Origin: Bacteroidetes Order II. bacterium
GTDB lineage: Bacteria > Bacteroidota > Rhodothermia > Rhodothermales > UBA2364
Length of the DNA stretch: 64,000 nucleotides
NCBI GenBank assembly: GCA_016788705.1
Contig: JAEUSQ010000018.1
Span: 62,001-126,000 of the forward strand
Direction: 5' to 3'
Shown here: positions 1-64,000 of the stretch, piece by piece
Position numbering within the stretch: the stretch's first letter is position 1
Layout: each line of letters starts with the position of its first letter
The notes under the pieces: generated by a model
Databases searched by the model: none
The model's input: only the letters and a program-made list of their open reading frames with translations
Told to the model about the DNA's origin: nothing
Position numbers and translations under genes: made by a program

Positions 1-3000
1 AATACCCGAAGGTGCGATTAAAAGAATTTTTAGCTTTTACGATAAGTATTATGAACAGGTATTTCAATACCCGAAGGTGCGATTAAAAGTTTCACGCCAA
101 AATCACAGATACCGTGAAACTTCTATTTCAATACCCGAAGGTGCGATTAAAAGAAAGGTAACCAATAGTATGTCCTTGCTCGCGATTGCATTTCAATACC
201 CGAAGGTGCGATTAAAAGCGTTGATGCGCTTACGACGCTCTTCGAGGCGACGGGATTTCAATACCCGAAGGTGCGATTAAAAGAAGGGGGATTCTTCATA
301 GGAGTACAGTTCCAGCCTCATTTCAATACCCGAAGGTGCGATTAAAAGCTTGCGTGAATGCCGCAACCATCTCCGCCAAATTTTCATTTCAATACCCGAA
401 GGTGCGATTAAAAGGTCAGTTTCTCTACCACCTGCCGAGAGACTGCATCGATTTCAATACCCGAAGGTGCGATTAAAAGTGGCGGGCTTGGTGACTGGGT
501 TCGGGTCAGGCTTCATTTCAATACCCGAAGGTGCGATTAAAAGATGTACGTGATGCTCAATTTTCACGTAATGCCCTTCATTTCAATACCCGAAGGTGCG
601 ATTAAAAGGATTAGTAATTTTATCCAGCTGACGAGAAAGAGCGATTTCAATACCCGAAGGTGCGATTAAAAGACATTAACAGAAATTAGCGAAGACCAAA
701 AAGCGAAAATTTCAATACCCGAAGGTGCGATTAAAAGTAACACCCGCAAACACTGCTAGTGCCGAGGTTTTTAATTTCAATACCCGAAGGTGCGATTAAA
801 AGAAGCGCTGACCAAAACACCTACGAAAGCGGTGATTTATTTCAATACCCGAAGGTGCGATTAAAAGTTCTGAATGACCTGCCATGTATTTGGCGCGAGC
901 AAATTTCAATACCCGAAGGTGCGATTAAAAGAGGCGGGATGTTGAATCTCGCGCAATAGTGGATGAATTTCAATACCCGAAGGTGCGATTAAAAGCCCAC
1001 GGGCGCTCTGGCGCTGCAAGGTGGCGCGATTATTTCAATACCCGAAGGTGCGATTAAAAGGGTGTTTTTAGTCACTTTTTAGGCTCCGAAAAGGTATTTC
1101 AATACCCGAAGGTGCGATTAAAAGAAATTTTAGCCGAAAAGTCTTCACAGAATAAGCCTATTTCAATACCCGAAGGTGCGATTAAAAGGCGCCTTGGCGG
1201 CACCATGGATGCGCATACGCTCTTATTTCAATACCCGAAGGTGCGATTAAAAGTATGATAGACCTTTCTTGTGATTATCCGTCAGGTTATTTCAATACCC
1301 GAAGGTGCGATTAAAAGTTAGAAGGTACTACAAAATAGTATGTACCTACCTTTTATTTCAATACCCGAAGGTGCGATTAAAAGTCGTTGAGATATTCAAT
1401 GCTTTTAATGGGGATTCTATATTTCAATACCCGAAGGTGCGATTAAAAGGACGGAATAACTCACACTCTCAGACCTCAACCCCGCCGATTTCAATACCCG
1501 AAGGTGCGATTAAAAGTCACAAACGAACCCCCAGGCTGGACCACCGTCCCTGATTTCAATACCCGAAGGTGCGATTAAAAGTACGATATTGTTTTAAGCA
1601 ATTTTGGGGATGACTCATTTCAATACCCGAAGGTGCGATTAAAAGCGCGAAACCTGACGTGAGCGCTGTTCCATGTCTCGGATTTCAATACCCGAAGGTG
1701 CGATTAAAAGAAAACACCACCCTGCATCTCTAAATCCCCATTCCCTATTTCAATACCCGGAGGTGCGATTAAAAGATTCCCTGCTTATCCCTCTTGACAT
1801 GGGCAACATAAAATTTCAATACCCGAAGGTGCGATTAAAAGACAGCAGCGTTATTCGCCTCTATGCTCTGATTCTGAATTTCAATACCCGAAGGTGCGAT
1901 TAAAAGAAACAGGCCGCAGCAAAGGCTAAGGAGGAGCCAGTACATTTCAATACCCGAAGGTGCGATTAAAAGCCCGAGACTGGCACGGTTCCGTCTGTCC
2001 GTCTGTCATTTCAATACCCGAAGGTGCGATTAAAAGTATTGAGCAAGAAGAGAAGTAGTGTTCAACAATTCGTCATTTCAATACCCGAAGGTGCGATTAA
2101 AAGTTGTGATGACGATAACACAGTTTCTCTACGTTTCATATTTCAATACCCGAAGGTGCGATTAAAAGCTGAAGGATTAAATGAAACTTGAGTATTAGTC
2201 ACAAATTTCAATACCCGAAGGTGCGATTAAAAGTTGACGAGGTGGCCGTGTCTCGCTACCCAGATGCGATTTCAATACCCGAAGGTGCGATTAAAAGAAG
2301 TAACTCTGTAAGGAGCAGCTACGCCATCAGCCATTTCAATACCCGAAGGTGCGATTAAAAGAGCAAGGCAGGAGGGATCAGGGCGAGAATTTCCCGAATT
2401 TCAATACCCGAAGGTGCGATTAAAAGCAACTGTTTATGTGGTATATTATATGTGAACATCTCATTTCAATACCCGAAGGTGCGATTAAAAGTAGGCGGGT
2501 TTGGAAACCCACACACGACCTGACAACATTTCAATACCCGAAGGTGCGATTAAAAGAGCTTCAATGAGCGGCGCCAATGCCTGTGCTGTTAGATTTCAAT
2601 ACCCGAAGGTGCGATTAAAAGCAATGAACTACCGAGATTTTGGAGAGCTTGCCACTAAATTTCAATACCCGAAGGTGCGATTAAAAGGACAGACGCGCCG
2701 CCCTGTTCTAAAATGTTTGTAAAATTTCAATACCCGAAGGTGCGATTAAAAGCAAAATACCCTCCCGTTTTTTTGCCCTGATACCTGTATTTCAATACCC
2801 GAAGGTGCGATTAAAAGGCAACGTCTGGATTCATAAACCATCGCGCATTTCGGATTTCAATACCCGAAGGTGCGATTAAAAGAAACGTTTTCGCCAAACA
2901 CCTGTAAACTCTAATGAGATTTCAATACCCGAAGGTGCGATTAAAAGAACGCCCCGCGTGCAGGCGCGTTTTTTGGCATTTCATTTCAATACCCGAAGGT

Positions 3001-6000
3001 GCGATTAAAAGCAGACTCGCACGCACTTAAAGTCTACCGTGGGTCGCATTTCAATACCCGAAGGTGCGATTAAAAGGCGTAAGCCTATGGGTATCTATAC
3101 GTAAAAACAAATATTTCAATACCCGAAGGTGCGATTAAAAGTTATTGCTTTGCGTAAAGATTTGGCTAAACCATTTAATTTCAATACCCGAAGGTGCGAT
3201 TAAAAGTCGTGTGTGGGTTTCCAAACCCGCCTACAGGCGCGATTTCAATACCCGAAGGTGCGATTAAAAGTTTGTTCCTCGGCGACCCAACAGCAGAAAC
3301 AGGTGCATTTCAATACCCGAAGGTGCGATTAAAAGCGTGAGACGCTGAAATAGTTTCTCATCATCGTATATTTCAATACCCGAAGGTGCGATTAAAAGCA
3401 CCAAGCATGACGATAGAAGTTGATTTCGTGGACATTTCAATACCCGAAGGTGCGATTAAAAGTAAAGGTCGGGCCAGTTAAAAATCTACGTCTGGATCAT
3501 TTCAATACCCGAAGGTGCGATTAAAAGACTACATGCCACGCCGTTTTTGTTCTATTCTAAAATATTTCAATACCCGAAGGTGCGATTAAAAGTCGCCCCC
3601 GTTGCGTAATTAAGCGCATGTTTGATGAATTTCAATACCCGAAGGTGCGATTAAAAGCCTAAAGAGGCTGTTCTGCAACTTGCTGAAGAACTATTTCAAT
3701 ACCCGAAGGTGCGATTAAAAGTCACCCTGCCTCGCAAAATTTTGATGTTGTTGTAGAAATTTCAATACCCGAAGGTGCGATTAAAAGTTTTTATTGCAGA
3801 AATAAGATCAGGGTCTGTACAATATTTCAATACCCGAAGGTGCGATTAAAAGCACGTGGTGATGTACAAGCCGCTCGCCATCATATTTATTTCAATACCC
3901 GAAGGTGCGATTAAAAGTAATAAATCGCCCTACGCATACACGCAAACCGTTAGATTTCAATACCCGAAGGTGCGATTAAAAGTTCTTCTCCCCTTGCAGC
4001 CTTTGCGATAGTTGCAGATTTCAATACCCGAAGGTGCGATTAAAAGAGGACTTTTTTCATAGTCTCTCAGGCCCTCTTCAAATTTCAATACCCGAAGGTG
4101 CGATTAAAAGGCCGCGCAAGCTCTGAAAATAGACTGAAATAGTTCGATTTCAATACCCGAAGGTGCGATTAAAAGTCAAACATGGCGGTAGCAGCGCAAA
4201 TCAAATGTTTTATTTCAATACCCGAAGGTGCGATTAAAAGAAATAAAAGTAAAATGAAAGCACAAAAGTTGAATAAATTTCAATACCCGAAGGTGCGATT
4301 AAAAGCATTTTAGGGCTGGCAGTTGATGATCTCACAACCTTATTTCAATACCCGAAGGTGCGATTAAAAGGGTGATGTTGGGGATGACGGTAGCAGTGCT
4401 GGTGACATTTCAATACCCGAAGGTGCGATTAAAAGTGTATTTTTCTAACTCAATAAATAACATAGCATAAATTTCAATACCCGAAGGTGCGATTAAAAGT
4501 CAGGGCTGGACGTGCAGCGCGTTTTTCAATAATGCGATTTCAATACCCGAAGGTGCGATTAAAAGGGGGCAATATGAGTTATATGTACAATCTCCTCCTG
4601 TATTTCAATACCCGAAGGTGCGATTAAAAGCGTGGGGACGGGTCAGCAACGTATGGATCACACACATTTCAATACCCGAAGGTGCGATTAAAAGCCAAGT
4701 CCCGCAGCCAGCTCAAGAGCGGCCTGAGCTATTTCAATACCCGAAGGTGCGATTAAAAGTAACGTTTTTGCATCATGTAGGGGAGCCTGTTTTACATTTC
4801 AATACCCGAAGGTGCGATTAAAAGAGTTTCATCAATCGCAATTAGTTCGTTTCTGATTTTATTTCAATACCCGAAGGTGCGATTAAAAGTCTCCAACCCA
4901 AGCCCCTGATAAGTCATTTATTATTAATTTCAATACCCGAAGGTGCGATTAAAAGGGTGAGTTTGACTTGTGGAGGGTTGTTGGTATCTCATTTCAATAC
5001 CCGAAGGTGCGATTAAAAGTTTGACGGCAACGAACAGTTTGCAAGCGTTGAATGTATTTCAATACCCGAAGGTGCGATTAAAAGAGCAAAACGGGAACTT
5101 GCAGAGTTCAGACGTGCCGCATTTCAATACCCGAAGGTGCGATTAAAAGTTTATGCAAGTTTTGGCGGAACGGTGGAACTGCTGTCATTTCAATACCCGA
5201 AGGTGCGATTAAAAGTGCGCGTGCAGAACAGAAAATCAGGGGGGTGACGCTATTTCAATACCCGAAGGTGCGATTAAAAGCATTGCCCGCCGCATCTGAA
5301 ATAATGCCATCACGACATTTCAATACCCGAAGGTGCGATTAAAAGCCTCAAGCGGTGTCGCATTGGGCGGTGAGGTTTTCTATTTCAATACCCGAAGGTG
5401 CGATTAAAAGTATTGTTCATCGTGCTACCCATTCCGCTAAATAGCATTTCAATACCCGAAGGTGCGATTAAAAGGAGTATCTCCTTATCGAGAGGGGTAT
5501 CGTCATGATACATTTCAATACCCGAAGGTGCGATTAAAAGTCAGGTAAGTATTTCTCCAATGGTATAGCATTTTCATATTTCAATACCCGAAGGTGCGAT
5601 TAAAAGTATAAAGACTCCCCCACGGCTCTCATCCGTGCCCCCATTTCAATACCCGAAGGTGCGATTAAAAGGCAGGTCTTCCGGTTGGGGCAACAGTCAT
5701 AGGAACATTTCAATACCCGAAGGTGCGATTAAAAGGCGGATAGAGATCGGCAATAAATCGTGCATGTACAAAAATTTCAATACCCGAAGGTGCGATTAAA
5801 AGGAAGGGTAATCAATAGTATGTCCTTGCTTGCGATCGCATTTCAATACCCGAAGGTGCGATTAAAAGTTACGGTTAGCCGTTATTTTCTTTGTAATTAT
5901 GAAGATTTCAATACCCGAAGGTGCGATTAAAAGACGGCTGAATCTACGGCCTCTTCAAGGTTTCCTATATTTCAATACCCGAAGGTGCGATTAAAAGTTT

Positions 6001-9000
6001 GATCGCGGAGGCACTTAATGAAGCCGGAACAATTTCAATACCCGAAGGTGCGATTAAAAGTGAGCGAAATGTGCTACGCCCTATGCAAGAACTTCTATTT
6101 CAATACCCGAAGGTGCGATTAAAAGTTCAACCCAACAACCTCTTCCCCTGTTTTTTCTATTATTTCAATACCCGAAGGTGCGATTAAAAGTTAGAACAGG
6201 GCGGCGCGTCTGTTGATATGTCCGAGATTTCAATACCCGAAGGTGCGATTAAAAGCACACTGATTGGGCTGTTTATTGAGACTGTTACGGTATTTCAATA
6301 CCCGAAGGTGCGATTAAAAGGCGGGCATGTTATTGCCTGTATGGGCGTGAAAAAAATTTCAATACCCGAAGGTGCGATTAAAAGCAGGGTGTAAAAAGCG
6401 TCTGTACTCTTCCCCTCCATATTTCAATACCCGAAGGTGCGATTAAAAGTCCATCTAATAGCTGCTTGAGGCCGATTATTGTTTTATTTCAATACCCGAA
6501 GGTGCGATTAAAAGTGCAGGGACAACAAATGAAAACCCGTCTGACCCTGACATTTCAATACCCGAAGGTGCGATTAAAAGGCAAGAACGCCGCGTCCTCT
6601 TTCGCTGCTGCATCATATTTCAATACCCGAAGGTGCGATTAAAAGTAGGCGATACTGGGATGCAGTTTCGATGTATTGTGTCATTTCAATACCCGAAGGT
6701 GCGATTAAAAGTCGGAAACGGAAACGGGTGTCCGATTGGATATTGACTATTTCAATACCCGAAGGTGCGATTAAAAGTGATTTTGGGGCAGTTGGGGGAA
6801 ATGCGCCTTTGTCATTTCAATACCCGAAGGTGCGATTAAAAGTGCAATTATTGGTATTGTTCTCGTCATTAAGGGAATAATTTCAATACCCGAAGGTGCG
6901 ATTAAAAGTCCGGCAAATTCCTTCCACCGTTTAAAAGTATCGGATTTCAATACCCGAAGGTGCGATTAAAAGCCCGGCCCCGTATTTTGGTCTTTAAGAG
7001 TGTGTTGTATTTCAATACCCGAAGGTGCGATTAAAAGTTCAGTTGTTTATTTGGAATGTCAAACGGAATGTCATTTCAATACCCGAAGGTGCGATTAAAA
7101 GGTGGATTGTTTTCATCTTGTTGGGGTCTCCAGCTTGATTTCAATACCCGAAGGTGCGATTAAAAGTACGCGCACCCATCGCGTCAAACGCCTGTCTGAA
7201 TGTATTTCAATACCCGAAGGTGCGATTAAAAGCTCGTAATAGCATTTAAGTATTTTTTCGCCATCATATTTCAATACCCGAAGGTGCGATTAAAAGCTGT
7301 ATAATCACCAGCGGTTGTACCGCCTTGTAGCGTATTTCAATACCCGAAGGTGCGATTAAAAGGTTGGTAGTTCTGGGTCAAAATCGTTTTGCCCGTCTAA
7401 TTTCAATACCCGAAGGTGCGATTAAAAGGAGTCTCCCGCGCACATTTTTAACCATAACACTTGGATTTCAATACCCGAAGGTGCGATTAAAAGGACCGGC
7501 AAAAAGCCGCCGTGAAGGCGGGTTATCAAATTTCAATACCCGAAGGTGCGATTAAAAGGGAAACACGCTGTTCCAAACTTCTTCCCAAGCCTATATTTCA
7601 ATACCCGAAGGTGCGATTAAAAGCCTAAATAACACACAGAAACCAAAACCAATAAGAAAAATTTCAATACCCGAAGGTGCGATTAAAAGTTTGCCGGAAG
7701 TTTTGAATCGCATTATGCGCCCCTATTTCAATACCCGAAGGTGCGATTAAAAGTTCTTCCTCTTCGACCATGCCTCCCTGTTGAAAAACAATTTCAATAC
7801 CCGAAGGTGCGATTAAAAGGTCATCACATTGCCCATTCCCCCGGTTCTGTGGGCATATTTCAATACCCGAAGGTGCGATTAAAAGGACGCGATGGGTGCG
7901 CGTATCGGGAAAACCGTAATTGATTTCAATACCCGAAGGTGCGATTAAAAGACCCAGAACATCACATATCAATACACGTGCCTCCTTCATTTCAATACCC
8001 GAAGGTGCGATTAAAAGCCCCAAGTTCCGGCGACGGACGAGTGTAAAAACATGATTTCAATACCCGAAGGTGCGATTAAAAGCTTTTACACGGGTTTTAC
8101 TGCCCTTTCCGAATACGATTTCAATACCCGAAGGTGCGATTAAAAGCCGTGGGGGAAGAACTTTCTTCCAACTTTCTGCCGCCATTTCAATACCCGAAGG
8201 TGCGATTAAAAGGTGGGGGAAGAACTTTCTTCCAACTTTCTGCCGCCATTTCAATACCCGAAGGTGCGATTAAAAGTCTTACCGAATCCGGTATATGTGT
8301 TACCACCGATTCCGGATTTCAATACCCGAAGGTGCGATTAAAAGTTTGTTGCTTTTGCTTTTGCTTTTATGGCCTTCTTCATTTCAATACCCGAAGGTGC
8401 GATTAAAAGCGAACATGTTCTTTCATACACCTACTACCACGAGATATTTCAATACCCGAAGGTGCGATTAAAAGCTACGTATTCAATACGGATACGTACA
8501 GGGAGTTGGTATTTCAATACCCGAAGGTGCGATTAAAAGAAACCGCGCAGGATACCCGCTTATCCTACCGTGAGTATTTCAATACCCGAAGGTGCGATTA
8601 AAAGGCTACTACTATCTGCGATGTCGCCGAATTAGTAGCATTTCAATACCCGAAGGTGCGATTAAAAGTAGTGTTTGTGCCGTCAATTGACGAGGAAGAT
8701 GGATATTTCAATACCCGAAGGTGCGATTAAAAGTATTTTCTTAATGCCTTCTGACGATTTCGCTACCATATTTCAATACCCGAAGGTGCGATTAAAAGTT
8801 AATGCAGGTTGCAAAAACATAGCAGGCGAAAAAAATTTCAATACCCGAAGGTGCGATTAAAAGTATCCAATACCACAAAGAAGGCTTTTTTGTCTAAAAA
8901 TTTCAATACCCGAAGGTGCGATTAAAAGAATACGCCACCATTTAGGCGAGATAGAGAGGTTGTTAAATTTCAATACCCGAAGGTGCGATTAAAAGCATAC

Positions 9001-12000
9001 GGAAAACCAGTAAGTGGCAAAGTGGCAAAAAGATTTCAATACCCGAAGGTGCGATTAAAAGCGCCGCGTGTTTCCGGCTAACTGAATATTGATTTGAGTC
9101 ATTTCAATACCCGAAGGTGCGATTAAAAGCAGACCACAACGATTTTGAGGTGGATTTGCCGGACGATTTCAATACCCGAAGGTGCGATTAAAAGCCGGAC
9201 GTGGAAGGTAAACGTATTGGAACTGCAAAAATTTCAATACCCGAAGGTGCGATTAAAAGTAGGCGGCGGCGTTTCGGTTACGGTGGGGATAAAAATTTCA
9301 ATACCCGAAGGTGCGATTAAAAGTCTTCCAAAAGCATTGCAAACTGTTTGGCTTACAAAATTTCAATACCCGAAGGTGCGATTAAAAGCCGCCCAACTGT
9401 CCTACCATCATCGTAACCCAAGTGATTTCAATACCCGAAGGTGCGATTAAAAGGACCAGTAACGGGGCCGATGCAGGCGGGCAAATTAATTTCAATACCC
9501 GAAGGTGCGATTAAAAGAGGTGCTGCCTGCCCCGCTTTTGTATATGCTTTGTAAATTTCAATACCCGAAGGTGCGATTAAAAGTCCATAAAAATGGTAAT
9601 GGAACGGTATCACGGCGAAATTTCAATACCCGAAGGTGCGATTAAAAGTAGGCGGCGGCGTTTCGGTTACGGTGGGGATAAAAATTTCAATACCCGAAGG
9701 TGCGATTAAAAGCATAAACAGCCATCAGAAACAAAAAAAAGCCCCTCTAATTTCAATACCCGAAGGTGCGATTAAAAGGTGAACTATTTACTCATAAACC
9801 TAAACCAAAAAAAAAATTTCAATACCCGAAGGTGCGATTAAAAGTGTGGCAAAAATCTTAGCCCCTTTTACAGAGCATCATTTCAATACCCGAAGGTGCG
9901 ATTAAAAGTTTGCCACCCCACTAAAAGTTTTTGATCTTTCCTTTATTTCAATACCCGAAGGTGCGATTAAAAGTGGATATTCGGGCTTCGTCATTTGCCA
10001 GATCGGTTGATTTCAATACCCGAAGGTGCGATTAAAAGAGGGTAACTTCCGCCTAATCGTAATTCTGTTTCACTATTTCAATACCCGAAGGTGCGATTAA
10101 AAGAGTTTTGCCGCCAACACCGATCCGTCTGGAAGATATATTTCAATACCCGAAGGTGCGATTAAAAGTTTTCAGGAATGTAGTTCAAAATCTTAAAATC
10201 CTTATTTCAATACCCGAAGGTGCGATTAAAAGTCCGAAAAGGCCGCAATACGGGCTCCGTATTCTTCATTTCAATACCCGAAGGTGCGATTAAAAGTCGC
10301 ATTGATGAACCCTTCTGGCGTCTTGTCCTCAAATTTCAATACCCGAAGGTGCGATTAAAAGCCTGAAGTTTCGGCGTTGGTCGGGCGTGAATCAAAAATT
10401 TCAATACCCGAAGGTGCGATTAAAAGGGTTTCAAATGGTGAATGGTGGGCTGGGGTTGACTAATTTCAATACCCGAAGGTGCGATTAAAAGTCTATGTTG
10501 CCACGCTTGTAACTTATATTCAGTTATATTTCAATACCCGAAGGTGCGATTAAAAGCGCATTGATGAACCCTTCTGGCGTCTTGTCCTCAAATTTCAATA
10601 CCCGAAGGTGCGATTAAAAGAAAGCATGTATAACTCTCCCAAACAATGGGTGCTTGATTTCAATACCCGAAGGTGCGATTAAAAGCTGGGCTGATGTCGT
10701 AGCCCATTGCAAACATTGTTATTTCAATACCCGAAGGTGCGATTAAAAGCAATCCGCTTGCGTTCCCCGAAACAACGATTATATTATTTCAATACCCGAA
10801 GGTGCGATTAAAAGTAAAAGACGCGCCGGCGACAGCCAAACTTTCGGATCATTTCAATACCCGAAGGTGCGATTAAAAGTCGCATTGATGAACCCTTCTG
10901 GCGTCTTGTCCTCAAATTTCAATACCCGAAGGTGCGATTAAAAGCCCTGATTTAATTAATGCAATAAAGTACGAAGTTGCATTTCAATACCCGAAGGTGC
11001 GATTAAAAGTTTATTAGACAAGTTGCATCTTCTAATTGGAAAGTAATTTCAATACCCGAAGGTGCGATTAAAAGCCAAAAAAGCTTCCGTGAAAACCGAA
11101 CAAATAAATAATTTCAATACCCGAAGGTGCGATTAAAAGCGTTGGCATGGAGCCGGTGCAGCGTGACGGGATTTAATTTCAATACCCGAAGGTGCGATTA
11201 AAAGTATCATGCCAAAATAGTCATGCTTGCATAGGTTTGAATTTCAATACCCGAAGGTGCGATTAAAAGGCCTCAACGGGTGGAAAGTAAACGTAAAACA
11301 GATGTATTTCAATACCCGAAGGTGCGATTAAAAGCATGTTCTTGCTCGTGGTGCTGGTCAGCAGATTCGATTTCAATACCCGAAGGTGCGATTAAAAGGG
11401 GTAAAAAACCAAGATGATTTGATGATTAGATGATATTTCAATACCCGAAGGTGCGATTAAAAGGGGGGTCAAAAATGCGGCTGATCTGATGATTAGATGA
11501 ATTTCAATACCCGAAGGTGCGATTAAAAGCAGGATATAACGATAGATTTAAAATTGGATGAACTATTTCAATACCCGAAGGTGCGATTAAAAGGCTTGAT
11601 GGGGGATAGGGAGGAATTTTTGGATTATGATTTCAATACCCGAAGGTGCGATTAAAAGTAAATGGCAGTGGTAAAACCTTTACCGCCCTAAATAATTTCA
11701 ATACCCGAAGGTGCGATTAAAAGAAGGCCGAAGATTTAATATCTGAGGCTTCAGAACTAATTTCAATACCCGAAGGTGCGATTAAAAGTTCCATTTTTAA
11801 TTTGCCGATTAGCAAAAGCAGAACTATTTCAATACCCGAAGGTGCGATTAAAAGTCGGACGGGCTTTCATTATTGCTTTATGTGTTCATATTTCAATACC
11901 CGAAGGTGCGATTAAAAGATTCTCAGGGTTTTTCCTAATCCGTATCTTTTTTCTATTTCAATACCCGAAGGTGCGATTAAAAGTGTACCGGATCAAAGCG

Positions 12001-12048
12001 TTTTATGAGTGCAAAATATATTTCAATACCCGAAGGTGCGATTAAAAG
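1..12048 (-). CRISPR. Very large type I CRISPR array, 186 repeats / 185 spacers, truncated at left edge
   Basis: On the plus strand the 29-nt repeat begins ATTTCAATACCC and ends GCGATTAAAAG. The first copy is truncated (1-24), the first complete one is 61-89 and the last is 12020-12048. Counting every copy by eye gives 186 repeats with a mean period of 65 bp and spacers of about 34-38 nt. I noticed a single variant repeat (1747-1775, CCCGGAGG instead of CCCGAAGG). Read on the minus strand the repeat begins CTTTTAATCG and ends GGGTATTGAAAT, so its last eight bases resemble the type I crRNA 5' handle ATTGAAA(C/G). Together with the co-directional cas genes ending at 12255, this places the leader to the right and transcription leftwards. 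Duplicated or related spacers occur at 154/5803, 2492/3207, 7167/7886, 8147/8213, 9260/9649 and 10297/10557/10880. Spacer targets cannot be identified here. Confidence 0.98.
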
Positions 12049-12254
12049 CCGCTGAAAAAAAGCGGCAAATCCTTGATTCTGGTTCAAAATAAGGGTTTTA
12101 GGCCATTGGATGCAAGTATAAAAGTCGTCGGGGTCCAATTATGCCAAATGACCATACACTCGACGACTTTTAAAAAACAAGCACTTATCTATAATAAGCG
12201 ATCTTATTTTCCTCAAAAAGTCTAAAAACACAACGCCTACTCTTGGCCCGACGA
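12049..12254 (-). promoter_or_regulatory. Presumed CRISPR leader between cas2 and the array
   Basis: This 206-bp A/T-rich non-coding stretch sits between the last repeat and the cas2 stop codon. It is the expected leader if the array is transcribed on the minus strand. A 6-bp stem (12048-12053 GCCGCT with 12061-12066 AGCGGC, 7-nt loop) straddles the leader-repeat junction and uses the first base of the repeat. A perfect 12-bp inverted repeat (12119-12130 TAAAAGTCGTCG, 12161-12172 its complement, 30-nt loop) could be the cas1-cas2 terminator or an integration/architectural element. A CTTAT-N5-ATAAG palindrome lies at 12184-12198. The leader assignment is inference from position and orientation. 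Confidence 0.75.
12085..12115 (-). promoter_or_regulatory. Possible array promoter in the leader
   Basis: On the minus strand a TTG (12113-12115) is followed after 21 bases by TATTTTG (12085-12091). This resembles the Bacteroidota promoter pattern (TTTG about 19-21 bases before TAnnTTTG), but both boxes are incomplete. A transcript would start about 30 nt before the first repeat. This is pattern matching only. Confidence 0.3.
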
Positions 12255-12518
12255 TTAAATAAAGCGGCTATGTTCTTCTTTTTCAAGGCCTAATGCCTCG
12301 CGCCGAACATACTTTTCGTGGCCCAATTGGTAAAAAACCACACTGTCTGTAAGCGGGTCCATCACCTTGCTTGCACGTTGTTGTAAGGTTTTGTATTGAG
12401 ACTCGGTTAACTCACCTTCAAATACAGAATTTTGCACCCAAACCATGTATTGTCGGAAAAGTTTCAGCATCTTGGCACAACGCTTGGCCTCAACGTCATA
12501 AACTGCTATAACAAACAT
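12255..12518 (-). CDS. cas2: CRISPR-associated endonuclease/adaptor Cas2
   Basis: The 87-aa protein has the normal length for Cas2. It opens with the first beta strand FVIAVYDV, whose aspartate (D8) is the conserved Cas2 acidic residue. Next comes RCAKMLKLFRQYM and the hallmark VQNSVFEGELT segment, then the D-S-V-V-F-Y strand near residue 60. Cas2 dimers bridge two Cas1 dimers in the integrase that inserts new spacers next to the leader. The gene starts 27 bp after cas1 ends, so the two are probably co-transcribed. It is the last cas gene before the leader and array. The ATG at 12518 is the only sensible start. Confidence 0.96.
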   Translation of the reverse strand: MFVIAVYDVEAKRCAKMLKLFRQYMVWVQNSVFEGELTESQYKTLQQRASKVMDPLTDSVVFYQLGHEKYVRREALGLEKEEHSRFI

Positions 12519-12545
12519 CTCATGTTTTTTATTTATTAAAGAATA

Positions 12546-13631
12546 TTACCACCACATCTTAAAACCTGTATAAGGCTCTTTGTTAGGGTCTATTAAATGG
12601 CGAATAAGGGAGTAGCAATCTAATCGGATAAGACGCTCGTAACTAACCTTTCGGTTCAAGGCTCGATGTTGGATAATGGTTCTTAGCCGCTCATCCCAAT
12701 GCTGAACAAATAGTTGCCTGCCGCTTTCTTTTAGATACACCCCACCCAGGCGTGCTTCAAAATGCTTGGGTTGTATGACGTTGGTTTTAAGGAGTTTAAA
12801 GATGGCACGATCCACCAAAAGCGGCTTAAAAACCTCGCTGAGGTCTAAGGCTAAGGAAAACCGTCGGTCTCCCGGCTCGTGCAAATAGCTAATGGTGGGG
12901 TCTAATGCGGTGCGGTAGATTTGCCGGAGTACCGATCCATAACAAAGGGCATTACCAAAACTGATTAAGGCATTCAGTTCATTGGATGGAGGATTTCGTT
13001 CCCGCTTGTCAAACGGAAACTTTTCGGTGATGCCTTGCCCCAGAATAGCAGGCCAGAGGGTGTAATAGGTGTCCCGCATATTGCCCTCGATGCCCATGAG
13101 CGCCGGAACCTCCGTCATCACGTCCAATTGCCCGCGCAGCATTTCGATGCGTTCAATACCTGCCTGTAAACGCATCTGGTCTTCTCCTGACTGGCGGGTC
13201 TGGTAATACTTGAGCACCCGAAGGATGTTATATGCCGCTGCTTCCACAAAGACCCGTGCCAGTTTGATCCGCCAAGCTGGTTTAAGGTAATGCTGGGCTT
13301 GGTTTACCCTAAGTCTGCCCGAAAGCAGGCTGTCTCTCGGATAAAGCGTACCCGTGAAATTACCGTAGTAGTCAAAGAAAAAGATGGGCACATGATGCTG
13401 GCATAGAAAGGTGATCAGCTTGGTGTTTAAATCCATCTCACCAAAACAATACAAGGCTTCTACCTGCTCAATCGGAATCGCAGATTTGTCGGTCAGACAA
13501 AGCCCGGAAGGTGCGCCATCGGATAGTGGATGGTCATCCGGCTCTCTGTTTCCATCCATTTTATAAAGGTAAAGGGTGTTGTCTTTGCGTTTTAAACGCC
13601 CACTCGAAAAAATATAATAAGGTCTTTTCAC
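12546..13631 (-). CDS. cas1: CRISPR-associated integrase Cas1
   Basis: The 361-aa protein has the N-terminal beta domain (MKRPYYIFSSGRLKRKDNTL, typical of type I-B-like Cas1) and the C-terminal helical catalytic domain. The expected metal ligands are visible as E182 (in MGIEGNMRDTYY), H251 (SYLHEPG) and D263 (ALDLSEVFKPLLVD). Cas1 catalyses both transesterifications of spacer integration and partners with Cas2 immediately downstream. The start codon appears to be GTG, because no upstream in-frame ATG fits and the protein aligns from this residue. The gene is cut off from cas4 by a plus-strand gene and a repeat block, so cas1-cas2 probably has its own promoter in 13632-13729. Confidence 0.97.
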   Translation of the reverse strand: MKRPYYIFSSGRLKRKDNTLYLYKMDGNREPDDHPLSDGAPSGLCLTDKSAIPIEQVEALYCFGEMDLNTKLITFLCQHHVPIFFFDYYGNFTGTLYPRDSLLSGRLRVNQAQHYLKPAWRIKLARVFVEAAAYNILRVLKYYQTRQSGEDQMRLQAGIERIEMLRGQLDVMTEVPALMGIEGNMRDTYYTLWPAILGQGITEKFPFDKRERNPPSNELNALISFGNALCYGSVLRQIYRTALDPTISYLHEPGDRRFSLALDLSEVFKPLLVDRAIFKLLKTNVIQPKHFEARLGGVYLKESGRQLFVQHWDERLRTIIQHRALNRKVSYERLIRLDCYSLIRHLIDPNKEPYTGFKMWW

Positions 13632-13729
13632 TTTTTTTCGACAAATTAAGTTATGTTTTGCAATCTCATGTGTTTATAAGAGTAAGCGGATGATTTCCGT
13701 CTATTCATTAATCATAAAACCAAAATATT

Positions 13730-14206
13730 ATGCCAAACCTTCCTTCTACGGTGGCTTTTACGGAAGCAGACCGAATCGCTTTAATACAAAAGGTAGATGA
13801 GATCTACACCGCATTAAACTTTATGGTGACACTAACCAATGAAGAACGGAAAAGTATCAAGCAAATCAGTGACAAACACTATGGTTTTATGACCAAGTTA
13901 ATTGATCATGCAACACAGCATCCGGAGTTCCGCCCAATGCATATGGATATGGATAAATTGAGTCATTATTATGACCTTGTTCTTAAGCTCAATACAATCA
14001 GAAGCAGGGTTGAGCAACTTGAGATTCAACTGTCTGATACCATTGCGCTAATGGGTTCCGAAGCCGATGCCGAAGCACGTAAGTATTACAAAATGGTTCA
14101 TGTAGCTGCCAAAGACGGTGTGGCAGGCGCGCAACCTATATATGATGACCTACGCAGTCGTTTTCCGGTTGGGAACAGAACCAATAACGAAACCCCCAAA
14201 CCATAA
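13730..14206 (+). CDS. Conserved hypothetical protein embedded between cas1 and cas4 (158 aa)
   Basis: The product is a soluble, helix-rich 158-aa protein with no signal peptide and no membrane segment. It starts MPNLPSTVAFTEADR and ends with a polar tail. The segments TNEERKSIKQISDKHYGF, EQLEIQLSDTIALMGSEAD and GAQPIYDDLRSRFP look like a family of small Bacteroidota proteins I have seen only as hypothetical; I know of no function. It is transcribed opposite to every cas gene around it. It shares a roughly 100-bp divergent promoter region with cas1 and ends in its own terminator (14230-14265). That arrangement suggests an independent insertion rather than a Cas subunit, though a link to adaptation cannot be excluded. 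Confidence 0.8.
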   Translation: MPNLPSTVAFTEADRIALIQKVDEIYTALNFMVTLTNEERKSIKQISDKHYGFMTKLIDHATQHPEFRPMHMDMDKLSHYYDLVLKLNTIRSRVEQLEIQLSDTIALMGSEADAEARKYYKMVHVAAKDGVAGAQPIYDDLRSRFPVGNRTNNETPKP

Positions 14207-14229
14207 AATTCAGGTTTCGGTATCAAGAT

Positions 14230-14265
14230 CGGGTGCCTTGCAATAGGCGGGGTACCCGTTTTTTT
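14230..14265 (+). terminator. Rho-independent terminator of the 158-aa gene
   Basis: An interrupted G/C-rich stem (CGGGTGCC against GGGGTACCCG) is followed by a run of seven T, starting 23 bp after the stop codon. Confidence 0.7.
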
Positions 14266-14310
14266 GAGAGGTCGTTTTAAAGGGCATACGGTTATTCCAC
14301 ATAGGCATGG

Positions 14311-14524
14311 TACTTATGATAAGGAGGTTCTACATAGTCGAGTAATCAGGTTGAACTTATGATAAAGATACTTGGGTTTACCATAAGGAGGTGTTACATG
14401 GTCAAGTAATTAAGCTGAGCTTACTATAAGAAGGCATTATTTTATCATAAGAAGGTATTACATGGTCGAGGAATTAGAAGGAGCTATAATAAGGGAATTT
14501 GAGCTTATGATAAGCTAATGGTGT
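14311..14524. repeat. Iteron-like phased repeat block, 64-bp unit, palindromic CTTATnATAAG motif
   Basis: Three 64-bp units (14311-14374, 14375-14438, 14439-14502) and a partial fourth match each other; units 1 and 2 are about two-thirds identical. Each unit carries two copies of an 11-bp palindrome-like motif, CTTATGATAAG or a close variant. Copies begin at 14313, 14356, 14377, 14420, 14441, 14483 and 14504, with spacings of 43, 21, 43, 21, 42 and 21 bp (whole numbers of helical turns). The third 21-bp slot of each unit instead carries ATGGTCGAG-like sequence (14334, 14398, 14462). The final copy is a 15-bp palindrome, AGCTTATGATAAGCT. The block lies between the convergent 3' ends of the 158-aa gene and cas4. 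Period 64 is not a multiple of three and the units have stops, so it is not coding. Its function is unknown. Confidence 0.85.
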
Positions 14525-14536
14525 ATATTGTGGCCT

Positions 14537-15052
14537 CTATCCATAGCAGCATTCCTCAAAGGAGCACTTAGCGCAGAGCTTCCGGTTGGGGTTGCGGTCT
14601 GGGGGGAGGGGCGCCTGAAACAGTGCGGCAATGGCATGCACCATTTCACCAAGGCGGACTTCATCTTCCGGACTTAGCGTAACGGGCTGGGTCTTTTTGA
14701 GCAGGGGGTATTGGATTAAGCCTGTATAATTTGAGCAGCCCGATAACTTGAGCAGCCACAGATAGAATCTGGTTTGCCAGATATGGCTTTCTTCGGCGGC
14801 CTTGCTTTTCTTTACTTCGTACAAAACCCCATCTTTTAGGTTGGCTCCGTCTAACTTACCCACCAATGGAATGCCCGCATAAACGGCTTCTAACATTAGG
14901 TCTTTATTCGTGCGTTCATAAGCCTGTTCATGCAAAAGCCGCCCCAAAGCCACCGTCTCGCTTTCCTGCTCCATATCAATGCCTTGTTGCTTAAGCCATG
15001 CTTTTCGAGGGCATAGTGCATAATATCCAATACTATAACCTGAAATATTCAT
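14537..15052 (-). CDS. cas4: CRISPR-associated nuclease Cas4
   Basis: A 171-aa protein if started at the ATG at 15052 (MNISGYSIGYYALCPRKAW), which is where Cas4 similarity begins. A longer reading to 15154 adds 34 residues that look like translated leader and overlap the hairpins at 15093-15193, so I reject it. The first Fe-S cysteine is in YYALCPRKAW and the last three are in the C-terminal KLCAKCSFEECCYG. The PD-(D/E)xK nuclease core is seen as GKLDGANLKDGVLYEVKKSK. Cas4 trims prespacers and selects PAM-containing ends together with Cas1-Cas2. It is the last gene of the effector operon and is separated from cas1 by about 1.3 kb of unrelated sequence. Confidence 0.93.
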   Translation of the reverse strand: MNISGYSIGYYALCPRKAWLKQQGIDMEQESETVALGRLLHEQAYERTNKDLMLEAVYAGIPLVGKLDGANLKDGVLYEVKKSKAAEESHIWQTRFYLWLLKLSGCSNYTGLIQYPLLKKTQPVTLSPEDEVRLGEMVHAIAALFQAPLPPDRNPNRKLCAKCSFEECCYG

Positions 15053-15092
15053 GGTGGGTAAGATGGGCGTATTAAGTAGGGGTCTCTTTAAA

Positions 15093-15193
15093 ATGGGACA
15101 TCCTCTTTTCCAAGGAGATGCCCCATTGGCGTCAAAGCACGTTGCAACCAGCAACTAAAACGGAGAACATGACTTTTAAAGGACGTGCTTTGA
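15093..15193 (-). other. Structured intergenic region between cas7 and cas4
   Basis: Two hairpins can be drawn. The outer arms of the larger one are a perfect 11-bp inverted repeat (15132-15142 TCAAAGCACGT, 15183-15193 its complement, 40-nt loop). Nested in it is a 5-bp stem (15141-15145 GTTGC with 15151-15155 GCAAC). A second, imperfect stem (about 15094-15101 GGGACATC with 15117-15124 GATGCCCC) lies closer to cas4. Possible roles are partial termination after cas7, mRNA processing or a small RNA. Confidence 0.5.
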
Positions 15194-15194
15194 A

Positions 15195-16235
15195 TTATAC
15201 GTCGTATTGGTAATATGAGAGTAATTCAATGAGTTTAGTTTCTGCATCTTCTAATGCATCGTCAGACCCACGAACACCTTCTACATAACCACCACAGGCT
15301 GGCATGGTAAATAGGTTAACATCTTTGACCTCTCGAACAATCGGAATAGCAGCCTGGCGGGCACTCTCCTCTTTTAAATCAGCCCGAATTGCACTTGCAA
15401 GACGGTTTGCATTTGTGCTGATTGCAAAGGCGAGCGTCTCTTGTGGGCTATAGGTTCTGGATTGATTGGTGGAAACACGCCAATTCACCAGAGCATGTGC
15501 TAATGCAGGAATAATTTTATCTCTGCGTTCTTTAGGACATACAATGCGAAGCTTGTCATTTGAGACGTTCCAGCCTTTTTCTAACAAACCATCAATCTTG
15601 CCTTGAGCGATTTCAGGGTCATGTTGATTGATCGAAACACTAAAAAGAGTACTGAGATCAATAGCAATATCGAATACGAAAAGTCCTGAAGCCCGTGTAT
15701 TGTCTGGAATCCAAAGGCGACGCGGGAGGGTGCGAGCATTGGACTGAAGAAATGTAAGAATCTCTTCGGAACTCATTTCCTCACCTTTCTCATTCAGTAC
15801 ACGTACCGGATGTTCATCAGGGCGTTCACTTCGATCAAAGGTCAGATTTTCCTTCGGCAATGACGAGAGCAGCGGATGTAAAGGGCGCATTGCCGAAATA
15901 GAAAGCGGGCTTCTGCGCTTTACAGTTACAACGCCTGGGCGTGCTTGCATCCAGCCCCCCAATAGTTGATCCGTAAATTGAGGATCGCAAGGAGACCATG
16001 GTTCTTTGTTTTCAATGGATTTTTCTTTATTGACTTGGTAATTGAAGGTGATGGGGGCTTGCGGTTCATCCAATATATCTAATAGGGTGTTGAGCAATGA
16101 ACGCTTGACTTGTTGCCCACTCGAATATGGCACGGATCGCCCAAAAATGGGATCGTAATAGTTCTTTTGTCCGTTTTCGACAACAAAGACGGTATGGTCA
16201 ACATGGCGCAAACCGCGAATGAAGAGGTATTTCAT
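15195..16235 (-). CDS. cas7: Type I CRISPR effector backbone protein Cas7
   Basis: The 346-aa protein opens MKYLFIRGLRHVDHTVFVV, a short RRM-like first strand, followed by SGQQVKRSLLNTLLD around residues 39-53, a phrase typical of Cas7 backbone subunits. Several Cas7 copies coat the crRNA spacer in the surveillance complex. The assignment rests on length, this motif and position between the large subunit and Cas4. I am less sure of the subfamily (Csh2- or Cst2/DevR-like). The gene starts 60 bp after cas8 ends and is followed by the structured gap before cas4. Confidence 0.8.
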   Translation of the reverse strand: MKYLFIRGLRHVDHTVFVVENGQKNYYDPIFGRSVPYSSGQQVKRSLLNTLLDILDEPQAPITFNYQVNKEKSIENKEPWSPCDPQFTDQLLGGWMQARPGVVTVKRRSPLSISAMRPLHPLLSSLPKENLTFDRSERPDEHPVRVLNEKGEEMSSEEILTFLQSNARTLPRRLWIPDNTRASGLFVFDIAIDLSTLFSVSINQHDPEIAQGKIDGLLEKGWNVSNDKLRIVCPKERRDKIIPALAHALVNWRVSTNQSRTYSPQETLAFAISTNANRLASAIRADLKEESARQAAIPIVREVKDVNLFTMPACGGYVEGVRGSDDALEDAETKLIELLSYYQYDV

Positions 16236-16295
16236 GGTTATAACTCCTGTTTGTTAAATAAGTATTTGATTTAGCATTGGAATTTTGGTGAGCAA

Positions 16296-17588
16296 CTACT
16301 TGTTGCTTTCAATGGCATACTTGAAACGAATCAAGGTCATAAAAAGCGGAAAATGATCTGCTGGCATGAACATGATTTCCGTTACAATGTCATCAAAAAA
16401 CTGATCATCAAGGCTACCAGATTGAATTGCTTCTTTCAGGTTCTCAATGAATGCTTTTCTGCTACTTGCATCAAGAATCTTATCCACCAAATTCTTTCGT
16501 GTAGTTTTGCCTTGTCGGTCTTCCAGTACAAAAGCACGTAAGTGCTTGGCTATTTCCTGGGACTTTTCTAGAAGTTGCTTGTTGTCTAACATAGCTGTAA
16601 TCCAGGTTTGATAAATGGTAAATGTAATGGCTGTTGCTTCATCCTTAGGTGGCTTGAAGCTCTTCTTGCCTGTCATGATTTCACGCAACTTGGAAGGCTC
16701 TAAAGCTTGTAATCCAATGCTGCCAAGCATACAGGCTCGTTTAAAACTGAATTCTGTGTCATAGACATCTTCCAGTTGTTGCTGTGCAATCTCAAACTCA
16801 GATAACTTAACAAGATGTGAATAAATCTCATTTAAGCGCTTAACCTGAGGTAAGTTGATTTGGATAAATCCTATGGTCTTGTTCATTTGCCCAAGGCTAT
16901 ACACATAGGCAATAAGATTTTGATTGGGATGTTGGTTGGCCAGTGCAAAGATGACTTTGATCCATGATTGTGTTTTTACTCCTGCTTGATCTCCTTTGGC
17001 TTGGAACATGGAATAGTCAAAGCCTAACATGGGTGAGTCTGAATTGAACCTTCTGTTAGAACAATGAGAAAGCCAAACACCATTCCATGTGTTAATTTGA
17101 TTGCCTTTCTGGTTTGGGGTGTCAATTAATCTGTTTCGGTATTGTTGCCAGCCTTCATAAGTTGCCCAAATCACCTCATTACTGTCAATGAGTATTGAAT
17201 AGCCGCCTTCAAGACCAATACCTAATCCCGCACCAATCCAAGAAGCATAAGAGTCCTCTGTACTCAGACCAAGGTTTAATGACGTTACCTGACCGGATGT
17301 TGTACCGTCAACACCAGATGCTGCTGCTCCCACAAAGGTACTCCCATTAGGAGCGGCCGTTTGAATGAGTTTGTGCAGCTCCATTTTGGTGTTTTTTCGC
17401 TTAATCGGGTCACTGGCAAACTTTGAATGTTGAAAAGGAAGCGCATTATGCACATGAAGTAGATAACGCGCGTTATCAAAGAAGAGAGGATAAAAGACGG
17501 TGTCAAAGAATGCTTCAACACTTAGATTTGTGTTTTTTCTTTGATTATAGAGGGTTACTAATTTTCGCCCAATGTATGCTGTGTACAT
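16296..17588 (-). CDS. cas8: Type I CRISPR effector large subunit, Cas8 family (short, divergent)
   Basis: A 430-aa protein with N-terminal MYTAYIGRKLVTLYNQR followed by EAFFDTVFYPLFFDNARYL. A glycine-rich segment (GAGLGIGLEGGYSILID, about residues 119-135) is followed by an all-helical C-terminal third (about 287-430). No CxxC zinc finger is visible. By position (3 bp after cas3, before cas7) and size it is the large subunit that recognises the PAM and recruits Cas3. It is shorter than typical Csh1/Cas8b. It resembles the small Cas8a1/Csx8-like families, but I cannot fix the subfamily by eye. No separate small subunit (Cas11) is present in the operon. Confidence 0.75.
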   Translation of the reverse strand: MYTAYIGRKLVTLYNQRKNTNLSVEAFFDTVFYPLFFDNARYLLHVHNALPFQHSKFASDPIKRKNTKMELHKLIQTAAPNGSTFVGAAASGVDGTTSGQVTSLNLGLSTEDSYASWIGAGLGIGLEGGYSILIDSNEVIWATYEGWQQYRNRLIDTPNQKGNQINTWNGVWLSHCSNRRFNSDSPMLGFDYSMFQAKGDQAGVKTQSWIKVIFALANQHPNQNLIAYVYSLGQMNKTIGFIQINLPQVKRLNEIYSHLVKLSEFEIAQQQLEDVYDTEFSFKRACMLGSIGLQALEPSKLREIMTGKKSFKPPKDEATAITFTIYQTWITAMLDNKQLLEKSQEIAKHLRAFVLEDRQGKTTRKNLVDKILDASSRKAFIENLKEAIQSGSLDDQFFDDIVTEIMFMPADHFPLFMTLIRFKYAIESNK

Positions 17589-17591
17589 AAA

Positions 17592-19796
17592 TCAGATGCT
17601 CCGCATATTAAAGGGTTCTGTAGGATCTGTTTTGGGCAGTTGAAGTCCAACCTGTTTACTATACCAGTCATTAGGTATGACCAAAGGCGAGTGCCCAATT
17701 TTCTTCAAAGGGTTCTCTGGTACACCTTCTAGCGCAGGCATTTTTCCATATAGGTGTCTTATTGAATTCCACGTGACTGGTATTTCAAAGTTTTGCCTAA
17801 ACTCATTGCCTGGCTTACGGTATGAACCAACATCCTTATGTCGAATCACACAAGCCGACTCTACTTCCAATACGTCCATGAGCACCGTCCTTGGGTGGTG
17901 GCATAAGTTGTAAATAACCCATTGATCTTGCTGGAAAATCAAGTGACCATCTATGCTTACCAGATTGAAGGTTTCATTTGGATAAACACGATCAATTAAG
18001 GATTGTAATTCGGTTTCTTTCAGTAATTCGCCTTGGTCAGGTAAGGCTTCAAAACTGCGATCCAGAACGTCTTTCTGGTAAGGGAGGGCACTCTTTGGGT
18101 CTTCTGGAGGCGCAATCACATGCACTGGTTTGTAATGCCCAATGCTTTGTTCCGTACGTTTTCTGTTCACGCGACCGAAGCGCTGGATGAGCGCATCTAA
18201 TGGTGCACAAGCCGTTATCATTCGATCAAAGCTAATGTCCAGACTGACTTCTACAACTTGTGTGGCACACACAATGCAGGGTCCATGGGTTTTGTTGAAC
18301 TCTTGGATATCATCCTCTAACTTTGCACGGTCTTTACGCCTGAACCGACTATGGATAAGCATTGAGGGGATATCTGGATACTTACTTTTTAGCTCCGTAA
18401 ACCAAAATTGGGCATCAAGTACCTTGTTTTGGACAATTAAGAGTCGCTCCTTATTTGCGACAGCCTCTTCCACGATATCATAGACTTGTTCTTGCGTTGC
18501 TATTTTATAGACCTGATGTCTATTGAATTGTGCCAGCACATGATCCGGTAAGGTGACTTCAAGTACATGTTCATGCCCGCCCAATAAATCAATTATATGA
18601 TTTTTGAGCAGTGTTGGGATTGTGGCTGTACCTACATGAATTCTACATCCCAAAGCCTTTAAGGTCTTGATGATTTCAAGTACCATTGCTTGAGATTCTT
18701 CCCGATATACATGCACTTCGTCTAAGATGACATCTTTTTCTGCCACATCTAATGCAACTGCTTCGTACCCATTCATGCCAAAAATCAAACAGGCTAATTG
18801 GTGCGGAGTCATAACCTTTATGCTTGCACCCGGATGCCTTTGAAGATGTGTTTCTTCTAAAGTGTTATCCTTATTCACCGTAATTCTTGAAGCTGCATGA
18901 ACCCGCCGGATATCTGTTTCAGGTAAATCGTGACGTATTCTATCAAACATTGCATTGATAGAAGCTTGAAAAGGAAGGGTATAAAAAAGCCGTCCTTGGC
19001 ACCGTCTTAAAAGATAGTCCGTTTTACCTGCACCAGTCGGGGCAATGACAAGCGTGTGTGGTTTATGACTTGAAGCAGAGAGTAGCGAAAGAGGGTAGAG
19101 GTTGTGCTTTCGATTTTCATAATATGATAGGTCTGGTTGTTCATAGAAGCGGCTTACAGCATTCATTGTTTGGTGCATACGATCTGATGCAAAGTGATCC
19201 GCTCCCATCAATAAACCTCGCCACCGTGACCAACCTGTCTGTAGGTTTTCGCAATAGTTAAGGGTGTAGTTAAACGCCTCCCTCGCTTCTTCAATAGAAA
19301 TAGGGTTTGTTTTAAGATCAAATGCTTTTGCAACAAGTAAGGCATTGGGCATCCATGTTTCCCATTCTTGAGCATGGCGGTTAAATACGGTTTCTTCACC
19401 TCCTATGATTTTTTCAACTAAGTCCAATAGCCCTCTCTCTCTTCTGTCATGTTGAACGGATTTATGGTGTCCAATAACCATCTCAATCAGTACATCCCAT
19501 TCTTCTTTTGGAAAAAGAGGAAGAAATAAGATGGAGGAAATTTCATGACGATGAGGACATGCTGTATTCTCGGCTAAATCCGCTTCCGTTAACTGATCTG
19601 AAACCACCTTTTGAAAAAAAGGATGGGACTTGCCTAGATCATGTAAGATCGCTCCTTTTTTAGCCAATGAAACGTCGAAGCCATGTATAGGACTTAAATG
19701 AAAACTCATGTGTTCAATGGCTTGCGTCACATGCAAGGTGTGATCGAACAAGGTTAAATTACCCTGGTCAATGCTTTTTGCTAATAAAGGCTTCAT
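17592..19796 (-). CDS. cas3: CRISPR-associated HD nuclease/helicase Cas3
   Basis: A 734-aa fusion of the Cas3'' HD nuclease (about residues 1-210) and the Cas3' superfamily 2 helicase. HD residues include H52-D53 in ILHDLGKSH, the histidines of CPHRHE (near 83) and GHH (110-111), and D200. Helicase motifs are Walker A APTGAGKT (252-259), the DEVH box (359-362) and motif VI LIQRFGRVNRK. Cas3 is recruited to target-bound effector complex and degrades the displaced strand. Its start overlaps the cas5 stop by 4 bp (ATGA), showing translational coupling, and cas8 follows after 3 bp. All visible catalytic motifs are intact, so the interference machinery looks functional. Confidence 0.97.
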   Translation of the reverse strand: MKPLLAKSIDQGNLTLFDHTLHVTQAIEHMSFHLSPIHGFDVSLAKKGAILHDLGKSHPFFQKVVSDQLTEADLAENTACPHRHEISSILFLPLFPKEEWDVLIEMVIGHHKSVQHDRRERGLLDLVEKIIGGEETVFNRHAQEWETWMPNALLVAKAFDLKTNPISIEEAREAFNYTLNYCENLQTGWSRWRGLLMGADHFASDRMHQTMNAVSRFYEQPDLSYYENRKHNLYPLSLLSASSHKPHTLVIAPTGAGKTDYLLRRCQGRLFYTLPFQASINAMFDRIRHDLPETDIRRVHAASRITVNKDNTLEETHLQRHPGASIKVMTPHQLACLIFGMNGYEAVALDVAEKDVILDEVHVYREESQAMVLEIIKTLKALGCRIHVGTATIPTLLKNHIIDLLGGHEHVLEVTLPDHVLAQFNRHQVYKIATQEQVYDIVEEAVANKERLLIVQNKVLDAQFWFTELKSKYPDIPSMLIHSRFRRKDRAKLEDDIQEFNKTHGPCIVCATQVVEVSLDISFDRMITACAPLDALIQRFGRVNRKRTEQSIGHYKPVHVIAPPEDPKSALPYQKDVLDRSFEALPDQGELLKETELQSLIDRVYPNETFNLVSIDGHLIFQQDQWVIYNLCHHPRTVLMDVLEVESACVIRHKDVGSYRKPGNEFRQNFEIPVTWNSIRHLYGKMPALEGVPENPLKKIGHSPLVIPNDWYSKQVGLQLPKTDPTEPFNMRSI

Positions 19797-20374
19797 GACA
19801 GGGTCCGTGTGTTTTTGTCTAATGGGTTTCCTGAAATTCTCAGGCTCCCATACATGGGTTTTGCTTCTTCAAAGCGGCTAAAACCAACAAGGAAAGACGT
19901 ATCTGATTGCCCGAATAAGAGTTCAAAGCCGCTTAGCGCATCGAATTCATCAGGTGTTAGGACAAAGATGTCTTCTTCTGGCAACATCACGTCTTCGTTT
20001 CGACAAAGGCAAATATGCTGCGATCGTGCCTTTTCTGCATCCTCAATTGTCGGGAAAGCCAGATACAGTATAGGTTCAACCATAACACCTCTTTTGAGAA
20101 TAGAACGAGGACGACTAACCGTCATGATTTTGTCCTTGCCCTTGCCAGAACTTTTCTCAATGCTCCCCTTCGGTTGGGTCTGTTCTTGCTGAATAGCAAT
20201 GTTGATATAAGAAATACAATGGCGAAGGATGTCTGAAACCTCTAGCTTGATCTTCATGCCTTCGACAATGCTTGGTGTGAGGAATTGCTGGCTTAATGTT
20301 TCCTCATCCCGTACGGCTGTCCATGGCTTGATGAATCCAAACGGGCCTTGGTATTTAACGACGTAGTATTTCAT
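19793..20374 (-). CDS. cas5: CRISPR effector subunit Cas5
   Basis: A 193-aa protein whose N-terminus (MKYYVVKYQGPFGFIKPWTA) fits the first RAMP strand of Cas5. The region GMKIKLEV and the later RPRSILKRGVMVEPILYLAF fit the Cas5 layout. Cas5 binds the crRNA 5' handle and contacts the large subunit. It lies directly between cas6 and cas3 and overlaps cas3 by 4 bp. Identification is by position, size and RAMP-like character rather than a single decisive motif. Confidence 0.8.
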   Translation of the reverse strand: MKYYVVKYQGPFGFIKPWTAVRDEETLSQQFLTPSIVEGMKIKLEVSDILRHCISYINIAIQQEQTQPKGSIEKSSGKGKDKIMTVSRPRSILKRGVMVEPILYLAFPTIEDAEKARSQHICLCRNEDVMLPEEDIFVLTPDEFDALSGFELLFGQSDTSFLVGFSRFEEAKPMYGSLRISGNPLDKNTRTLS

Positions 20375-20407
20375 GGTCAGTAGGTTATAAGTTTGTATAT
20401 CATTGAA

Positions 20408-21076
20408 TTACCGTAGCGCGCCAAAGCCACTGCCGGTGAGGTCTCCTAAGCCGGTTAGCCAGACAAACTTCAGGGTTTCTGGTGTGCCATGTACCCATAT
20501 TGGGCAATTACTGCCTTTATGCTTTAGGTTCTTGTATTGAATAAGGCGAGGCTTGGCTTTTGGGTAGGCGCGGTCAAAAGCCACCTGCACATTTAAGTGG
20601 TCTCCGGTAAAGCCTGCTTTCTCTAATTTGCGGCGGAGGGACAGGGTGAGCAATTCATCAGCTCGTGGATTGTCAAAGAGCAGGTATTCTTTCGTGTTAT
20701 CGGGTCGTTTGTCTCGTATCAAAATGGGGCTATCGGTATTAAAACGGTACGTAGAGCCAAAATTGGGCGCAGGGCATTCCTGTACTTCAATAACGCGAAT
20801 CCCTTGTAGCATATCTGGATCGCGAATAATACCCATAATGGCTCGTTTTGCTACTTCAATATCCCAAAAGCTGATCTGCCAAGAAACGCCATGATCGAAC
20901 CTTAACTGGTTGCCAACTTTTCGGCCACCATTTAATTGTCCGAAGCTATAAAAGGACTGGTCGTTGTGCAGTTGTTCATCATAGCCCATCCATTTGTGGA
21001 GCACGCCTTTTAATTTATACGTATAGTCAAAGTCCAATCCATTTCTTGGGGGGCTTGCTTTAAGTAGGATTCTCAT
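20408..21076 (-). CDS. cas6: CRISPR RNA endoribonuclease Cas6
   Basis: The 222-aa RAMP protein begins MRILLKASPPRNGLDFDYTYKLKGVLHKWMG. The N-terminal ferredoxin-like fold contains candidate catalytic histidines (H27 and H37 area), and the protein ends in the Cas6 glycine-rich loop GLGDLTGSGFGALR. Cas6 cuts the precursor within each repeat, here presumably leaving the 8-nt handle ending TTGAAAT. It is the first cas gene of the effector operon, 33 bp before cas5 and 95 bp after the WYL regulator. A promoter could lie in 21077-21171. Confidence 0.9.
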   Translation of the reverse strand: MRILLKASPPRNGLDFDYTYKLKGVLHKWMGYDEQLHNDQSFYSFGQLNGGRKVGNQLRFDHGVSWQISFWDIEVAKRAIMGIIRDPDMLQGIRVIEVQECPAPNFGSTYRFNTDSPILIRDKRPDNTKEYLLFDNPRADELLTLSLRRKLEKAGFTGDHLNVQVAFDRAYPKAKPRLIQYKNLKHKGSNCPIWVHGTPETLKFVWLTGLGDLTGSGFGALR

Positions 21077-21171
21077 AGTGATACCCTAAGGTTTAATTAA
21101 TGGGTTTAGGAGTGATTTAAGAGCAATAACGAGCGCGTGTAGGTGATCATACACTTTATGACAACTGTTTT

Positions 21172-22137
21172 TTACCTTTCATAACTTTCCATTACAGATT
21201 TTGCCTCTTCCAAAAGCCTTATTTGCATTTTCTTGGGTTGGATCACCTTTATCTTTGCTCCCCAAGAGCGGAGGAAAGCAGCTACCTCGTCGTCATTGGT
21301 AACCAAGAACCTAACGATCAGGCTCCCGTCTTCGTTTTCGGCAAGTACTTCTTGCGAGGCATGGTATTTTTTGGTTTTAAAGTAGGTTGCAACTTCTTTC
21401 AAAGCCTGAATTGTCAGCGTGTAGCGGGTATTTCCGGCCAATTGGCTAAATCGGTCTTTATAGTGCAGGTCGGGATCGAACGCACGTATTTGGGCATCTT
21501 CCATTTCTGGCTCCACGTGTAAGACCCGCGAGAATTTAAAATCGAGGTACTTCTTGCGCTGATGACACCATGCTACAAACGTCCATGAAGGAAGGTCTAT
21601 CATCACCGGATCCACCTTTCGGTCTTGGCTTACCTGTCCACTTCTTCCGGTTTGATAGGCGATGGTTAGGGTTTTATATTCTTTTTTGGCCTTATGGACA
21701 GCAAAGAACACTTCTGGGCGCATGTTTTCGAGGGGTGGATCTCCAAACCGAAAGTGGGCTAAGTCTTCGTGTATTTCGGTTTTTGTATCTGCGTCCAATT
21801 CCATTTGTTGGTTCAATGCTGCCAGTAACCGATTGATGTCCTTTGCCAGAGGCGTGCGCATCAGTTGTTGCCGTGCAGCATTTAGGGCCATCAATAAAAC
21901 CAATTGTTCATTTTTGGTAGCCCGAATGAGGGATAAAGATGGTTCACGCTTATCCGCATTGAGTACATAAAAAACCTGTTTGCCCTTTTTTACTTTATTT
22001 ATCATACCTTGCTTCAATAGGTCGTTGAGGTAGCGATCCAATTGACGAGGAGAACAGCCTACTAAACCAATTAAATCTTGGCGTGAAAGATTTTCTTCTT
22101 GGATAATGAACCTTTTGGTTTGCTCGAAATCGCTCAT
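21172..22137 (-). CDS. WYL-domain transcriptional regulator associated with the cas operon
   Basis: A 321-aa protein with an N-terminal winged helix-turn-helix (about residues 1-58, SRQDLIGLVGCSPRQLDRYLNDL). A central WYL domain follows (about 150-215), with SWTFVAWCHQRKKYLDFKFSRV in the place of the signature W-Y-L strand, then a WCX-like C-terminal domain (about 235-321). WYL proteins are commonly ligand-sensing regulators of defence genes, often near CRISPR loci. It is codirectional with and just upstream of cas6, so it may be the first gene of the operon or may control it from its own promoter. The ligand is unknown. Confidence 0.88.
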   Translation of the reverse strand: MSDFEQTKRFIIQEENLSRQDLIGLVGCSPRQLDRYLNDLLKQGMINKVKKGKQVFYVLNADKREPSLSLIRATKNEQLVLLMALNAARQQLMRTPLAKDINRLLAALNQQMELDADTKTEIHEDLAHFRFGDPPLENMRPEVFFAVHKAKKEYKTLTIAYQTGRSGQVSQDRKVDPVMIDLPSWTFVAWCHQRKKYLDFKFSRVLHVEPEMEDAQIRAFDPDLHYKDRFSQLAGNTRYTLTIQALKEVATYFKTKKYHASQEVLAENEDGSLIVRFLVTNDDEVAAFLRSWGAKIKVIQPKKMQIRLLEEAKSVMESYER

Positions 22138-22632
22138 GGGTTCTCTATGTTTTACTATCTGGCCCCGTCATGGCTGAATATAGTATGGATGGGAACAGAA
22201 CATTAGACTGCTGCATTCGATGTTTGTCTATTGTTGTATTTGGTTGGTATTTTTTGGGGCTATTACAAATTAAGCTGTACAGATGTAAAAATAAAGTAGG
22301 AATAAAAATATTCTAGCACTTTGAGACCATTTTTCCTATAGGTCTTTGAGGAGAATCTTTTTTCCAATGCCTTTGTTGCAAGGTAGTCTAATGAAGGACT
22401 GTCTAAATCCAATGTGTACAAGGTTTTACCTTAAAGAGAGATCCTCGCTGGAGATTGTTTGGTAGGATTTGTTAAGGTGACGTTTATAAGACTGAAAAAT
22501 TTGACTTTGAAAAAACATCCGAAAAAGCCATGCCCACAAGAACTTAATGAAGCCGCAAGGAGTGGCGGCTTATTTTGAAGTGTAAGCTTGAATGCCAGAA
22601 AACTATTTCTCTTAAACCATTGTTTGTAAAAG
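22138..22632. other. Intergenic region between WYL regulator and TonB receptor
   Basis: This 495-bp stretch holds the divergent promoters of the minus-strand WYL gene and the plus-strand receptor. The only structure I see is a hairpin at 22551-22570 (AGCCGC, 8-nt loop, GCGGCT) followed by TATTTT. It could terminate a short plus-strand leader transcript. I looked for cobalamin and TPP riboswitch motifs and did not find them. Confidence 0.5.
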
Positions 22633-24534
22633 ATGAAGCCTGTTTTATTTTTGCGAAGAGTTCTGCCATTATTGGTAGTCATGATCTTGGTGTTTGCCGT
22701 AGTTCCTCATTCCATTTCACAAAGCCCTGTTTGGCCGGATACGGTGGTCATTACGGCCACGCGGTATCCGGTGGAGAAGCGGCTTACTGGAAGGCGGGTA
22801 GAGGTCGTGAGTGCCGAGCAACTCAGAAGCCTTCCCGCAGCGACGGTAGATGAAGTGCTACGCAGTGTGGGGGGGGTGGAGGTACAGTCACGGGGTGGTT
22901 TTGGCATACAAAGTGATTTTACGGTACGCGGATCGGGCTTTAATGGTGTCTTGATCCTGATTGATGGGGTTCGGTTTAACGACCCTCAGACGGGCCATTT
23001 TGCTTCCGATTTACCCGTTCCTCTGTCTGAAATTGAGCGGATTGAAGTTTTACGTGGCCCTGCATCTGCCCTTTATGGCCCGGATGCACTGGGCGGAGTG
23101 GTACATATCATTACTAAAACTACGGCCAATCCGAAGCCCAAGGCTCAGGCACACGCCACATATGGCAACAACGATTACCGAAGTTATGGTGGATTTTATA
23201 GCTATAAACTGTTTAATACTCGTTTTGGAGGGGCGCACCAAAGCCAGCGAAGTGACGGCCAAGCGATTGTACTGGCAGACGGATCACCGGTTTTGCGAAA
23301 GGGCGTTCCACTGCGCACCGATTTTGACCAACGGGCCTCGACATTCGCCGTTCGCCATCGTTTCGAGAACAGCGTTCTTAACTTTCGGACGGCGTTTGAC
23401 AAACGGGATTTTAGTGCATGGCATTTTTATTCTGCCTCTCCTGCAGATAGTGCCCGCGAAGCGACCAAAACTTGGTGGAACCAACTGAGCCTATCCCGCG
23501 ATCTGGGTGAAGGCTCTTGGACACTTTCCGGTGCCTATCGCAAGCACTGGGATGAGTACCGTTTTAACCCAATGAGTCCAGCCAATGAAAGTACCAGTCG
23601 TCAGTGGGTGATAAACTGGACAGTCTTGCAGCCAATAGGCGACAAACTCACGGTTTCGGGTGGCATTACAGGCGAGCAGCGCAGTATTACCAGCAACAGC
23701 TTGGGCAACCATACAGACCACTTGGGAGGGGTTTTTGCGGCTTTATTGGCGAAACCTTTGAAGCATATGCACATCACTCTTGGCGGGCGTGCAGATTATG
23801 ATCCGAATTATGGCCTTCAAACTTCTCCTGCTGCCAGTTTGGCATATGCTTTGAACAAAACCACCCTGCGGGCCCATATTGGCCGGGCAATACGTGCGCC
23901 GGGATATACCGAACGGTTTTTAAACAGTACCCTGAGCAATCCAATCGGTCGAAATATCGGCAATCCGGATTTAAAGCCAGAGTCTGCTTGGTCGCACGAA
24001 GTCGGGGTTGATTATTATGCCACCCCGGTGCTCACCCTTCAGGCCACCGTTTTTGTGCGGGATACGGAAGATTTGATTGATTACACCAAAACCGGCGCCG
24101 GAGACCTGAACTGGGTTGCACGGAACATCGTTTCGGTTCAGACAAAAGGGTTTGAGATGGATGCACAGTACCAAAAAAAACTGGGCCGTCGCAGTGATGT
24201 GCAGTTAAGTGGGAGTTATACGTTTTTGGATGCCAGTTTTGAGCAAGAACCGGGTGTTTCCTATAAATATGTTTTGAGCAATGCCCGCCAAATATTACAG
24301 GCCCAAGCCCGATATACCCGCAACCGAATGACCTACTCGTTGCAACAGTTATGGAAAGCCCCCCTTGTTGGCAAACGGTATGCAGTAACCAACCTACGGG
24401 CGGAACTGAAGCCATTCAGGTTGTTTGGTATTCGGTTTTATGGGGAAGTCCGTAACCTGACCAACGAAAAATACACGGAAATATTTGATGCACCCATGCC
24501 GCAACGCTGGTGGATGTTTGGCATTCGCTATTAA
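22633..24534 (+). CDS. TonB-dependent outer-membrane receptor (BtuB/vitamin-type)
   Basis: A 633-aa protein with a signal peptide (cleavage near SISQ, about residue 30). A plug domain covers about 35-160 (VVITATRYPVEK, then IERIEVLRGPASALYGPDALGGVVHIIT) and a beta-barrel ends in the terminal aromatic WWMFGIRY. It imports a large substrate across the outer membrane using TonB energy. The size and the compact plug without a carboxypeptidase-like extension resemble BtuB-type cobalamin/siderophore receptors rather than SusC. No adjacent ABC transporter or riboswitch confirms the substrate. A secreted protein gene follows within 35 bp. Confidence 0.92.
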   Translation: MKPVLFLRRVLPLLVVMILVFAVVPHSISQSPVWPDTVVITATRYPVEKRLTGRRVEVVSAEQLRSLPAATVDEVLRSVGGVEVQSRGGFGIQSDFTVRGSGFNGVLILIDGVRFNDPQTGHFASDLPVPLSEIERIEVLRGPASALYGPDALGGVVHIITKTTANPKPKAQAHATYGNNDYRSYGGFYSYKLFNTRFGGAHQSQRSDGQAIVLADGSPVLRKGVPLRTDFDQRASTFAVRHRFENSVLNFRTAFDKRDFSAWHFYSASPADSAREATKTWWNQLSLSRDLGEGSWTLSGAYRKHWDEYRFNPMSPANESTSRQWVINWTVLQPIGDKLTVSGGITGEQRSITSNSLGNHTDHLGGVFAALLAKPLKHMHITLGGRADYDPNYGLQTSPAASLAYALNKTTLRAHIGRAIRAPGYTERFLNSTLSNPIGRNIGNPDLKPESAWSHEVGVDYYATPVLTLQATVFVRDTEDLIDYTKTGAGDLNWVARNIVSVQTKGFEMDAQYQKKLGRRSDVQLSGSYTFLDASFEQEPGVSYKYVLSNARQILQAQARYTRNRMTYSLQQLWKAPLVGKRYAVTNLRAELKPFRLFGIRFYGEVRNLTNEKYTEIFDAPMPQRWWMFGIRY

Positions 24535-24566
24535 TGATACACATAAACCCTAATTCCTTGTTTTTC

Positions 24567-25394
24567 ATGCGCTTAGTTTCCTTCTTTATTTTATTTCCAG
24601 CCTTCGTTTTGGCCCAATCTGCCGACACACAAATGGGTCAAGTTCGTACGACTGACGCTACGGAACTGGTACGTGACCTTACGACTCGCGTGCTTGTTTC
24701 CAGTATCCCCAAAAAGCAAAAGCTACCTGTAATTACTTGTGTTCAAACGAGTCCGAATGACGATTCTCAGTGGGTTTGGACCAAATGGGATGGACAATTT
24801 GGGTATGTATCAGTTAAAACGATTTCACCTGAGCGCGGTACCAAACTGGAATGCCGGCCATTTCAACGGCTCGCGCAGGCGGTTTATGATGTTGAGCAAC
24901 CGAAAATTGAAGCGGAAGTGGCCCAACGCAGCAATCGGGATCGCCCATTTTTAGATACCTATCTTTCGTTTGTATGGAATACTTATTTGTCAGAGGGCAT
25001 GCCCGTGATTCAGGAATTGAATGTTTATGCAGGAGATAAGGCAAATACCTTGAATTTGTATTTCAAGACCTTGAATTGTCATCCCAAACAACCCGTTAAA
25101 AATCTTAAACTCTGGGTGACGCCCATAGACCACAAAAACAAAACCCTTACTGCCGCCACCAAGACGATGACCGTAAAAGGCCCGTTTGATCCAGGGTGTG
25201 CCACCTCCGAATTTAAATTTATGGGTATTCCAGCGGGTAAAAACCCCAAAGATGCCAAATTAACCCGTATTGAATTTGAGTATGCTGATGGAAAAAAAGT
25301 GCAGTTACGAAATAAAGAGGTGGAAAAAGTACTGGGCTGTGGGTTGAAAAAAGAAATTTGTTTGGCCGCATTTGATCGGGCATACGGCGAATGA
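24567..25394 (+). CDS. Secreted protein of unknown function
   Basis: I chose the ATG at 24567 because the protein then begins with a clean signal peptide (MRLVSFFILFPAFVLAQ). A start at 24510 would place it inside the receptor gene. The mature protein of about 258 aa is lysine-rich and contains at least six cysteines, which could form disulfides. I recognise no domain. It follows the TonB receptor closely and may be co-transcribed, so a periplasmic or surface partner role is possible but unproven. Confidence 0.7.
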   Translation: MRLVSFFILFPAFVLAQSADTQMGQVRTTDATELVRDLTTRVLVSSIPKKQKLPVITCVQTSPNDDSQWVWTKWDGQFGYVSVKTISPERGTKLECRPFQRLAQAVYDVEQPKIEAEVAQRSNRDRPFLDTYLSFVWNTYLSEGMPVIQELNVYAGDKANTLNLYFKTLNCHPKQPVKNLKLWVTPIDHKNKTLTAATKTMTVKGPFDPGCATSEFKFMGIPAGKNPKDAKLTRIEFEYADGKKVQLRNKEVEKVLGCGLKKEICLAAFDRAYGE

Positions 25395-25576
25395 GTTTTA
25401 GGGCATTAATGCCTGGAAAATCCCATAGGGGCCGCATCATACGAGAGGCATAAAAAGTGAAAGAGGTATTCTCTTGGTAATTCAGGGGGGTAAAATCTAC
25501 CCCTTTGCTAAGGGGAGACAATACTACTCCACTGAAGTTGAGTGAACCATAACCTTCCTTGAAGGATGAGTCCGAA

Positions 25577-27154
25577 TTAACAATTTCGTGCAGGTAAAAT
25601 GGGCAATGTTTCCAACATGGTTTCGATTGCTTTCGCTGATGCGGTCACAGAAAGCCCGCCAAGATTGGTACACCGAAGGGTGTAGTGAATTTGATCTCCA
25701 ACAGCCTTCATGGTTTCGATCACTTCGTCTAAAGGAATCAACGCTTCAAAATCCGACAGGGCCATATTGGCACAGGCCAACGCATTAGAGGCCGCCATCA
25801 CATTACGTCCTAAGCAGGGTGCCTCCACGCGGTTGCCGATGGGGTCGCAGATGACCCCCAAAGAATTTTGTAAGGCCAAAGAAGCCGCAGCAAGTGCTTG
25901 TTCCAGTGTGCCCCCACGCAATCCAACAATGGCCGCTGCAGCCATTCCGCCACCGGAGCCGGTCTCTGCCATACACCCACCTACTTCGGCCGCAAAAGTG
26001 GCATGGGCTGCAATAAAGACCCCAATAAGGCCGGCGGCCAACATGGCTTTAACGATCTCGTCCTCCTCCACCTGTAGGCCATGTGCCGCACCGAATACCG
26101 CGCCCGGCAAGGCTCCGCAAGAGCCTGCTGTCGGGGCGGCAACAATCACCCCCATAGCACTTTTAGCCTCCATCATCGCCGTTACATAGAGGATTATTCG
26201 GTTGTTTAGGTCCCCACCCACCAATTGTTGGGTGTCCATTTTTTGTTTAAACAAGGGTGACTGGCTGCCGAGAATGCGGTCTTCATAATGCGTTCCTTGG
26301 AGCCCCAATTCAATTGCTGCACCCATAATGCGAACAATTTCGCGCATTTTTTCAAAAACCTCGGCGGGGGATATTTGGCCGCGCGCGCTTTCATAATCAA
26401 CTGCAAGCTCCCAAAGCGATTTGTTTTTGGGCGCATTATAGGCCAACATTTCGTTACAGGTAATAAACGGTACTTCCATGTTTTTTCGGGCTTTAACGGG
26501 AAGTACTGGATGGATAAACTTGAGGTCTGTAACTTCTTCCATTGCATGCAAGGACTCACAGATGACGGCATCCGGAAATGCTTGTGCTTTGATTTTAATA
26601 AACGTTGATTCGCCCTCGTGAAAGGTGAGTTCGTCATATGTCATACAAGATTGCAAGAAAGCCAATACCTTGCTTGGTCGTTCGCAAAAAACCAAAGTTT
26701 CAAAATAATCTCCTGCCATCGAAACGGCTACCTCATCAATTGAAAGGACTTCTATCATGCCGCCCCCAGTGGAAATCGCTATTAACTGATGGACTTCTTT
26801 CGTATTGTGGAGCGTAATTTTATAGGTATTCGGATGGTCGGCTCCAATGTCATGGACTTGAAAAGTAACTTCGATTCCTGCCCACTCAAGGTATTTTTCA
26901 GATTCCGGTAATCGTTCATCGAATGCTTCCCACCCCAGAAATCCACCAAATAAACCCATGTCCGAACCTTGGCTTTTATGGGTAGTGGCCAGCGAACCAT
27001 TGGGGTCAAATTCGATCAAGATGCGCTGCATATCATGGCCCATCAGGTCTCGACAGATGCGGGCAATACGGAGAGAAGCGGCACAATGAGAACTTGAAGG
27101 ACCTCGCATTACCGGGCCAATGACGTCGTTAAAGATACTGGGATAGGTTGCCAT
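25577..27154 (-). CDS. sdaA: L-serine ammonia-lyase (iron-sulfur L-serine dehydratase)
   Basis: A 525-aa single-chain enzyme converting L-serine to pyruvate and ammonia. The N-terminal beta domain has the GPSSSHCAAS motif (18-27), and the C-terminal alpha domain has AAPTAGSCGALPG (339-351). Cysteines C394, C436 and C447 have the 42/11 spacing of the 4Fe-4S ligands, within VGGCMAETGSG and CDPIGNRVEAPCLGRN. The fused beta-alpha layout matches the single-chain form. It stands alone on the minus strand, convergent with the secreted-protein gene. Confidence 0.96.
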   Translation of the reverse strand: MATYPSIFNDVIGPVMRGPSSSHCAASLRIARICRDLMGHDMQRILIEFDPNGSLATTHKSQGSDMGLFGGFLGWEAFDERLPESEKYLEWAGIEVTFQVHDIGADHPNTYKITLHNTKEVHQLIAISTGGGMIEVLSIDEVAVSMAGDYFETLVFCERPSKVLAFLQSCMTYDELTFHEGESTFIKIKAQAFPDAVICESLHAMEEVTDLKFIHPVLPVKARKNMEVPFITCNEMLAYNAPKNKSLWELAVDYESARGQISPAEVFEKMREIVRIMGAAIELGLQGTHYEDRILGSQSPLFKQKMDTQQLVGGDLNNRIILYVTAMMEAKSAMGVIVAAPTAGSCGALPGAVFGAAHGLQVEEDEIVKAMLAAGLIGVFIAAHATFAAEVGGCMAETGSGGGMAAAAIVGLRGGTLEQALAAASLALQNSLGVICDPIGNRVEAPCLGRNVMAASNALACANMALSDFEALIPLDEVIETMKAVGDQIHYTLRCTNLGGLSVTASAKAIETMLETLPILPARNC

Positions 27155-27532
27155 AGGAGGTTGTTATTTTTAGAGATCGTGCATCTCAAACTTCTTCCCA
27201 CGGCTTCATTGCGGTAGAGGTTAACTAAAATCTGAAGGCACGGTCGTATGCTGTTGAAATGGGTGAAGCCACAAACAATATACCGTTCTTTGTTGCCTAA
27301 GGCCAAATAAGCTGAATGCCCGTCAAGGGGAAATGGGGAAAGCGTTTGTACTTTTGGCAGTTCCTTGCCTCAGGATTATTTTCTTTGGAAGTCAGTCAAA
27401 AAAAGATGATCATGCGTAGTTAATAAAAAGGGTTTCATCAAACATTTTTGTTTTTGCAAGTTCCAAAATTGTATCATTCACCAAATAATTTTTGATGCTT
27501 TAAAAACAGCATCGCTACCAATCATTGTAACC
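27155..27532. other. Intergenic region between sdaA and the AIM24-like gene
   Basis: 378 bp holding the divergent upstream regions of two genes. It is A/T-rich towards the right end. I see no ORF, tRNA, strong hairpin or repeat. Confidence 0.5.
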
Positions 27533-28225
27533 ATGAGTGTCTATTCTTTAAAAAATTTCTTAGACCATAGCAGTCAGGATGCCGATTTACCGGAAGCTTT
27601 TCAATTAGAAAGTCCTTATATGCTTAAAGTAGATCTTAAGGGGATGGCTTGGATCAAAGCAGGTTCTATGACGGCCTATCGGGGAAAGATTGGTTTCAAG
27701 CGTGAGGGCATGTTGGAGCGGGGTTTGGGTATGTTCGTTAAAAAAGCATTAACCGGGGAAGGAGCTTCATTGACTAAAGCCGAAGGGCAAGGGGAATTGT
27801 TTTTAGCAGACAGGGGGAAGAAGATTTCGGTGATTTATTTGGAAAATGAAGCAATTTGTGTGAATGGAAACGATGTTCTGGCCTTCGATCCGGATATTCG
27901 GTACAACATCACCATGCTCAAAAAAGTAGCAGGTATGCTGGCTGGCGGCTTATTTAATATCCGCCTTGAAGGAACGGGTTATATTGCAATTACCACGCAT
28001 TACGAACCTTTGACCTTGCGCGTATCACCAGGAATGCCTGTTATTACGGATCCAAATGCGACGGTGGCTTGGGCAGCAAACCTCCAGCCGGAAGTTCGGA
28101 CGGATTTTACCGTTGGCACGTTTCTGGGGCGGGGCAGCGGAGAGAGCGTTCAGATGGTGTTCTCCGGAGAAGGTTTTGTGGTGGTACAGCCCTATGAAGA
28201 AGTGTACTTGCAAGAAACATCCTGA
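27533..28225 (+). CDS. AIM24 family protein
   Basis: The 230-aa beta-rich protein fits the AIM24/DUF124 family. It has MLKVDLKGMAWIKAGSMTAYRGKIGFKRE near the start. The phrase ITDPNATVAWAANLQPEV and a late GEGFVVVQPYEE are typical family landmarks. There is no signal peptide. Bacterial members are of unknown biochemical function, though some are linked to stress responses. It precedes gltX by about 130 bp. Confidence 0.85.
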   Translation: MSVYSLKNFLDHSSQDADLPEAFQLESPYMLKVDLKGMAWIKAGSMTAYRGKIGFKREGMLERGLGMFVKKALTGEGASLTKAEGQGELFLADRGKKISVIYLENEAICVNGNDVLAFDPDIRYNITMLKKVAGMLAGGLFNIRLEGTGYIAITTHYEPLTLRVSPGMPVITDPNATVAWAANLQPEVRTDFTVGTFLGRGSGESVQMVFSGEGFVVVQPYEEVYLQETS

Positions 28226-28357
28226 AAACTTTATCGGACTGGTTTCCACTTGAAGAATAGGGTCTATGCCCAATGACATAAAAAATGGTGAATAATATGC
28301 TTTTTGGTTGTAAACATATTGCTGAATTTAGCGACTTGACTAAAAAAGACTTATAAC

Positions 28358-29854
28358 ATGCGTGTCCGATTTGCCCCCAGTCCAACGGGGTTTTTGCACA
28401 TTGGCGGTCTGCGGACGGCCCTCTATAATTATCTATTGGCAAAACGCCACAATGGGCAATTTATTCTTCGCATCGAAGACACCGACCAAGCGAGGTTTGT
28501 CCCTGAGGCAGAGGCTGATATTCTCCGTTCTTTAGCATGGGCTGGATTGGATTTTGATGAAGGGCCGGGCAAGGAGGCAGGCCATGGTCCTTATTATCAA
28601 TCGCAGCGTAGCGAGGTCTATCGTGAATATGTGCAGCGTCTTTTGGATAAAGGCCATGCGTATTATGCCTTTGATTCGTCGGTTGATTTGGAGCATATGC
28701 GTGAACGGCTAAAAACGGCTGAAAATCCACTGCCAAAATATGACGTTGTCACGCGTCGGCATATGCGGAATAGTTTTTCCATGTCCAAAGAAGCGGTGGA
28801 GGCTGCCCTTCAGGTGGGAGAACCGTATGTCATCCGGATGGCTTTGCCTGCGCAAACGGTTGTGCGGTTTAAAGACCAAATACGGGGTGAAGTTGAAATT
28901 GGAACCGATCAATTGGATGATCAGGTGCTGATGAAATCTGATGGCCTGCCTACTTACCACTTGGCCAACGTTGTAGATGACCACTTGATGGGCATCACCC
29001 ACGTCGTGCGTGGAGAAGAATGGTTGCCCTCGACACCCAAGCATGTGTTATTGTATCAGTTTTTTGGGTGGGAAGCACCAGCGTTTGCCCATTTACCGCT
29101 GATCCTTAGCCCCAGTGGGGGAAAACTTTCAAAGCGGAAAGCCGAGGAAGCCGGAATTCCGGTGTCGGTGAAGGAATACATCGAGGCGGGATATGAACCA
29201 GATGCTTTACTAAATTTTTTGGCGCTCTTGGGTTGGAGTCCTGGAAATGATCAGGAAGTTTTCTCCCTTTCAGCACTTTCTGCCATTTTTTCTTTAGACC
29301 GCGTAGGGCAATCGGGCGTTCAATTTAGTATGGACAAACTTCGCTGGTTTAATGCACAGTACCTCAGAATGCGCTCTCCTTCTGAACTCGCGGAACGGCT
29401 TCAGCCCTACGCCGCAGGTCGAAATTTGGATTTATCCGCATTGGAAGCCATTGCCAAAATGATGCAAGAACGAATTCATTTCGCTTCCGAAGCCATCGAG
29501 CAAGCGCCTTTTTTGTTTGCTCCGCCCTCGCGTTATGAAGACAAGCCCCTCAAAAAGGCATGGAAGATGCATACCCCGGAATTATTAACCACTTTTTCCG
29601 AAGTTTTGGAACGAGAGACCAATTTTACCGCTGAACACCTCGACGAGGTCTTACATCAGTTTGCCGAATCAAGGCAAGTAGGTTTAGGTGCGGTGATGCT
29701 ACCCGTGCGCTTGGCTTTAACGGGAGCAGGAGGAGGTCCCAGCCTGTTTGAAATTATGGCCTTTTTGGGTAAAACCGAAACCATCAACCGAATTTCAAGG
29801 GCTTCTATACAGATGCCCAGCCAATTATCCACAGGTCCTGTGTCTGGCATTTGA
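28358..29854 (+). CDS. gltX: Glutamate--tRNA ligase
   Basis: A 498-aa class I aminoacyl-tRNA synthetase that charges tRNA(Glu). The HIGH motif appears as HIGG (14-17) in RFAPSPTGFLHIGGLRTAL. The KMSKS motif is KLSKR (256-260). LRIEDTDQ (37-44) and the EWLPSTPKH region match bacterial GluRS. The C-terminal anticodon-binding helical domain is complete. Length is normal. Confidence 0.98.
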   Translation: MRVRFAPSPTGFLHIGGLRTALYNYLLAKRHNGQFILRIEDTDQARFVPEAEADILRSLAWAGLDFDEGPGKEAGHGPYYQSQRSEVYREYVQRLLDKGHAYYAFDSSVDLEHMRERLKTAENPLPKYDVVTRRHMRNSFSMSKEAVEAALQVGEPYVIRMALPAQTVVRFKDQIRGEVEIGTDQLDDQVLMKSDGLPTYHLANVVDDHLMGITHVVRGEEWLPSTPKHVLLYQFFGWEAPAFAHLPLILSPSGGKLSKRKAEEAGIPVSVKEYIEAGYEPDALLNFLALLGWSPGNDQEVFSLSALSAIFSLDRVGQSGVQFSMDKLRWFNAQYLRMRSPSELAERLQPYAAGRNLDLSALEAIAKMMQERIHFASEAIEQAPFLFAPPSRYEDKPLKKAWKMHTPELLTTFSEVLERETNFTAEHLDEVLHQFAESRQVGLGAVMLPVRLALTGAGGGPSLFEIMAFLGKTETINRISRASIQMPSQLSTGPVSGI

Positions 29855-29912
29855 TTGGGTTCATTTTTCTTTGTACCTTATAAATGCCTTCATTTTAAAC
29901 CAAATAATCATC

Positions 29913-30338
29913 ATGAAAAAAATATTGCATTTACTTCCCCTGTTATTGCTCACTTTTTTGGCGCAAGGCGTATTGGCCCAAAGTCCTGTTGGAAAATGGC
30001 GTACTATTGACGATGAAGAGCAAGGCAAAGAAAAATCTGTGGTTAAGCTCTACGAAAAAGATGGTGTGATTTATGGGGTGGTCGAAAAATTAACCGACCC
30101 TAAAGCCAAACGAATTTGTGATGCCTGCTCCGGCGACAAAAAAAACAAGCCGATTGAAGGAATGCAAATTCTTTGGGGACTTAAAAAAACCGGAAAGGAA
30201 TGGGGAGATGGATATATTCTGGATCCCAAAAATGGTAAAATCTACAAAGCCCGTGTTTGGGTAGAGGGTCAAAACCTGAAAGTACGCGGCTATATTGGGC
30301 CGTTCTTCCGGACGCAAACATGGTATCCGGTAAAATAA
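29913..30338 (+). CDS. DUF2147 family exported protein
   Basis: A 141-aa protein with a signal peptide (MKKILHLLPLLLLTFLAQGVLAQ), for which the ATG at 29913 is required. The mature part begins SPVGKWRTIDDE and contains the CDACSGDKKNKPIEGMQILWGLK and YKARVWVEGQNLKVRGYIG segments of DUF2147. Members are small beta-barrel-like periplasmic proteins without a firm function. A strong terminator follows. Confidence 0.88.
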   Translation: MKKILHLLPLLLLTFLAQGVLAQSPVGKWRTIDDEEQGKEKSVVKLYEKDGVIYGVVEKLTDPKAKRICDACSGDKKNKPIEGMQILWGLKKTGKEWGDGYILDPKNGKIYKARVWVEGQNLKVRGYIGPFFRTQTWYPVK

Positions 30339-30346
30339 TCCAACTT

Positions 30347-30388
30347 AACCCAAACCCCGGCTCGTTGAGTCGGGGTTTGGGTTATTTT
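30347..30388. terminator. Strong, probably bidirectional terminator
   Basis: A perfect 13-bp stem (30347-30359 with 30371-30383, 11-nt loop) is followed by ATTTTTG. It lies between the convergent DUF2147 and cytochrome genes. Confidence 0.85.
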
Positions 30389-30449
30389 TGCCAGTATTTT
30401 TATTAATGGGGCAAAACCTTACTGTCTATACAAGTAAAGCCTAAAGGAG

Positions 30450-32525
30450 TTAAAGTTGCCTTAGATACAACTGTGCTTGTTGATCATTAGGATTCAGGCG
30501 CAAAACCTTTTGGAACATTTCTTTGGCTTTCGCTTTATTGCCTTTTTGCAAATAGATATAGCCAATATTGCCGTAAATACTGGAGTTTTGGCTGTCCACG
30601 CGGGAGGCTCGTTCTAAATACCCAAGAGCGGTATCGGGCTGCTTGGTCAGAATGAGTGCCCCGCCGAGGTTTACCAATGCCTTTGTATGATTAGGGTCTA
30701 ACTGGACGGCCTTGGTTAGTGCTTGTACAGCCGACGGATAATTTTGTTTTTGCATGTGCAAGAAGCCGAGGTTATTCCATAAGTCGGCAAAATGGATTGG
30801 ATTTTTTTGAAGGGCCTTCTCGATGACAGCAATGGCTCTATCCACATTTCCCGAAAGGGCAAGGGCGTTGGCATACTTGCGCTGGGCTTCGATGAATAAG
30901 GGCTGAAGGGTTGCCGCAGATTTATAGGCGGCCAATGCGCCTGATGAATCGTTTTTCTTTTCCCGTGCAACTCCAAGCCAATAGGCCATGAACGCATTTT
31001 CTGGTTCTTCCCGAATACCTTTTTCTAAGGTAATAATGGCATTACTCAGGTTGCCTTGTTCGAGATAGGCACGACCCAATGTAAGGCGGGCCTCCTGAAT
31101 ATTTGCACCCTCCGCGAACCCCTCGGTAGCATAACGAATGACGATGGGTAAATAATCTTTTAATCGGTGCTTTAGGTCGTAGTATTTAAAATATGCAATC
31201 GCTGCTTCCAGCTTGGCTTGCCCATTGGTTAGTTTTAGGGATTGGGGATCATTGTTTTCAATTTTGATTAGGGTAAAAGGGGTCGTGCGTTGTTTGCTTT
31301 GTTCCATCTCGGCAACGGAGAGGTTTTTCTTGTCTTTAGGGAGGGTTTTACGTATCCAGTGGTCGGTAAAGGTAACGTGCGGAATATCCGAAGTTCCGGA
31401 CTTCTGCATGTGACATGAAATACAGTTGCCCGTCATGGTCATTTTGGGGTCGTTTTTTCCTTCTGGCCGTTCACACACCACATCTTGCTGGTGGCACGAG
31501 ATACACTTCTGATTAAAGTAGTCGGTTTCCAGTTCACGTACAGGGGTGTGTGGATCGTGGCAAGTGGTACATGTCATGGTGCTTTTGGCGTAACATGCGC
31601 TTTGTGCCAAGCGGGCGCCATGAGAGGCGATACCAAATGTTTCAGGGTCTTTCACCTGTTCTTCGGCCACAAAAATGCTGCGGTGCGTGGAGAGGGGCAT
31701 TCCGGCCCGAAACGTCATGGGGGTATGTTGCCCCTTGAAAACCATGGTTCCATCCACATGGCATTGCTGACACACCGAAAGTTGTGCTGCTCTACTCAGT
31801 TCGGGGCCATTTATAATTGTGGGATCGGGCTTGCCTTTGGGCGGTTCAAAACCTGCCAGTCGGTCTTCTACGTGTTTACTTCCAGGGCCATGACAACGCT
31901 CGCACCCTATACCCAAAGCCACCTCCGAAAAGTGGTTCTGGGTGAACGTGGTTCCGGGGGAAAAGTTGTTATGACAGGTCATACATTCCAAATTGATGGG
32001 CCGCTCAAACCGTTCATTTCGCTGGGTATAACCCGGACTCATGTCCCATTTTGCTCTTTTAACATACCACGTCAGAGGCATTTCGGTCACATATCCGTTC
32101 ACATTCATCATATAGGAACGGGTGGCATTTCCTGAACCCACCACATAGTCGGCGCGGTGAATACGTTCATGGATGACTTTTCCAGCAGCATCTTTTTGGT
32201 ATTCCCGCTGATATAACGAGTCATTTCGGACGAATGCTTCATAGTAGAGGTTGTTCTTTGGGTCATAAATGGGCGGGCCACCAAACTTCTCAGGAGCGGT
32301 TCTGGGCACAAACACAGAAACCGACTGCCCCATACCCGTTCGTTTGTACGAGGCATATAAGTCCTCGTGACAACTTTCACAAGCCTTGTCTCCTACAAAG
32401 TTGGCTGGAAGGATGGCTCCGTTGACAGGAGTGTTTTCGGGCTTTTTACAAGCAGAAAAGGCCAGAGATATCAGAAGTAGGAACCCTGTAAGGGGGATGT
32501 TTTTACTTTTGGTCGTTTGTTGCAT
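30450..32525 (-). CDS. Heptaheme c-type cytochrome lipoprotein with C-terminal TPR domain
   Basis: A 691-aa protein with a lipoprotein signal (LLLISLAFSACKK). Seven CxxCH heme-binding motifs follow in order: CESCH, CMTCH, CERCH, CQQCH, CTTCH, CISCH and CISCH, all within about residues 50-375. The last third (about 470-691) is a series of tetratricopeptide repeats such as ALVNLGGALILTKQPDTALGYLERA. It is presumably a periplasm-facing electron-transfer or redox enzyme of the multiheme cytochrome c554/NrfA-like superfamily, with TPRs for partner binding. No reductase partners are adjacent, so its substrate is unknown. Confidence 0.92.
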   Translation of the reverse strand: MQQTTKSKNIPLTGFLLLISLAFSACKKPENTPVNGAILPANFVGDKACESCHEDLYASYKRTGMGQSVSVFVPRTAPEKFGGPPIYDPKNNLYYEAFVRNDSLYQREYQKDAAGKVIHERIHRADYVVGSGNATRSYMMNVNGYVTEMPLTWYVKRAKWDMSPGYTQRNERFERPINLECMTCHNNFSPGTTFTQNHFSEVALGIGCERCHGPGSKHVEDRLAGFEPPKGKPDPTIINGPELSRAAQLSVCQQCHVDGTMVFKGQHTPMTFRAGMPLSTHRSIFVAEEQVKDPETFGIASHGARLAQSACYAKSTMTCTTCHDPHTPVRELETDYFNQKCISCHQQDVVCERPEGKNDPKMTMTGNCISCHMQKSGTSDIPHVTFTDHWIRKTLPKDKKNLSVAEMEQSKQRTTPFTLIKIENNDPQSLKLTNGQAKLEAAIAYFKYYDLKHRLKDYLPIVIRYATEGFAEGANIQEARLTLGRAYLEQGNLSNAIITLEKGIREEPENAFMAYWLGVAREKKNDSSGALAAYKSAATLQPLFIEAQRKYANALALSGNVDRAIAVIEKALQKNPIHFADLWNNLGFLHMQKQNYPSAVQALTKAVQLDPNHTKALVNLGGALILTKQPDTALGYLERASRVDSQNSSIYGNIGYIYLQKGNKAKAKEMFQKVLRLNPNDQQAQLYLRQL

Positions 32526-32573
32526 CTATTACACGGAATAAATAAAGCAATTTGTCGAAATATAGGCTTCTGC

Positions 32574-33206
32574 ATGTTTGATCACAACGAAATTCCGCCA
32601 TACAGTTTGCCGCTCTTCGCTTTTTTGCTTGGTCTTCTGATGAGTACCTTGGTTTTTTGGTGGATCAAAAAGCGGAGATGGGATCGGTTCTATATTTCAA
32701 GAGCGGCCGTCTCCCTGCAATTTGCCGCATACCAAGACCAAATTAACCAGATGATCTCGAATAAAAAGCCATCTACTGGGTTATCTGAAACACATATTGA
32801 AAATGAGTGTTGTGAAACAGAGAATCCAACAGAAGAGAGGTCTGAATATATGAAATCGCTACCTTCACAAATAGATTCTTTAAAAATGGAGCCGGATATG
32901 CCTCCTGAAACCATGCCTCCACCACCTTTTTTATCTCTTTCAACCCTCAGCGTATCACCTGAACTATTGCAGTTGAATGGAGATAACCTTACCCTGATCC
33001 AGGGAATTACGCCTGAAATGGCCTTGCAATTGAACCGCATTGGTATTACTTCCTTCCGCCAAATTGCGGAATGGACCAGTCTGGATGTACGCCGTGTGGC
33101 AGCAGTCCTGAAATTAGATGACCGCATCTTTCAGGAAAACTGGATCGTACAAGCGCAATCGCTCTACTTCGAGCGGACTCACAATAGATTTCGTTTTGGG
33201 AAATAA
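32574..33206 (+). CDS. Membrane-anchored helix-hairpin-helix protein
   Basis: A 210-aa protein from the ATG at 32574. A longer reading from 32517 would overlap the start of the divergent cytochrome gene. Residues 12-32 form one transmembrane helix (LPLFAFLLGLLMSTLVFWW), followed by a basic stretch and a low-complexity linker. A C-terminal HhH-like fold is seen in LTLIQGITPEMALQLNRIGITSFRQIAEWT. It resembles proteins annotated as having a flap-endonuclease-like HhH or DUF4332-type domain, which suggests nucleic-acid or protein binding at the membrane. Function is unknown. Its stop codon lies in a 20-bp tandem duplication. Confidence 0.75.
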   Translation: MFDHNEIPPYSLPLFAFLLGLLMSTLVFWWIKKRRWDRFYISRAAVSLQFAAYQDQINQMISNKKPSTGLSETHIENECCETENPTEERSEYMKSLPSQIDSLKMEPDMPPETMPPPPFLSLSTLSVSPELLQLNGDNLTLIQGITPEMALQLNRIGITSFRQIAEWTSLDVRRVAAVLKLDDRIFQENWIVQAQSLYFERTHNRFRFGK

Positions 33207-33240
33207 TGCTTAGTGTATAGAAATAATGCTTAGTGTTTAG
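33201..33240. repeat. 20-bp tandem duplication at a gene end
   Basis: Two adjacent 20-bp copies starting AAATAATGCTTAGTGT (33201-33220, 33221-33240) differ at one base. The first copy contains the stop codon of the HhH gene. Confidence 0.85.
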
Positions 33241-33248
33241 GAAAAGGG

Positions 33249-33283
33249 AAGCCCGGTGTCTAACAAAAATAGATACCGGGCTT
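33249..33283. terminator. Bidirectional terminator between convergent genes
   Basis: A 9-bp stem (33249-33257 AAGCCCGGT with 33275-33283), extendable by G-U pairs, sits between the HhH gene and the PfkB kinase gene. Confidence 0.7.
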
Positions 33284-33299
33284 ACTTGTTCAAAAAGTG

Positions 33300-34229
33300 T
33301 TAGATGGCTTCGTACACCTCTTCTGGAATCGCCCCTAACATTCGGAACCGGTCTGCCCGATGAAGAATCTCGCTTCGGGTTAGGTGCAAAAGGCGGTCTG
33401 GGCCAAATGCTTCTACATTGAAAGAGGCCATCGTAGAGCCATAAATAACGGCCAGTTTTAAGGACTCGAAGTCATAGCTTCGCACAGAGGCCAAATAGCC
33501 TACAAAACCACCTGCAAACGAGTCACCGGCACCTGTTGGATCTACCACGTCTTCGATGGGGAGGGCTGGTGCCGAGAAAATGGCTTCTTCACCAAAGAGC
33601 AAAGCGCCATGTTCACCTTTTTTGATAACCAAGTACTTCGGTCCCATGGCGCGGATGATGCGTGCAGCCTTGATTAGATTTGGTACATTTGCCAATTGTC
33701 GGGCTTCTGCATCATTGATAATTAATACATCTGCCCGTTCTAATACGGCGCGTAATTTGTCTGGCGTCCGCTCAATCCAATAGTTCATGGTGTCTAAAAC
33801 CACCAGTTCTGGTTGATGAAGTTGGTTCAAAACATTCAATTGAATACTTGGGTCTAAGTTACCCAAACATACAATTTCACTGTTTAAATAGGATTCGGGC
33901 AGTTTAGGGTCAAAAGTGGCCAGAACGTTCAAGTCTGTTTGAAGGGTATCCCGATTGTTCAAGTCCATATGATATTTGCCTGACCAAAAAAATGTTTTCC
34001 CGGTCGGGTCTATGATCAGACCATCGGTGTTGATCCCATTTTGATGAAACAGGTCTATATCCGATTGCGGGAAGTCGCTTCCTACTACTGCCGAAAGCCG
34101 AAGTTCATTCGTGAAATACCGGGCAGCCAAGGTAATGTAGGTGGCACTACCACCCAAAATACGATCCACTTTACCGAAAGGGGTTTCTATTGCGTCGAAG
34201 GCAACTGTGCCAATGGCCAAAATGCTCAT
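33300..34229 (-). CDS. PfkB-family carbohydrate kinase
   Basis: A 309-aa sugar or nucleoside kinase starting at the ATG at 34229 (MSILAIGTVAFDAIETPFG); the reading frame upstream offers only a TTG. PfkB signature 1 lies near GGSATYITLAARYF. Signature 2 is DPTGAGDSFAGGF, with the catalytic aspartate in GAGD. The substrate (ribose, fructose, adenosine or other) cannot be told from sequence. It stands alone. Confidence 0.92.
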   Translation of the reverse strand: MSILAIGTVAFDAIETPFGKVDRILGGSATYITLAARYFTNELRLSAVVGSDFPQSDIDLFHQNGINTDGLIIDPTGKTFFWSGKYHMDLNNRDTLQTDLNVLATFDPKLPESYLNSEIVCLGNLDPSIQLNVLNQLHQPELVVLDTMNYWIERTPDKLRAVLERADVLIINDAEARQLANVPNLIKAARIIRAMGPKYLVIKKGEHGALLFGEEAIFSAPALPIEDVVDPTGAGDSFAGGFVGYLASVRSYDFESLKLAVIYGSTMASFNVEAFGPDRLLHLTRSEILHRADRFRMLGAIPEEVYEAI

Positions 34230-34456
34230 GATCAAGCGAAGGGTAATTGAAAAAGGGTGGCACCGAGTTGTGCCTGTTAAATCTAAGGCGGGTATTGGAT
34301 AGCATTAAATAAGTTTAGGTAAAAAAGGACGAATCACCGAATTGTAAAGAGGAACGGTATGGACAAAATTTTGAAAGAAAGTTAGCACGAAGCAAAGGTT
34401 TTCTGTCTTACCTTGCTAAAAAGCCTTTTTTCATTAACTTATTATTTCTTCAAAAT

Positions 34457-35692
34457 ATGTTTAAAGACCTTACACCGCCCGCCAATGGCAGCAAAATCTC
34501 CATCTCGAATGGTGTGCTCCAAGTCCCGAACGATCCTATTATCCCATTTATCGAAGGAGATGGAACCGGACGCGATATTTGGCGCGCATCTCAGTATGTT
34601 TTTGATAAAACGGTCGAAAAAGTGTATGGCGGTTCGCGTAAACTTAACTGGTTCGAGGTATATGCAGGTGAAAAAGCCTTTAATCAGTTTAATAGTTGGA
34701 TGCCTGAAGACACCCTAACGGCCATTCGGGAATACTTGGTGGCTATCAAAGGACCACTGACCACTCCTGTAGGTGGGGGAATTCGTTCGTTGAATGTGGC
34801 TCTAAGACAAGAGTTGGACCTCTATGCCTGTGTGCGTCCGGTACAATATTTCACTGGCGTTCCTTCTCCGGTCAAACAACCGGAATTGGTGGACATGATT
34901 ATTTTCCGTGAAAATTCAGAAGACATCTATGCTGGTATTGAATATCAGGCTGGGACACCGGAAGTAAAAAAAGTGATCACCTTTCTCCAAGATGAAATGG
35001 GCGTAAAAAAAATCCGTTTCCCTGAAACCAGTGGAATAGGGATTAAGCCTGTCTCCCAAGAAGGGACGTATCGCTTGGTTCGTGCCGCCATCGAATATGC
35101 CATTAGCAACAACCGTAAATCGGTGACGTTGGTACATAAAGGCAATATCATGAAATATACCGAAGGTGGGTTCCGTGATTGGGGTTATCAGATTGCAAAA
35201 GAAGAATTTGGCGCAGTGGACTTAGATGGTGGGCCTTGGCAGGTTCTCCCCAATGGCCTCATTATAAAAGATGCCATTGCGGATGCATTCTTACAACAAA
35301 TCTTGCTCCGTCCATCGGAATATGATGTTATTGCAACGCTGAACCTGAATGGAGATTATCTCTCGGATGCCTTGGCAGCGCAGGTAGGCGGTATTGGGAT
35401 TGCACCGGGTGCTAATATCAACTATGTCACCGGACATGCTATTTTTGAAGCAACCCACGGAACAGCGCCAAAATATGCTGATCAGGATAAGGTAAACCCC
35501 GGATCTGTGATCCTTTCGGGCGAAATGATGTTCCGTTATATGGGTTGGAACGAGGCCGCAGATGCGATTTTGGCTTCTCTTTCCAAAACAATCGGGCAAA
35601 AAACCGTTACGTATGACTTCCACCGCTTGATGGAAGATGCCAAACTGCTGAAGTGCTCCGAATTTGGCAAGGCTATGGTGGCCAACCTCTGA
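34457..35692 (+). CDS. icd: NADP-dependent isocitrate dehydrogenase
   Basis: A 411-aa TCA-cycle enzyme oxidising isocitrate to 2-oxoglutarate. It matches the bacterial homodimeric type: [37 protein letters not shown] with the substrate/phosphorylation serine, [14 protein letters not shown], and the metal-binding NLNGDYLSD. The cofactor region near [20 protein letters not shown] is typical of the NADP enzyme. A terminator follows the stop codon. Confidence 0.97.
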
Positions 35693-35709
35693 TATGCACG
35701 ATTCGCAAA

Positions 35710-35743
35710 AAACGCCCTTCTTCCACTTAGAAGTCGGGCGTTT
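35710..35743. terminator. Terminator after icd
   Basis: An 8-bp stem AAACGCCC/GGGCGTTT (35710-35717, 35736-35743) with a short inner stem lies between icd and the convergent nucleotidyltransferase gene. Confidence 0.65.
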
Positions 35744-35746
35744 GCT

Positions 35747-36538
35747 TTATGCCATATCTGCAATGGTGTTCCCAAAAGACTCGGTTAAAATGTCTGTGAA
35801 CAAACGATCTAATGCTTGGGTATCGGGCATTGAAGTGTCTTTAACTTGTTGTAAATATTTGGTATAAAACGAAATTTTATCTCGAATAAAATCCAACATG
35901 TATTCATCCGCAGGCTGTAAGGCCATCTCCGCACCCGCACGCTTTAGGTGAAGAAGATGGGCTACACGCTCCAAAAGTTGAGGGTTTTTTACTTGTTCGT
36001 TCAGCAATACCTCGAATTCTATTGGAGGCATATCTTGCTTAGAAACAATCCAGTCACAGGCCAAAAGGGGACGCAAAACATAAAAATACCGTTTTTGTGC
36101 GACAAATGGCTTTTGCAAATATGAACGAAAATTGCCTTCTGCCATATGAAAATAGTGCCGTAGTGTAGATTTGGGACTGAAAAAATGCTTTGACAATAGA
36201 CGTAGCTTGGAGGCTAACGATCCATTTTCCTCATAAATCAGTGGGCTTGATAACCATTCCAACAAAGGAGGATTTGACTTGCGGAACAGTCGTAAGGTTT
36301 TTTTAAGTTCCCAACCAGCAAGGTCTAACCCATTGGACAACATTTTTTCGATACTGTCTTTGAAGGGGTCTATGCATAAATATTTTTTGGTGCGATGAAT
36401 GTATAAAAACCGCACATCCCAATCGCTATCAGGTGAGGCAAATCCCCAAGCCCTGCTTCCGGATTCCACGGCATAGAGAATACGAATATGGTGCTCTGCC
36501 TCTAGTTGGCGCAGAGCGTTTGAAATTTCGTGGTTCAT
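35747..36538 (-). CDS. Nucleotidyltransferase-superfamily protein (YcgL/COG3541-like)
   Basis: The ATG at 36538 gives a 263-aa protein. An earlier in-frame start would run through the secG terminator. The nucleotidyltransferase core GSRAWGFASPDSDWDVRFLY contains the GSxxxG and DxD elements. The following regions (LCIDPF, DLAGWELKK, NPPLLEWLSSPLIY) match the COG3541 family. The reaction and substrate are unknown for this family. Confidence 0.85.
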   Translation of the reverse strand: MNHEISNALRQLEAEHHIRILYAVESGSRAWGFASPDSDWDVRFLYIHRTKKYLCIDPFKDSIEKMLSNGLDLAGWELKKTLRLFRKSNPPLLEWLSSPLIYEENGSLASKLRLLSKHFFSPKSTLRHYFHMAEGNFRSYLQKPFVAQKRYFYVLRPLLACDWIVSKQDMPPIEFEVLLNEQVKNPQLLERVAHLLHLKRAGAEMALQPADEYMLDFIRDKISFYTKYLQQVKDTSMPDTQALDRLFTDILTESFGNTIADMA

Positions 36539-36557
36539 GATGGACGATAGGTTATAA

Positions 36558-36582
36558 AAAAAGCCGTCCCAAAGGAACGGCC
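36558..36582 (-). terminator. secG terminator
   Basis: On the minus strand a stem GCCGTTCC...GGGACGGC is followed by TTTTTT. It lies 22 bp after the secG stop codon. Confidence 0.75.
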
Positions 36583-36603
36583 TGCTCAAGCAAATGCGTA
36601 AAC

Positions 36604-36954
36604 TTAGTTGCTCGTAGCGGGTTTTGGCGTGCTGGCCGGAGGGGTTGTTGCAGGCGGCGTGGTCGTTGGGCGCGAGGCTGGGGCTGTGGTGGTTGTCGGC
36701 GCCTGAAGGACACGCTGGGTATCGGTTTTATTGACTGCCAAGGGAGCCAATATGCAGCATAAGATGAAAATTCCTGCACCTACCCAAGTTGCTTTTTCCA
36801 AAACATCCGGCGCTTGACGCGAACCGAGTAATTGGGTGGTGTATCCAGCTGCAGCTACGCCAGCAAGTCCATCCCCTTTCCCACTTTGCAGCAAGACCAC
36901 TGCAATAATAAATAGGGCCGTAAGTGCAATAAAAACAATCAGTAAGGTGTACAT
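36604..36954 (-). CDS. secG: Preprotein translocase subunit SecG
   Basis: A 116-aa protein from the ATG at 36954 (MYTLLIVFIALTALF). Two transmembrane helices flank the conserved LLQSGKGDGLAGVAAAG loop, and a threonine/proline/alanine-rich C-terminal tail follows. SecG assists SecYE/SecA protein export. The 14-residue upstream extension MIFSSRFIRPKSEK is charged and not typical, so the internal ATG is preferred. Confidence 0.92.
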   Translation of the reverse strand: MYTLLIVFIALTALFIIAVVLLQSGKGDGLAGVAAAGYTTQLLGSRQAPDVLEKATWVGAGIFILCCILAPLAVNKTDTQRVLQAPTTTTAPASRPTTTPPATTPPASTPKPATSN

Positions 36955-37079
36955 TTTTTCAGATTTTGGGCGTATAAAACGCGAAGAAAAAATCAATTCG
37001 TATATGTAGCTCGCTAAAATAGGAAATTTATGACCGATTTACAAGCAGTCCAAAAAAATGTCTGCATAAATTAAGGGGG

Positions 37080-37901
37080 TTATTTTCTACGTAGCCAGAT
37101 ATCGCCATTAATAGATGAAAGTTTGACCGGAGTACTTCCACTACCAATGGTACCTTTTATAACCCGCTGGCCCCAGCCTGTGGGTTGGTTGTTCCGGATG
37201 ATTTTAAAATCGGAATTGATTTCACCCTTGTACGTCTGAAGGTTAACCGTGGCTTGTAATCCAGGAGGCATCCTAACATCCACATCGCCATTCATGGAAA
37301 CAAGGCTGATACTTTTGCTGGCAAGTACGCGGTTAAAGGAAGCAACAATGTCCCCATTTTGGGTATTTACCAACACCGAATTGGCCATGTCGAACAATGA
37401 AACTTTGCCGTTTTTATTGGTCACTTCTACTTCCCCCTGGATTTTCTGTATGGTGATTGGCCCTCCCAAAGAGGAAAGGATGAGCTTGGTGTTCGAGGGC
37501 ATCTGTACATCTACCGACATGGGGTCGCTGAAATCGCGTCGGTGGGCTGGCCGGATGATGCGTAACACATTGGCCGCTTCCGAGAACTCTAAGTCGGTAC
37601 TGCGTGCCGTTCGGGAAACCCCATTTCCGGCGGAAGCCAATGGTTTTTCTTCTACTTTGTACACCACGATCACCTTTCTTCCCTGGGTTCCTGTTATGGT
37701 CACATCGCCGTACCACAATTCCATGCGGATCGTTCCAGGTTTATTCGCATTGCTAAACGTGACTTCCCGCCGAAATGTTTGGGCAATGGCTGCATGTTGA
37801 AAAAGGATGATGACCCCGCAGACAAACACCAAGTGGACGAAAACATAACGTCTTAGCCCGCGTGGTTGATAGAGAAGTTTCAAAAACATCAACTGATTCA
37901 T
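37080..37901 (-). CDS. DUF4097-type putative adhesin
   Basis: A 273-aa protein with an N-terminal membrane/signal segment (YVFVHLVFVCGVIILFQHAAIAQ) and a repetitive beta-solenoid-like body. The repeats are TNKNGKVSLFDM, NTQNGDIVASF, SMNGDVDVRMP and SSINGDIWLRRK. It fits DUF4097, often encoded behind ECF sigma/anti-sigma pairs in this lineage. It begins 8 bp after the anti-sigma-like gene and is probably in the same operon. Confidence 0.85.
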   Translation of the reverse strand: MNQLMFLKLLYQPRGLRRYVFVHLVFVCGVIILFQHAAIAQTFRREVTFSNANKPGTIRMELWYGDVTITGTQGRKVIVVYKVEEKPLASAGNGVSRTARSTDLEFSEAANVLRIIRPAHRRDFSDPMSVDVQMPSNTKLILSSLGGPITIQKIQGEVEVTNKNGKVSLFDMANSVLVNTQNGDIVASFNRVLASKSISLVSMNGDVDVRMPPGLQATVNLQTYKGEINSDFKIIRNNQPTGWGQRVIKGTIGSGSTPVKLSSINGDIWLRRK

Positions 37902-37909
37902 GGGTGCGA

Positions 37910-38716
37910 TTACGGTTGTTGTGGCGCTTTAAGCGTTTGAAGGCGTTGACTAATTTGCTCCCGAAGGATGGGTTCACTGGTTTGGTCTTGCACTTCTTCC
38001 AGCATACGGACCGAGGATTTTTCTTTTGATTGAGCCAACATTTCGATAAGTACACTCTGCACAATGGGTGAAGGCTGTTTGCTAAAACTTTCTTCTACTT
38101 GCTTAATTAAAGCAGGGTTTCCTTGTACATAATACATTAAAGCATCGGCTGCAGAGAGGCGAACGTTAACGTTTGGGTCATTGTTTAACAAACGAAGCAG
38201 TACCGAAGTTGCAGTTGGTTCGGGGATATTAATGGTACGTATCCGATCTATACCAGCCAAGCGGTCTGAGGCAGAGGCTTGTTGCAACATAGAGGCGGCC
38301 ATTTGATCTTGTAGGGCATACACATCGCGTCTAAGTTGCTCAAAATCTCCTTTGGTATTGGCAGGGGAGAACGCTACACGCCCAATCAACAGCCCCGTAC
38401 AAATACATACAACCCCAAAGCCCAATTGCCATGCCATTCTGGGACTGAAAATATGCGTTATTTGCTGCTTGATGCGAGACCACAGAGGTCTTTGGGGGTG
38501 CTCCCAAAGCCGTTGCGCTTGGGTTTCTTCCTGCAAAAGGCGGTAAAATCGTAGAGAAACTTGTGGAGAAGGCTGCTCATCGGGCCATTCACGCAAGGTT
38601 GACCACAAAAAGTGATACTCCCTTAGCCGTTTTGCGTCATCGGGGGAATACTGATCGGGAGGCATCTGCTCATGGCGCCAACGATCGGGCCATTCATGTT
38701 CTTGCAAAGCATTCAT
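37910..38716 (-). CDS. Anti-sigma-factor-like membrane protein with HEAT-like repeats
   Basis: A 268-aa protein with a cytoplasmic N-terminal part (about 1-93) and one transmembrane helix (about 94-113, AWQLGFGVVCICTGLLIGRV). The periplasmic region has HEAT-like helical pairs (SVLLRLLNNDPNVNVRLSAADAL, PIVQSVLIEMLAQS). The position 15 bp behind an ECF sigma factor suggests a membrane anti-sigma factor. No zinc-binding HxxxCxxC motif is seen, so it would be a non-ZAS type. Confidence 0.75.
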   Translation of the reverse strand: MNALQEHEWPDRWRHEQMPPDQYSPDDAKRLREYHFLWSTLREWPDEQPSPQVSLRFYRLLQEETQAQRLWEHPQRPLWSRIKQQITHIFSPRMAWQLGFGVVCICTGLLIGRVAFSPANTKGDFEQLRRDVYALQDQMAASMLQQASASDRLAGIDRIRTINIPEPTATSVLLRLLNNDPNVNVRLSAADALMYYVQGNPALIKQVEESFSKQPSPIVQSVLIEMLAQSKEKSSVRMLEEVQDQTSEPILREQISQRLQTLKAPQQP

Positions 38717-38731
38717 AGGTTTCGCGCTCCT

Positions 38732-39289
38732 TTAAGACCCTTTTTCGTGGGTTAGGGCTATGTAGTGGGTTCTAAGGGCTTTCATTGCACGGTGTACCCT
38801 TACTTTAACAGCGGCCACCGAGCAATTGAGCATCGTAGCAATTTCTTCGTATTTCATGTCGTGATAACGGCTCAAGACCAAAACTTCGCGGTAATCGGGG
38901 GAAAGCCGAGCAAGGGCCAAGCGGACAAAGTGCGCTGCTTGACTGTTTTCCAACGTGCCTTCCCAGTTTTCATCCGGGATTTGGGCCAGTGTTTGTTCTT
39001 CAATGCCATTGACCTCTCGCTTGGTTTTCCTAAAATGATCCATACATATATTTCGGGCGAGGTTGAAAATCCAGCCCTTAAAAGTTCCTTCTCCACGATA
39101 AGTGTGTCGGTATTTTAGAACCCTCATAAAGACATCCTGAACAAAATCCTCGCTCATCGCCCGATCATTCGTCAGGCGAAGGAAAAAATTAAACAAAGGT
39201 ATTTGATACCGTTCGAACAAGATGCTGAGGTAGTGCAGTTCGCCCTCCCGAATGGCCAACATCAGTTCGTTCTCGTTGATTTCGCTCAC
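38732..39289 (-). CDS. ECF-type RNA polymerase sigma factor
   Basis: A 185-aa sigma-70 family protein with region 2 (RAMSEDFVQDVFMRVLKYRHTYRGEGTFKGWIFNLARNICMDHFRK) and region 4 (LSPDYREVLVLSRYHDMKYEEIATMLNCSVAAVKVRVHRAMKAL). It starts at GTG. It heads a three-gene operon with the anti-sigma-like and DUF4097 genes. Confidence 0.95.
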   Translation of the reverse strand: MSEINENELMLAIREGELHYLSILFERYQIPLFNFFLRLTNDRAMSEDFVQDVFMRVLKYRHTYRGEGTFKGWIFNLARNICMDHFRKTKREVNGIEEQTLAQIPDENWEGTLENSQAAHFVRLALARLSPDYREVLVLSRYHDMKYEEIATMLNCSVAAVKVRVHRAMKALRTHYIALTHEKGS

Positions 39290-39458
39290 GTTTTTTGGGT
39301 GGAAAGTGAACTTTGTGATCTGGACGCCCTTGCCAAGCAGATGGTTACAGGCATATGAGGGGCGTTTGTAATTATCGTGGAAAAATCACCGCACAGATGG
39401 AGTGCCGAAAATGATTTTCCCTATCTTCATGTTATATGATCTTTCAACAAAAGAATGA

Positions 39459-40772
39459 ATGGAAAAACTTATTATTGAAGGTGGGGCTCGACTTCATGGA
39501 CAAATTCCTGTATCCGGCTCCAAAAATACAGCACTTACCTTGATGTCGGCAGCCCTTTTGGCTGATGGCCCGCTGAAACTTTCAAACATTCCGGCTTTGC
39601 GGGATATTAGTACCTTTTCGCAGGTGATTGGTTTTACTGGAACAGAAATACGGTACGATCCGATAACGCATCAGCTTGAAATGGACCCTACTTCTCTTAC
39701 AAGGTTCGAAGCACCTTATGAATTGGTGAAAAAAATGCGAGCCTCGTTTTATATGCTTGGTGCGCTATTGGGCAAAGGCGGTACAGCACGTGTCTCCTTG
39801 CCAGGGGGATGTGCTTGGGGTCCTCGGCCAGTGGACTTGCACCTGAGAGGGTTGGAGGCTTTGGGGGCTGAGATTAAGTTTGAACATGGAAATGTGGTGG
39901 CACATGCGCCGGGTGGAAGACTACGGGGCGGTATTTTTCGGTTCGAGCCGTCTAGTGTTGGGGCGACGGTAAATCTTTTGCTGGCAGCCGTAACCGCCAA
40001 AGGGTATTCGCGCCTCGAAAACGCCGCATGTGAACCAGATGTAGTTGTTTTTTGCGAGTTGCTTACTGCGATGGGGGCGCACATTGGCGGTATTGGCACG
40101 CATACCTTAGAAGTGGAAGGTGTTCCGGTGCTTCGGGCGGCTGATTTTGTGAATTGCCCTGACCGAATAGAACTGGGTACATTTATGTTAACAGCTGCAA
40201 TGGCTGGCACGCCCGGTGGGGCCATCCGGATGACTGGTGCAGAACCCAAACACTTGGGTGATGCGTTCCTGACGGCATTTACCCAAACAGGCACTCCATT
40301 TAGTTGGGGAAGTGACTTTGTGGAAGTGGTCACGCCAGAAAATATCCAGCCTGTCAACGTAGAAACGGGCATTTATCCAGGCTTCCCAACAGATCTTCAG
40401 GCACAGTGGACGGTGATGATGACACAGGCAGACGGCAATTCCAAGCTTCGTGATACAGTTTATACTGATCGGTTTAAGCACATTCCGGAATTGATGCGCA
40501 TGGGTGCCAATGCCATCGTGGTAGGGAGCGAAGTGGTTATTCAAGGCAGTACGGCTTTGCAAGGCACACAAGTGATGAGTACCGATCTTCGGGCCAGTGT
40601 TTCGTTGGTCATGGGGGCGTTGGTTGCGGAAGGTGAAACACATGTACATCGGATTTATCACCTTGATCGCGGATATGAAGATATTGAAGGCAAACTTACA
40701 AGGGCGGGTGCTGTTATCAGAAGGGAAACGTATGATGAATGGGCTGGCCCAAATGAAGGAAATGAAGGATGA
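39459..40772 (+). CDS. murA: UDP-N-acetylglucosamine 1-carboxyvinyltransferase MurA
   Basis: The 437-aa enzyme commits UDP-GlcNAc to peptidoglycan synthesis by adding enolpyruvate. The conserved SKN (K22) and the catalytic cysteine loop LPGGCAWGPRPVDLHLRGLE (C118) are present, as is the late DLRASVSLVMGALVAEGET segment. The catalytic residue is Cys, so the enzyme is expected to be fosfomycin-sensitive. cmoA begins 3 bp after the stop. Confidence 0.97.
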   Translation: MEKLIIEGGARLHGQIPVSGSKNTALTLMSAALLADGPLKLSNIPALRDISTFSQVIGFTGTEIRYDPITHQLEMDPTSLTRFEAPYELVKKMRASFYMLGALLGKGGTARVSLPGGCAWGPRPVDLHLRGLEALGAEIKFEHGNVVAHAPGGRLRGGIFRFEPSSVGATVNLLLAAVTAKGYSRLENAACEPDVVVFCELLTAMGAHIGGIGTHTLEVEGVPVLRAADFVNCPDRIELGTFMLTAAMAGTPGGAIRMTGAEPKHLGDAFLTAFTQTGTPFSWGSDFVEVVTPENIQPVNVETGIYPGFPTDLQAQWTVMMTQADGNSKLRDTVYTDRFKHIPELMRMGANAIVVGSEVVIQGSTALQGTQVMSTDLRASVSLVMGALVAEGETHVHRIYHLDRGYEDIEGKLTRAGAVIRRETYDEWAGPNEGNEG

Positions 40773-40775
40773 GTT

Positions 40776-41501
40776 ATGATGCAAGATGTGCTTTTTAGCC
40801 AACCGATGGATCCCGTTGCCGACTTTGTATTTGATGAACGGGTTGTGGCCGTTTTCCCCGATATGATCCAGCGATCTGTTCCGGGATATGCGCACGTACT
40901 GGCCATGAGTGGGGTTTTGGCCGGATATTTTGCGCAACCACATTCTCAACTATATGATTTGGGTTCCTCTTTAGGGGCAACTTGCCGGGCCATTCAGGCA
41001 CATGTAAACGTGGAGGGCTGTATGTTAACAGGGGTAGACAATGCCAAAGCAATGGTGGACGCCTGCAAAGAACAATTTTCCACAACAACAGGTAAACTTC
41101 CGGTTCGTTTTGTTTGTGAAGACATACGTGAGGCCGCCATTTACAATGCCTCGGTAGTCACCATGAACTTTACCTTACAATTTGTACCGCTTGCCGATCG
41201 GGAGCCTTTGCTTCGGAAAATTCATGCAGGAATGGTATCGGGTGGCGTTTTTATTATGTCAGAAAAAATAGCTTTCGATGACGAAAGTAAACAAAGGTTT
41301 TTTACTGAATTACATCATCACTTTAAGCGGTCAAATGGATATTCTGAATTGGAAATTGCCCAGAAAAGGGCTGCCATTGAACAAGTAATGATTCCTGAAA
41401 CCATTGAAACACATCTGAAAAGATTCAAGACAATAGGATTTAAGACATGCGAGGTTTGGTTTCAGAGCCTGAACTTTTCGGCTTTTCTGGCAATCAAATA
41501 A
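40776..41501 (+). CDS. cmoA: Carboxy-S-adenosyl-L-methionine synthase CmoA
   Basis: The 241-aa SAM-dependent enzyme makes carboxy-SAM from SAM and prephenate for tRNA wobble uridine modification. It matches CmoA: DFVFDERVVAVFPDMIQRSVPGY, the SAM-binding LYDLGSSLGATCRAI, and VTMNFTLQFVPLADREPLLRKI. It is followed after 8 bp by cmoB, its pathway partner. Confidence 0.96.
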   Translation: MMQDVLFSQPMDPVADFVFDERVVAVFPDMIQRSVPGYAHVLAMSGVLAGYFAQPHSQLYDLGSSLGATCRAIQAHVNVEGCMLTGVDNAKAMVDACKEQFSTTTGKLPVRFVCEDIREAAIYNASVVTMNFTLQFVPLADREPLLRKIHAGMVSGGVFIMSEKIAFDDESKQRFFTELHHHFKRSNGYSELEIAQKRAAIEQVMIPETIETHLKRFKTIGFKTCEVWFQSLNFSAFLAIK

Positions 41502-41509
41502 ACCAACCC

Positions 41510-42505
41510 ATGTTGCCTCGTAATGCCCACTCTTTTTTGCAATCGGCCTACCAATATTTGGCGGAATTATTATCTGAAACTCCATTGCAAAATTGGAATT
41601 TTGGACAGGAACCCGGCCTATTGAAGGCTTTTCGTCATGGCGATTTTCCACGTTGGGCATTTGCTTTAGAGGATGTTCGGCAGGTGGCCACTCATTGGGA
41701 AGCACATGGCCCAATCGTCCTGTTTGGAGAAAATCCGTTATTGCTAAAAGAAGAAGCATTGTTTATTCAACAACTCCGGCAGTTCCATCCTTGGCGCAAA
41801 GGCCCATATGAACTTTTTGGTGTAAGGATCGAGACCGAGTGGCGTTCAGACATGAAATGGAATCGTATTTATCCGCATCTCTCGCCCCTGAATGACCGCA
41901 TGGTTTTGGATATAGGGAGTGGAAATGGGTTTTATGGCTGGCACATGGTTAAGGCAGGGGCAAGACAAGTTTTGGGGGTGGATCCCTTTCTTTTATTCGT
42001 TTTGCAGTGGGCATTGATCGCAAAAATGATACCGCTTACCGATCGCTTCCGAAATGTGGTCTTGCCGTTTGGCGTAGAGGCAATTCCCAAAAACTGCATG
42101 GCTTTTGATACGGTGTTTTCTATGGGGGTTTTGTATCATCGCCGCGATACAAGGCAACATCTTACAGAATTAGTTGGATTTTTGCGGGATGGGGGCGAGG
42201 TGGTGCTGGAAACGTTAGTTTTGGAAGGCGATGATAAAAAATGTTTATATCCATCTAATCGTTATGCTAAAATGCGTAATGTTTGGGCTATTCCAACAAT
42301 TTCGCTTTTGGAGGAGTGGATGTATGCGGCTGGTTTTCAGAATGTAAGAACAGTGGATGTAACACGAACTACGGCTCAGGAACAACGTAGGACAGACTGG
42401 ATGACCTTTGAATCTCTGTCCGATTTTTTGGATCCGGAAGATGCACAAAAGACCATCGAGGGACATCCTGGACCCGTTCGTGCAGTACTTCTGGCCAATC
42501 GTTAG
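41510..42505 (+). CDS. cmoB: tRNA U34 carboxymethyltransferase CmoB
   Basis: A 331-aa protein from the ATG at 41510; the in-frame ATG at 41447 lies inside cmoA. The KGPYELFGVRIETEWRSDMKWNRI and LDIGSGNGFYGWHMVKAGARQVLGVDP motifs are diagnostic of CmoB. It transfers the carboxymethyl group from carboxy-SAM to 5-hydroxyuridine-34, giving cmo5U. With cmoA it forms a complete two-gene module behind murA. Confidence 0.95.
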   Translation: MLPRNAHSFLQSAYQYLAELLSETPLQNWNFGQEPGLLKAFRHGDFPRWAFALEDVRQVATHWEAHGPIVLFGENPLLLKEEALFIQQLRQFHPWRKGPYELFGVRIETEWRSDMKWNRIYPHLSPLNDRMVLDIGSGNGFYGWHMVKAGARQVLGVDPFLLFVLQWALIAKMIPLTDRFRNVVLPFGVEAIPKNCMAFDTVFSMGVLYHRRDTRQHLTELVGFLRDGGEVVLETLVLEGDDKKCLYPSNRYAKMRNVWAIPTISLLEEWMYAAGFQNVRTVDVTRTTAQEQRRTDWMTFESLSDFLDPEDAQKTIEGHPGPVRAVLLANR

Positions 42506-42592
42506 GTCTTTCTGGCCCCAACCGGATGGGAACAATCGCTCTAACGCCGTGCTTTCAGGTTGAAATTCATCAACCATTTTCTGAATAAAAAT

Positions 42593-44083
42593 ATGCCAAA
42601 AGCAATTGTAATCGGTTCAGGCTTCGGCGGCTTGGGTGTGGCAATACGTTTACAGGCCCGTGGATTTGAGACCGTTATAGTAGAAAAAAACACCAAAGTA
42701 GGCGGACATGCCTATCAACTCACCAAAGGTGGGTATGTTTTTGATATGGGGCCTTCGCTTATTACTGCGCCCGACATTATCCGTTCGGTCTTTACTGCTG
42801 CTGGCGAACGGATGGAAAACTACTTAGACCTCATCCCTTTGGATCCCTTTTACCGCGTTTATTTCCATGACGGGACATACTTAGACTATAATGGAAGTGC
42901 GTCTAATATGAAAACCCAAATGGCACGATATAACCAAAAAGATGCAGAGGAAGGCTATGATCGGTTTATGAAAAAGAGTAAAGCCCTTTACGAAGCCGTC
43001 ATTTTGGAAGGGCTTGGTTCTTCTCCTTTTATGACTGCAAAATCCATGTTGGATTTTACACCTAGAGCCATAAAATTGGGAGCGTACCGGACATCATACG
43101 GAATGGCAAAAACGCATTTTAAGGACTTTCGGCATCGGTTTATGTTTTCATTTCATCCACTATTTATTGGGGGAAATCCGTTCCGCGCACCTGCTGTTTA
43201 TCAAATGATTCCTTATCTTGAAAAAGAAGGCGGTGTGTGGTTTACAAAAGGAGGAATGTATAGTGTTATTCAGGCTTTAGAAAAGGTCTTCCGGAAACTG
43301 GGAGGAGAAATAAAAACAAATGCAGAAGTGCGAAAAATTTTGATAGAAAATAGCCATGTCACAGGGGTACAAACCACACATGAAACTTTGGAAGCAGACC
43401 TTGTGGTCTCTAATGCCGACATTCTGCATACTTATAGGGACTTGATTGATGCAAAGTGGAGAAAAAAATGGCATAATTCCAAAATAGACAAGACAGACGT
43501 GGCGATGGCATGCTTTCTGATATATATGGGAACCAAAAAACAGTTTCCAAAACTTTTGCATCATACCTTGATTTTGTCGGAACGGTATAAACCCCTAATT
43601 CAAGACATCTTTGATAAAAAAATCCTTCCCGATGACTTTTCCATGTACCTCCATGCACCCACACGAACAGACCCAGATATGGCCCCTCCTGGATGTGAAA
43701 GCCTATATGTGCTGATTCCTGTGGCGAATAACCTTTCCGGCATTGATTGGGAGAGTAAAAAACAAGAATTTGCCGATAAAATCCTTCATTTTTTGGAGTA
43801 TGACTTTGGTATGGAGGGCTTGGCACAAAATTTAGAGGTCTTAGAACTTTTTACGCCCAACGATTTTCAGAAATTCAGGAATAGTACCTTCGGTTCTGCT
43901 TGGGGAGTGGAGCCTAAACTCACCCAAACAGCCGTTTTTCGGCCTCATAACCGAAGTGAAGATGTCGCTGGATTATACTTTGTAGGGGCAAGTACCCATC
44001 CCGGTGCTGGTGTTCCTGGTGTACTTCTAACCGCCGAAACAACGGAAAAAGTGATTTTGGAAGATTTTTCTGAAGTCGCCTAA
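42593..44083 (+). CDS. crtI: Phytoene desaturase-family FAD oxidoreductase
   Basis: The ATG at 42593 gives a 496-aa protein starting MPKAIVIGSGFGGLGVAIRLQARG, the FAD dinucleotide-binding motif. GGHAYQLTKGGYVFDMGPSLIT and the C-terminal LYFVGASTHPGAGVPGVLLTAETT are characteristic of CrtI-type carotenoid desaturases. No crtB or other carotenoid gene is adjacent, so it may instead be CrtD/CrtN-like or another desaturase of the family. Confidence 0.88.
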   Translation: MPKAIVIGSGFGGLGVAIRLQARGFETVIVEKNTKVGGHAYQLTKGGYVFDMGPSLITAPDIIRSVFTAAGERMENYLDLIPLDPFYRVYFHDGTYLDYNGSASNMKTQMARYNQKDAEEGYDRFMKKSKALYEAVILEGLGSSPFMTAKSMLDFTPRAIKLGAYRTSYGMAKTHFKDFRHRFMFSFHPLFIGGNPFRAPAVYQMIPYLEKEGGVWFTKGGMYSVIQALEKVFRKLGGEIKTNAEVRKILIENSHVTGVQTTHETLEADLVVSNADILHTYRDLIDAKWRKKWHNSKIDKTDVAMACFLIYMGTKKQFPKLLHHTLILSERYKPLIQDIFDKKILPDDFSMYLHAPTRTDPDMAPPGCESLYVLIPVANNLSGIDWESKKQEFADKILHFLEYDFGMEGLAQNLEVLELFTPNDFQKFRNSTFGSAWGVEPKLTQTAVFRPHNRSEDVAGLYFVGASTHPGAGVPGVLLTAETTEKVILEDFSEVA

Positions 44084-44222
44084 GTTGGCATCAAGACGAT
44101 GATTAAATGTTGAAGAGCCGATGCGGATGAGGTGAAAACAGCATCAAAAAAAATGGTTTGTCTTTACTTGTTACTACAAGTTGGTATTTTGTTTCTATAA
44201 ACAAAAACAAAACAAACCCATT

Positions 44223-45875
44223 ATGAAAATATTGATTGTAGGTGGCGTTGCAGGTGGCGCGACTGCTGCTGCTCGGATGCGTCGGCTCGGAGAAGAGCAT
44301 GAAATCGTCTTGTTTGAAAGAGGTGGCTACGTGAGCTTCGCGAATTGTGGCCTTCCCTATCACATTGGGGAAGTCATAAAAGACCGTGAAAAACTATTGC
44401 TTCAGACTCCTCAAAGCCTAAAGGAACGGTATGGATTGGATGTTCGGATTCGTCAGGAAGTGCTGGCCATTGATCCGGAAAACAAAAATATACAGGTTAA
44501 AAATCTTACCACAGACGAGATCTATACCGAATCCTACGATAAACTGCTATTATCCCCCGGCGCTGCCCCATTTGTTCCGCCAATCCCAGGCATTCAGTCT
44601 TCTAAAATTTTCACATTACGAAACATCCATGACATGGATAAAATTATAGAATCTGCCCGAAAAGCCAAGCATGTGGTAGTGGTGGGAGGCGGATTTATTG
44701 GACTGGAAGTGGCCGAAAACCTAATTGAAGCGGGAAAAGCTGTGACATTAGTAGAATTAAGTAATCAGGTGATGGCGCCAGTGGATTTTGAATTTGCGCG
44801 AATGGTAGAAGGTGTCGCAAAGTCTCACGGTCTATCGGTAAAATTAAATGCAGGTGTCACGGCATTCGAAGAGTCGGCGAATGGTATTTCTGTTACGCTG
44901 AATTCCGGAGAAACCATCGAAACGGAGGGTGTTGTATTTGCTATCGGAGTTCGCCCAGAAAATGCTTTGGCACGTCAGGCTGGCCTTGAAATTGGGCAAA
45001 CAGGCGGCATTAAAGTAAATGCCTATCTTCAAACCTCTCAGCCGGATATTTACGCGGTTGGGGATGCCATAGAAGTCTCGCATCTTGTGGGCGACCAAAA
45101 AGTCCTGATACCGTTGGCGTGGCCTGCAAATCGTCAAGGCAGAATCGTGGCAGACAACATGATACAAGGCCATCGCTTTACATTTAAGGGTGCGCTGGGC
45201 ACCTCGATCTTGAAATTTTTTGAGTACACCGTAGGAGCAACCGGGCTGAATGAAAAAACCTTAAAACGGTGGAATATCCCATACAAGACCATCACAGTGA
45301 CGCGAGGCAATCATGCGGGGTATTATCCCGGATCAACCAATATCGTTCTAAAACTGATTTTTTCCGAAAAGGGAGCACTCTTAGGGGCACAAGCGTTTGG
45401 AAAAGAAGGAGTGGACAAACGGATTGATGTGATCTCCACGGCCATTAAAGGGAAACTGACTGTTCACGACCTTGCCGATATCGAAGTGGCTTATGCACCT
45501 CCTTATAACTCGGCGAAGGATCCGGTTAATATTGCGGGATATGCAGCCCAAAACCTTTTAGAGGGCACACTGAGAACCATCAACGTGGAGGATCTGCCTA
45601 CATTCCTTAAACAGGACGGGGTGGTCTTGGTTGATGTTCGTACTGCGAAAGAGTTTGATAATGGACACATTCCAGATGCCATCAACATGGAGTTGGATAC
45701 CCTCCGAGAAAATATTTCCTTCTTCGATCCTTCCAAAACCTATGTTTTGACCTGTCAGGTAGGACTGCGAGGCTATTTGGCGCATCGTATTTTACAGCAT
45801 CATGGCATTGCCTCATACAGCTTAAATGGCGGTTACGGACTTTGGCAGGTGGTAAATGAAGGGAAAATACACTAA
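44223..45875 (+). CDS. CoA-disulfide reductase-like flavoprotein fused to rhodanese
   Basis: A 550-aa protein from the ATG at 44223 (MKILIVGGVAGGATAAARMRR). The N-terminal 450 residues form an FAD/NAD(P)H oxidoreductase with the single redox cysteine C42 in SFANCGLPYHIG and the NAD-binding VVVGGGFIGLEVAENL. The C-terminal rhodanese domain has the loop CQVGLRG near residue 510. This architecture matches CoA-disulfide/CoA-persulfide reductases acting on low-molecular-weight persulfides. It stands alone with a terminator after it. Confidence 0.93.
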   Translation: MKILIVGGVAGGATAAARMRRLGEEHEIVLFERGGYVSFANCGLPYHIGEVIKDREKLLLQTPQSLKERYGLDVRIRQEVLAIDPENKNIQVKNLTTDEIYTESYDKLLLSPGAAPFVPPIPGIQSSKIFTLRNIHDMDKIIESARKAKHVVVVGGGFIGLEVAENLIEAGKAVTLVELSNQVMAPVDFEFARMVEGVAKSHGLSVKLNAGVTAFEESANGISVTLNSGETIETEGVVFAIGVRPENALARQAGLEIGQTGGIKVNAYLQTSQPDIYAVGDAIEVSHLVGDQKVLIPLAWPANRQGRIVADNMIQGHRFTFKGALGTSILKFFEYTVGATGLNEKTLKRWNIPYKTITVTRGNHAGYYPGSTNIVLKLIFSEKGALLGAQAFGKEGVDKRIDVISTAIKGKLTVHDLADIEVAYAPPYNSAKDPVNIAGYAAQNLLEGTLRTINVEDLPTFLKQDGVVLVDVRTAKEFDNGHIPDAINMELDTLRENISFFDPSKTYVLTCQVGLRGYLAHRILQHHGIASYSLNGGYGLWQVVNEGKIH

Positions 45876-45915
45876 CTGTTTTACTTATAGGCTGTAACGT
45901 TTCAAAATCATTCAG

Positions 45916-45938
45916 AAGAGGAGGTTAACTCCTCTTTT
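45916..45938. terminator. Terminator between convergent genes
   Basis: An 8-bp stem AAGAGGAG/CTCCTCTT with a 5-nt loop is followed by TTAT on the plus strand. It overlaps the glycosyltransferase stop codon. Confidence 0.65.
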
Positions 45939-47151
45939 ATGTTGCCTCTTCGGGCAAGCTTTTAAGCTGTTCAAACATTTTTTTTGCGAGCGCCTCCCAA
46001 GAGAATTGTTGGGCATATGTAAGCAAGACCTTACGCTGATCAACGGAAATACCCCTAAGGACAGCTTCTTTTGCGTTTGTTACCCAATCTTCAGGATCAT
46101 CGGAGAAGACACAAAAGGGAAGGTTGGGCATTTCGCCGGGGGATGAGTGGGTGGTAGAGAGAAATGGTACGCCAAAAGACAGTGATTTCAATAGCTTGAG
46201 TTTGGAGCCAGTTGCATAAGGAAAGGGGAGAATAGAGAACGTTGCGTTTTGATATAGGTACAACAATTCTGCATCCGAGACATTGGCAAAAAGGTTCCAT
46301 TTTTGGTCGTCACAAAGGTGTTGCACGGCCATTGTTGGGTTACTTCCGACGATGGATATTTCTAAATTGTGCTTAAAAGCAGCTTTTAGAGCTGGGAGGA
46401 ATTGGTCGCGAAACGTGAAAAGTGCGTCCAAATTCATGGTAACGCTCAAAGAACCCGTAAAAATAAGGTGCAGCTTATCGGTTGGGGGTAGTGCATTGAC
46501 GTGCGCTATTTGTATATCTACACCAACAGGCATCACAAACGAGCGGTGATTTGGGCTGATGGCGGCATACCCCAATTGGTCTCTTTCTGTACAGTGAAAG
46601 AACCAATAATCCGAAGCATGTTTCTGCATAAATTGCGTGGTCCAATTTTTAGAGGCCAATGCTGTGAAACGTGCAGGAAGGTTCGTAGCATGGTTTGCAA
46701 GATGCTGGAACCATTGAAAGTCATCATTGTGAGACTGAATGACAACAAAGCGGTCTTTTCCAGTAAAATTGAGTAAAGAGGTACTCCATAAATGACTGCA
46801 AACAATATTCTTAAAGACTGGGTCAGCCAAATACTGGGTAGCAAGTTGGCGATATATGGGCGTTAAAAACTTTTCGATAAGGTAATGTGAACGCCTAAAT
46901 AAGGTCCTTAAACCAGCAATTTTTGTGTCTCGGAAGGTGTTCTCAAAAGTGCTTTGGTGTACCATCCGACCATTTTCATACCTTGTAATCGTATTTGCTC
47001 CTAAAATGAGGACATAGGGTACGTAGTGGCTTAAAGGCCCCCAATGTTCTGCGACCCCAATATCGCCTCCATTACGTAGCGGGTAAAGTAGATGCGGGGC
47101 AAGGACCAATAAGGGTGATGTACTATGAAAAGGTATTAGGGACTTGGTCAT
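45937..47151 (-). CDS. Glycosyltransferase, GT4-like
   Basis: A 404-aa protein starting at the ATG at 47151 (MTKSLIPFHSTSPLLVLAPHLLYPLRNGGDIGV); only a TTG lies upstream. The N-terminal Rossmann half has the P-x-x-x-G-G-D pattern of GT-B enzymes. The C-terminal half has LHLIFTGSLS, the donor-side PFPYATGSKLKLLKSLSFGVPFLST and the closing FSWEALAKKMFEQL helix. Donor and acceptor are unknown. No polysaccharide cluster surrounds it. Confidence 0.82.
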   Translation of the reverse strand: MTKSLIPFHSTSPLLVLAPHLLYPLRNGGDIGVAEHWGPLSHYVPYVLILGANTITRYENGRMVHQSTFENTFRDTKIAGLRTLFRRSHYLIEKFLTPIYRQLATQYLADPVFKNIVCSHLWSTSLLNFTGKDRFVVIQSHNDDFQWFQHLANHATNLPARFTALASKNWTTQFMQKHASDYWFFHCTERDQLGYAAISPNHRSFVMPVGVDIQIAHVNALPPTDKLHLIFTGSLSVTMNLDALFTFRDQFLPALKAAFKHNLEISIVGSNPTMAVQHLCDDQKWNLFANVSDAELLYLYQNATFSILPFPYATGSKLKLLKSLSFGVPFLSTTHSSPGEMPNLPFCVFSDDPEDWVTNAKEAVLRGISVDQRKVLLTYAQQFSWEALAKKMFEQLKSLPEEAT

Positions 47152-47157
47152 GAACAA

Positions 47158-47474
47158 GGATGTACGTAAAAAAATAATTTTTATGTAAAGTTAAATGTTT
47201 AATCTATGTGTTTGTATTTATTAGGCCTGGGTAATTACAGGGTGAATTTATAAGACCTATACTGTGAGCCACTTAAAGCTATAGTCCAATAAAGATAAGC
47301 GCATGGAAGCGGTACCCACCATTAATTTTGTGCAACGAGTTGGTGGCGTTTCATGGGAAAAGCGTAACCTCTTACTATACTCATAAATTAACACGCAGGT
47401 ACACATAAGCCCGAATGAACAAAAAAGCCGCTCCTTTGTAAAAAGAAGCGGCTTGAAGCAATAAAATCACGTGC
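47158..47474. other. Intergenic region with a possible structured RNA
   Basis: Upstream of the glycosyltransferase start and downstream of the HTH gene. A hairpin at 47302-47355 pairs CATGGAA with TTTCATG and then CCACCA with TGGTGG around a 19-nt loop. No open reading frame is convincing. It might be a small RNA or a chance fold. Confidence 0.35.
47425..47458 (-). terminator. Terminator of the HTH regulator gene
   Basis: Minus strand: AAGCCGCT/AGCGGCTT stem (47447-47454 with 47425-47432) followed by a TTTT run, just after the stop codon. Confidence 0.8.
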
Positions 47475-48098
47475 TCAATGGTGTTTCTCATAAACAGCAG
47501 CGAGGGCCAATTCTACAGCACCCATTACCTCGTTTATGCGACGGATAATTTGGCTGTTCAATTGTGGCTTCGCCTGAGATTCCGGCATGGAGACGGTGGC
47601 CTCAACCAAGCTGTTCTTAAAGAACGAGATAGAGTTGAGCATATCCGGCAAGGACATTTTGCCACGTACCATGATTTCTCCATAATGACGGCCAATTTCT
47701 TCTGCTTGGTCTAATAGGCGATGGGCTTGGAGGTCTTCGGCGCTAATAAACTGCATCATCACGTCCATCAACTGCTTGCCAAGACGGCGTAGCTCGATAG
47801 AGGTCTCCGAGCCAAAGCGGCTGGACCATGTGGAGCGTGTCATATGGATGGCGTCACGTGTGTGATTGAGGGCGTGACGTTGCCAACTGTCTTCGATTCC
47901 TTCGCGAATGTAATGACGACGGTGTTTACGGGCAAATTCTTCCAAGTCTTCGGGAGAAAAGCGACGGTGACCACCCGGAGTTAATAGGGTTGGAATTGCT
48001 CCTTGGTCAACCCAACGACGAACAGTAGTAAAATGCACGCCAAGTTGGTCGGCTGCCTCTTGGAGGCTTAGCCATTTTTTTTGTCTGTTACCTGCCAT
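47475..48098 (-). CDS. Excisionase/MerR-type helix-turn-helix regulator
   Basis: A 207-aa protein with an N-terminal MerR-like winged helix of the excisionase-fold (HTH_17) type: LSLQEAADQLGVHFTTVRRWVDQGAIPTLLTPGGHRRFSPEDLEEF. An all-helical C-terminal domain (about 90-207) is unrelated to known MerR effector domains I can name and may sense a signal or mediate dimerisation. The gene is flanked by long non-coding regions and has its own terminator. No phage genes are nearby, so a chromosomal regulator is more likely than an excisionase. Confidence 0.85.
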   Translation of the reverse strand: MAGNRQKKWLSLQEAADQLGVHFTTVRRWVDQGAIPTLLTPGGHRRFSPEDLEEFARKHRRHYIREGIEDSWQRHALNHTRDAIHMTRSTWSSRFGSETSIELRRLGKQLMDVMMQFISAEDLQAHRLLDQAEEIGRHYGEIMVRGKMSLPDMLNSISFFKNSLVEATVSMPESQAKPQLNSQIIRRINEVMGAVELALAAVYEKHH

Positions 48099-48531
48099 GG
48101 TAATGTTGTTTAGAATGACTTAAAGTGGGTTAAGGTAGTAATTTGGGGATGCTATGTAAGAAATGAAGTTAGCCCCAGTGGAATAAAATTCCTTACTGAA
48201 AGATAAATTACAACAATAATATACCAAAGTAAAGTATAAACGGGAAAGTGTGGAAAAAAAACTTTGTTTTGGGAGATACAAAGCCATTTTGGTTAAACAG
48301 ATTCACAGTTTTTAATGGAGTACGTCCATAAAACCGAAAGAAGGTGTGCCCTTTTCTTGCCGATCATGCAACATCTAACCTCTTTTCTGGAGCATTCAAT
48401 AAAAACCTATTCAATTCATGAGTGGGGTAATTGGAACGCACGGCCAAGGTCTTACCTTTAAATAAATCAATCGGTTAAGACTGTGTGTTAAATGATGTAA
48501 TAAAAATTTGTTTTTTAAAGACTTAGAAAGT
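48099..48531. other. Intergenic region upstream of the YbbR gene
   Basis: Over 400 bp between the divergent HTH regulator and YbbR-like genes. It is A/T-rich and no RNA gene, repeat or ORF is recognised. It presumably holds both promoters. Confidence 0.5.
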
Positions 48532-49545
48532 ATGAGAAGAAAAAAAACCACCATCGAACAATTTCGGGATCGTCTGATTTCGCAGTATAATCAAAATCGG
48601 CCAGACACCGATCAAGTCAGCCGCTGGTTTATGATGGTCGTTGCGGTATGTATTTCTTTGTTGCTTTGGTTTACCCTTAATATGCGTAAATCTTATACTT
48701 ATGAGGTGTCTCTTCCCGTTGTTTTACAGCAATTACCGGATGGATATATGCCGCTAAACGCTTTTCCAAAGGAAGTACAGGTAGAAGTATCGGGGGTGGG
48801 TTGGCAACTCTTGCAATTGTCCCAGCAGCCACCGCCCATTGGTGTGAATGTGAAAAATACAGGAAGTGCCCGACGGATTGACTTTCAGAAACTGATTCAG
48901 CCAAGGCAGTTTCCGATGGGGGTGAGTATTGTGAAGATTACACCTGCGCAGACTCTCTTGGAATTGGACAAAAAAACAACAAAGCGGGTTCCTGTTCAAT
49001 TTCGGGGAAAAATATCGTATAGCACAACCTACGAAGCGGTGCGCAAGCCTGTTTTTGAACCCACCTATGTGACGGTTGTAGGCCCAGAACGAATTTTGCG
49101 GAATCTTTCCGTTTGGCCAATAAAAGAACAAAATTTTAAGAATGTACGTGCCTCCATAAATGAAATGGTGCAACTATCAGACACCTTATCGGGCTTGGTG
49201 GAGTCGAATATTTCAGATGCAATGTTGATCGTTCCTGTAGAACAATTTACAGAATCCTCTCGAAGCTTGCGTGTAGAAGTGACAGATCTTCCCGCAAATG
49301 TGAGCCGGGTTCAGTTTAATCCGCCTCAGGTTGAAGTGGTATATCGGGTGCCTGTTTCGCAATTCAAACAGGCAGAGGAGTCAGAAGGGTTTCGGGCTTA
49401 TGTCTCCTATGAACGAATTGCTGCGGATTATTCCGATGGCACCGTAACGGCGTCTATCGAAACACCAAAAGGGCTAAATGTGCGTTTGAGCCGGGTAATA
49501 CACCGAAAATTGTCATACTTTATTGTCCGTGATGAAGGCAATTAA
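48532..49545 (+). CDS. YbbR-like (CdaR-type) membrane protein
   Basis: A 337-aa protein from the ATG at 48532; the frame upstream offers only TTG. One N-terminal transmembrane helix (WFMMVVAVCISLLLWFTL) is followed by YbbR-type beta repeats, e.g. LPDGYMPLNAFPKEVQVEVSG and FEPTYVTVVGPERIL. In Firmicutes, YbbR/CdaR regulates the diadenylate cyclase CdaA. No cdaA is adjacent here, so the link is only by family. It heads a four-gene set with gaps of 28, 12 and 14 bp. Confidence 0.85.
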   Translation: MRRKKTTIEQFRDRLISQYNQNRPDTDQVSRWFMMVVAVCISLLLWFTLNMRKSYTYEVSLPVVLQQLPDGYMPLNAFPKEVQVEVSGVGWQLLQLSQQPPPIGVNVKNTGSARRIDFQKLIQPRQFPMGVSIVKITPAQTLLELDKKTTKRVPVQFRGKISYSTTYEAVRKPVFEPTYVTVVGPERILRNLSVWPIKEQNFKNVRASINEMVQLSDTLSGLVESNISDAMLIVPVEQFTESSRSLRVEVTDLPANVSRVQFNPPQVEVVYRVPVSQFKQAEESEGFRAYVSYERIAADYSDGTVTASIETPKGLNVRLSRVIHRKLSYFIVRDEGN

Positions 49546-49573
49546 ACCCAACATCTAACCTTACCAACCACAT

Positions 49574-50233
49574 ATGTTTTTAAAAGGTCGTTATATCCTG
49601 CTAGGGGTGGCAGCCATTGTCCTGCTAATTTCTGGATCGGTGATCGGGTGGTCTATGCGTGGGATCACGTTTGGCCTCAGCAGCCAACAAGTCCGAGAAG
49701 TGGTCATGCGAACGTTACAAGTGGAGGCCGATACCACCTATTTGGTTACGGGTTATCTTGGCATGGAAGTCACGAAAAAGATATCCGACGATAAAACACT
49801 TTGGGGCATCCCAATGGGCACAACAGAAGTTCAGGTACGGGTCCCAGGACGTGTGACCTACGGGTTCCCAATTGGCCAGATTACATCGAAGGACATAGAG
49901 GTAACTGGTGAAAATATAGTTGTTTACATTCCGCCTGTGGGTATTTTTTCAGTGGAACCAGAGATGAATAAGATGGATGTTCAAACCAAGGTGGGATGGG
50001 CAAGGTTTCAAGCGTATAGTGGAAAGCACTTAGAGCATAAGGCTATTCGCAGCATACCAGACGAGATGCGCCAAATCGGTGAAGAGCGTTTGATAAAAGC
50101 AGAAGGGAAGGCTTCTGAAAACACGGTGAAAGCAATTCGTCGTATATTAGTACCTGTACTGACCGCAACCGGGATGCAAAATCCAACCATTCAGGTTCGA
50201 TTAAAACGTGAATCTATCTTTCCAAAAGGATAA
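49574..50233 (+). CDS. DUF4230 family protein
   Basis: A 219-aa protein with an N-terminal membrane anchor (YILLGVAAIVLLISGSVIGW). The body has GRVTYGFPIGQITSKDIEVTGENIVVYIPPVGIFSVEPEMNKMDV, matching DUF4230, whose function is unknown. It is probably translated with the flanking genes. Confidence 0.85.
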   Translation: MFLKGRYILLGVAAIVLLISGSVIGWSMRGITFGLSSQQVREVVMRTLQVEADTTYLVTGYLGMEVTKKISDDKTLWGIPMGTTEVQVRVPGRVTYGFPIGQITSKDIEVTGENIVVYIPPVGIFSVEPEMNKMDVQTKVGWARFQAYSGKHLEHKAIRSIPDEMRQIGEERLIKAEGKASENTVKAIRRILVPVLTATGMQNPTIQVRLKRESIFPKG

Positions 50234-50245
50234 AGTAAAACCACA

Positions 50246-50911
50246 ATGAGCCAATTTCAGTTTTCAGCGGGCGAGGCTGCATTAGAAAAATTAGAAACAG
50301 CGGTATATGTAGATACCCCACGCGGCATATTTGTGCCTTCATCGGGCATTCAATTTTTGGTCACCGAGGCCGAGTTAGACAAGAGTGTAGGAGAAGTCTT
50401 ACGCCTAAAGCCGCTAACCTTTTTCATTCCCTTGGTTTCTGATTGGCATAAAACTGGCGGCACCATAGCACTTTGGGTCTTGCCACTCTTGCTGTTGGTT
50501 CTTCCCATCTACCCCCTGTCTCTAATATTGTCATTGATAACTTGGTTGCTCTGGGAATTGTATGCCCCACCAACGATCAGCGAAGGAAAAATGCGAATAC
50601 TTCAGTTATTAGGCAAGCCTTGGCTGACCTTGGCCGTAAACATTGCAGTATGGTTTGCACTGGCCAACTGGTATCGCCTTACGAATCAAATTGGGACTTT
50701 AGAAGGTGTTTTGATGGGGCTGATTGGCTATGTTCTTTTACGCTTTCAGCTATTGTATAAAATGGTCGAAAATTGGTTACACCGGAGTTGGGAGAAAAAA
50801 CTCGGGATGCCTATCGCCGATTTTTTGTTAAAAACCCTGCTTTATAAAGAAGCCCTAAGCCATAATATCAATGTTGAAGCAGCACGTAAGCTTGTAGAAG
50901 ATAAGAACTGA
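50246..50911 (+). CDS. Membrane protein of unknown function
   Basis: A 221-aa protein with a soluble N-terminal part (about 1-75). At least three hydrophobic segments follow (IALWVLPLLLLVLPIYPLSL, LILSLITWLLWELY, LTLAVNIAVWFALANWY, LEGVLMGLIGYVLLRF), then a charged C-terminal region. I recognise no family. It sits between the DUF4230 and histidine phosphatase genes in an apparent operon. Confidence 0.7.
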   Translation: MSQFQFSAGEAALEKLETAVYVDTPRGIFVPSSGIQFLVTEAELDKSVGEVLRLKPLTFFIPLVSDWHKTGGTIALWVLPLLLLVLPIYPLSLILSLITWLLWELYAPPTISEGKMRILQLLGKPWLTLAVNIAVWFALANWYRLTNQIGTLEGVLMGLIGYVLLRFQLLYKMVENWLHRSWEKKLGMPIADFLLKTLLYKEALSHNINVEAARKLVEDKN

Positions 50912-50925
50912 GGATTTTGAGGTAT

Positions 50926-51567
50926 ATGACGACAATTTATTTGACTCGGCATGGTGAGACGGATTTAAACCGTGCTGGCATTGTGCAGGGGAGGGGAGTT
51001 AATGCCCCCTTGAATGAAAATGGGCTGCTTCAGGCGGAGGCACTTCGGGAGCGCTTATCCAATGTTTGGCTGGATGCGGTGTATTGTAGTCCGCTCCTTC
51101 GAGCGGTACAAACAGCAGAAACCGTAGTTCGGTCACATCCTTACCTGAATCCACGAAAAATGACAGACCTTGAAGAAATCTCTTGGGGAATTTGTGAGGG
51201 AAAACAACCGGATGAAGCCCTTCGTAAAGCGTTTGAAGAAGTGCGGTTGCAATGGCAAAAAGGTGATTTTGAAGCCAAAATATCTGGCGGGGAATCCGCT
51301 CTTGAAGTTGAAAAGCGGGCCAAACGTGCACTTATGAATATAGTTTCTCAGCATCACGGAGAATCGGTACTCATTGTAACACATGGTCGGTTTTTACGAG
51401 TATTGTTGGCGAGTATTCTTTCTGATTACGGACTTTCCAGAATGGAACAGATCAAGCATACCAATACATCGCTCAACGTTCTGACGTTTGATGGAAAAAG
51501 ATTTCGGGCAGAGCTCTTGCATGATACGCTTCATCTTAAACATATTACGCATCTGGTTCATTCATGA
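50926..51567 (+). CDS. Histidine phosphatase (phosphoglycerate-mutase-like) protein
   Basis: A 213-aa protein of the histidine phosphatase superfamily. The phosphohistidine motif is LTRHGETDLN near residue 8, and the second catalytic histidine is in LIVTHGRFLRVLLA. EISWGICEGKQ supplies the conserved acid. I take the ATG at 50926; a TTG three codons earlier is possible. The substrate could be a phosphosugar, a cobalamin intermediate or another small phosphate ester. Confidence 0.92.
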   Translation: MTTIYLTRHGETDLNRAGIVQGRGVNAPLNENGLLQAEALRERLSNVWLDAVYCSPLLRAVQTAETVVRSHPYLNPRKMTDLEEISWGICEGKQPDEALRKAFEEVRLQWQKGDFEAKISGGESALEVEKRAKRALMNIVSQHHGESVLIVTHGRFLRVLLASILSDYGLSRMEQIKHTNTSLNVLTFDGKRFRAELLHDTLHLKHITHLVHS

Positions 51568-51754
51568 TTATGCTTAAAGCGCTTTATACCCTTTATTAAG
51601 ACATGGTTTTTACTTGCATAGCATGAAAGGTGTACCGACCATCTTGCCATAAAAAATAATCGGGTGTAAATCTTTTCTTCAGAAAAATTGAGATTGTTAA
51701 GAAAAGGATTTAACTTCAAGAAATAGACAATGTCGAAAATGAACCCTATTTGTC

Positions 51755-53305
51755 ATGAAGTTAACCCTACGTAAAAGGTTCTTTCTTCTTTGGGCCTTGT
51801 GTCTGACTCAGCTAAATGCCCAGCAACTTCCAGTAGGCTTAACCGACTTGGAAGCCTATGTGGGCGCGGCAATGGCCGAATGGAAAATTCCTGGCCTATC
51901 ATTGGCCATCGTTCATCGGGGAAAGTTGGTCTATGCCAAAGGTTTTGGCGTTCGGGAAATTGGAAAGCCTGAAAAAGTTGATCCAGAAACCATTTTTGCA
52001 GTTGGTTCCAATACCAAGGCATTTACTGCATTGATGGTCTCTCAACTCGCTTATGAAGGAAAGCTAAGTCTTGAAGACCCAGTCCAAAAACACCTCCCCT
52101 ACTTCACATTAAACAACCCTCATGCAACAGCCTTAGTTACCGTTCGTGATTTATTGTGCCATCGAATTGGTCTTGGAACTTGGCATGGAGATTTGGTGGC
52201 TTGGGGAAGTCGGTACGACCGCACCGAAATTCTCCGGCGCTATCAGCACATTAAACCGATTTATGGATTTCGTTCTGGATTTGGCTACCAAAACGTGCCA
52301 TTCATGGCAGCGGGTGAACTGGCAGGTGCCGCTGCCGGAAGTAGCTGGGACGAGTGGGTGGTTCAGCGAATTTTCAGGCCATTGGATATGTCCCGAAGCG
52401 CCACAAGGCATGACGCCCTGCCGGAATTTGAAAATGTTGCTATGCCACATACAATCAATATAGAAGGCCAACTGACAGCAATACCTTATCGAAATATTAA
52501 CAACATTGGGCCTGCAGGTTCAATTACTTCGTCGGTAGGGGATATGGCGCGTTGGCTGATGCTGCAAGCCGATTCCTTGGGAAAAGTGGACGGGAAGGAA
52601 ATTTTTAAACGAGATGTGATTCGGAGAACACATTATCCCAACAATCTGATTGCATACATGCCATACGATAATCTGGACTTTCCCGAAACGCATCTCGGTG
52701 GGTATGCATTGGGGTGGTTTATCCGGGATTATCATGGTAAAGTTTTATTCGAACATGGTGGCGGTGTGGATGGGATGATATCCCAAACTGGCTTTATGCC
52801 AGAATTAAACCTCGGTTGGGTAATTCTAAGCAACTTGGATACGGGTAATTCGTTACCAACCGCTTTGATGTATTATATTGTAGATGCTTACCTTAACCGA
52901 CCGAGAAAGGATTGGAGTAAATATTTCTTGGATCAGCAAAAGCAACAAGATGCGCAAAATGAGCGGATTTGGCGGAACGAAGAAAACCGTAAAAATCCGG
53001 AAAAGAAACCAAGTTTCGCATTGGCATCTATGTCGGGAGTGTATGAAAATGAACTCTATGGCCAAATTCAAATAGAAATTTTGGCCGACAAAATCCAGCT
53101 TCACTTATTGGCACATCCGGGTATCGTAGGCATACTTGAACATTGGCACAACGACAGATTCCTTGTAAGGTTTAATGACCCAGAATTCGGTCGGACTTTT
53201 ATCCCATTTAAAGCCGAAAAAGGTGAGGTAAAGTCTTTTACCATACAAGTTCGTCCAGACTTTTTAGACCCGTTGGTGTATGCTTTTACAAAAAAGGTGG
53301 AATAA
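51755..53305 (+). CDS. Secreted serine beta-lactamase-fold hydrolase
   Basis: A 516-aa protein with a signal peptide (RFFLLWALCLTQLNAQ) and a class C beta-lactamase/esterase fold. Motif 1 SxxK is SNTK in FAVGSNTKAFTALM, motif 2 YxN is in GFGYQNVPFMAAGE, and motif 3 is HGG in LFEHGGGVDGM. The C-terminal part resembles the DUF3471 accessory domain. It is likely a peptidase/esterase rather than an antibiotic-resistance enzyme. Confidence 0.92.
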   Translation: MKLTLRKRFFLLWALCLTQLNAQQLPVGLTDLEAYVGAAMAEWKIPGLSLAIVHRGKLVYAKGFGVREIGKPEKVDPETIFAVGSNTKAFTALMVSQLAYEGKLSLEDPVQKHLPYFTLNNPHATALVTVRDLLCHRIGLGTWHGDLVAWGSRYDRTEILRRYQHIKPIYGFRSGFGYQNVPFMAAGELAGAAAGSSWDEWVVQRIFRPLDMSRSATRHDALPEFENVAMPHTINIEGQLTAIPYRNINNIGPAGSITSSVGDMARWLMLQADSLGKVDGKEIFKRDVIRRTHYPNNLIAYMPYDNLDFPETHLGGYALGWFIRDYHGKVLFEHGGGVDGMISQTGFMPELNLGWVILSNLDTGNSLPTALMYYIVDAYLNRPRKDWSKYFLDQQKQQDAQNERIWRNEENRKNPEKKPSFALASMSGVYENELYGQIQIEILADKIQLHLLAHPGIVGILEHWHNDRFLVRFNDPEFGRTFIPFKAEKGEVKSFTIQVRPDFLDPLVYAFTKKVE

Positions 53306-53312
53306 GGAAAAG

Positions 53313-54302
53313 ATGAAAAGACGTAACGTTCTGATGGCCATCGGTGCTGCCGCTTCCGGTTTGGGGTTTTTAGCCAAAAGTTCTATTGCGGGCAAGATCA
53401 ATCGGGGTGCTTTTTCGCAAGATGGGAACCAACTAACGTTCTATCACGACCAGATTAAAGAGCCTTTTAAGGTATTGGTGATGGCAGATACCCACTTGTT
53501 TCGTGATGATGACAGAGGGACGCCGTTCAAAGCGTTTAGTGGCCGAATGGCTAAAGCGTACAACCAAACGCGACATGTGAAGACGGGAAGTGTCACGAAT
53601 CCGGAAACATGTTTTCTCGAAACACTCGCCATTGCACGTCAGGAACAGGTTGCATTTGTGGCGCTCCTGGGCGATATTTTTAGTTTTCCGTCCGAAGCTG
53701 CAATCGAATGGGCTGAAGCACAACTAAAAGAAAGCCAACTCCCCTATGTCTATGTGGCTGGAAATCATGACTGGCACTATGAAGGCATGGAAGGTTCTTT
53801 AGAATTGTTGAGGCGTTCATGGGTGAATAATCGCTTGCTCCGGTTATACCAAGGGGAAAATCCACTGATGCAAGTTCGGGAGGTTGCAGGTGTACAGTTT
53901 GTTTTGCTTGATAATTCTTATTATGAAATCTTGCCGGAACAACTCGCTTTCACAAGGAGCGCACTTCATTCTGGAAAACCAACCGTTTTGATGATGCACA
54001 TCCCTTTGTATGCGATGGGGCGAAAAGTGGGGTATGGTTGTGGGCATCCTGATTGGAATGCTCAAAATGATCGCAGCTATCAGTTGGAGCGGCGCGAACG
54101 GTGGCCTGAAGAAGGGCATTCTGCAACAACCATTCAGTTCTATACGGAGGTGACCCAAGCACCAAATGTATTGGCTACGATAAGCGGACACATTCATGAA
54201 CCAACGCTTGACCTTATTAATGGAATGCCCAGTGTTGTGACCGATGCCAATGCTCGAGGCGGTTATTTGAAGCTAGCATTTGCACCTCAAAAGAAAGAAT
54301 GA
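53313..54302 (+). CDS. Exported calcineurin-like metallophosphoesterase
   Basis: A 329-aa protein from the ATG at 53313. Its N-terminus MKRRNVLMAIGAAASGLGFLA looks like a twin-arginine signal. Metallophosphoesterase motifs appear in order: MADTHLF, LLGDIFSF, VAGNHDWH and SGHIHEP. It lies 7 bp after the serine hydrolase and is probably co-transcribed. The substrate is unknown. Confidence 0.92.
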   Translation: MKRRNVLMAIGAAASGLGFLAKSSIAGKINRGAFSQDGNQLTFYHDQIKEPFKVLVMADTHLFRDDDRGTPFKAFSGRMAKAYNQTRHVKTGSVTNPETCFLETLAIARQEQVAFVALLGDIFSFPSEAAIEWAEAQLKESQLPYVYVAGNHDWHYEGMEGSLELLRRSWVNNRLLRLYQGENPLMQVREVAGVQFVLLDNSYYEILPEQLAFTRSALHSGKPTVLMMHIPLYAMGRKVGYGCGHPDWNAQNDRSYQLERRERWPEEGHSATTIQFYTEVTQAPNVLATISGHIHEPTLDLINGMPSVVTDANARGGYLKLAFAPQKKE

Positions 54303-54360
54303 GCAATTACTGATAAAAGTCTTGTATGTGTTTTTATATTTATTTATATTTCTAAGCACG

Positions 54361-54394
54361 TAAAAAATTAGGTGTCATAAGGTCTAATTTTTTA
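54361..54394. terminator. A/T-rich hairpin, possible terminator
   Basis: A perfect 11-bp stem TAAAAAATTAG (54361-54371) with 54384-54394, 12-nt loop, ends in six T. It lies 58 bp after the phosphoesterase stop. Confidence 0.6.
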
Positions 54395-54488
54395 TGTAAT
54401 ACTGCATTTTACAATGTAACTAAACCTAATAATACAGGTTTATACCAATGATATAAATATAGCTGAATACCTAAAAACACGTTATCCT

Positions 54489-55913
54489 ATGCTGAAAATA
54501 ATATCTTCCTTGTTCATATTTGCAAGTACCTTTTTTGCCTTTGTTTTTGCCCAGTCGCCGCCAGATTTAATAGACGATATTACTTGGAGCGCTGGAACTT
54601 CTACGGTTACGGATATTTCTAATGCATTTAATGCTGGCCGAAGGGGGGAAGAAACACAGTTGGGGCTTACCAGTAACATACTGGGCAACCTCACTATGCC
54701 CTCTCAGTCCGTTTGGGATGCAATGAGTTTTAACGAAAAAGGATTCTTTTTGGTGAATGCAGAAAGAACCGCTCGTGCTAATGTCAACTATGGTGGAATG
54801 GCCGTGAAGGGTCTGCCGTTGGAAGGCATAAATGATGAACTTACAAACACAGCCCAGTCTTATGCCGATTATTTAATCTCGGTCAACCAATTTGCGCATA
54901 ATGCAACTCCGGCACACCCATTAGGATTAGATCCCTTTACGCGGGTTGAGAATACGATCCCAGCAAACTGTAGAGAGTTTATCGCCTACTCCGAGAATCT
55001 TGCGGCGTTCTGGAGTTCGGGTTCTTCAAATCCTATGCCCATTGAACGTGCTATTTTTGGATGGATTTATGAAGACAAAGGCTCTGCTTGGGGGCATCGC
55101 AGGTTGGTTTTGATCCAAGATTACCAGTTGGGTGGCAGTGCAGGAGATACAACAGGGTTTGATAACAACTACGGGACTTCATCTTCGGAAGGATTTCTGG
55201 GTTTTGCAGTTGCGAATCATGCTGCGTATAACCCATTTGGCTTCTCTGGCATGAATATGGGGACCGTTATTGTGATGTTAATTTTTGATCCCCAACCTAC
55301 TTGTTCTGTACCCCTTCCGGTTACCCTCACTTCCTTTACCAGCGTTTTCGAAAATCAGCGCGTAGCATTAAAATGGGAAACCACTTCAGAACCAAATTTC
55401 GATGGTTTTTGGGTTGAAATTGCAGAATTAACACAGCAAGGAGGAGGCCCCGAAATGGGAATGTTTCGGTCTATGGCCTTCTTGCCCGCCAAAGGGACGC
55501 CAGAAACCGGGGCCACCTACAATTATCAGCCAGGCGAGTTGGCCCTTGGAACCTATTTTTTTCGGCTAAAAAAAGTGGATAAAAATGGTTTGGCCTCCTA
55601 TACATCCACCCAACGCATCGAAGTTTCTAATCTTCCAGAGGGTTATCAGATTGGCGGGGTTTACCCCAATCCTTTCGGTGAACACCTAACAGTTGAGGTG
55701 ACGGTGGCGAAGCAACAACGAATTGATTTTCAGGTGTTGGACCTACAGGGGCGCCAACTGCTTTCCGCCGGCTCACAAGAAGTCTCTCCACTGGTTCGCT
55801 ACCGAAAAAGCATGAATCTCAATGGACTGGCGCAAGGCACGTATTTCTTGCGAATCCACGGAGAAACATTTACCAAAACACTGTCTATTACCCATGTTAG
55901 GAAAACGAAATGA
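54489..55913 (+). CDS. Secreted CAP-domain protein with type IX-type C-terminal sorting domain
   Basis: A 474-aa protein with a signal peptide (MLKIISSLFIFASTFFAFVFAQ). A CAP/SCP/PR1-like domain covers about 70-270 (FFLVNAERTARANVNYGG, AQSYADYLISVNQFAH, AYSENLAAFW, GSAWGHRRLVL). A beta-sandwich follows (LPVTLTSFTSVFENQRVALKWETTSEPNFDGF), then a C-terminal GVYPNPFGEHLTVEV...GTYFLRIHG domain. The last part matches the Por/type IX secretion sorting signal. It indicates surface or extracellular delivery and supports the Bacteroidota-type lineage. Confidence 0.9.
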   Translation: MLKIISSLFIFASTFFAFVFAQSPPDLIDDITWSAGTSTVTDISNAFNAGRRGEETQLGLTSNILGNLTMPSQSVWDAMSFNEKGFFLVNAERTARANVNYGGMAVKGLPLEGINDELTNTAQSYADYLISVNQFAHNATPAHPLGLDPFTRVENTIPANCREFIAYSENLAAFWSSGSSNPMPIERAIFGWIYEDKGSAWGHRRLVLIQDYQLGGSAGDTTGFDNNYGTSSSEGFLGFAVANHAAYNPFGFSGMNMGTVIVMLIFDPQPTCSVPLPVTLTSFTSVFENQRVALKWETTSEPNFDGFWVEIAELTQQGGGPEMGMFRSMAFLPAKGTPETGATYNYQPGELALGTYFFRLKKVDKNGLASYTSTQRIEVSNLPEGYQIGGVYPNPFGEHLTVEVTVAKQQRIDFQVLDLQGRQLLSAGSQEVSPLVRYRKSMNLNGLAQGTYFLRIHGETFTKTLSITHVRKTK

Positions 55914-55934
55914 CGGTTTAGCTTGGGTGATTAG

Positions 55935-56597
55935 ATGAAAAGAAATGCAGCAGCGGCGATTATGGCGCTTTTGTTAGTATCCGGTACGGGATGTTTTCCA
56001 GAATCAAAAGATGATCCACAAGACGAGGCTGATACTGCTCCTGCCGCTGCTCCTATTCGGCGTGTAGCCATTACAGATCCTGTTGTAGAACGACTCATTA
56101 CAGCAGCGCTTCAACAAATTGGCCATACAACTGGATATGATCCCGCTTATCGGACGTTGTCTTATCCTAATGGAGATGTACCGATTCACACCGGGGTCTG
56201 TTCGGATGTGCTGATTCGCGCATTGCGGTCTATTAACATAGACCTCCAAAAAGAAGTACACGAAGACATGCGAAAAAGTTTTGGAAAATATCCCCAACTT
56301 TGGAACATGTCCAGGCCCGATCCAAACATAGACCATCGCCGTGTACCCAATTTAGTGCGGTTTTTTCAGCGAAAAGGCTGGGAAATACCTGTATCCCAAG
56401 AAGCACGTCATTATAAACCTGGTGATATTGTCACTTGGATCATCCCACCAAGCCTCACCCACATTGGCCTTGTTACAAACCGGATTGCGAAAGGGGATCG
56501 GCTCATGGTGGTACACAATTATGGATTTGGAACGGTCGAGAATGATGCCTTATTTCTTTGGAAGCAGACGGGCCATTTTCGGATAACCCAAGATTAG
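55935..56597 (+). CDS. DUF1287 lipoprotein
   Basis: A 220-aa protein with a lipobox (LLVSGTGC, Cys at about 20). The DUF1287 domain is seen in GYDPAYRTLSYPNGDVPIHTGVCSDVLIRALR and GDIVTWIIPPSLTHIGLV. The conserved Cys and His residues resemble an NlpC/P60-like fold, so a cell-wall amidase-like role is possible but not established. Confidence 0.88.
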   Translation: MKRNAAAAIMALLLVSGTGCFPESKDDPQDEADTAPAAAPIRRVAITDPVVERLITAALQQIGHTTGYDPAYRTLSYPNGDVPIHTGVCSDVLIRALRSINIDLQKEVHEDMRKSFGKYPQLWNMSRPDPNIDHRRVPNLVRFFQRKGWEIPVSQEARHYKPGDIVTWIIPPSLTHIGLVTNRIAKGDRLMVVHNYGFGTVENDALFLWKQTGHFRITQD

Positions 56598-56776
56598 CAT
56601 ATTTACTCCCTTTCTTTTTTAATTTGTATTCTTGTTAAATTCATCTTAACACTGTTAACTTGTTGTGCCGCATTGCGTTAAATTGTCCAAAAAGCCCTTT
56701 CATACACGAACAACCCGTTCGAGGGGCACAAAGTTGTATAGATTTTTTCATTTTCCACCGCTTATCCAATACGATC

Positions 56777-58588
56777 ATGATGCAGACAGCCCCAACCGCT
56801 GAACTTCTGAAAGGAGGAATGTTTTTAACCGTTTCTGGCGCTCCAGAGGAGGTTTTTATTCCGGAGGAAATCAACGAAGAACAACAGATGATCTTGCAGA
56901 TGACCAAAGATTTTTTGGAGCAAGAAGTGTTCCCCCAGCGGGAAAAGATCGAAAAGCAGGCTGAAGGAGTTACACCCGAATTGCTTAGGAAAATGGGAGA
57001 ACTTGGGTTATTGGGGGCACACATGCCCGAAATGTATGGTGGAACAGCCTTGGATACCAATACCAATACCTTGATAGCAGATGTAATGGGGCCTGCAGGC
57101 TCTTTCAGTGTTGCCTTAGCTGCCCATACAGGGATCGGGATGTTGCCCATTCTATATTTTGGCACCGATGTACAGAAAGAAAAATATTTACCTGGGTTAA
57201 TTTCTGGTGAACTAAAAGCCGCTTATTGTCTTACAGAACCAGCAAGTGGCTCGGATGCCTTGGCAGCCAAAACCCATGCTGTCTTAAGTGATGATGGTTC
57301 CCATTATATACTCAATGGCCAGAAAATGTGGATCACCAACTCCGGATTTGCAGATGTATTTATTGTATTTGCAAAAATAGATGGGGAGAAGTTTACCGGT
57401 TTTATTGTAGAAAAAGAATCTGCGGGGCTCACTTTGGGTGCGGAAGAAGACAAAATGGGGATCAAGGGGTCTTCTACACGTCAGGTATTTTTCGAGAATG
57501 TGGCGGTTGCTGTAGATCAAGTGCTGGGAGAAATTGGGAAAGGCCATCTAATCGCTTTTAATGTGCTCAATATCGGTCGGTATAAATTGGGCGTACTTTG
57601 CACGGGAGGTAGTAAAGGTGTCCTTACTGAAGCCACTCGTTATGCCAGTGAGCGTTTTCAGTTTGGGCAACCCATTGGTAATTTTGGTGCGATTCAGTAT
57701 AAGTTAGGTGAAATGGCCACACGAATTTTTGCCAGCGAGAGCGCCATTTACCGCGTCTCCAACCAAATGCACTTACAAAAAGAGGCCTCTGTTGCTTCGG
57801 GAAAATCATATACCGAAGCAATGTTGGACGCTGCAGAGGAATACGCCATCGAGTGCTCCATTCTTAAAATCTTGGGGTCAGAAGTCTTAGATTATTGCGT
57901 GGACGAAAATGTGCAAATACATGGTGGGATTGGCTTCAGTGAAGAATATCCTGCTGCAAGGGCATATCGCGATAGCCGGATTAACCGCATATTTGAGGGT
58001 ACGAATGAAATCAACCGCTTATTGATGGTGGATATGTTGCTTCGTCGTTTTATGAAAGGCGAAATAGATTTGTTAACCCCTATTTTTGAGGTACAAGACG
58101 AGGTGTTGTCGGGTCATTTGGGTACTAACCGCCCTAAAGAACGATATGCCGCAGCACAATTCCAGGTGGCCCAACTGAAGAAGGTATTTTTGCTTACCAT
58201 TGGTCATGCACTGACAGCACAGACAGAAGGCAAGTTGAATCTGAAAGAAGAGCAGGAAATCCTCATGAATCTCTCAGACATCATTACCGAAATATATACC
58301 ACAGAATCGGTTTTATTGAGGATTGAAAAATTGCATCAGATTAAGCCAGAGGAAAATTTCTCGGTCTATGAAGCCATGCTGGATTTGGTTTTATTGGAGG
58401 CATCCCGCAAATGCCGCAACTTGGCAACAGATGCCTTATCTGCTTTTGCTGAAGCAGGGTTGCTTGAGGACATTCTGGCTGGCATCGAAGGTTATACGCA
58501 AATGCCTGTGATCAATGTAAAGGCTGCACGTCGTCAGGTTGCAGACCAATTACGCAAACAAGGTGGTTGGTGTTTTGGGATTCGATAA
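56777..58588 (+). CDS. Acyl-CoA dehydrogenase
   Basis: A 603-aa FAD enzyme of beta-oxidation or branched-chain acyl-CoA metabolism, taken from the first of two consecutive ATGs at 56777. Landmarks are AAYCLTEPASGSDA, YILNGQKMWITNSGFADVF and the C-terminal IHGGIGFSEEYPAARAYRDSRINRIFEGTNEINRLL. The last of these holds the catalytic-base region. The C-terminal extension of about 150 residues is typical of the longer VLCAD-like or FadE-type bacterial members. Confidence 0.95.
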   Translation: MMQTAPTAELLKGGMFLTVSGAPEEVFIPEEINEEQQMILQMTKDFLEQEVFPQREKIEKQAEGVTPELLRKMGELGLLGAHMPEMYGGTALDTNTNTLIADVMGPAGSFSVALAAHTGIGMLPILYFGTDVQKEKYLPGLISGELKAAYCLTEPASGSDALAAKTHAVLSDDGSHYILNGQKMWITNSGFADVFIVFAKIDGEKFTGFIVEKESAGLTLGAEEDKMGIKGSSTRQVFFENVAVAVDQVLGEIGKGHLIAFNVLNIGRYKLGVLCTGGSKGVLTEATRYASERFQFGQPIGNFGAIQYKLGEMATRIFASESAIYRVSNQMHLQKEASVASGKSYTEAMLDAAEEYAIECSILKILGSEVLDYCVDENVQIHGGIGFSEEYPAARAYRDSRINRIFEGTNEINRLLMVDMLLRRFMKGEIDLLTPIFEVQDEVLSGHLGTNRPKERYAAAQFQVAQLKKVFLLTIGHALTAQTEGKLNLKEEQEILMNLSDIITEIYTTESVLLRIEKLHQIKPEENFSVYEAMLDLVLLEASRKCRNLATDALSAFAEAGLLEDILAGIEGYTQMPVINVKAARRQVADQLRKQGGWCFGIR

Positions 58589-58637
58589 CGAGGGCGTAAT
58601 AGCTGACATGGGTGTTAAGGGAAAATGGAAAAACTAC

Positions 58638-58676
58638 AGGGCGGTCAGGCTTTCAACGGACTTGCCCTTTTTCTTT
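58638..58676 (+). terminator. Terminator after the acyl-CoA dehydrogenase gene
   Basis: Stem AGGGC/GCCCT (58638-58642, 58664-58668) with an inner GTC/GAC pair is followed by TTTTCTTT. Confidence 0.55.
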
Positions 58677-58770
58677 AGACTACTTTTCTTGTCGTTTTTT
58701 TAATTCTTAACGTCGCGTTTGGGCGGAAAGGCGCTATTTTCTGACAAAAATAAGCCATTATTTTCCGAAT

Positions 58771-59763
58771 ATGAGACTACCTTTGCCAGATGTTGATGCC
58801 TTTTGTGAGGGCATTCTTTCGGGAAACCGAATGATTTTAAGTCGTGCGATTACCTTAATGGAAAGTACCTCGGCGGCTCATCAAGACTTGGGGCAGCGAG
58901 TATTGGAGCGGTGTGTTCCACATACAGGTAAGGGTATTCGGGTTGGTATTTCCGGGGTTCCGGGTGTTGGGAAAAGTACTTTTATCGAAGCTGTTGGATT
59001 GTATGTGGCGTCTCGCGGTCATCGAGTAGCTGTTTTGGCCATAGACCCACGTAGTGAAAAAACACGGGGGAGTATTTTGGGCGATAAGACCCGCATGGAA
59101 GCCTTATCGAATCATCCCAATGCGTTTATTAGGCCCACTTCTTCTGGTGGGGCATTGGGTGGAGTAGCGCCCAAAACCCGTGAAGTGATGTTATTGTGCG
59201 AGGCGGCTGGTTTCGATGTGGTTTTCGTGGAAACCGTCGGGGTCGGACAATCCGAGACACAGGTTGCATCTATGGTAGATTTTTTCCTGCTGCTGATGCT
59301 GGCTGGTGCAGGAGATGAGTTGCAAGGTATTAAAAGGGGGATTATGGAACTGGCGGATGGTGTTGTGATTAATAAAGCTGATGGAAGTAACAAAACGGCT
59401 GCAGAGGCGGCACGTATCTCCTACAAACGTGCACTCCATTTGTTCAGAGAAAACGATTCTGGCTGGTCCCCCAAAGTGAAAACATGTTCGGCTTTGGAAG
59501 GAACAGGAATTGATGAGGTTTGGGACATGATTCTTGCGCACCACGAATGTATGCAAAAAAACGGTTGGCTGGCTTTAAAACGAACCGAACAATCGGCCTT
59601 TTGGCTACATCAGATCGTCGAAAATGCGTTGAAAGGCCACTTTTATCACCATCCCGCCATTCGCGAAACTTTCCCAACATACGAACAAGCCGTAAAAGAA
59701 GGTAGAACGGTTCCGAGTGTTGCCGCCAATGCGCTCTTGCGCTGTTACCGAGAAAATCCGTGA
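58771..59763 (+). CDS. meaB: Methylmalonyl-CoA mutase-associated GTPase MeaB
   Basis: A 330-aa G3E-family P-loop GTPase. It contains the Walker A ISGVPGVGKSTF, AIDPRSEKTRGSILGDKTRM, RPTSSGGALGGVAPKTREVMLLCEAAGFDVVFVETVGVGQSE and the NKAD base-recognition motif. It chaperones cobalamin loading and protects methylmalonyl-CoA mutase. The mutase itself is not in the window, but the acyl-CoA dehydrogenase neighbour fits propionate/branched-chain catabolism. Confidence 0.95.
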   Translation: MRLPLPDVDAFCEGILSGNRMILSRAITLMESTSAAHQDLGQRVLERCVPHTGKGIRVGISGVPGVGKSTFIEAVGLYVASRGHRVAVLAIDPRSEKTRGSILGDKTRMEALSNHPNAFIRPTSSGGALGGVAPKTREVMLLCEAAGFDVVFVETVGVGQSETQVASMVDFFLLLMLAGAGDELQGIKRGIMELADGVVINKADGSNKTAAEAARISYKRALHLFRENDSGWSPKVKTCSALEGTGIDEVWDMILAHHECMQKNGWLALKRTEQSAFWLHQIVENALKGHFYHHPAIRETFPTYEQAVKEGRTVPSVAANALLRCYRENP

Positions 59764-59765
59764 TC

Positions 59766-60359
59766 CTACAATAGTTTTAGTTGGTGTGCCAGCCCGTATA
59801 AAGCAATCCCATAAGCAACTGAGACATTTAGAGATTGTTTTACACCAAACTGTGGGAGTTCGAGGGCAAAATCGCACTGGCACATGGCCGCATCGGAGAC
59901 CCCAAAAACTTCGTGGCCTACCACCAAAGCCATGGGAAATTCTTCTTGTTGTATGTCTTGAACCAAACGCGATACATTGGCAATTTCTAAAGCGGCAATA
60001 GTATAACTGCGTTCCCGTAGATTTTGCAAAACAAGAGACGTTTCAGAATGGTAGGACCAAGGAACCGTATCCTGTGCCCCTAAGGCCGTTTTCTGAATGT
60101 CTGGATGCGTATCTGGGGTGGCCGTTATTCCACAAAGGTACAGATGCTCTACGAGCAGGGCATCGGAGGTTCGGAAAATAGCGCCAACATTATGAACCGA
60201 TCGTATATTGTCTAAGACAGCCACGACTGGATGTCGCCGTAACGAAGAAATTTCGGACAAAGACGGCCTTGGAATTTCAGCATGGTTTAATTTGCGCAAT
60301 AAATTTGTCTCTTTGACGGGTTGGGGTTGAGCTTTAAGCCCTATTTTCTCTTTCATCAT
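59766..60359 (-). CDS. SpoU/TrmH-family RNA 2'-O-methyltransferase
   Basis: A 197-aa SPOUT methyltransferase. SPOUT motif 1 is VAVLDNIRSVHNVGAIFRTSDA, motif 2 is ALVVGHEVFGVSD, and motif 3 is LPQFGVKQSLNVSVAYGIALY. It modifies a ribose in tRNA or rRNA; which one cannot be told. It ends 2 bp from the convergent meaB stop. Confidence 0.93.
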   Translation of the reverse strand: MMKEKIGLKAQPQPVKETNLLRKLNHAEIPRPSLSEISSLRRHPVVAVLDNIRSVHNVGAIFRTSDALLVEHLYLCGITATPDTHPDIQKTALGAQDTVPWSYHSETSLVLQNLRERSYTIAALEIANVSRLVQDIQQEEFPMALVVGHEVFGVSDAAMCQCDFALELPQFGVKQSLNVSVAYGIALYGLAHQLKLL

Positions 60360-60373
60360 TAAAGTTAAAGCAA

Positions 60374-60982
60374 ATGAAAAAATACATACTTAGAAGAAGT
60401 AGCCTCCTGATGCTGTTCATCTGGTTAATCTCGCTGCCAGCTTGCCAGAATCTACAACAGTTGTCCAGCCTTAAACTGATGAAGTTTGACCTAGACCGGG
60501 TAAGTGATGTACGACTTGCTGGTATTGATGTACTTAACCTCAAGTCCGCACGCGATCTTGGTGCTTTAGACCTTTTGCGTGTCACACAAGCCATTGCAAG
60601 GCGTGATGTACCACTTTCTTTTAACCTGCATGTGGCTGCCGAGGCTCCTCAAAATTTACCCGTCACGGCAAAGCTCTCTACAATGGAGTGGACTCTTTTT
60701 CTACAAAACAAAGAAACTGTGTCAGGGCTTCTAAATCAGCCCATTTCGTTGCCTGCGGGCCAACGTGTGGACATTCCGGTCCAAATTAAGCTTAATGCCG
60801 TGGACTTTGTTGAAGGAAATGCCCAAAATCTTGTTGAACTTGTAAAAAACCTCATAGGGTCTGGAGATAATCCCGTAAACCTTAGACTCAGTGCCCGACC
60901 TACCATTCAGACCCCATTAGGGCCGTTTCGTTTTCCGAATGCCATAGACGTTGTAAGCAAGACCTATGGTTCCAATCCTTAA
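60374..60982 (+). CDS. LEA-type-2-like lipoprotein
   Basis: A 202-aa protein with a signal peptide and lipobox (LISLPAC, Cys near 24). The following beta-rich region (PLSFNLHVAAEAPQNLPVTAKLSTMEWTLFLQNK, LPAGQRVDIPVQIKL) resembles the LEA type 2/water-stress fold seen in Bacteroidota lipoproteins. Function is unknown. The upstream gap to the divergent methyltransferase is only 14 bp. Confidence 0.78.
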   Translation: MKKYILRRSSLLMLFIWLISLPACQNLQQLSSLKLMKFDLDRVSDVRLAGIDVLNLKSARDLGALDLLRVTQAIARRDVPLSFNLHVAAEAPQNLPVTAKLSTMEWTLFLQNKETVSGLLNQPISLPAGQRVDIPVQIKLNAVDFVEGNAQNLVELVKNLIGSGDNPVNLRLSARPTIQTPLGPFRFPNAIDVVSKTYGSNP

Positions 60983-61007
60983 AAGTGAAGAATTTAGGTA
61001 ATTATTT

Positions 61008-61037
61008 GCCTGCTCCTGATAAGAAGCAGGCTTTTTT
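61008..61037 (+). terminator. Terminator between the lipoprotein gene and cmk
   Basis: A 7-bp stem GCCTGCT/AGCAGGC (61008-61014, 61025-61031) is followed by six T. Confidence 0.85.
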
Positions 61038-61069
61038 GTATATTCTCAGGCTGTAAAAAATATGAAATC

Positions 61070-61744
61070 TTGATTATCGCCATTGATGGACCTGCAGGTT
61101 CCGGAAAAAGTACGACTGCAAAATTGGTTGCAAAAGCCTTGGGACTCCTTTATTTGGATACGGGTGCCATGTATCGGGCAATTGCGTATGCTTGTTTAGC
61201 GGCTGATTTGGACATAGAAGACGTGGCCTTTTCTACTTTTGTAGAGGAATTGGAGTTGGCTGTAACGCCAGCAGTTGACGAAATGCAGGTATGGGTTTCT
61301 GGTCAGAATGTGACGTCTAAGATACGAACACGGCAAGTGACCGGAATGGCAAGTAAAGTGGCTACACAGGCCATCGTCCGAAATAAATTGGTTGTCCTGC
61401 AACGCCAGACCGCACAGAAGCAGCTAATTCAGAACGGAGGAGTGGTTTTGGATGGACGAGATATTGGAACCGTGGTATTTCCAGAGGCGGATCTGAAGAT
61501 TTTTTTGACCGCAGACCCCAAAATTCGTGCAAAGCGGCGCGTTGCTGAGATGAATGCAAAAGGCATAGAGGCTGATTTTGAAGCGATACGATTAGAAATC
61601 GAGTCACGAGATGCGCAGGATAGCACGAGGGCAATGGCGCCGCTCCGAAAAGCAGAAGATGCCATTGTGTTAGACACCACAGCACTCGGTATTGATGAGC
61701 AAGTAAATCGGGTGATTGCGGAAGCAAAATTGAAAACAACTTAA
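61070..61744 (+). CDS. cmk: Cytidylate kinase
   Basis: A 224-aa CMP/dCMP kinase. The P-loop is AIDGPAGSGKSTTAKLVAKALG at the very start, followed by LYLDTGAMYRAIAY, LDGRDIGTVVFPEADLKIFLTADP and the late SRDAQDSTRAMAPLRKAEDAI. Homology requires the start at a TTG codon (61070). The only nearby ATG (61062) opens a three-residue frame ending in a TGA that overlaps this TTG. rpsA follows, a common bacterial pairing. Confidence 0.95.
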   Translation: MIIAIDGPAGSGKSTTAKLVAKALGLLYLDTGAMYRAIAYACLAADLDIEDVAFSTFVEELELAVTPAVDEMQVWVSGQNVTSKIRTRQVTGMASKVATQAIVRNKLVVLQRQTAQKQLIQNGGVVLDGRDIGTVVFPEADLKIFLTADPKIRAKRRVAEMNAKGIEADFEAIRLEIESRDAQDSTRAMAPLRKAEDAIVLDTTALGIDEQVNRVIAEAKLKTT

Positions 61745-61875
61745 TTCACTGTTTTATAAACCTTTAAACCCCGTATGTTGTCGTTCGGGATACGCACAAA
61801 CGGGAGCAATGTAGGAGAAGGGTGCCCAAGACTGTCTCGCCTGTAAAGGAAAGTCCTTGATGCCCGAAAGTTTTT

Positions 61876-63906
61876 ATGAGTGATGAACTAAACAATGTTC
61901 AACCTGCCGAAGCCGAAAGCGTGCAGGACGCCACAAACGAAGTAGTTGCAACAACGGATGACGCTGCGGTGGAATCTGCACCCGTTGCCGAAATGGTGGT
62001 GGAAGATGCACCCATAGCAGAAATCGTACCTGCTACAGAAGATACCGGATTGGCAGATGCCGCCAGTATGGACGAAGTCTTGCGTCCGGTTGCACCCAAG
62101 ACGGTAAAGAAAGGGTATTATGGCAAGCGAGAAGGACGGGTTTATAACCTTGACGAACTGAATGCTTTGGATGAGGAGAAGAGTGATGCAGACAGGGCCT
62201 TTTTGGAAATGCTCGCTCAATATGACCCGATCAAAGTGGACTTCACGGAAGGGGATATCCTGACCGGTAAAGTCGTCAGTATTGGCGAAAAAGACGTGGT
62301 AGTAGATATCGGTTTTAAATCGGACGGGGTGGTTTCCAAAAACGAATTTGATGGCCCAATTGCCATTGGAGACGATGTGGATGTTTTCCTCGAAAGACTC
62401 GAAGACCGTCAAGGCCAGCCTATGTTGTCACGTCGCCGTGCCACTGAATTGCGTCGTTGGCAACGGATTGACGAAGCCTTCAAGAATGATGAAGTGATCG
62501 AAGGTCTGATTATCCGCCGGATTAAAGGTGGTATGATTGTAGATCTCTTCGGAAAGGAAGCCTTTTTGCCCGGTTCACAAATTGATGTTCGCCCCGTTCG
62601 GGACTTCGATGCGTATCTTGACAAACGCATGGAATTCAAAATTGTGAAGTTGAACGAGCAAAATGGCAACGTGGTTGTGTCCCATAAGGCGCTTATTGAA
62701 AAAGACCTTGAAAACCAACGTTCGCGCATTCTAGATAAGATGGAACCAGGCCAGGTTCTGGAAGGAACCGTCAAAAACATTACCGACTTTGGTGTGTTTA
62801 TTGATCTTGGTGGTGTGGATGGCCTCCTGCATATTACCGACCTTTCATGGGGGCGGGTCTCGCACCCCAGTGAGGTCGTTGAATTAGATCAAAAGATTCA
62901 GGTGGTTGTGTTGGATTACGACAAAGACCGTCACCGTATCTCCCTTGGGATGAAGCAATTGCAAGCCCATCCGTGGGATCAGATTGCAGAGAACTTCAAA
63001 GAAAGCCAAGATGTGGAAGGAAAAGTGGTTTCGATCACTGATTATGGCGCATTTGTGGAATTAGATAAAGGGATTGAAGGATTGGTGCATATCAGCGAAA
63101 TGAGCTGGCGACAACACATCAAGCACCCCACCCAAATGGTCTCCTTAGGTGACGATGTAAAGGTTAAAATCCTAAGTATAGATTCCGAAAATAGAAAGAT
63201 TTCATTGGGAATGAAGCAACTCGAACCCGATCCTTGGACCGAGATTGAAGCGCGTTTCCCGGCTGGAACCGTTACCAAAGGGGTTGTACGCAACCTGACC
63301 AACTTCGGGGTATTTGTTGAAATTGAAGCAGGTGTAGATGGCTTGGTACACGTTTCTGACTTGTCTTGGACAAAGAAGATTCGTCATCCTGGAGAAGTGG
63401 TTAAAAAAGGAGATGAGATTGATGTGGTGGTCTTGGACATTGACCAACAAAACCGCCGCCTCTCTTTAGGACATAAGCAGGTCTCGACCGATCCGTGGAG
63501 CCAATTTGAAAATGCGTATGCCGTTGGAACGGATGTCGAAGTGAAAGTTGTTCGTTTTAATGAAAACGGGGTTATTGTAGAAATGCCACTCGATGTGGAA
63601 GCCTTTATTCCCGCCGGGCATTTGGCAAAACCTGCCAAGAATCCTGAAGAATCTTACAAACCGGGCGATCTGCTTACGGTGCGGGTGATTGAATTCAATA
63701 AAGCGGATAAGCGCATTATTTTAAGCGAAAAGGCCATCCTCCAAGCGGCCAAACAAGCGGAGAAAGAAGCACAGGATGCAGAAAAAGACAAAGAGAAGAG
63801 CCAAGAGCGTAAAGCATTGGAGGAGTATCAGGCAAATGCGGGCACCAGCGGCCCTGCTACCCTCGGTGAAATTGCGGGACTTGGTAACCTCAGGTTTGAT
63901 GATTGA
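61876..63906 (+). CDS. rpsA: 30S ribosomal protein S1
   Basis: A 676-aa mRNA-binding ribosomal protein with six S1/OB repeats. Clear examples are ILTGKVVSIGEKDVVVDIGF, LEGTVKNITDFGVFIDLGGVDGLLHITDLSW, VEGKVVSITDYGAFVELDKGIEGLVHISEMSW and TKGVVRNLTNFGVFVEIEAGVDGLVHVSDLSW. An acidic, alanine/valine-rich N-terminal extension of about 75 residues and a lysine/glutamate-rich C-terminal tail make it longer than the E. coli protein (557 aa), as in Bacteroidota-type S1. It lies 131 bp after cmk. Confidence 0.97.
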   Translation: MSDELNNVQPAEAESVQDATNEVVATTDDAAVESAPVAEMVVEDAPIAEIVPATEDTGLADAASMDEVLRPVAPKTVKKGYYGKREGRVYNLDELNALDEEKSDADRAFLEMLAQYDPIKVDFTEGDILTGKVVSIGEKDVVVDIGFKSDGVVSKNEFDGPIAIGDDVDVFLERLEDRQGQPMLSRRRATELRRWQRIDEAFKNDEVIEGLIIRRIKGGMIVDLFGKEAFLPGSQIDVRPVRDFDAYLDKRMEFKIVKLNEQNGNVVVSHKALIEKDLENQRSRILDKMEPGQVLEGTVKNITDFGVFIDLGGVDGLLHITDLSWGRVSHPSEVVELDQKIQVVVLDYDKDRHRISLGMKQLQAHPWDQIAENFKESQDVEGKVVSITDYGAFVELDKGIEGLVHISEMSWRQHIKHPTQMVSLGDDVKVKILSIDSENRKISLGMKQLEPDPWTEIEARFPAGTVTKGVVRNLTNFGVFVEIEAGVDGLVHVSDLSWTKKIRHPGEVVKKGDEIDVVVLDIDQQNRRLSLGHKQVSTDPWSQFENAYAVGTDVEVKVVRFNENGVIVEMPLDVEAFIPAGHLAKPAKNPEESYKPGDLLTVRVIEFNKADKRIILSEKAILQAAKQAEKEAQDAEKDKEKSQERKALEEYQANAGTSGPATLGEIAGLGNLRFDD

Positions 63907-63932
63907 TGTATGCTGAGTCTATGAGCTAATGA

Positions 63933-63965
63933 AGCAGCCCTCTTTCCGGGGCTGCTTTTTTTGTA
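63933..63965 (+). terminator. rpsA terminator
   Basis: An 8-bp stem AGCAGCCC/GGGCTGCT (63933-63940, 63949-63956) is followed by a run of T. Confidence 0.85.
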
Positions 63966-63981
63966 TCTTAGAGGAAAAAAG

Positions 63982-64000
63982 ATGAGAAACCCGCTTTACA
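63982..64000 (+). CDS. Possible start of a further gene, cut by the window edge
   Basis: An ATG at 63982 is preceded by a purine-rich GAGGAAAAAAG and opens a frame without a stop for the six codons visible. It is too short to identify. Confidence 0.2.

Follow-up and report, generated by a model that had tools for sequence, protein, structure and literature searches.

Gene A and a phased array between cas4 and cas1

The window (the whole 64-kb stretch of DNA analysed, from genome G000) carries cas genes that are assigned to type I-B by both PADLOC and NCBIfam models. Between cas1 and cas4 lies an insert with a small gene, here called gene A, and a block of short palindromes; cas1 and cas4 both run opposite to gene A. 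The features of the region are as follows.

12546–13631, minus strand: cas1 (Cas_Cas1, E 3.5e-86), a boundary of the insert and outside the unit.
13632–14536: the entire insert, from the cas1 start to the cas4 stop, 905 bp.
13632–13729, plus strand: 5′ region of gene A, 98 bp, presumed promoter; on the opposite strand it is also the 5′ region of cas1.
13730–14206, plus strand: gene A, encoding a 158-aa acidic protein, predicted to be all-helical, that is not in Pfam, NCBIfam, PHROGs or PADLOC.
14230–14258, plus strand: intrinsic-terminator-like stem-loop of 12 pairs followed by a T run, between gene A and the array.
14313–14514: phased array of seven CTTATnATAAG-like palindromes of 11 bp each.
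14537–15154, minus strand: cas4 (Cas_Cas4, E 6.4e-38), a boundary of the insert and outside the unit.

The preliminary description of this DNA had placed a 158-aa gene with its own terminator between cas4 and cas1, and this is borne out by the open reading frame and by the stem-loop. It had also called the protein helical; the AlphaFold2 model, made from the single sequence, is indeed all-helical, though weak (mean pLDDT 63.5, pTM 0.50). The 98-bp stretch 5′ of the gene is presumed to be its promoter.

The 'iteron-like block' that had been noted beside the gene is real, and its seven sites fall on a 21.2-bp lattice. They start at nt 14313, 14356, 14377, 14420, 14441, 14483 and 14504 (spacings of 43, 21, 43, 21, 42 and 21 bp), and differ from CTTATNATAAG by zero to two mismatches. 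They fit a period of 21.20 bp best, with a phasing that none of 20,000 random placements equalled. A loose form of the motif occurs 27 times across the 64-kb window against 30.2 expected from shuffled sequences, and as it is not enriched, it is the clustering and phasing of the sites that are significant. No further periodic arrays of the same kind were found elsewhere in the window. In the CRISPR array of the window, one spacer occurs three times (at 10266, 10525 and 10849), in non-adjacent positions and with differing neighbours.

An undescribed protein family of Bacteroidota

Initial relatives of A were collected by a single-sequence search of 394 genomes of the phylum, and a profile (A2) was made from the window copy, its sister copy and 36 relatives (38 members). 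The window copy matches this profile with an E value of 1.0e-51 over positions 3–159 of 160, being itself one of the A2 rows. By the A2 profile, A is present in 30 of the 394 Bacteroidota genomes (about 8%) and in 21 of 170 genera, a patchy distribution, and within two genera it was found in 44 of 249 and 23 of 72 genomes, respectively. A genome that carries A has from one to seven matches, and some of these are decayed copies. Most of the proteins are acidic, with a median pI of 5.2.

No fitting model for A was found in Pfam, NCBIfam, PHROGs or PADLOC. Stray matches to Pfam, PHROGs and PADLOC were taken as chance, each being common to at most three of the 38 members; examples are PADLOC Cas3b (2/38, E 9.5e-5), phrog_18412 (2/38), and the Pfam models LTXXQ (3/38) and Gag_p15 (1/38, E 2.4e-4). 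Sequence and fold searches of the PDB returned nothing (the best fold match, E 0.24, came from the weak single-sequence model), and A has no recognisable DNA-binding domain. Relatives were not found in viral, phage and plasmid collections, the last comprising 72,556 records. Neither the family nor the arrangement of gene and array is described in the literature covered, a scope that left aside most subscription journals and all preprints. A is an undescribed protein family of Bacteroidota.

For comparison, 122 loci were used, of which 120 were picked by their A match alone, with repeats ignored, and the other two were L001 and L003. In a tree of 119 of the 122 proteins (three broken ones were omitted) the window copy is placed without firmness, joined to L072 and L075 with a support of 0.84. 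In genomes G421 and G456, several copies (L046, L047, L051, L053 and L077) directly follow, on the 3′ side, large genes that are similar in sequence to one another; the similarity may lie in a C-terminal domain that serves in recombination.

An empty site within the genus

The genus of the window was compared through three genomes (G000, G001 and G002). In G001, gene A lies at the same place between cas4 and cas1 and is 99% identical to the window copy. Across the 477 nt of the gene, the two copies differ by 11 synonymous changes and 2 non-synonymous ones, which indicates that gene A is under purifying selection; their 98-bp 5′ regions show 2 differences. The sister array (L004, 3783–3986) has six sites and is cleaner than that of the window, with 4.4 copies of 43 bp.

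An uninterrupted cas4-cas1, which the preliminary description had proposed to look for in close relatives, exists in the same genus: in G002 the two genes are 21 bp apart, with neither gene A nor repeats between them, and cas1 is 83% identical. This is the sole empty site found; a search in another genus showed only the nearest gene to be conserved. The cas4-cas1-cas2 genes of G002 (L035, 21–959) stand beside a different upstream ORF, which by eye resembles the end of another cas3 and suggests that the interference module was swapped. Even by profile search, gene A is present in just 2 of 114 genomes of the order, which makes a gain in the genus of the window more likely than loss.

The preliminary description had offered, as one of two readings, a locus-specific accessory factor of the CRISPR system, for example a regulator of adaptation. 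The position between cas4 and cas1 is kept in two species, and the weak Cas3b match given above would also agree with such a role. However, cas genes flank A at only 2 of the 122 loci, both of them in this genus, and a congener has cas4-cas1-cas2 without gene A. The accessory factor was therefore rejected, and we regard it as barely credible. The link of gene A to cas genes is incidental, and in the CRISPR locus the unit is most plausibly a passenger.

Periodic arrays at homologous loci

Arrays were scored by periodicity at lags of 20–23 or 41–45 bp, and one was counted when z exceeded 4.5 in a 200-bp segment whose start lay no more than 700 bp beyond A on its 3′ side. By this test, a 3′ array is present at 98 of the 122 A loci. 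The same test applied to the 5′ side, to DNA far 3′, and to other lags at the same place gave three of 122 in each case. Four of the 3′ misses have an array 5′ of A (L149, L152, L156 and L163), so that 102 loci have one on either side and 20 have none by periodicity. Among the misses are two wrecked genes (L077 and L078) and a contig-limited locus (L141), and the window copy is also tallied as a miss in the count of 98, owing to a generic periodicity score (z = 3.3) under the cut-off. Outside these tallies are five further A loci, with a 3′ array (L172 and L173) or a 5′ array (L174 and L176), and one (L175) where no array of such period was found. The best short lag was 21 bp in 74 cases, 22 in 19 and 20 in one, and the long best lags were 42–44 bp. 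Of the other such arrays in the 830 kb of loci, almost all are on the 5′ side of either A or gene B (see below), and few lie elsewhere. At 81 of 122 loci the A stop codon is followed within 130 nt by a terminator-like structure, compared with 4.4 loci expected from shuffles.

The arrays are commonly palindromic, with a reverse-complement self-match of z > 6 in 81 of 98, against 25 for the mirror image and two for flanking DNA. The palindrome varies by locus (GAACCAGTTC, GACTTCAGTC, GTTCGAAC and others), and in some arrays half-sites of 6–8 bp flip direction about every 10.5 bp, e.g., TTCACC-AAAAA-GGTGAA-CTAG. The preliminary description had looked to homologues for repeats of the form CTTATnATAAG or for neighbouring cas genes. 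The first expectation was wrong in its detail, the palindrome being locus-specific, and right in that phased palindromic arrays with a 21-bp phasing accompany the homologues; the second failed. What is kept is the geometry of two helical turns and two-fold symmetry, not the sequence, and homology searches consequently miss these arrays.

Modules within one genome tend to differ in motif, with 3 of 32 same-genome pairs sharing one against 6.9 expected (p 0.02). Three genomes have three modules each, with three motifs (L118/L124/L161, L121/L125/L128 and L122/L123/L130). In one genus (L133, L139, L143–L145, L150, L151 and L158), half-site words such as AACCCC, AACGCC, AACGTC and ACCACG are mixed freely within an array, as if there were a small alphabet for each half-site. 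At L147 and L155, exact 21-bp arrays 3′ of A read as heptad-like ORFs of 138–152 aa (KLNSAFI repeats); exact 21-bp arrays keep one frame open, and annotation pipelines could therefore mistake them for proteins.

DNA or RNA

The compensation within units that is expected of RNA hairpins is absent in the 88 arrays analysed, where arm pairing was 0.574 within a unit and 0.588 between units, and this speaks against RNA hairpins. These values are from an unbiased version of the test; a register that maximises pairing within the unit is biased and gives within above between in 77 of the 88. At the seven loci searched, the array is not covered by any Rfam family. Near two homologues, RNA elements unrelated to the arrays were seen, a SAM-I/IV riboswitch (L092, 3903–3999) and a DUF805b RNA (L150, 5321–5353).

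Type III toxin-antitoxin loci combine a small protein gene with a locus-specific tandem repeat array, and gene A and its array have the same two parts. In an RNA module of this sort, transcribed repeats would bind or inhibit A. Such a module is very improbable here, since pairing within units does not exceed that of re-paired units, no Rfam family was found over the array at the seven loci searched, and the array usually lies past the A terminator; moreover, unlike the repeats of toxin-antitoxin loci, these arrays are phased to helical turns and their palindromes lack RNA-like compensation. The missing compensation, the terminators and the periods of 21/22 and 42–44 bp together point to an array that acts as double-stranded DNA, read in helical phase by a protein complex.

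A unit that seems to travel

Close copies of A in unrelated surroundings share the promoter, gene A, the terminator and the array (about 0.9 kb). In close pairs with A only, the shared stretch runs from about −90 to −190 up to +805 to +870 around A, and in pairs with B it extends to about the end of B, at +1186 to +1442. The 905-bp insert of the window matches the unit common to A-only homologues in both make-up and size. All 20 pairs whose A proteins are 90% or more identical have their array in common, though the flanks often differ; at 80–90% identity this holds for 44% of 41 pairs, and when an array changes, the whole of it is replaced at once. Gene A and its array seem to be one travelling unit.

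The other reading in the preliminary description was an autonomous two-part element, protein plus DNA sites, that had inserted into the cas operon. A gene that entered the operon with its DNA sites is supported by what was found, but nothing found speaks for 'autonomous': genes for a transposase, an integrase, Rep or Par do not recur next to A. A miniature transposable element mobilised in trans, with the array as part of its ends and A as cargo or helper, would account for near-identical units in unrelated contexts, for the patchy distribution and decayed copies, and for the orientations of neighbouring genes, which look unbiased (40/30/27/20 among 117 loci with both neighbours). On the other hand, inspection by eye of 12 pairs revealed no terminal inverted repeats or target duplications at the unit ends, the exact positions of which are uncertain; the array turns over completely, unlike the ends of transposons; and no copies were found on plasmids or phages. 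We consider this explanation improbable.

Gene B and the reading of the array

Only one gene recurs next to the array. This gene, B, follows it within 1 kb at 19 of the 122 A loci, and encodes a protein of 109–121 aa with a weak match to Cro/C1-type helix-turn-helix (HTH) domains and a coiled-coil-like C terminus. A and B show no homology. Where B occurs without A nearby, an array of 21/22 or 43 bp lies 5′ of it at seven of eight loci (L169 is doubtful). Strong matches to B (E < 1e-18) are present in 7 of 394 genomes, six of which carry A (p 8e-7, with shared ancestry still in this value). By profile, the genome of the window (G000) has no strong B.

Array similarity correlates with similarity in the B recognition region (r 0.82), compared with 0.61 for the rest of B and 0.58 for A; these values are from pairs of 18 related loci and are hence non-independent. 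For the recognition region, r stays at 0.75 and 0.78 after removal of the rest of B and of A, respectively, while for A it becomes −0.42 after removal of the B recognition region. For example, L058 and L117 are 88% identical in A and 83% in B outside the HTH, with 57% in the recognition region and unlike arrays (0.15), whereas L058 and L126 are 84% identical in A and 91% in the recognition region, and have similar arrays (0.76). The recognition region of B covaries with the site, as it does for an HTH protein and its operator, and this covariation supports the view that B, where present, probably reads the array. At 80 loci with A only, just the C-terminal tail of A clearly tracks the array motif, and this may be mere DNA linkage, since the tail adjoins the array in the DNA.

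These results bear on an alternative in which the array is an operator or decoy for HTH regulators (B or a host protein) and A is merely regulated, never acting there itself. That the recognition region of B, and not A, predicts the array motif would follow from it, as would the acidic nature of A and the placement of the array 5′ of B at B-only loci, where an operator would be. Yet B is near A at just 19 of 122 loci and, by the same profile, is absent from most genomes that carry A, while the array persists, and the array is mostly 3′ of a terminator, an unexpected place for an operator of A. We judge this alternative unlikely, though it deserves to be kept in mind.

Comparison with known systems

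The iterons of plasmid replicons are tandem sites of about 21–22 bp (two turns) beside the gene of the protein that acts on them, and their sequence is specific to the replicon. The phased sites adjoining A are likewise of about 21–22 bp and locus-specific. The differences are that A has no Rep domain (38 members against Pfam) and no match in the 72,556 plasmid records, and that the A-array units are palindromic and often number several per chromosome. In plasmid centromeres of the parC/ParR type, a small DNA-binding protein reads phased sites, and at the B-only loci, too, the array lies 5′ of the gene for its probable reader; however, no partner NTPase of the ParA or ParM type recurs beside A or B, and B consists of a predicted HTH and coiled coil.

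REP/RAYT systems also link short palindromes to a protein gene, and RAYTs are HUH tyrosine transposases (PMC3733652). In contrast, the 38 members of A have no Pfam transposase match, and their palindromes are in tandem and occur only at their own locus (as checked in the genus of the window). BrickBuilt, a MITE minisatellite of Porphyromonas gingivalis, has a 23-nt repeat with a leader, a tail and inverted-repeat ends, and is described from this one species (PMC4596501). It resembles the A arrays as an intergenic tandem repeat of about two turns, present in many copies in a member of the Bacteroidota, and differs from them in that, so far as this source describes it, it is without a dedicated protein gene. 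The unit of A and array works like iteron, centromere or operator arrays, and lacks a defining feature of iteron replicons, partition loci, REP/RAYT systems and type III toxin-antitoxin loci.

Proposed role of the unit

In the explanation that we favour, each unit consists of a promoter, gene A, a terminator and a private array whose palindromes are set two DNA turns (about 21 bp) apart. A dimeric protein would occupy these sites along a single helix face, giving a phased nucleoprotein complex specific to the locus, and A would act at its own array, either directly or through an HTH protein such as B. The complex might serve in repression, exclusion, anchoring or movement of the unit. Where B is missing, as in the window, the array would be read by A itself or by a protein encoded elsewhere; apart from the tail, little of A tracks the motif, and the reader at such loci is therefore the weakest link in the proposal. 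The unit would spread between chromosomal places, and probably landed between cas4 and cas1 in an ancestor shared by two of the three species sampled. That the array is a DNA platform filled in helical phase by a dimeric protein, with A working there, is a proposition on which we find ourselves evenly poised.

More tentative, and on balance doubtful, is the idea of a self-recognising module, in which a small helical protein and its private phased palindrome array switch specificity jointly, modules of one genome avoid each other's motif, and the cassette spreads between chromosomes with no visible transposase, plasmid or phage. If true, this would be a new class of chromosomal module, perhaps a device for homing, exclusion or segregation.

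The linkage between A and its array is very tight (98 loci against three in controls). Natural arrays are numerous, and one lineage adds an HTH partner that covaries with them, which opens the specificity of the arrays, and how it switches, to direct tests. The window itself gives an example of a cassette that has become established in a CRISPR operon and yet does not belong to it.

Follow-up and report, generated by a model that had tools for sequence, protein, structure and literature searches.

A gene for a small all-helical protein, an intrinsic terminator and, 3' of both, a helically phased array of dyad-symmetric sites form a module that is widespread in Bacteroidota. The copy from which this analysis started lies in a type I CRISPR-Cas locus of the window, by which we mean the whole stretch of 64,000 nucleotides that was analysed. 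It comprises a 158-aa gene on the plus strand (13,730 to 14,206), a terminator on the same strand (14,230 to 14,265) and an array, to which no strand is assigned, at 14,313 to 14,514; the 98-bp divergent intergenic region between the gene and cas1 (13,632 to 13,729, likewise unstranded) was taken as the 5' part of the module. No description of the array module was found in the open-access literature, to which the search was confined. As a combination of gene and array the module is categorically new; its likeness to an iteron or centromere set is only what we infer.

In the window, the array is a decayed tandem repeat of 43 bp (2 x 21-22 bp) and, as the earlier note had described, sits between the 3' ends of convergent genes. 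Its seven palindromes, at 14,313, 14,356, 14,377, 14,420, 14,441, 14,483 and 14,504, depart from CTTATNATAAG by 0, 1, 2, 1, 1, 2 and 0 mismatches, respectively, and the spacings claimed for them (43/21/43/21/42/21 bp) are exact, every step corresponding to two or four helical turns. The second element proposed in the same note is also present, reading ATAGTCGAG, ATGGTCAAG and ATGGTCGAG at about 14,334, 14,398 and 14,462, where it forms degenerate sites intermediate between the palindromes. The 64-bp unit into which these elements had been combined has to be replaced by a unit of 43 bp, that is two steps of 21-22 bp, as seen in the sister species G001 (UBA2364, DDTM01000049.1). Indeed, the same spot of that genome holds a clean 43-bp tandem repeat (unit GCTTATNATAAGGAGGTTGTACACGGTCGAGCAGTNAGGTTGA, 4.3 copies, 91% match), to which the window array is related, having diverged and undergone indels of about 21-22 bp; since 43 is the sum of 21 and 22, such indels account both for the alternation of 43 and 21 bp and for the apparent 64-bp unit (43 + 21). 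Tandem Repeats Finder, the kind of search that the earlier note had suggested, does not detect the window array, but the 43-bp repeat is found in G001. Shuffled sequence does not reproduce the pattern: with a chain defined as CTTATNATAAG-like sites at spacings of 20-22 or 41-44 bp, the array has seven sites in a chain of seven, whereas 5000 dinucleotide shuffles averaged 0.48 sites and contained no chain above 2. Single CTTATNATAAG-like sites occur across the window at chance frequency (27 seen, 30 expected), and the rest of the window, outside the array, holds no phased chain of them.

The array is also conserved in this close relative. The palindrome arms are identical between the window and G001 at 58 of 60 positions (96.7%), compared with 86 of 121 (71.1%) for the remainder of the array (Fisher p 2e-5), and the centre base of the palindromes varies freely. 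The 158-aa proteins are 99% identical, their genes differing by 10 synonymous and 2 nonsynonymous codon changes, and the terminator (hairpin 14,230-14,258, T run 14,259-14,265, -22.1 kcal/mol) retains its hairpin and T run in the G001 copy (-25.3).

The surrounding CRISPR-Cas locus lies on the minus strand and comprises the CRISPR array (repeat ATTTCAATACCCGAAGGTGCGATTAAAAG), cas2, cas1 and, beyond the module, cas4, cas7-, cas8- and cas5-like genes, cas3, cas6 and a WYL gene, the identities of cas7, cas8 and cas5 coming from weak matches or from position. The two neighbours, both on the minus strand and both outside the module, are cas1, divergent (12,546 to 13,631; PF01867, E 3.5e-86), and cas4, convergent (14,537 to 15,154; PF01930, E 6e-38). 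In a further congener, G002, both the 158-aa gene and the array are absent and cas4 and cas1 stand 21 bp apart. This, together with the canonical adjacency of cas4 and cas1, makes an insertion of the module between the two genes, in the lineage of the present genome and G001, the simple reading of the sequences. The array was considered as a CRISPR array and rejected, every part of its 43-bp unit being repeated, with no unique spacers. Its candidacy as a cas-specific element or CRISPR-Cas accessory was rejected as well, on the strength of the family survey described below and of G002, whose related cas4-cas1-cas2 genes lack the module. In the G002 locus itself (L050, 530-9,923), WYL, cas6, cas4, cas1, cas2 and the CRISPR repeat are kept and the positions of cas3, cas5, cas7 and cas8 hold different genes, which reads as an effector cassette exchanged around a constant adaptation module. 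Along 12,255-22,137 of the window, identity to G001 is about 95-97% across cas2, cas1 and the 158-aa gene, drops, exactly where the array lies, to about 82-88%, a level that continues into cas4/cas7, and climbs to 96-99% at the WYL gene; this step likely marks a recombination border at the array. More generally, the case calls for caution, as repeats within cas loci may be passengers.

The family of the 158-aa gene is patchy across Bacteroidota, with relatives in 30 of 394 sampled genomes (about 8%) and in 60 of 295 genomes of one Bacteroidota family (20%), at one to eight copies per genome, some of them degraded. Of 47 relatives, 38 have a shuffle-significant period of 21/22 or 42-44 bp within 600 bp downstream of the gene, and 3 have one on the 5' side (Fisher p 6e-14). 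Over lags of 12-79, each of the 36 strong signals on the downstream side has its maximum at a multiple of 21-22, as against none of six upstream. The pattern held in 46 new, held-out loci, where the downstream signal was strong in 37, of which 36 were in phase, compared with 6 strong signals among 45 upstream regions, 2 of these being in phase. Moreover, at 24 of 34 loci a terminator-like hairpin separates the gene from its array, two controls giving 10 and 11. Many aligned arrays contain dyads (GACTnnAGTC, GAACCnGTTC, GTACCTTCGGAAGGTAC, AATCAAAATTGATT and others), with scores that are significant in some arrays and not in all. The motif itself varies among loci, paralogues in the same genome included. 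Five divergent members (L027, L028, L029, L036 and L079) have no clear array. The nearest neighbours of most relatives are non-CRISPR genes, and a WYL or Cas-like neighbour was met at only one (L105) of 40 module loci elsewhere. It is by family comparison that the array belongs to the 158-aa gene and not to cas4: of the two places where the earlier note had proposed to look for the phased motif, homologues of the 158-aa gene have phased arrays next to them, of varying motif, and cas4 of G002 has none.

These data bear directly on whether the array might have arisen neutrally, as a minisatellite, or might serve the cas genes as an ordinary multi-operator, for instance of the WYL regulator. Tandem repeats are common between convergent genes, and the repeat units of G001 are 91% alike; nevertheless, a linkage to one gene family with a fixed period of 21-22 bp across many families, contradicting such an origin in the held-out loci as well, the conservation of the arms, the position of the array beyond the gene 3' ends and far from the cas promoters and the non-CRISPR surroundings of most relatives make this explanation scarcely credible. 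Nothing in the analysis ties the WYL protein, one of the two binders that had been proposed, to the array.

Several observations on the surroundings of the module were made in passing. In the arrays of L016, L023, L240, L243 and others, several of them unrelated loci, half-sites are joined alternately by AAAA and by TCCGA/CTCCGAG linkers. A T9SS-type C-terminal sorting domain is encoded at the end of the gene before the module at 7 of 47 loci (L022, L030, L037, L038, L087, L094 and L096), which may be chance because such tails are common in Bacteroidota. Related ORFs of about 120 aa, resembling HTH regulators, directly follow three arrays of one genome (L021, L032 and L039 in G244). Of 40 module loci, 10 have restriction-modification genes nearby (one HsdR being counted by hand; L106, L112, L116, L123, L124, L131 and L133-L135), compared with 1 of 40 random regions; as they were near none of 20 further module regions, an association with defence islands is not claimed.

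Regarding the protein, no convincing match was obtained in Pfam, NCBIfam, PHROGs or PADLOC, stray weak matches to helical models (E 1e-4 to 1e-2) being limited to one to three family members. Its AF2 model (pLDDT 88.8) has helices at residues 12-28, 37-42, 48-63, 74-128 and 134-142, followed by a low-confidence, disordered C-terminal tail, and across the family the cores are mostly acidic and the tails often basic. Foldseek returned nothing at E<=0.001 against the PDB and viral structures, and the best Z in VIA-align was 5.7 with an rmsd of 15; these searches recognised no DNA-binding fold, and we do not claim that the fold is new. A ribbon-helix-helix fold was considered for the N-terminal segment N-x-[VI]-S-x-x-[IL]-P, which does not track the array motif (partial r 0.004). 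There is no Pfam match to this fold in 30 members and no strand in the AF2 monomers, though a monomer cannot show a dimeric N-terminal ribbon, and PF01402 has no match in the genome itself to serve as a comparison. Scans of phages, plasmids and viral contigs, run for phages and viruses with single divergent queries and not exhaustive, gave no homologue apart from one Thiodictyon plasmid gene. The latter (L098, 3,914-4,381), on plasmid pTs417 of the gammaproteobacterium Candidatus Thiodictyon syntrophicum, is the lone homologue found beyond Bacteroidota, and no array is visible in the 262 bp 3' of it.

Whether the array acts as DNA or as RNA can be approached through its variation. In dyad columns, GT mismatches (57) are about as frequent as AC mismatches (65), giving no RNA-strand bias; along the unselected dyad axis there is no covariation beyond column make-up, half-sites varying independently, and along the chosen axis the excess is modest and of a size that axis selection can produce. 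Together with the lack of any Rfam match within the window, the equality of GT and AC and the independence of the half-sites fit an array working as double-stranded DNA sites for a protein and not as RNA. The array could nonetheless be a string of hairpins transcribed by read-through of the terminator or from its own promoter, akin to a type III toxin-antitoxin system or an RNA scaffold: many of the dyads are foldable as short hairpins, and the gene length, the repeat array and the intervening terminator are reminiscent of type III toxin-antitoxin loci. Such a role appears quite improbable, given the absence of a GT over AC excess on either strand and of a compensatory excess on the second axis, the terminators placed before the array and dyad centres of 0-2 nt.

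If the sites are read by a protein, the 158-aa protein is the candidate supported by sequence comparison, through the conserved linkage and through covariation of its tail with the motif. Among 10-residue windows, it is the C-terminal tail behind a conserved RF whose similarity correlates most strongly with that of the motif once core similarity is accounted for (partial r 0.131, permutation p 0.002, proteins at >=95% identity being left out of the tail tests), and over all pairs none of 146 core windows reaches this value. When the comparison is limited to close pairs (core similarity >=0.5), the tail is matched by 6 of 146 core windows, of which the best lies towards the C-terminal end. Controlling for the 3' UTR leaves the correlation unchanged (0.12), although part of it could come from co-inherited 3' ends. 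Small and drawn from related sequences, this covariation is support, not proof, for cognate recognition. Motif and protein core disagree in part. Some proteins at 88-92% identity have unrelated motifs, so that base-specific reading would rest on very few residues; L240 and L243, 91% identical proteins of one genome, differ in this way, and copies in G613 at 91% protein identity have flanks and terminator in common and not the motif. Copies at 65-71% protein identity, on the other hand, can have a common motif.

This variability could also mean that the array is used by a DNA-binding or architectural protein of the host, which would read spacing and shape instead of sequence, for example at an insulator or boundary marking the 3' end of the element. 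Spacing is indeed conserved where sequence is not, and inside arrays exchanges between A and T or C and G outnumber other transversions (707 vs 480), as reading of shape or of the minor groove predicts. We consider this explanation improbable, as the arrays are tied to the 158-aa gene family, conservation of the arms between the window and G001 is at the level of bases and an association between tail and motif would be unexpected. Moreover, since paralogues of one genome differ in motif, a single host factor with a fixed specificity would not serve for all arrays.

The module has evidently been duplicated. The copies L235 and L236 are 98.65% alike over 963 bp (-74 to +888 from the gene start) within unrelated flanks, L230 and L231 are 83% alike over 1.2 kb and G369 contains a duplicated stretch of 1.4 kb. 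Duplicated copies begin 74-165 bp before the gene, near the promoter, and end inside the array or at its end. In addition, a G-rich motif, AAGTGGGnGGGGGTACTT, phased at 21 bp, is found near the distal array end at 29 of 103 loci, has no upstream occurrence in any of the 103 and gives one match in 570 kb of control DNA; it often occurs as an inverted pair (L187, L240, L243, L183, L019, L031, L230 and others). The array might therefore be a substrate of recombination, the gene and array being a mobile element of about 1 kb of which the array, with its distal motif, would be the acting 3' end or the place of exchange or conversion. The position of the module between cas4 and cas1, an insertion when compared with G002, the near-identical copies, the patchy distribution and the degraded copies all speak for mobility. 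We regard it as a rather unlikely function of the array: no transposase or recombinase motif was found in the module, the copy ends that were inspected showed neither terminal inverted repeats nor target duplications, copy ends inside arrays fit gene conversion as well, and a pure end signal would not need many phased sites. Transposition and gene conversion are thus both compatible with the copies.

The explanation that we favour, with confidence falling somewhat short of even, is that the encoded protein binds its own double-stranded array and that the module works like an iteron or centromere set; the linkage, the geometry, the constraint and the DNA-level nature of the array are observed, whereas the binding, its stoichiometry and the purpose are what we infer. 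The gene for an all-helical protein of about 160 aa and the terminator are followed by roughly 6-14 dyad-symmetric sites, which a spacing of 21-22 bp places on the same side of the helix. Dimers of the protein would lie side by side on their own array, the basic, disordered C-terminal tail helping to read the site, and would build a one-faced nucleoprotein platform acting as an iteron or centromere set. The motifs of paralogues would diverge since a common specificity would cause interference, as in plasmid incompatibility. Possibly the module serves to maintain or spread the element, to control copies or to organise DNA locally. The mostly acidic cores of the proteins, the lack of a recognised DNA-binding fold, the small size of the tail correlation, the unrelated motifs of some highly similar proteins, the divergent members and the Thiodictyon homologue without a clear array and the dyad scores that fall short of significance in some arrays count against this explanation. 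More tentatively, the module may represent an undescribed class of Bacteroidota element, in which a small helical protein reads a private, fast-diverging, phased array behind its own terminator and paralogues are kept orthogonal by swaps of motif and tail. If true, there would be chromosomal incompatibility groups operating without replicon or partition motor, and possibly a new means for small elements to persist in chromosomes. Arrays that keep their geometry and dyads while their sequence changes, with the protein tail following, would also offer natural pairs of protein and DNA specificity.

Among known systems, RAYT/REP elements likewise have a small gene beside palindromic repeats, chromosomal and patchy in distribution. 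RAYTs, however, are HUH (Y1) transposases with dispersed REPs. The module protein is all-helical, Pfam matched none of 30 members to a transposase, and the palindromes beside it form a phased, locus-specific cluster. Type III toxin-antitoxin systems of the ToxIN kind resemble the module in a gene for about 160 aa, a tandem repeat array and a terminator between them, but their RNA antitoxin repeats stand upstream of a beta-barrel toxin gene, whereas the module array is downstream of an all-helical one. The iteron arrays of plasmid Rep systems (P1 incA, F incC) have steps of about 19-22 bp on one face of the helix, and some lie downstream of rep. The module has the same spacing by two helical turns; iterons are direct repeats, not dyads, and the module has neither a replicon nor homology to the winged-helix Rep (no Pfam or NCBIfam Rep match). 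No Rep, ParA/ParM or ParR homologue recurs beside it, and no ParM/ParA-type NTPase family is a recurrent neighbour in 40 loci, up to +-8 kb. In ParMRC systems, ParR, typically ribbon-helix-helix, binds only its cognate parC, which usually lies upstream of parM and has repeats of 10, 11, 17 or 20 bp in different plasmids (PMC9426499). Compared with these, the module array is 3' of its gene, actin or ParA partners do not recur, neither Pfam nor the AF2 monomers pointed to a ribbon-helix-helix, dyads at intervals of 21-22 bp make up the sites and most loci are chromosomal. The likeness lies in a small protein with an array of phased sites next to its gene and in the presumed divergence of specificities, cognate specificity and family divergence being what sets incompatibility in ParMRC (PMC9426499). 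The module recurs in numerous genomic surroundings that have nothing in common and does not characterise type I cas loci, but the earlier suggestion of an iteron, centromere or multi-operator named the right class, as one-face phasing, dyads, conservation of the arms and the lack of an RNA signature indicate.
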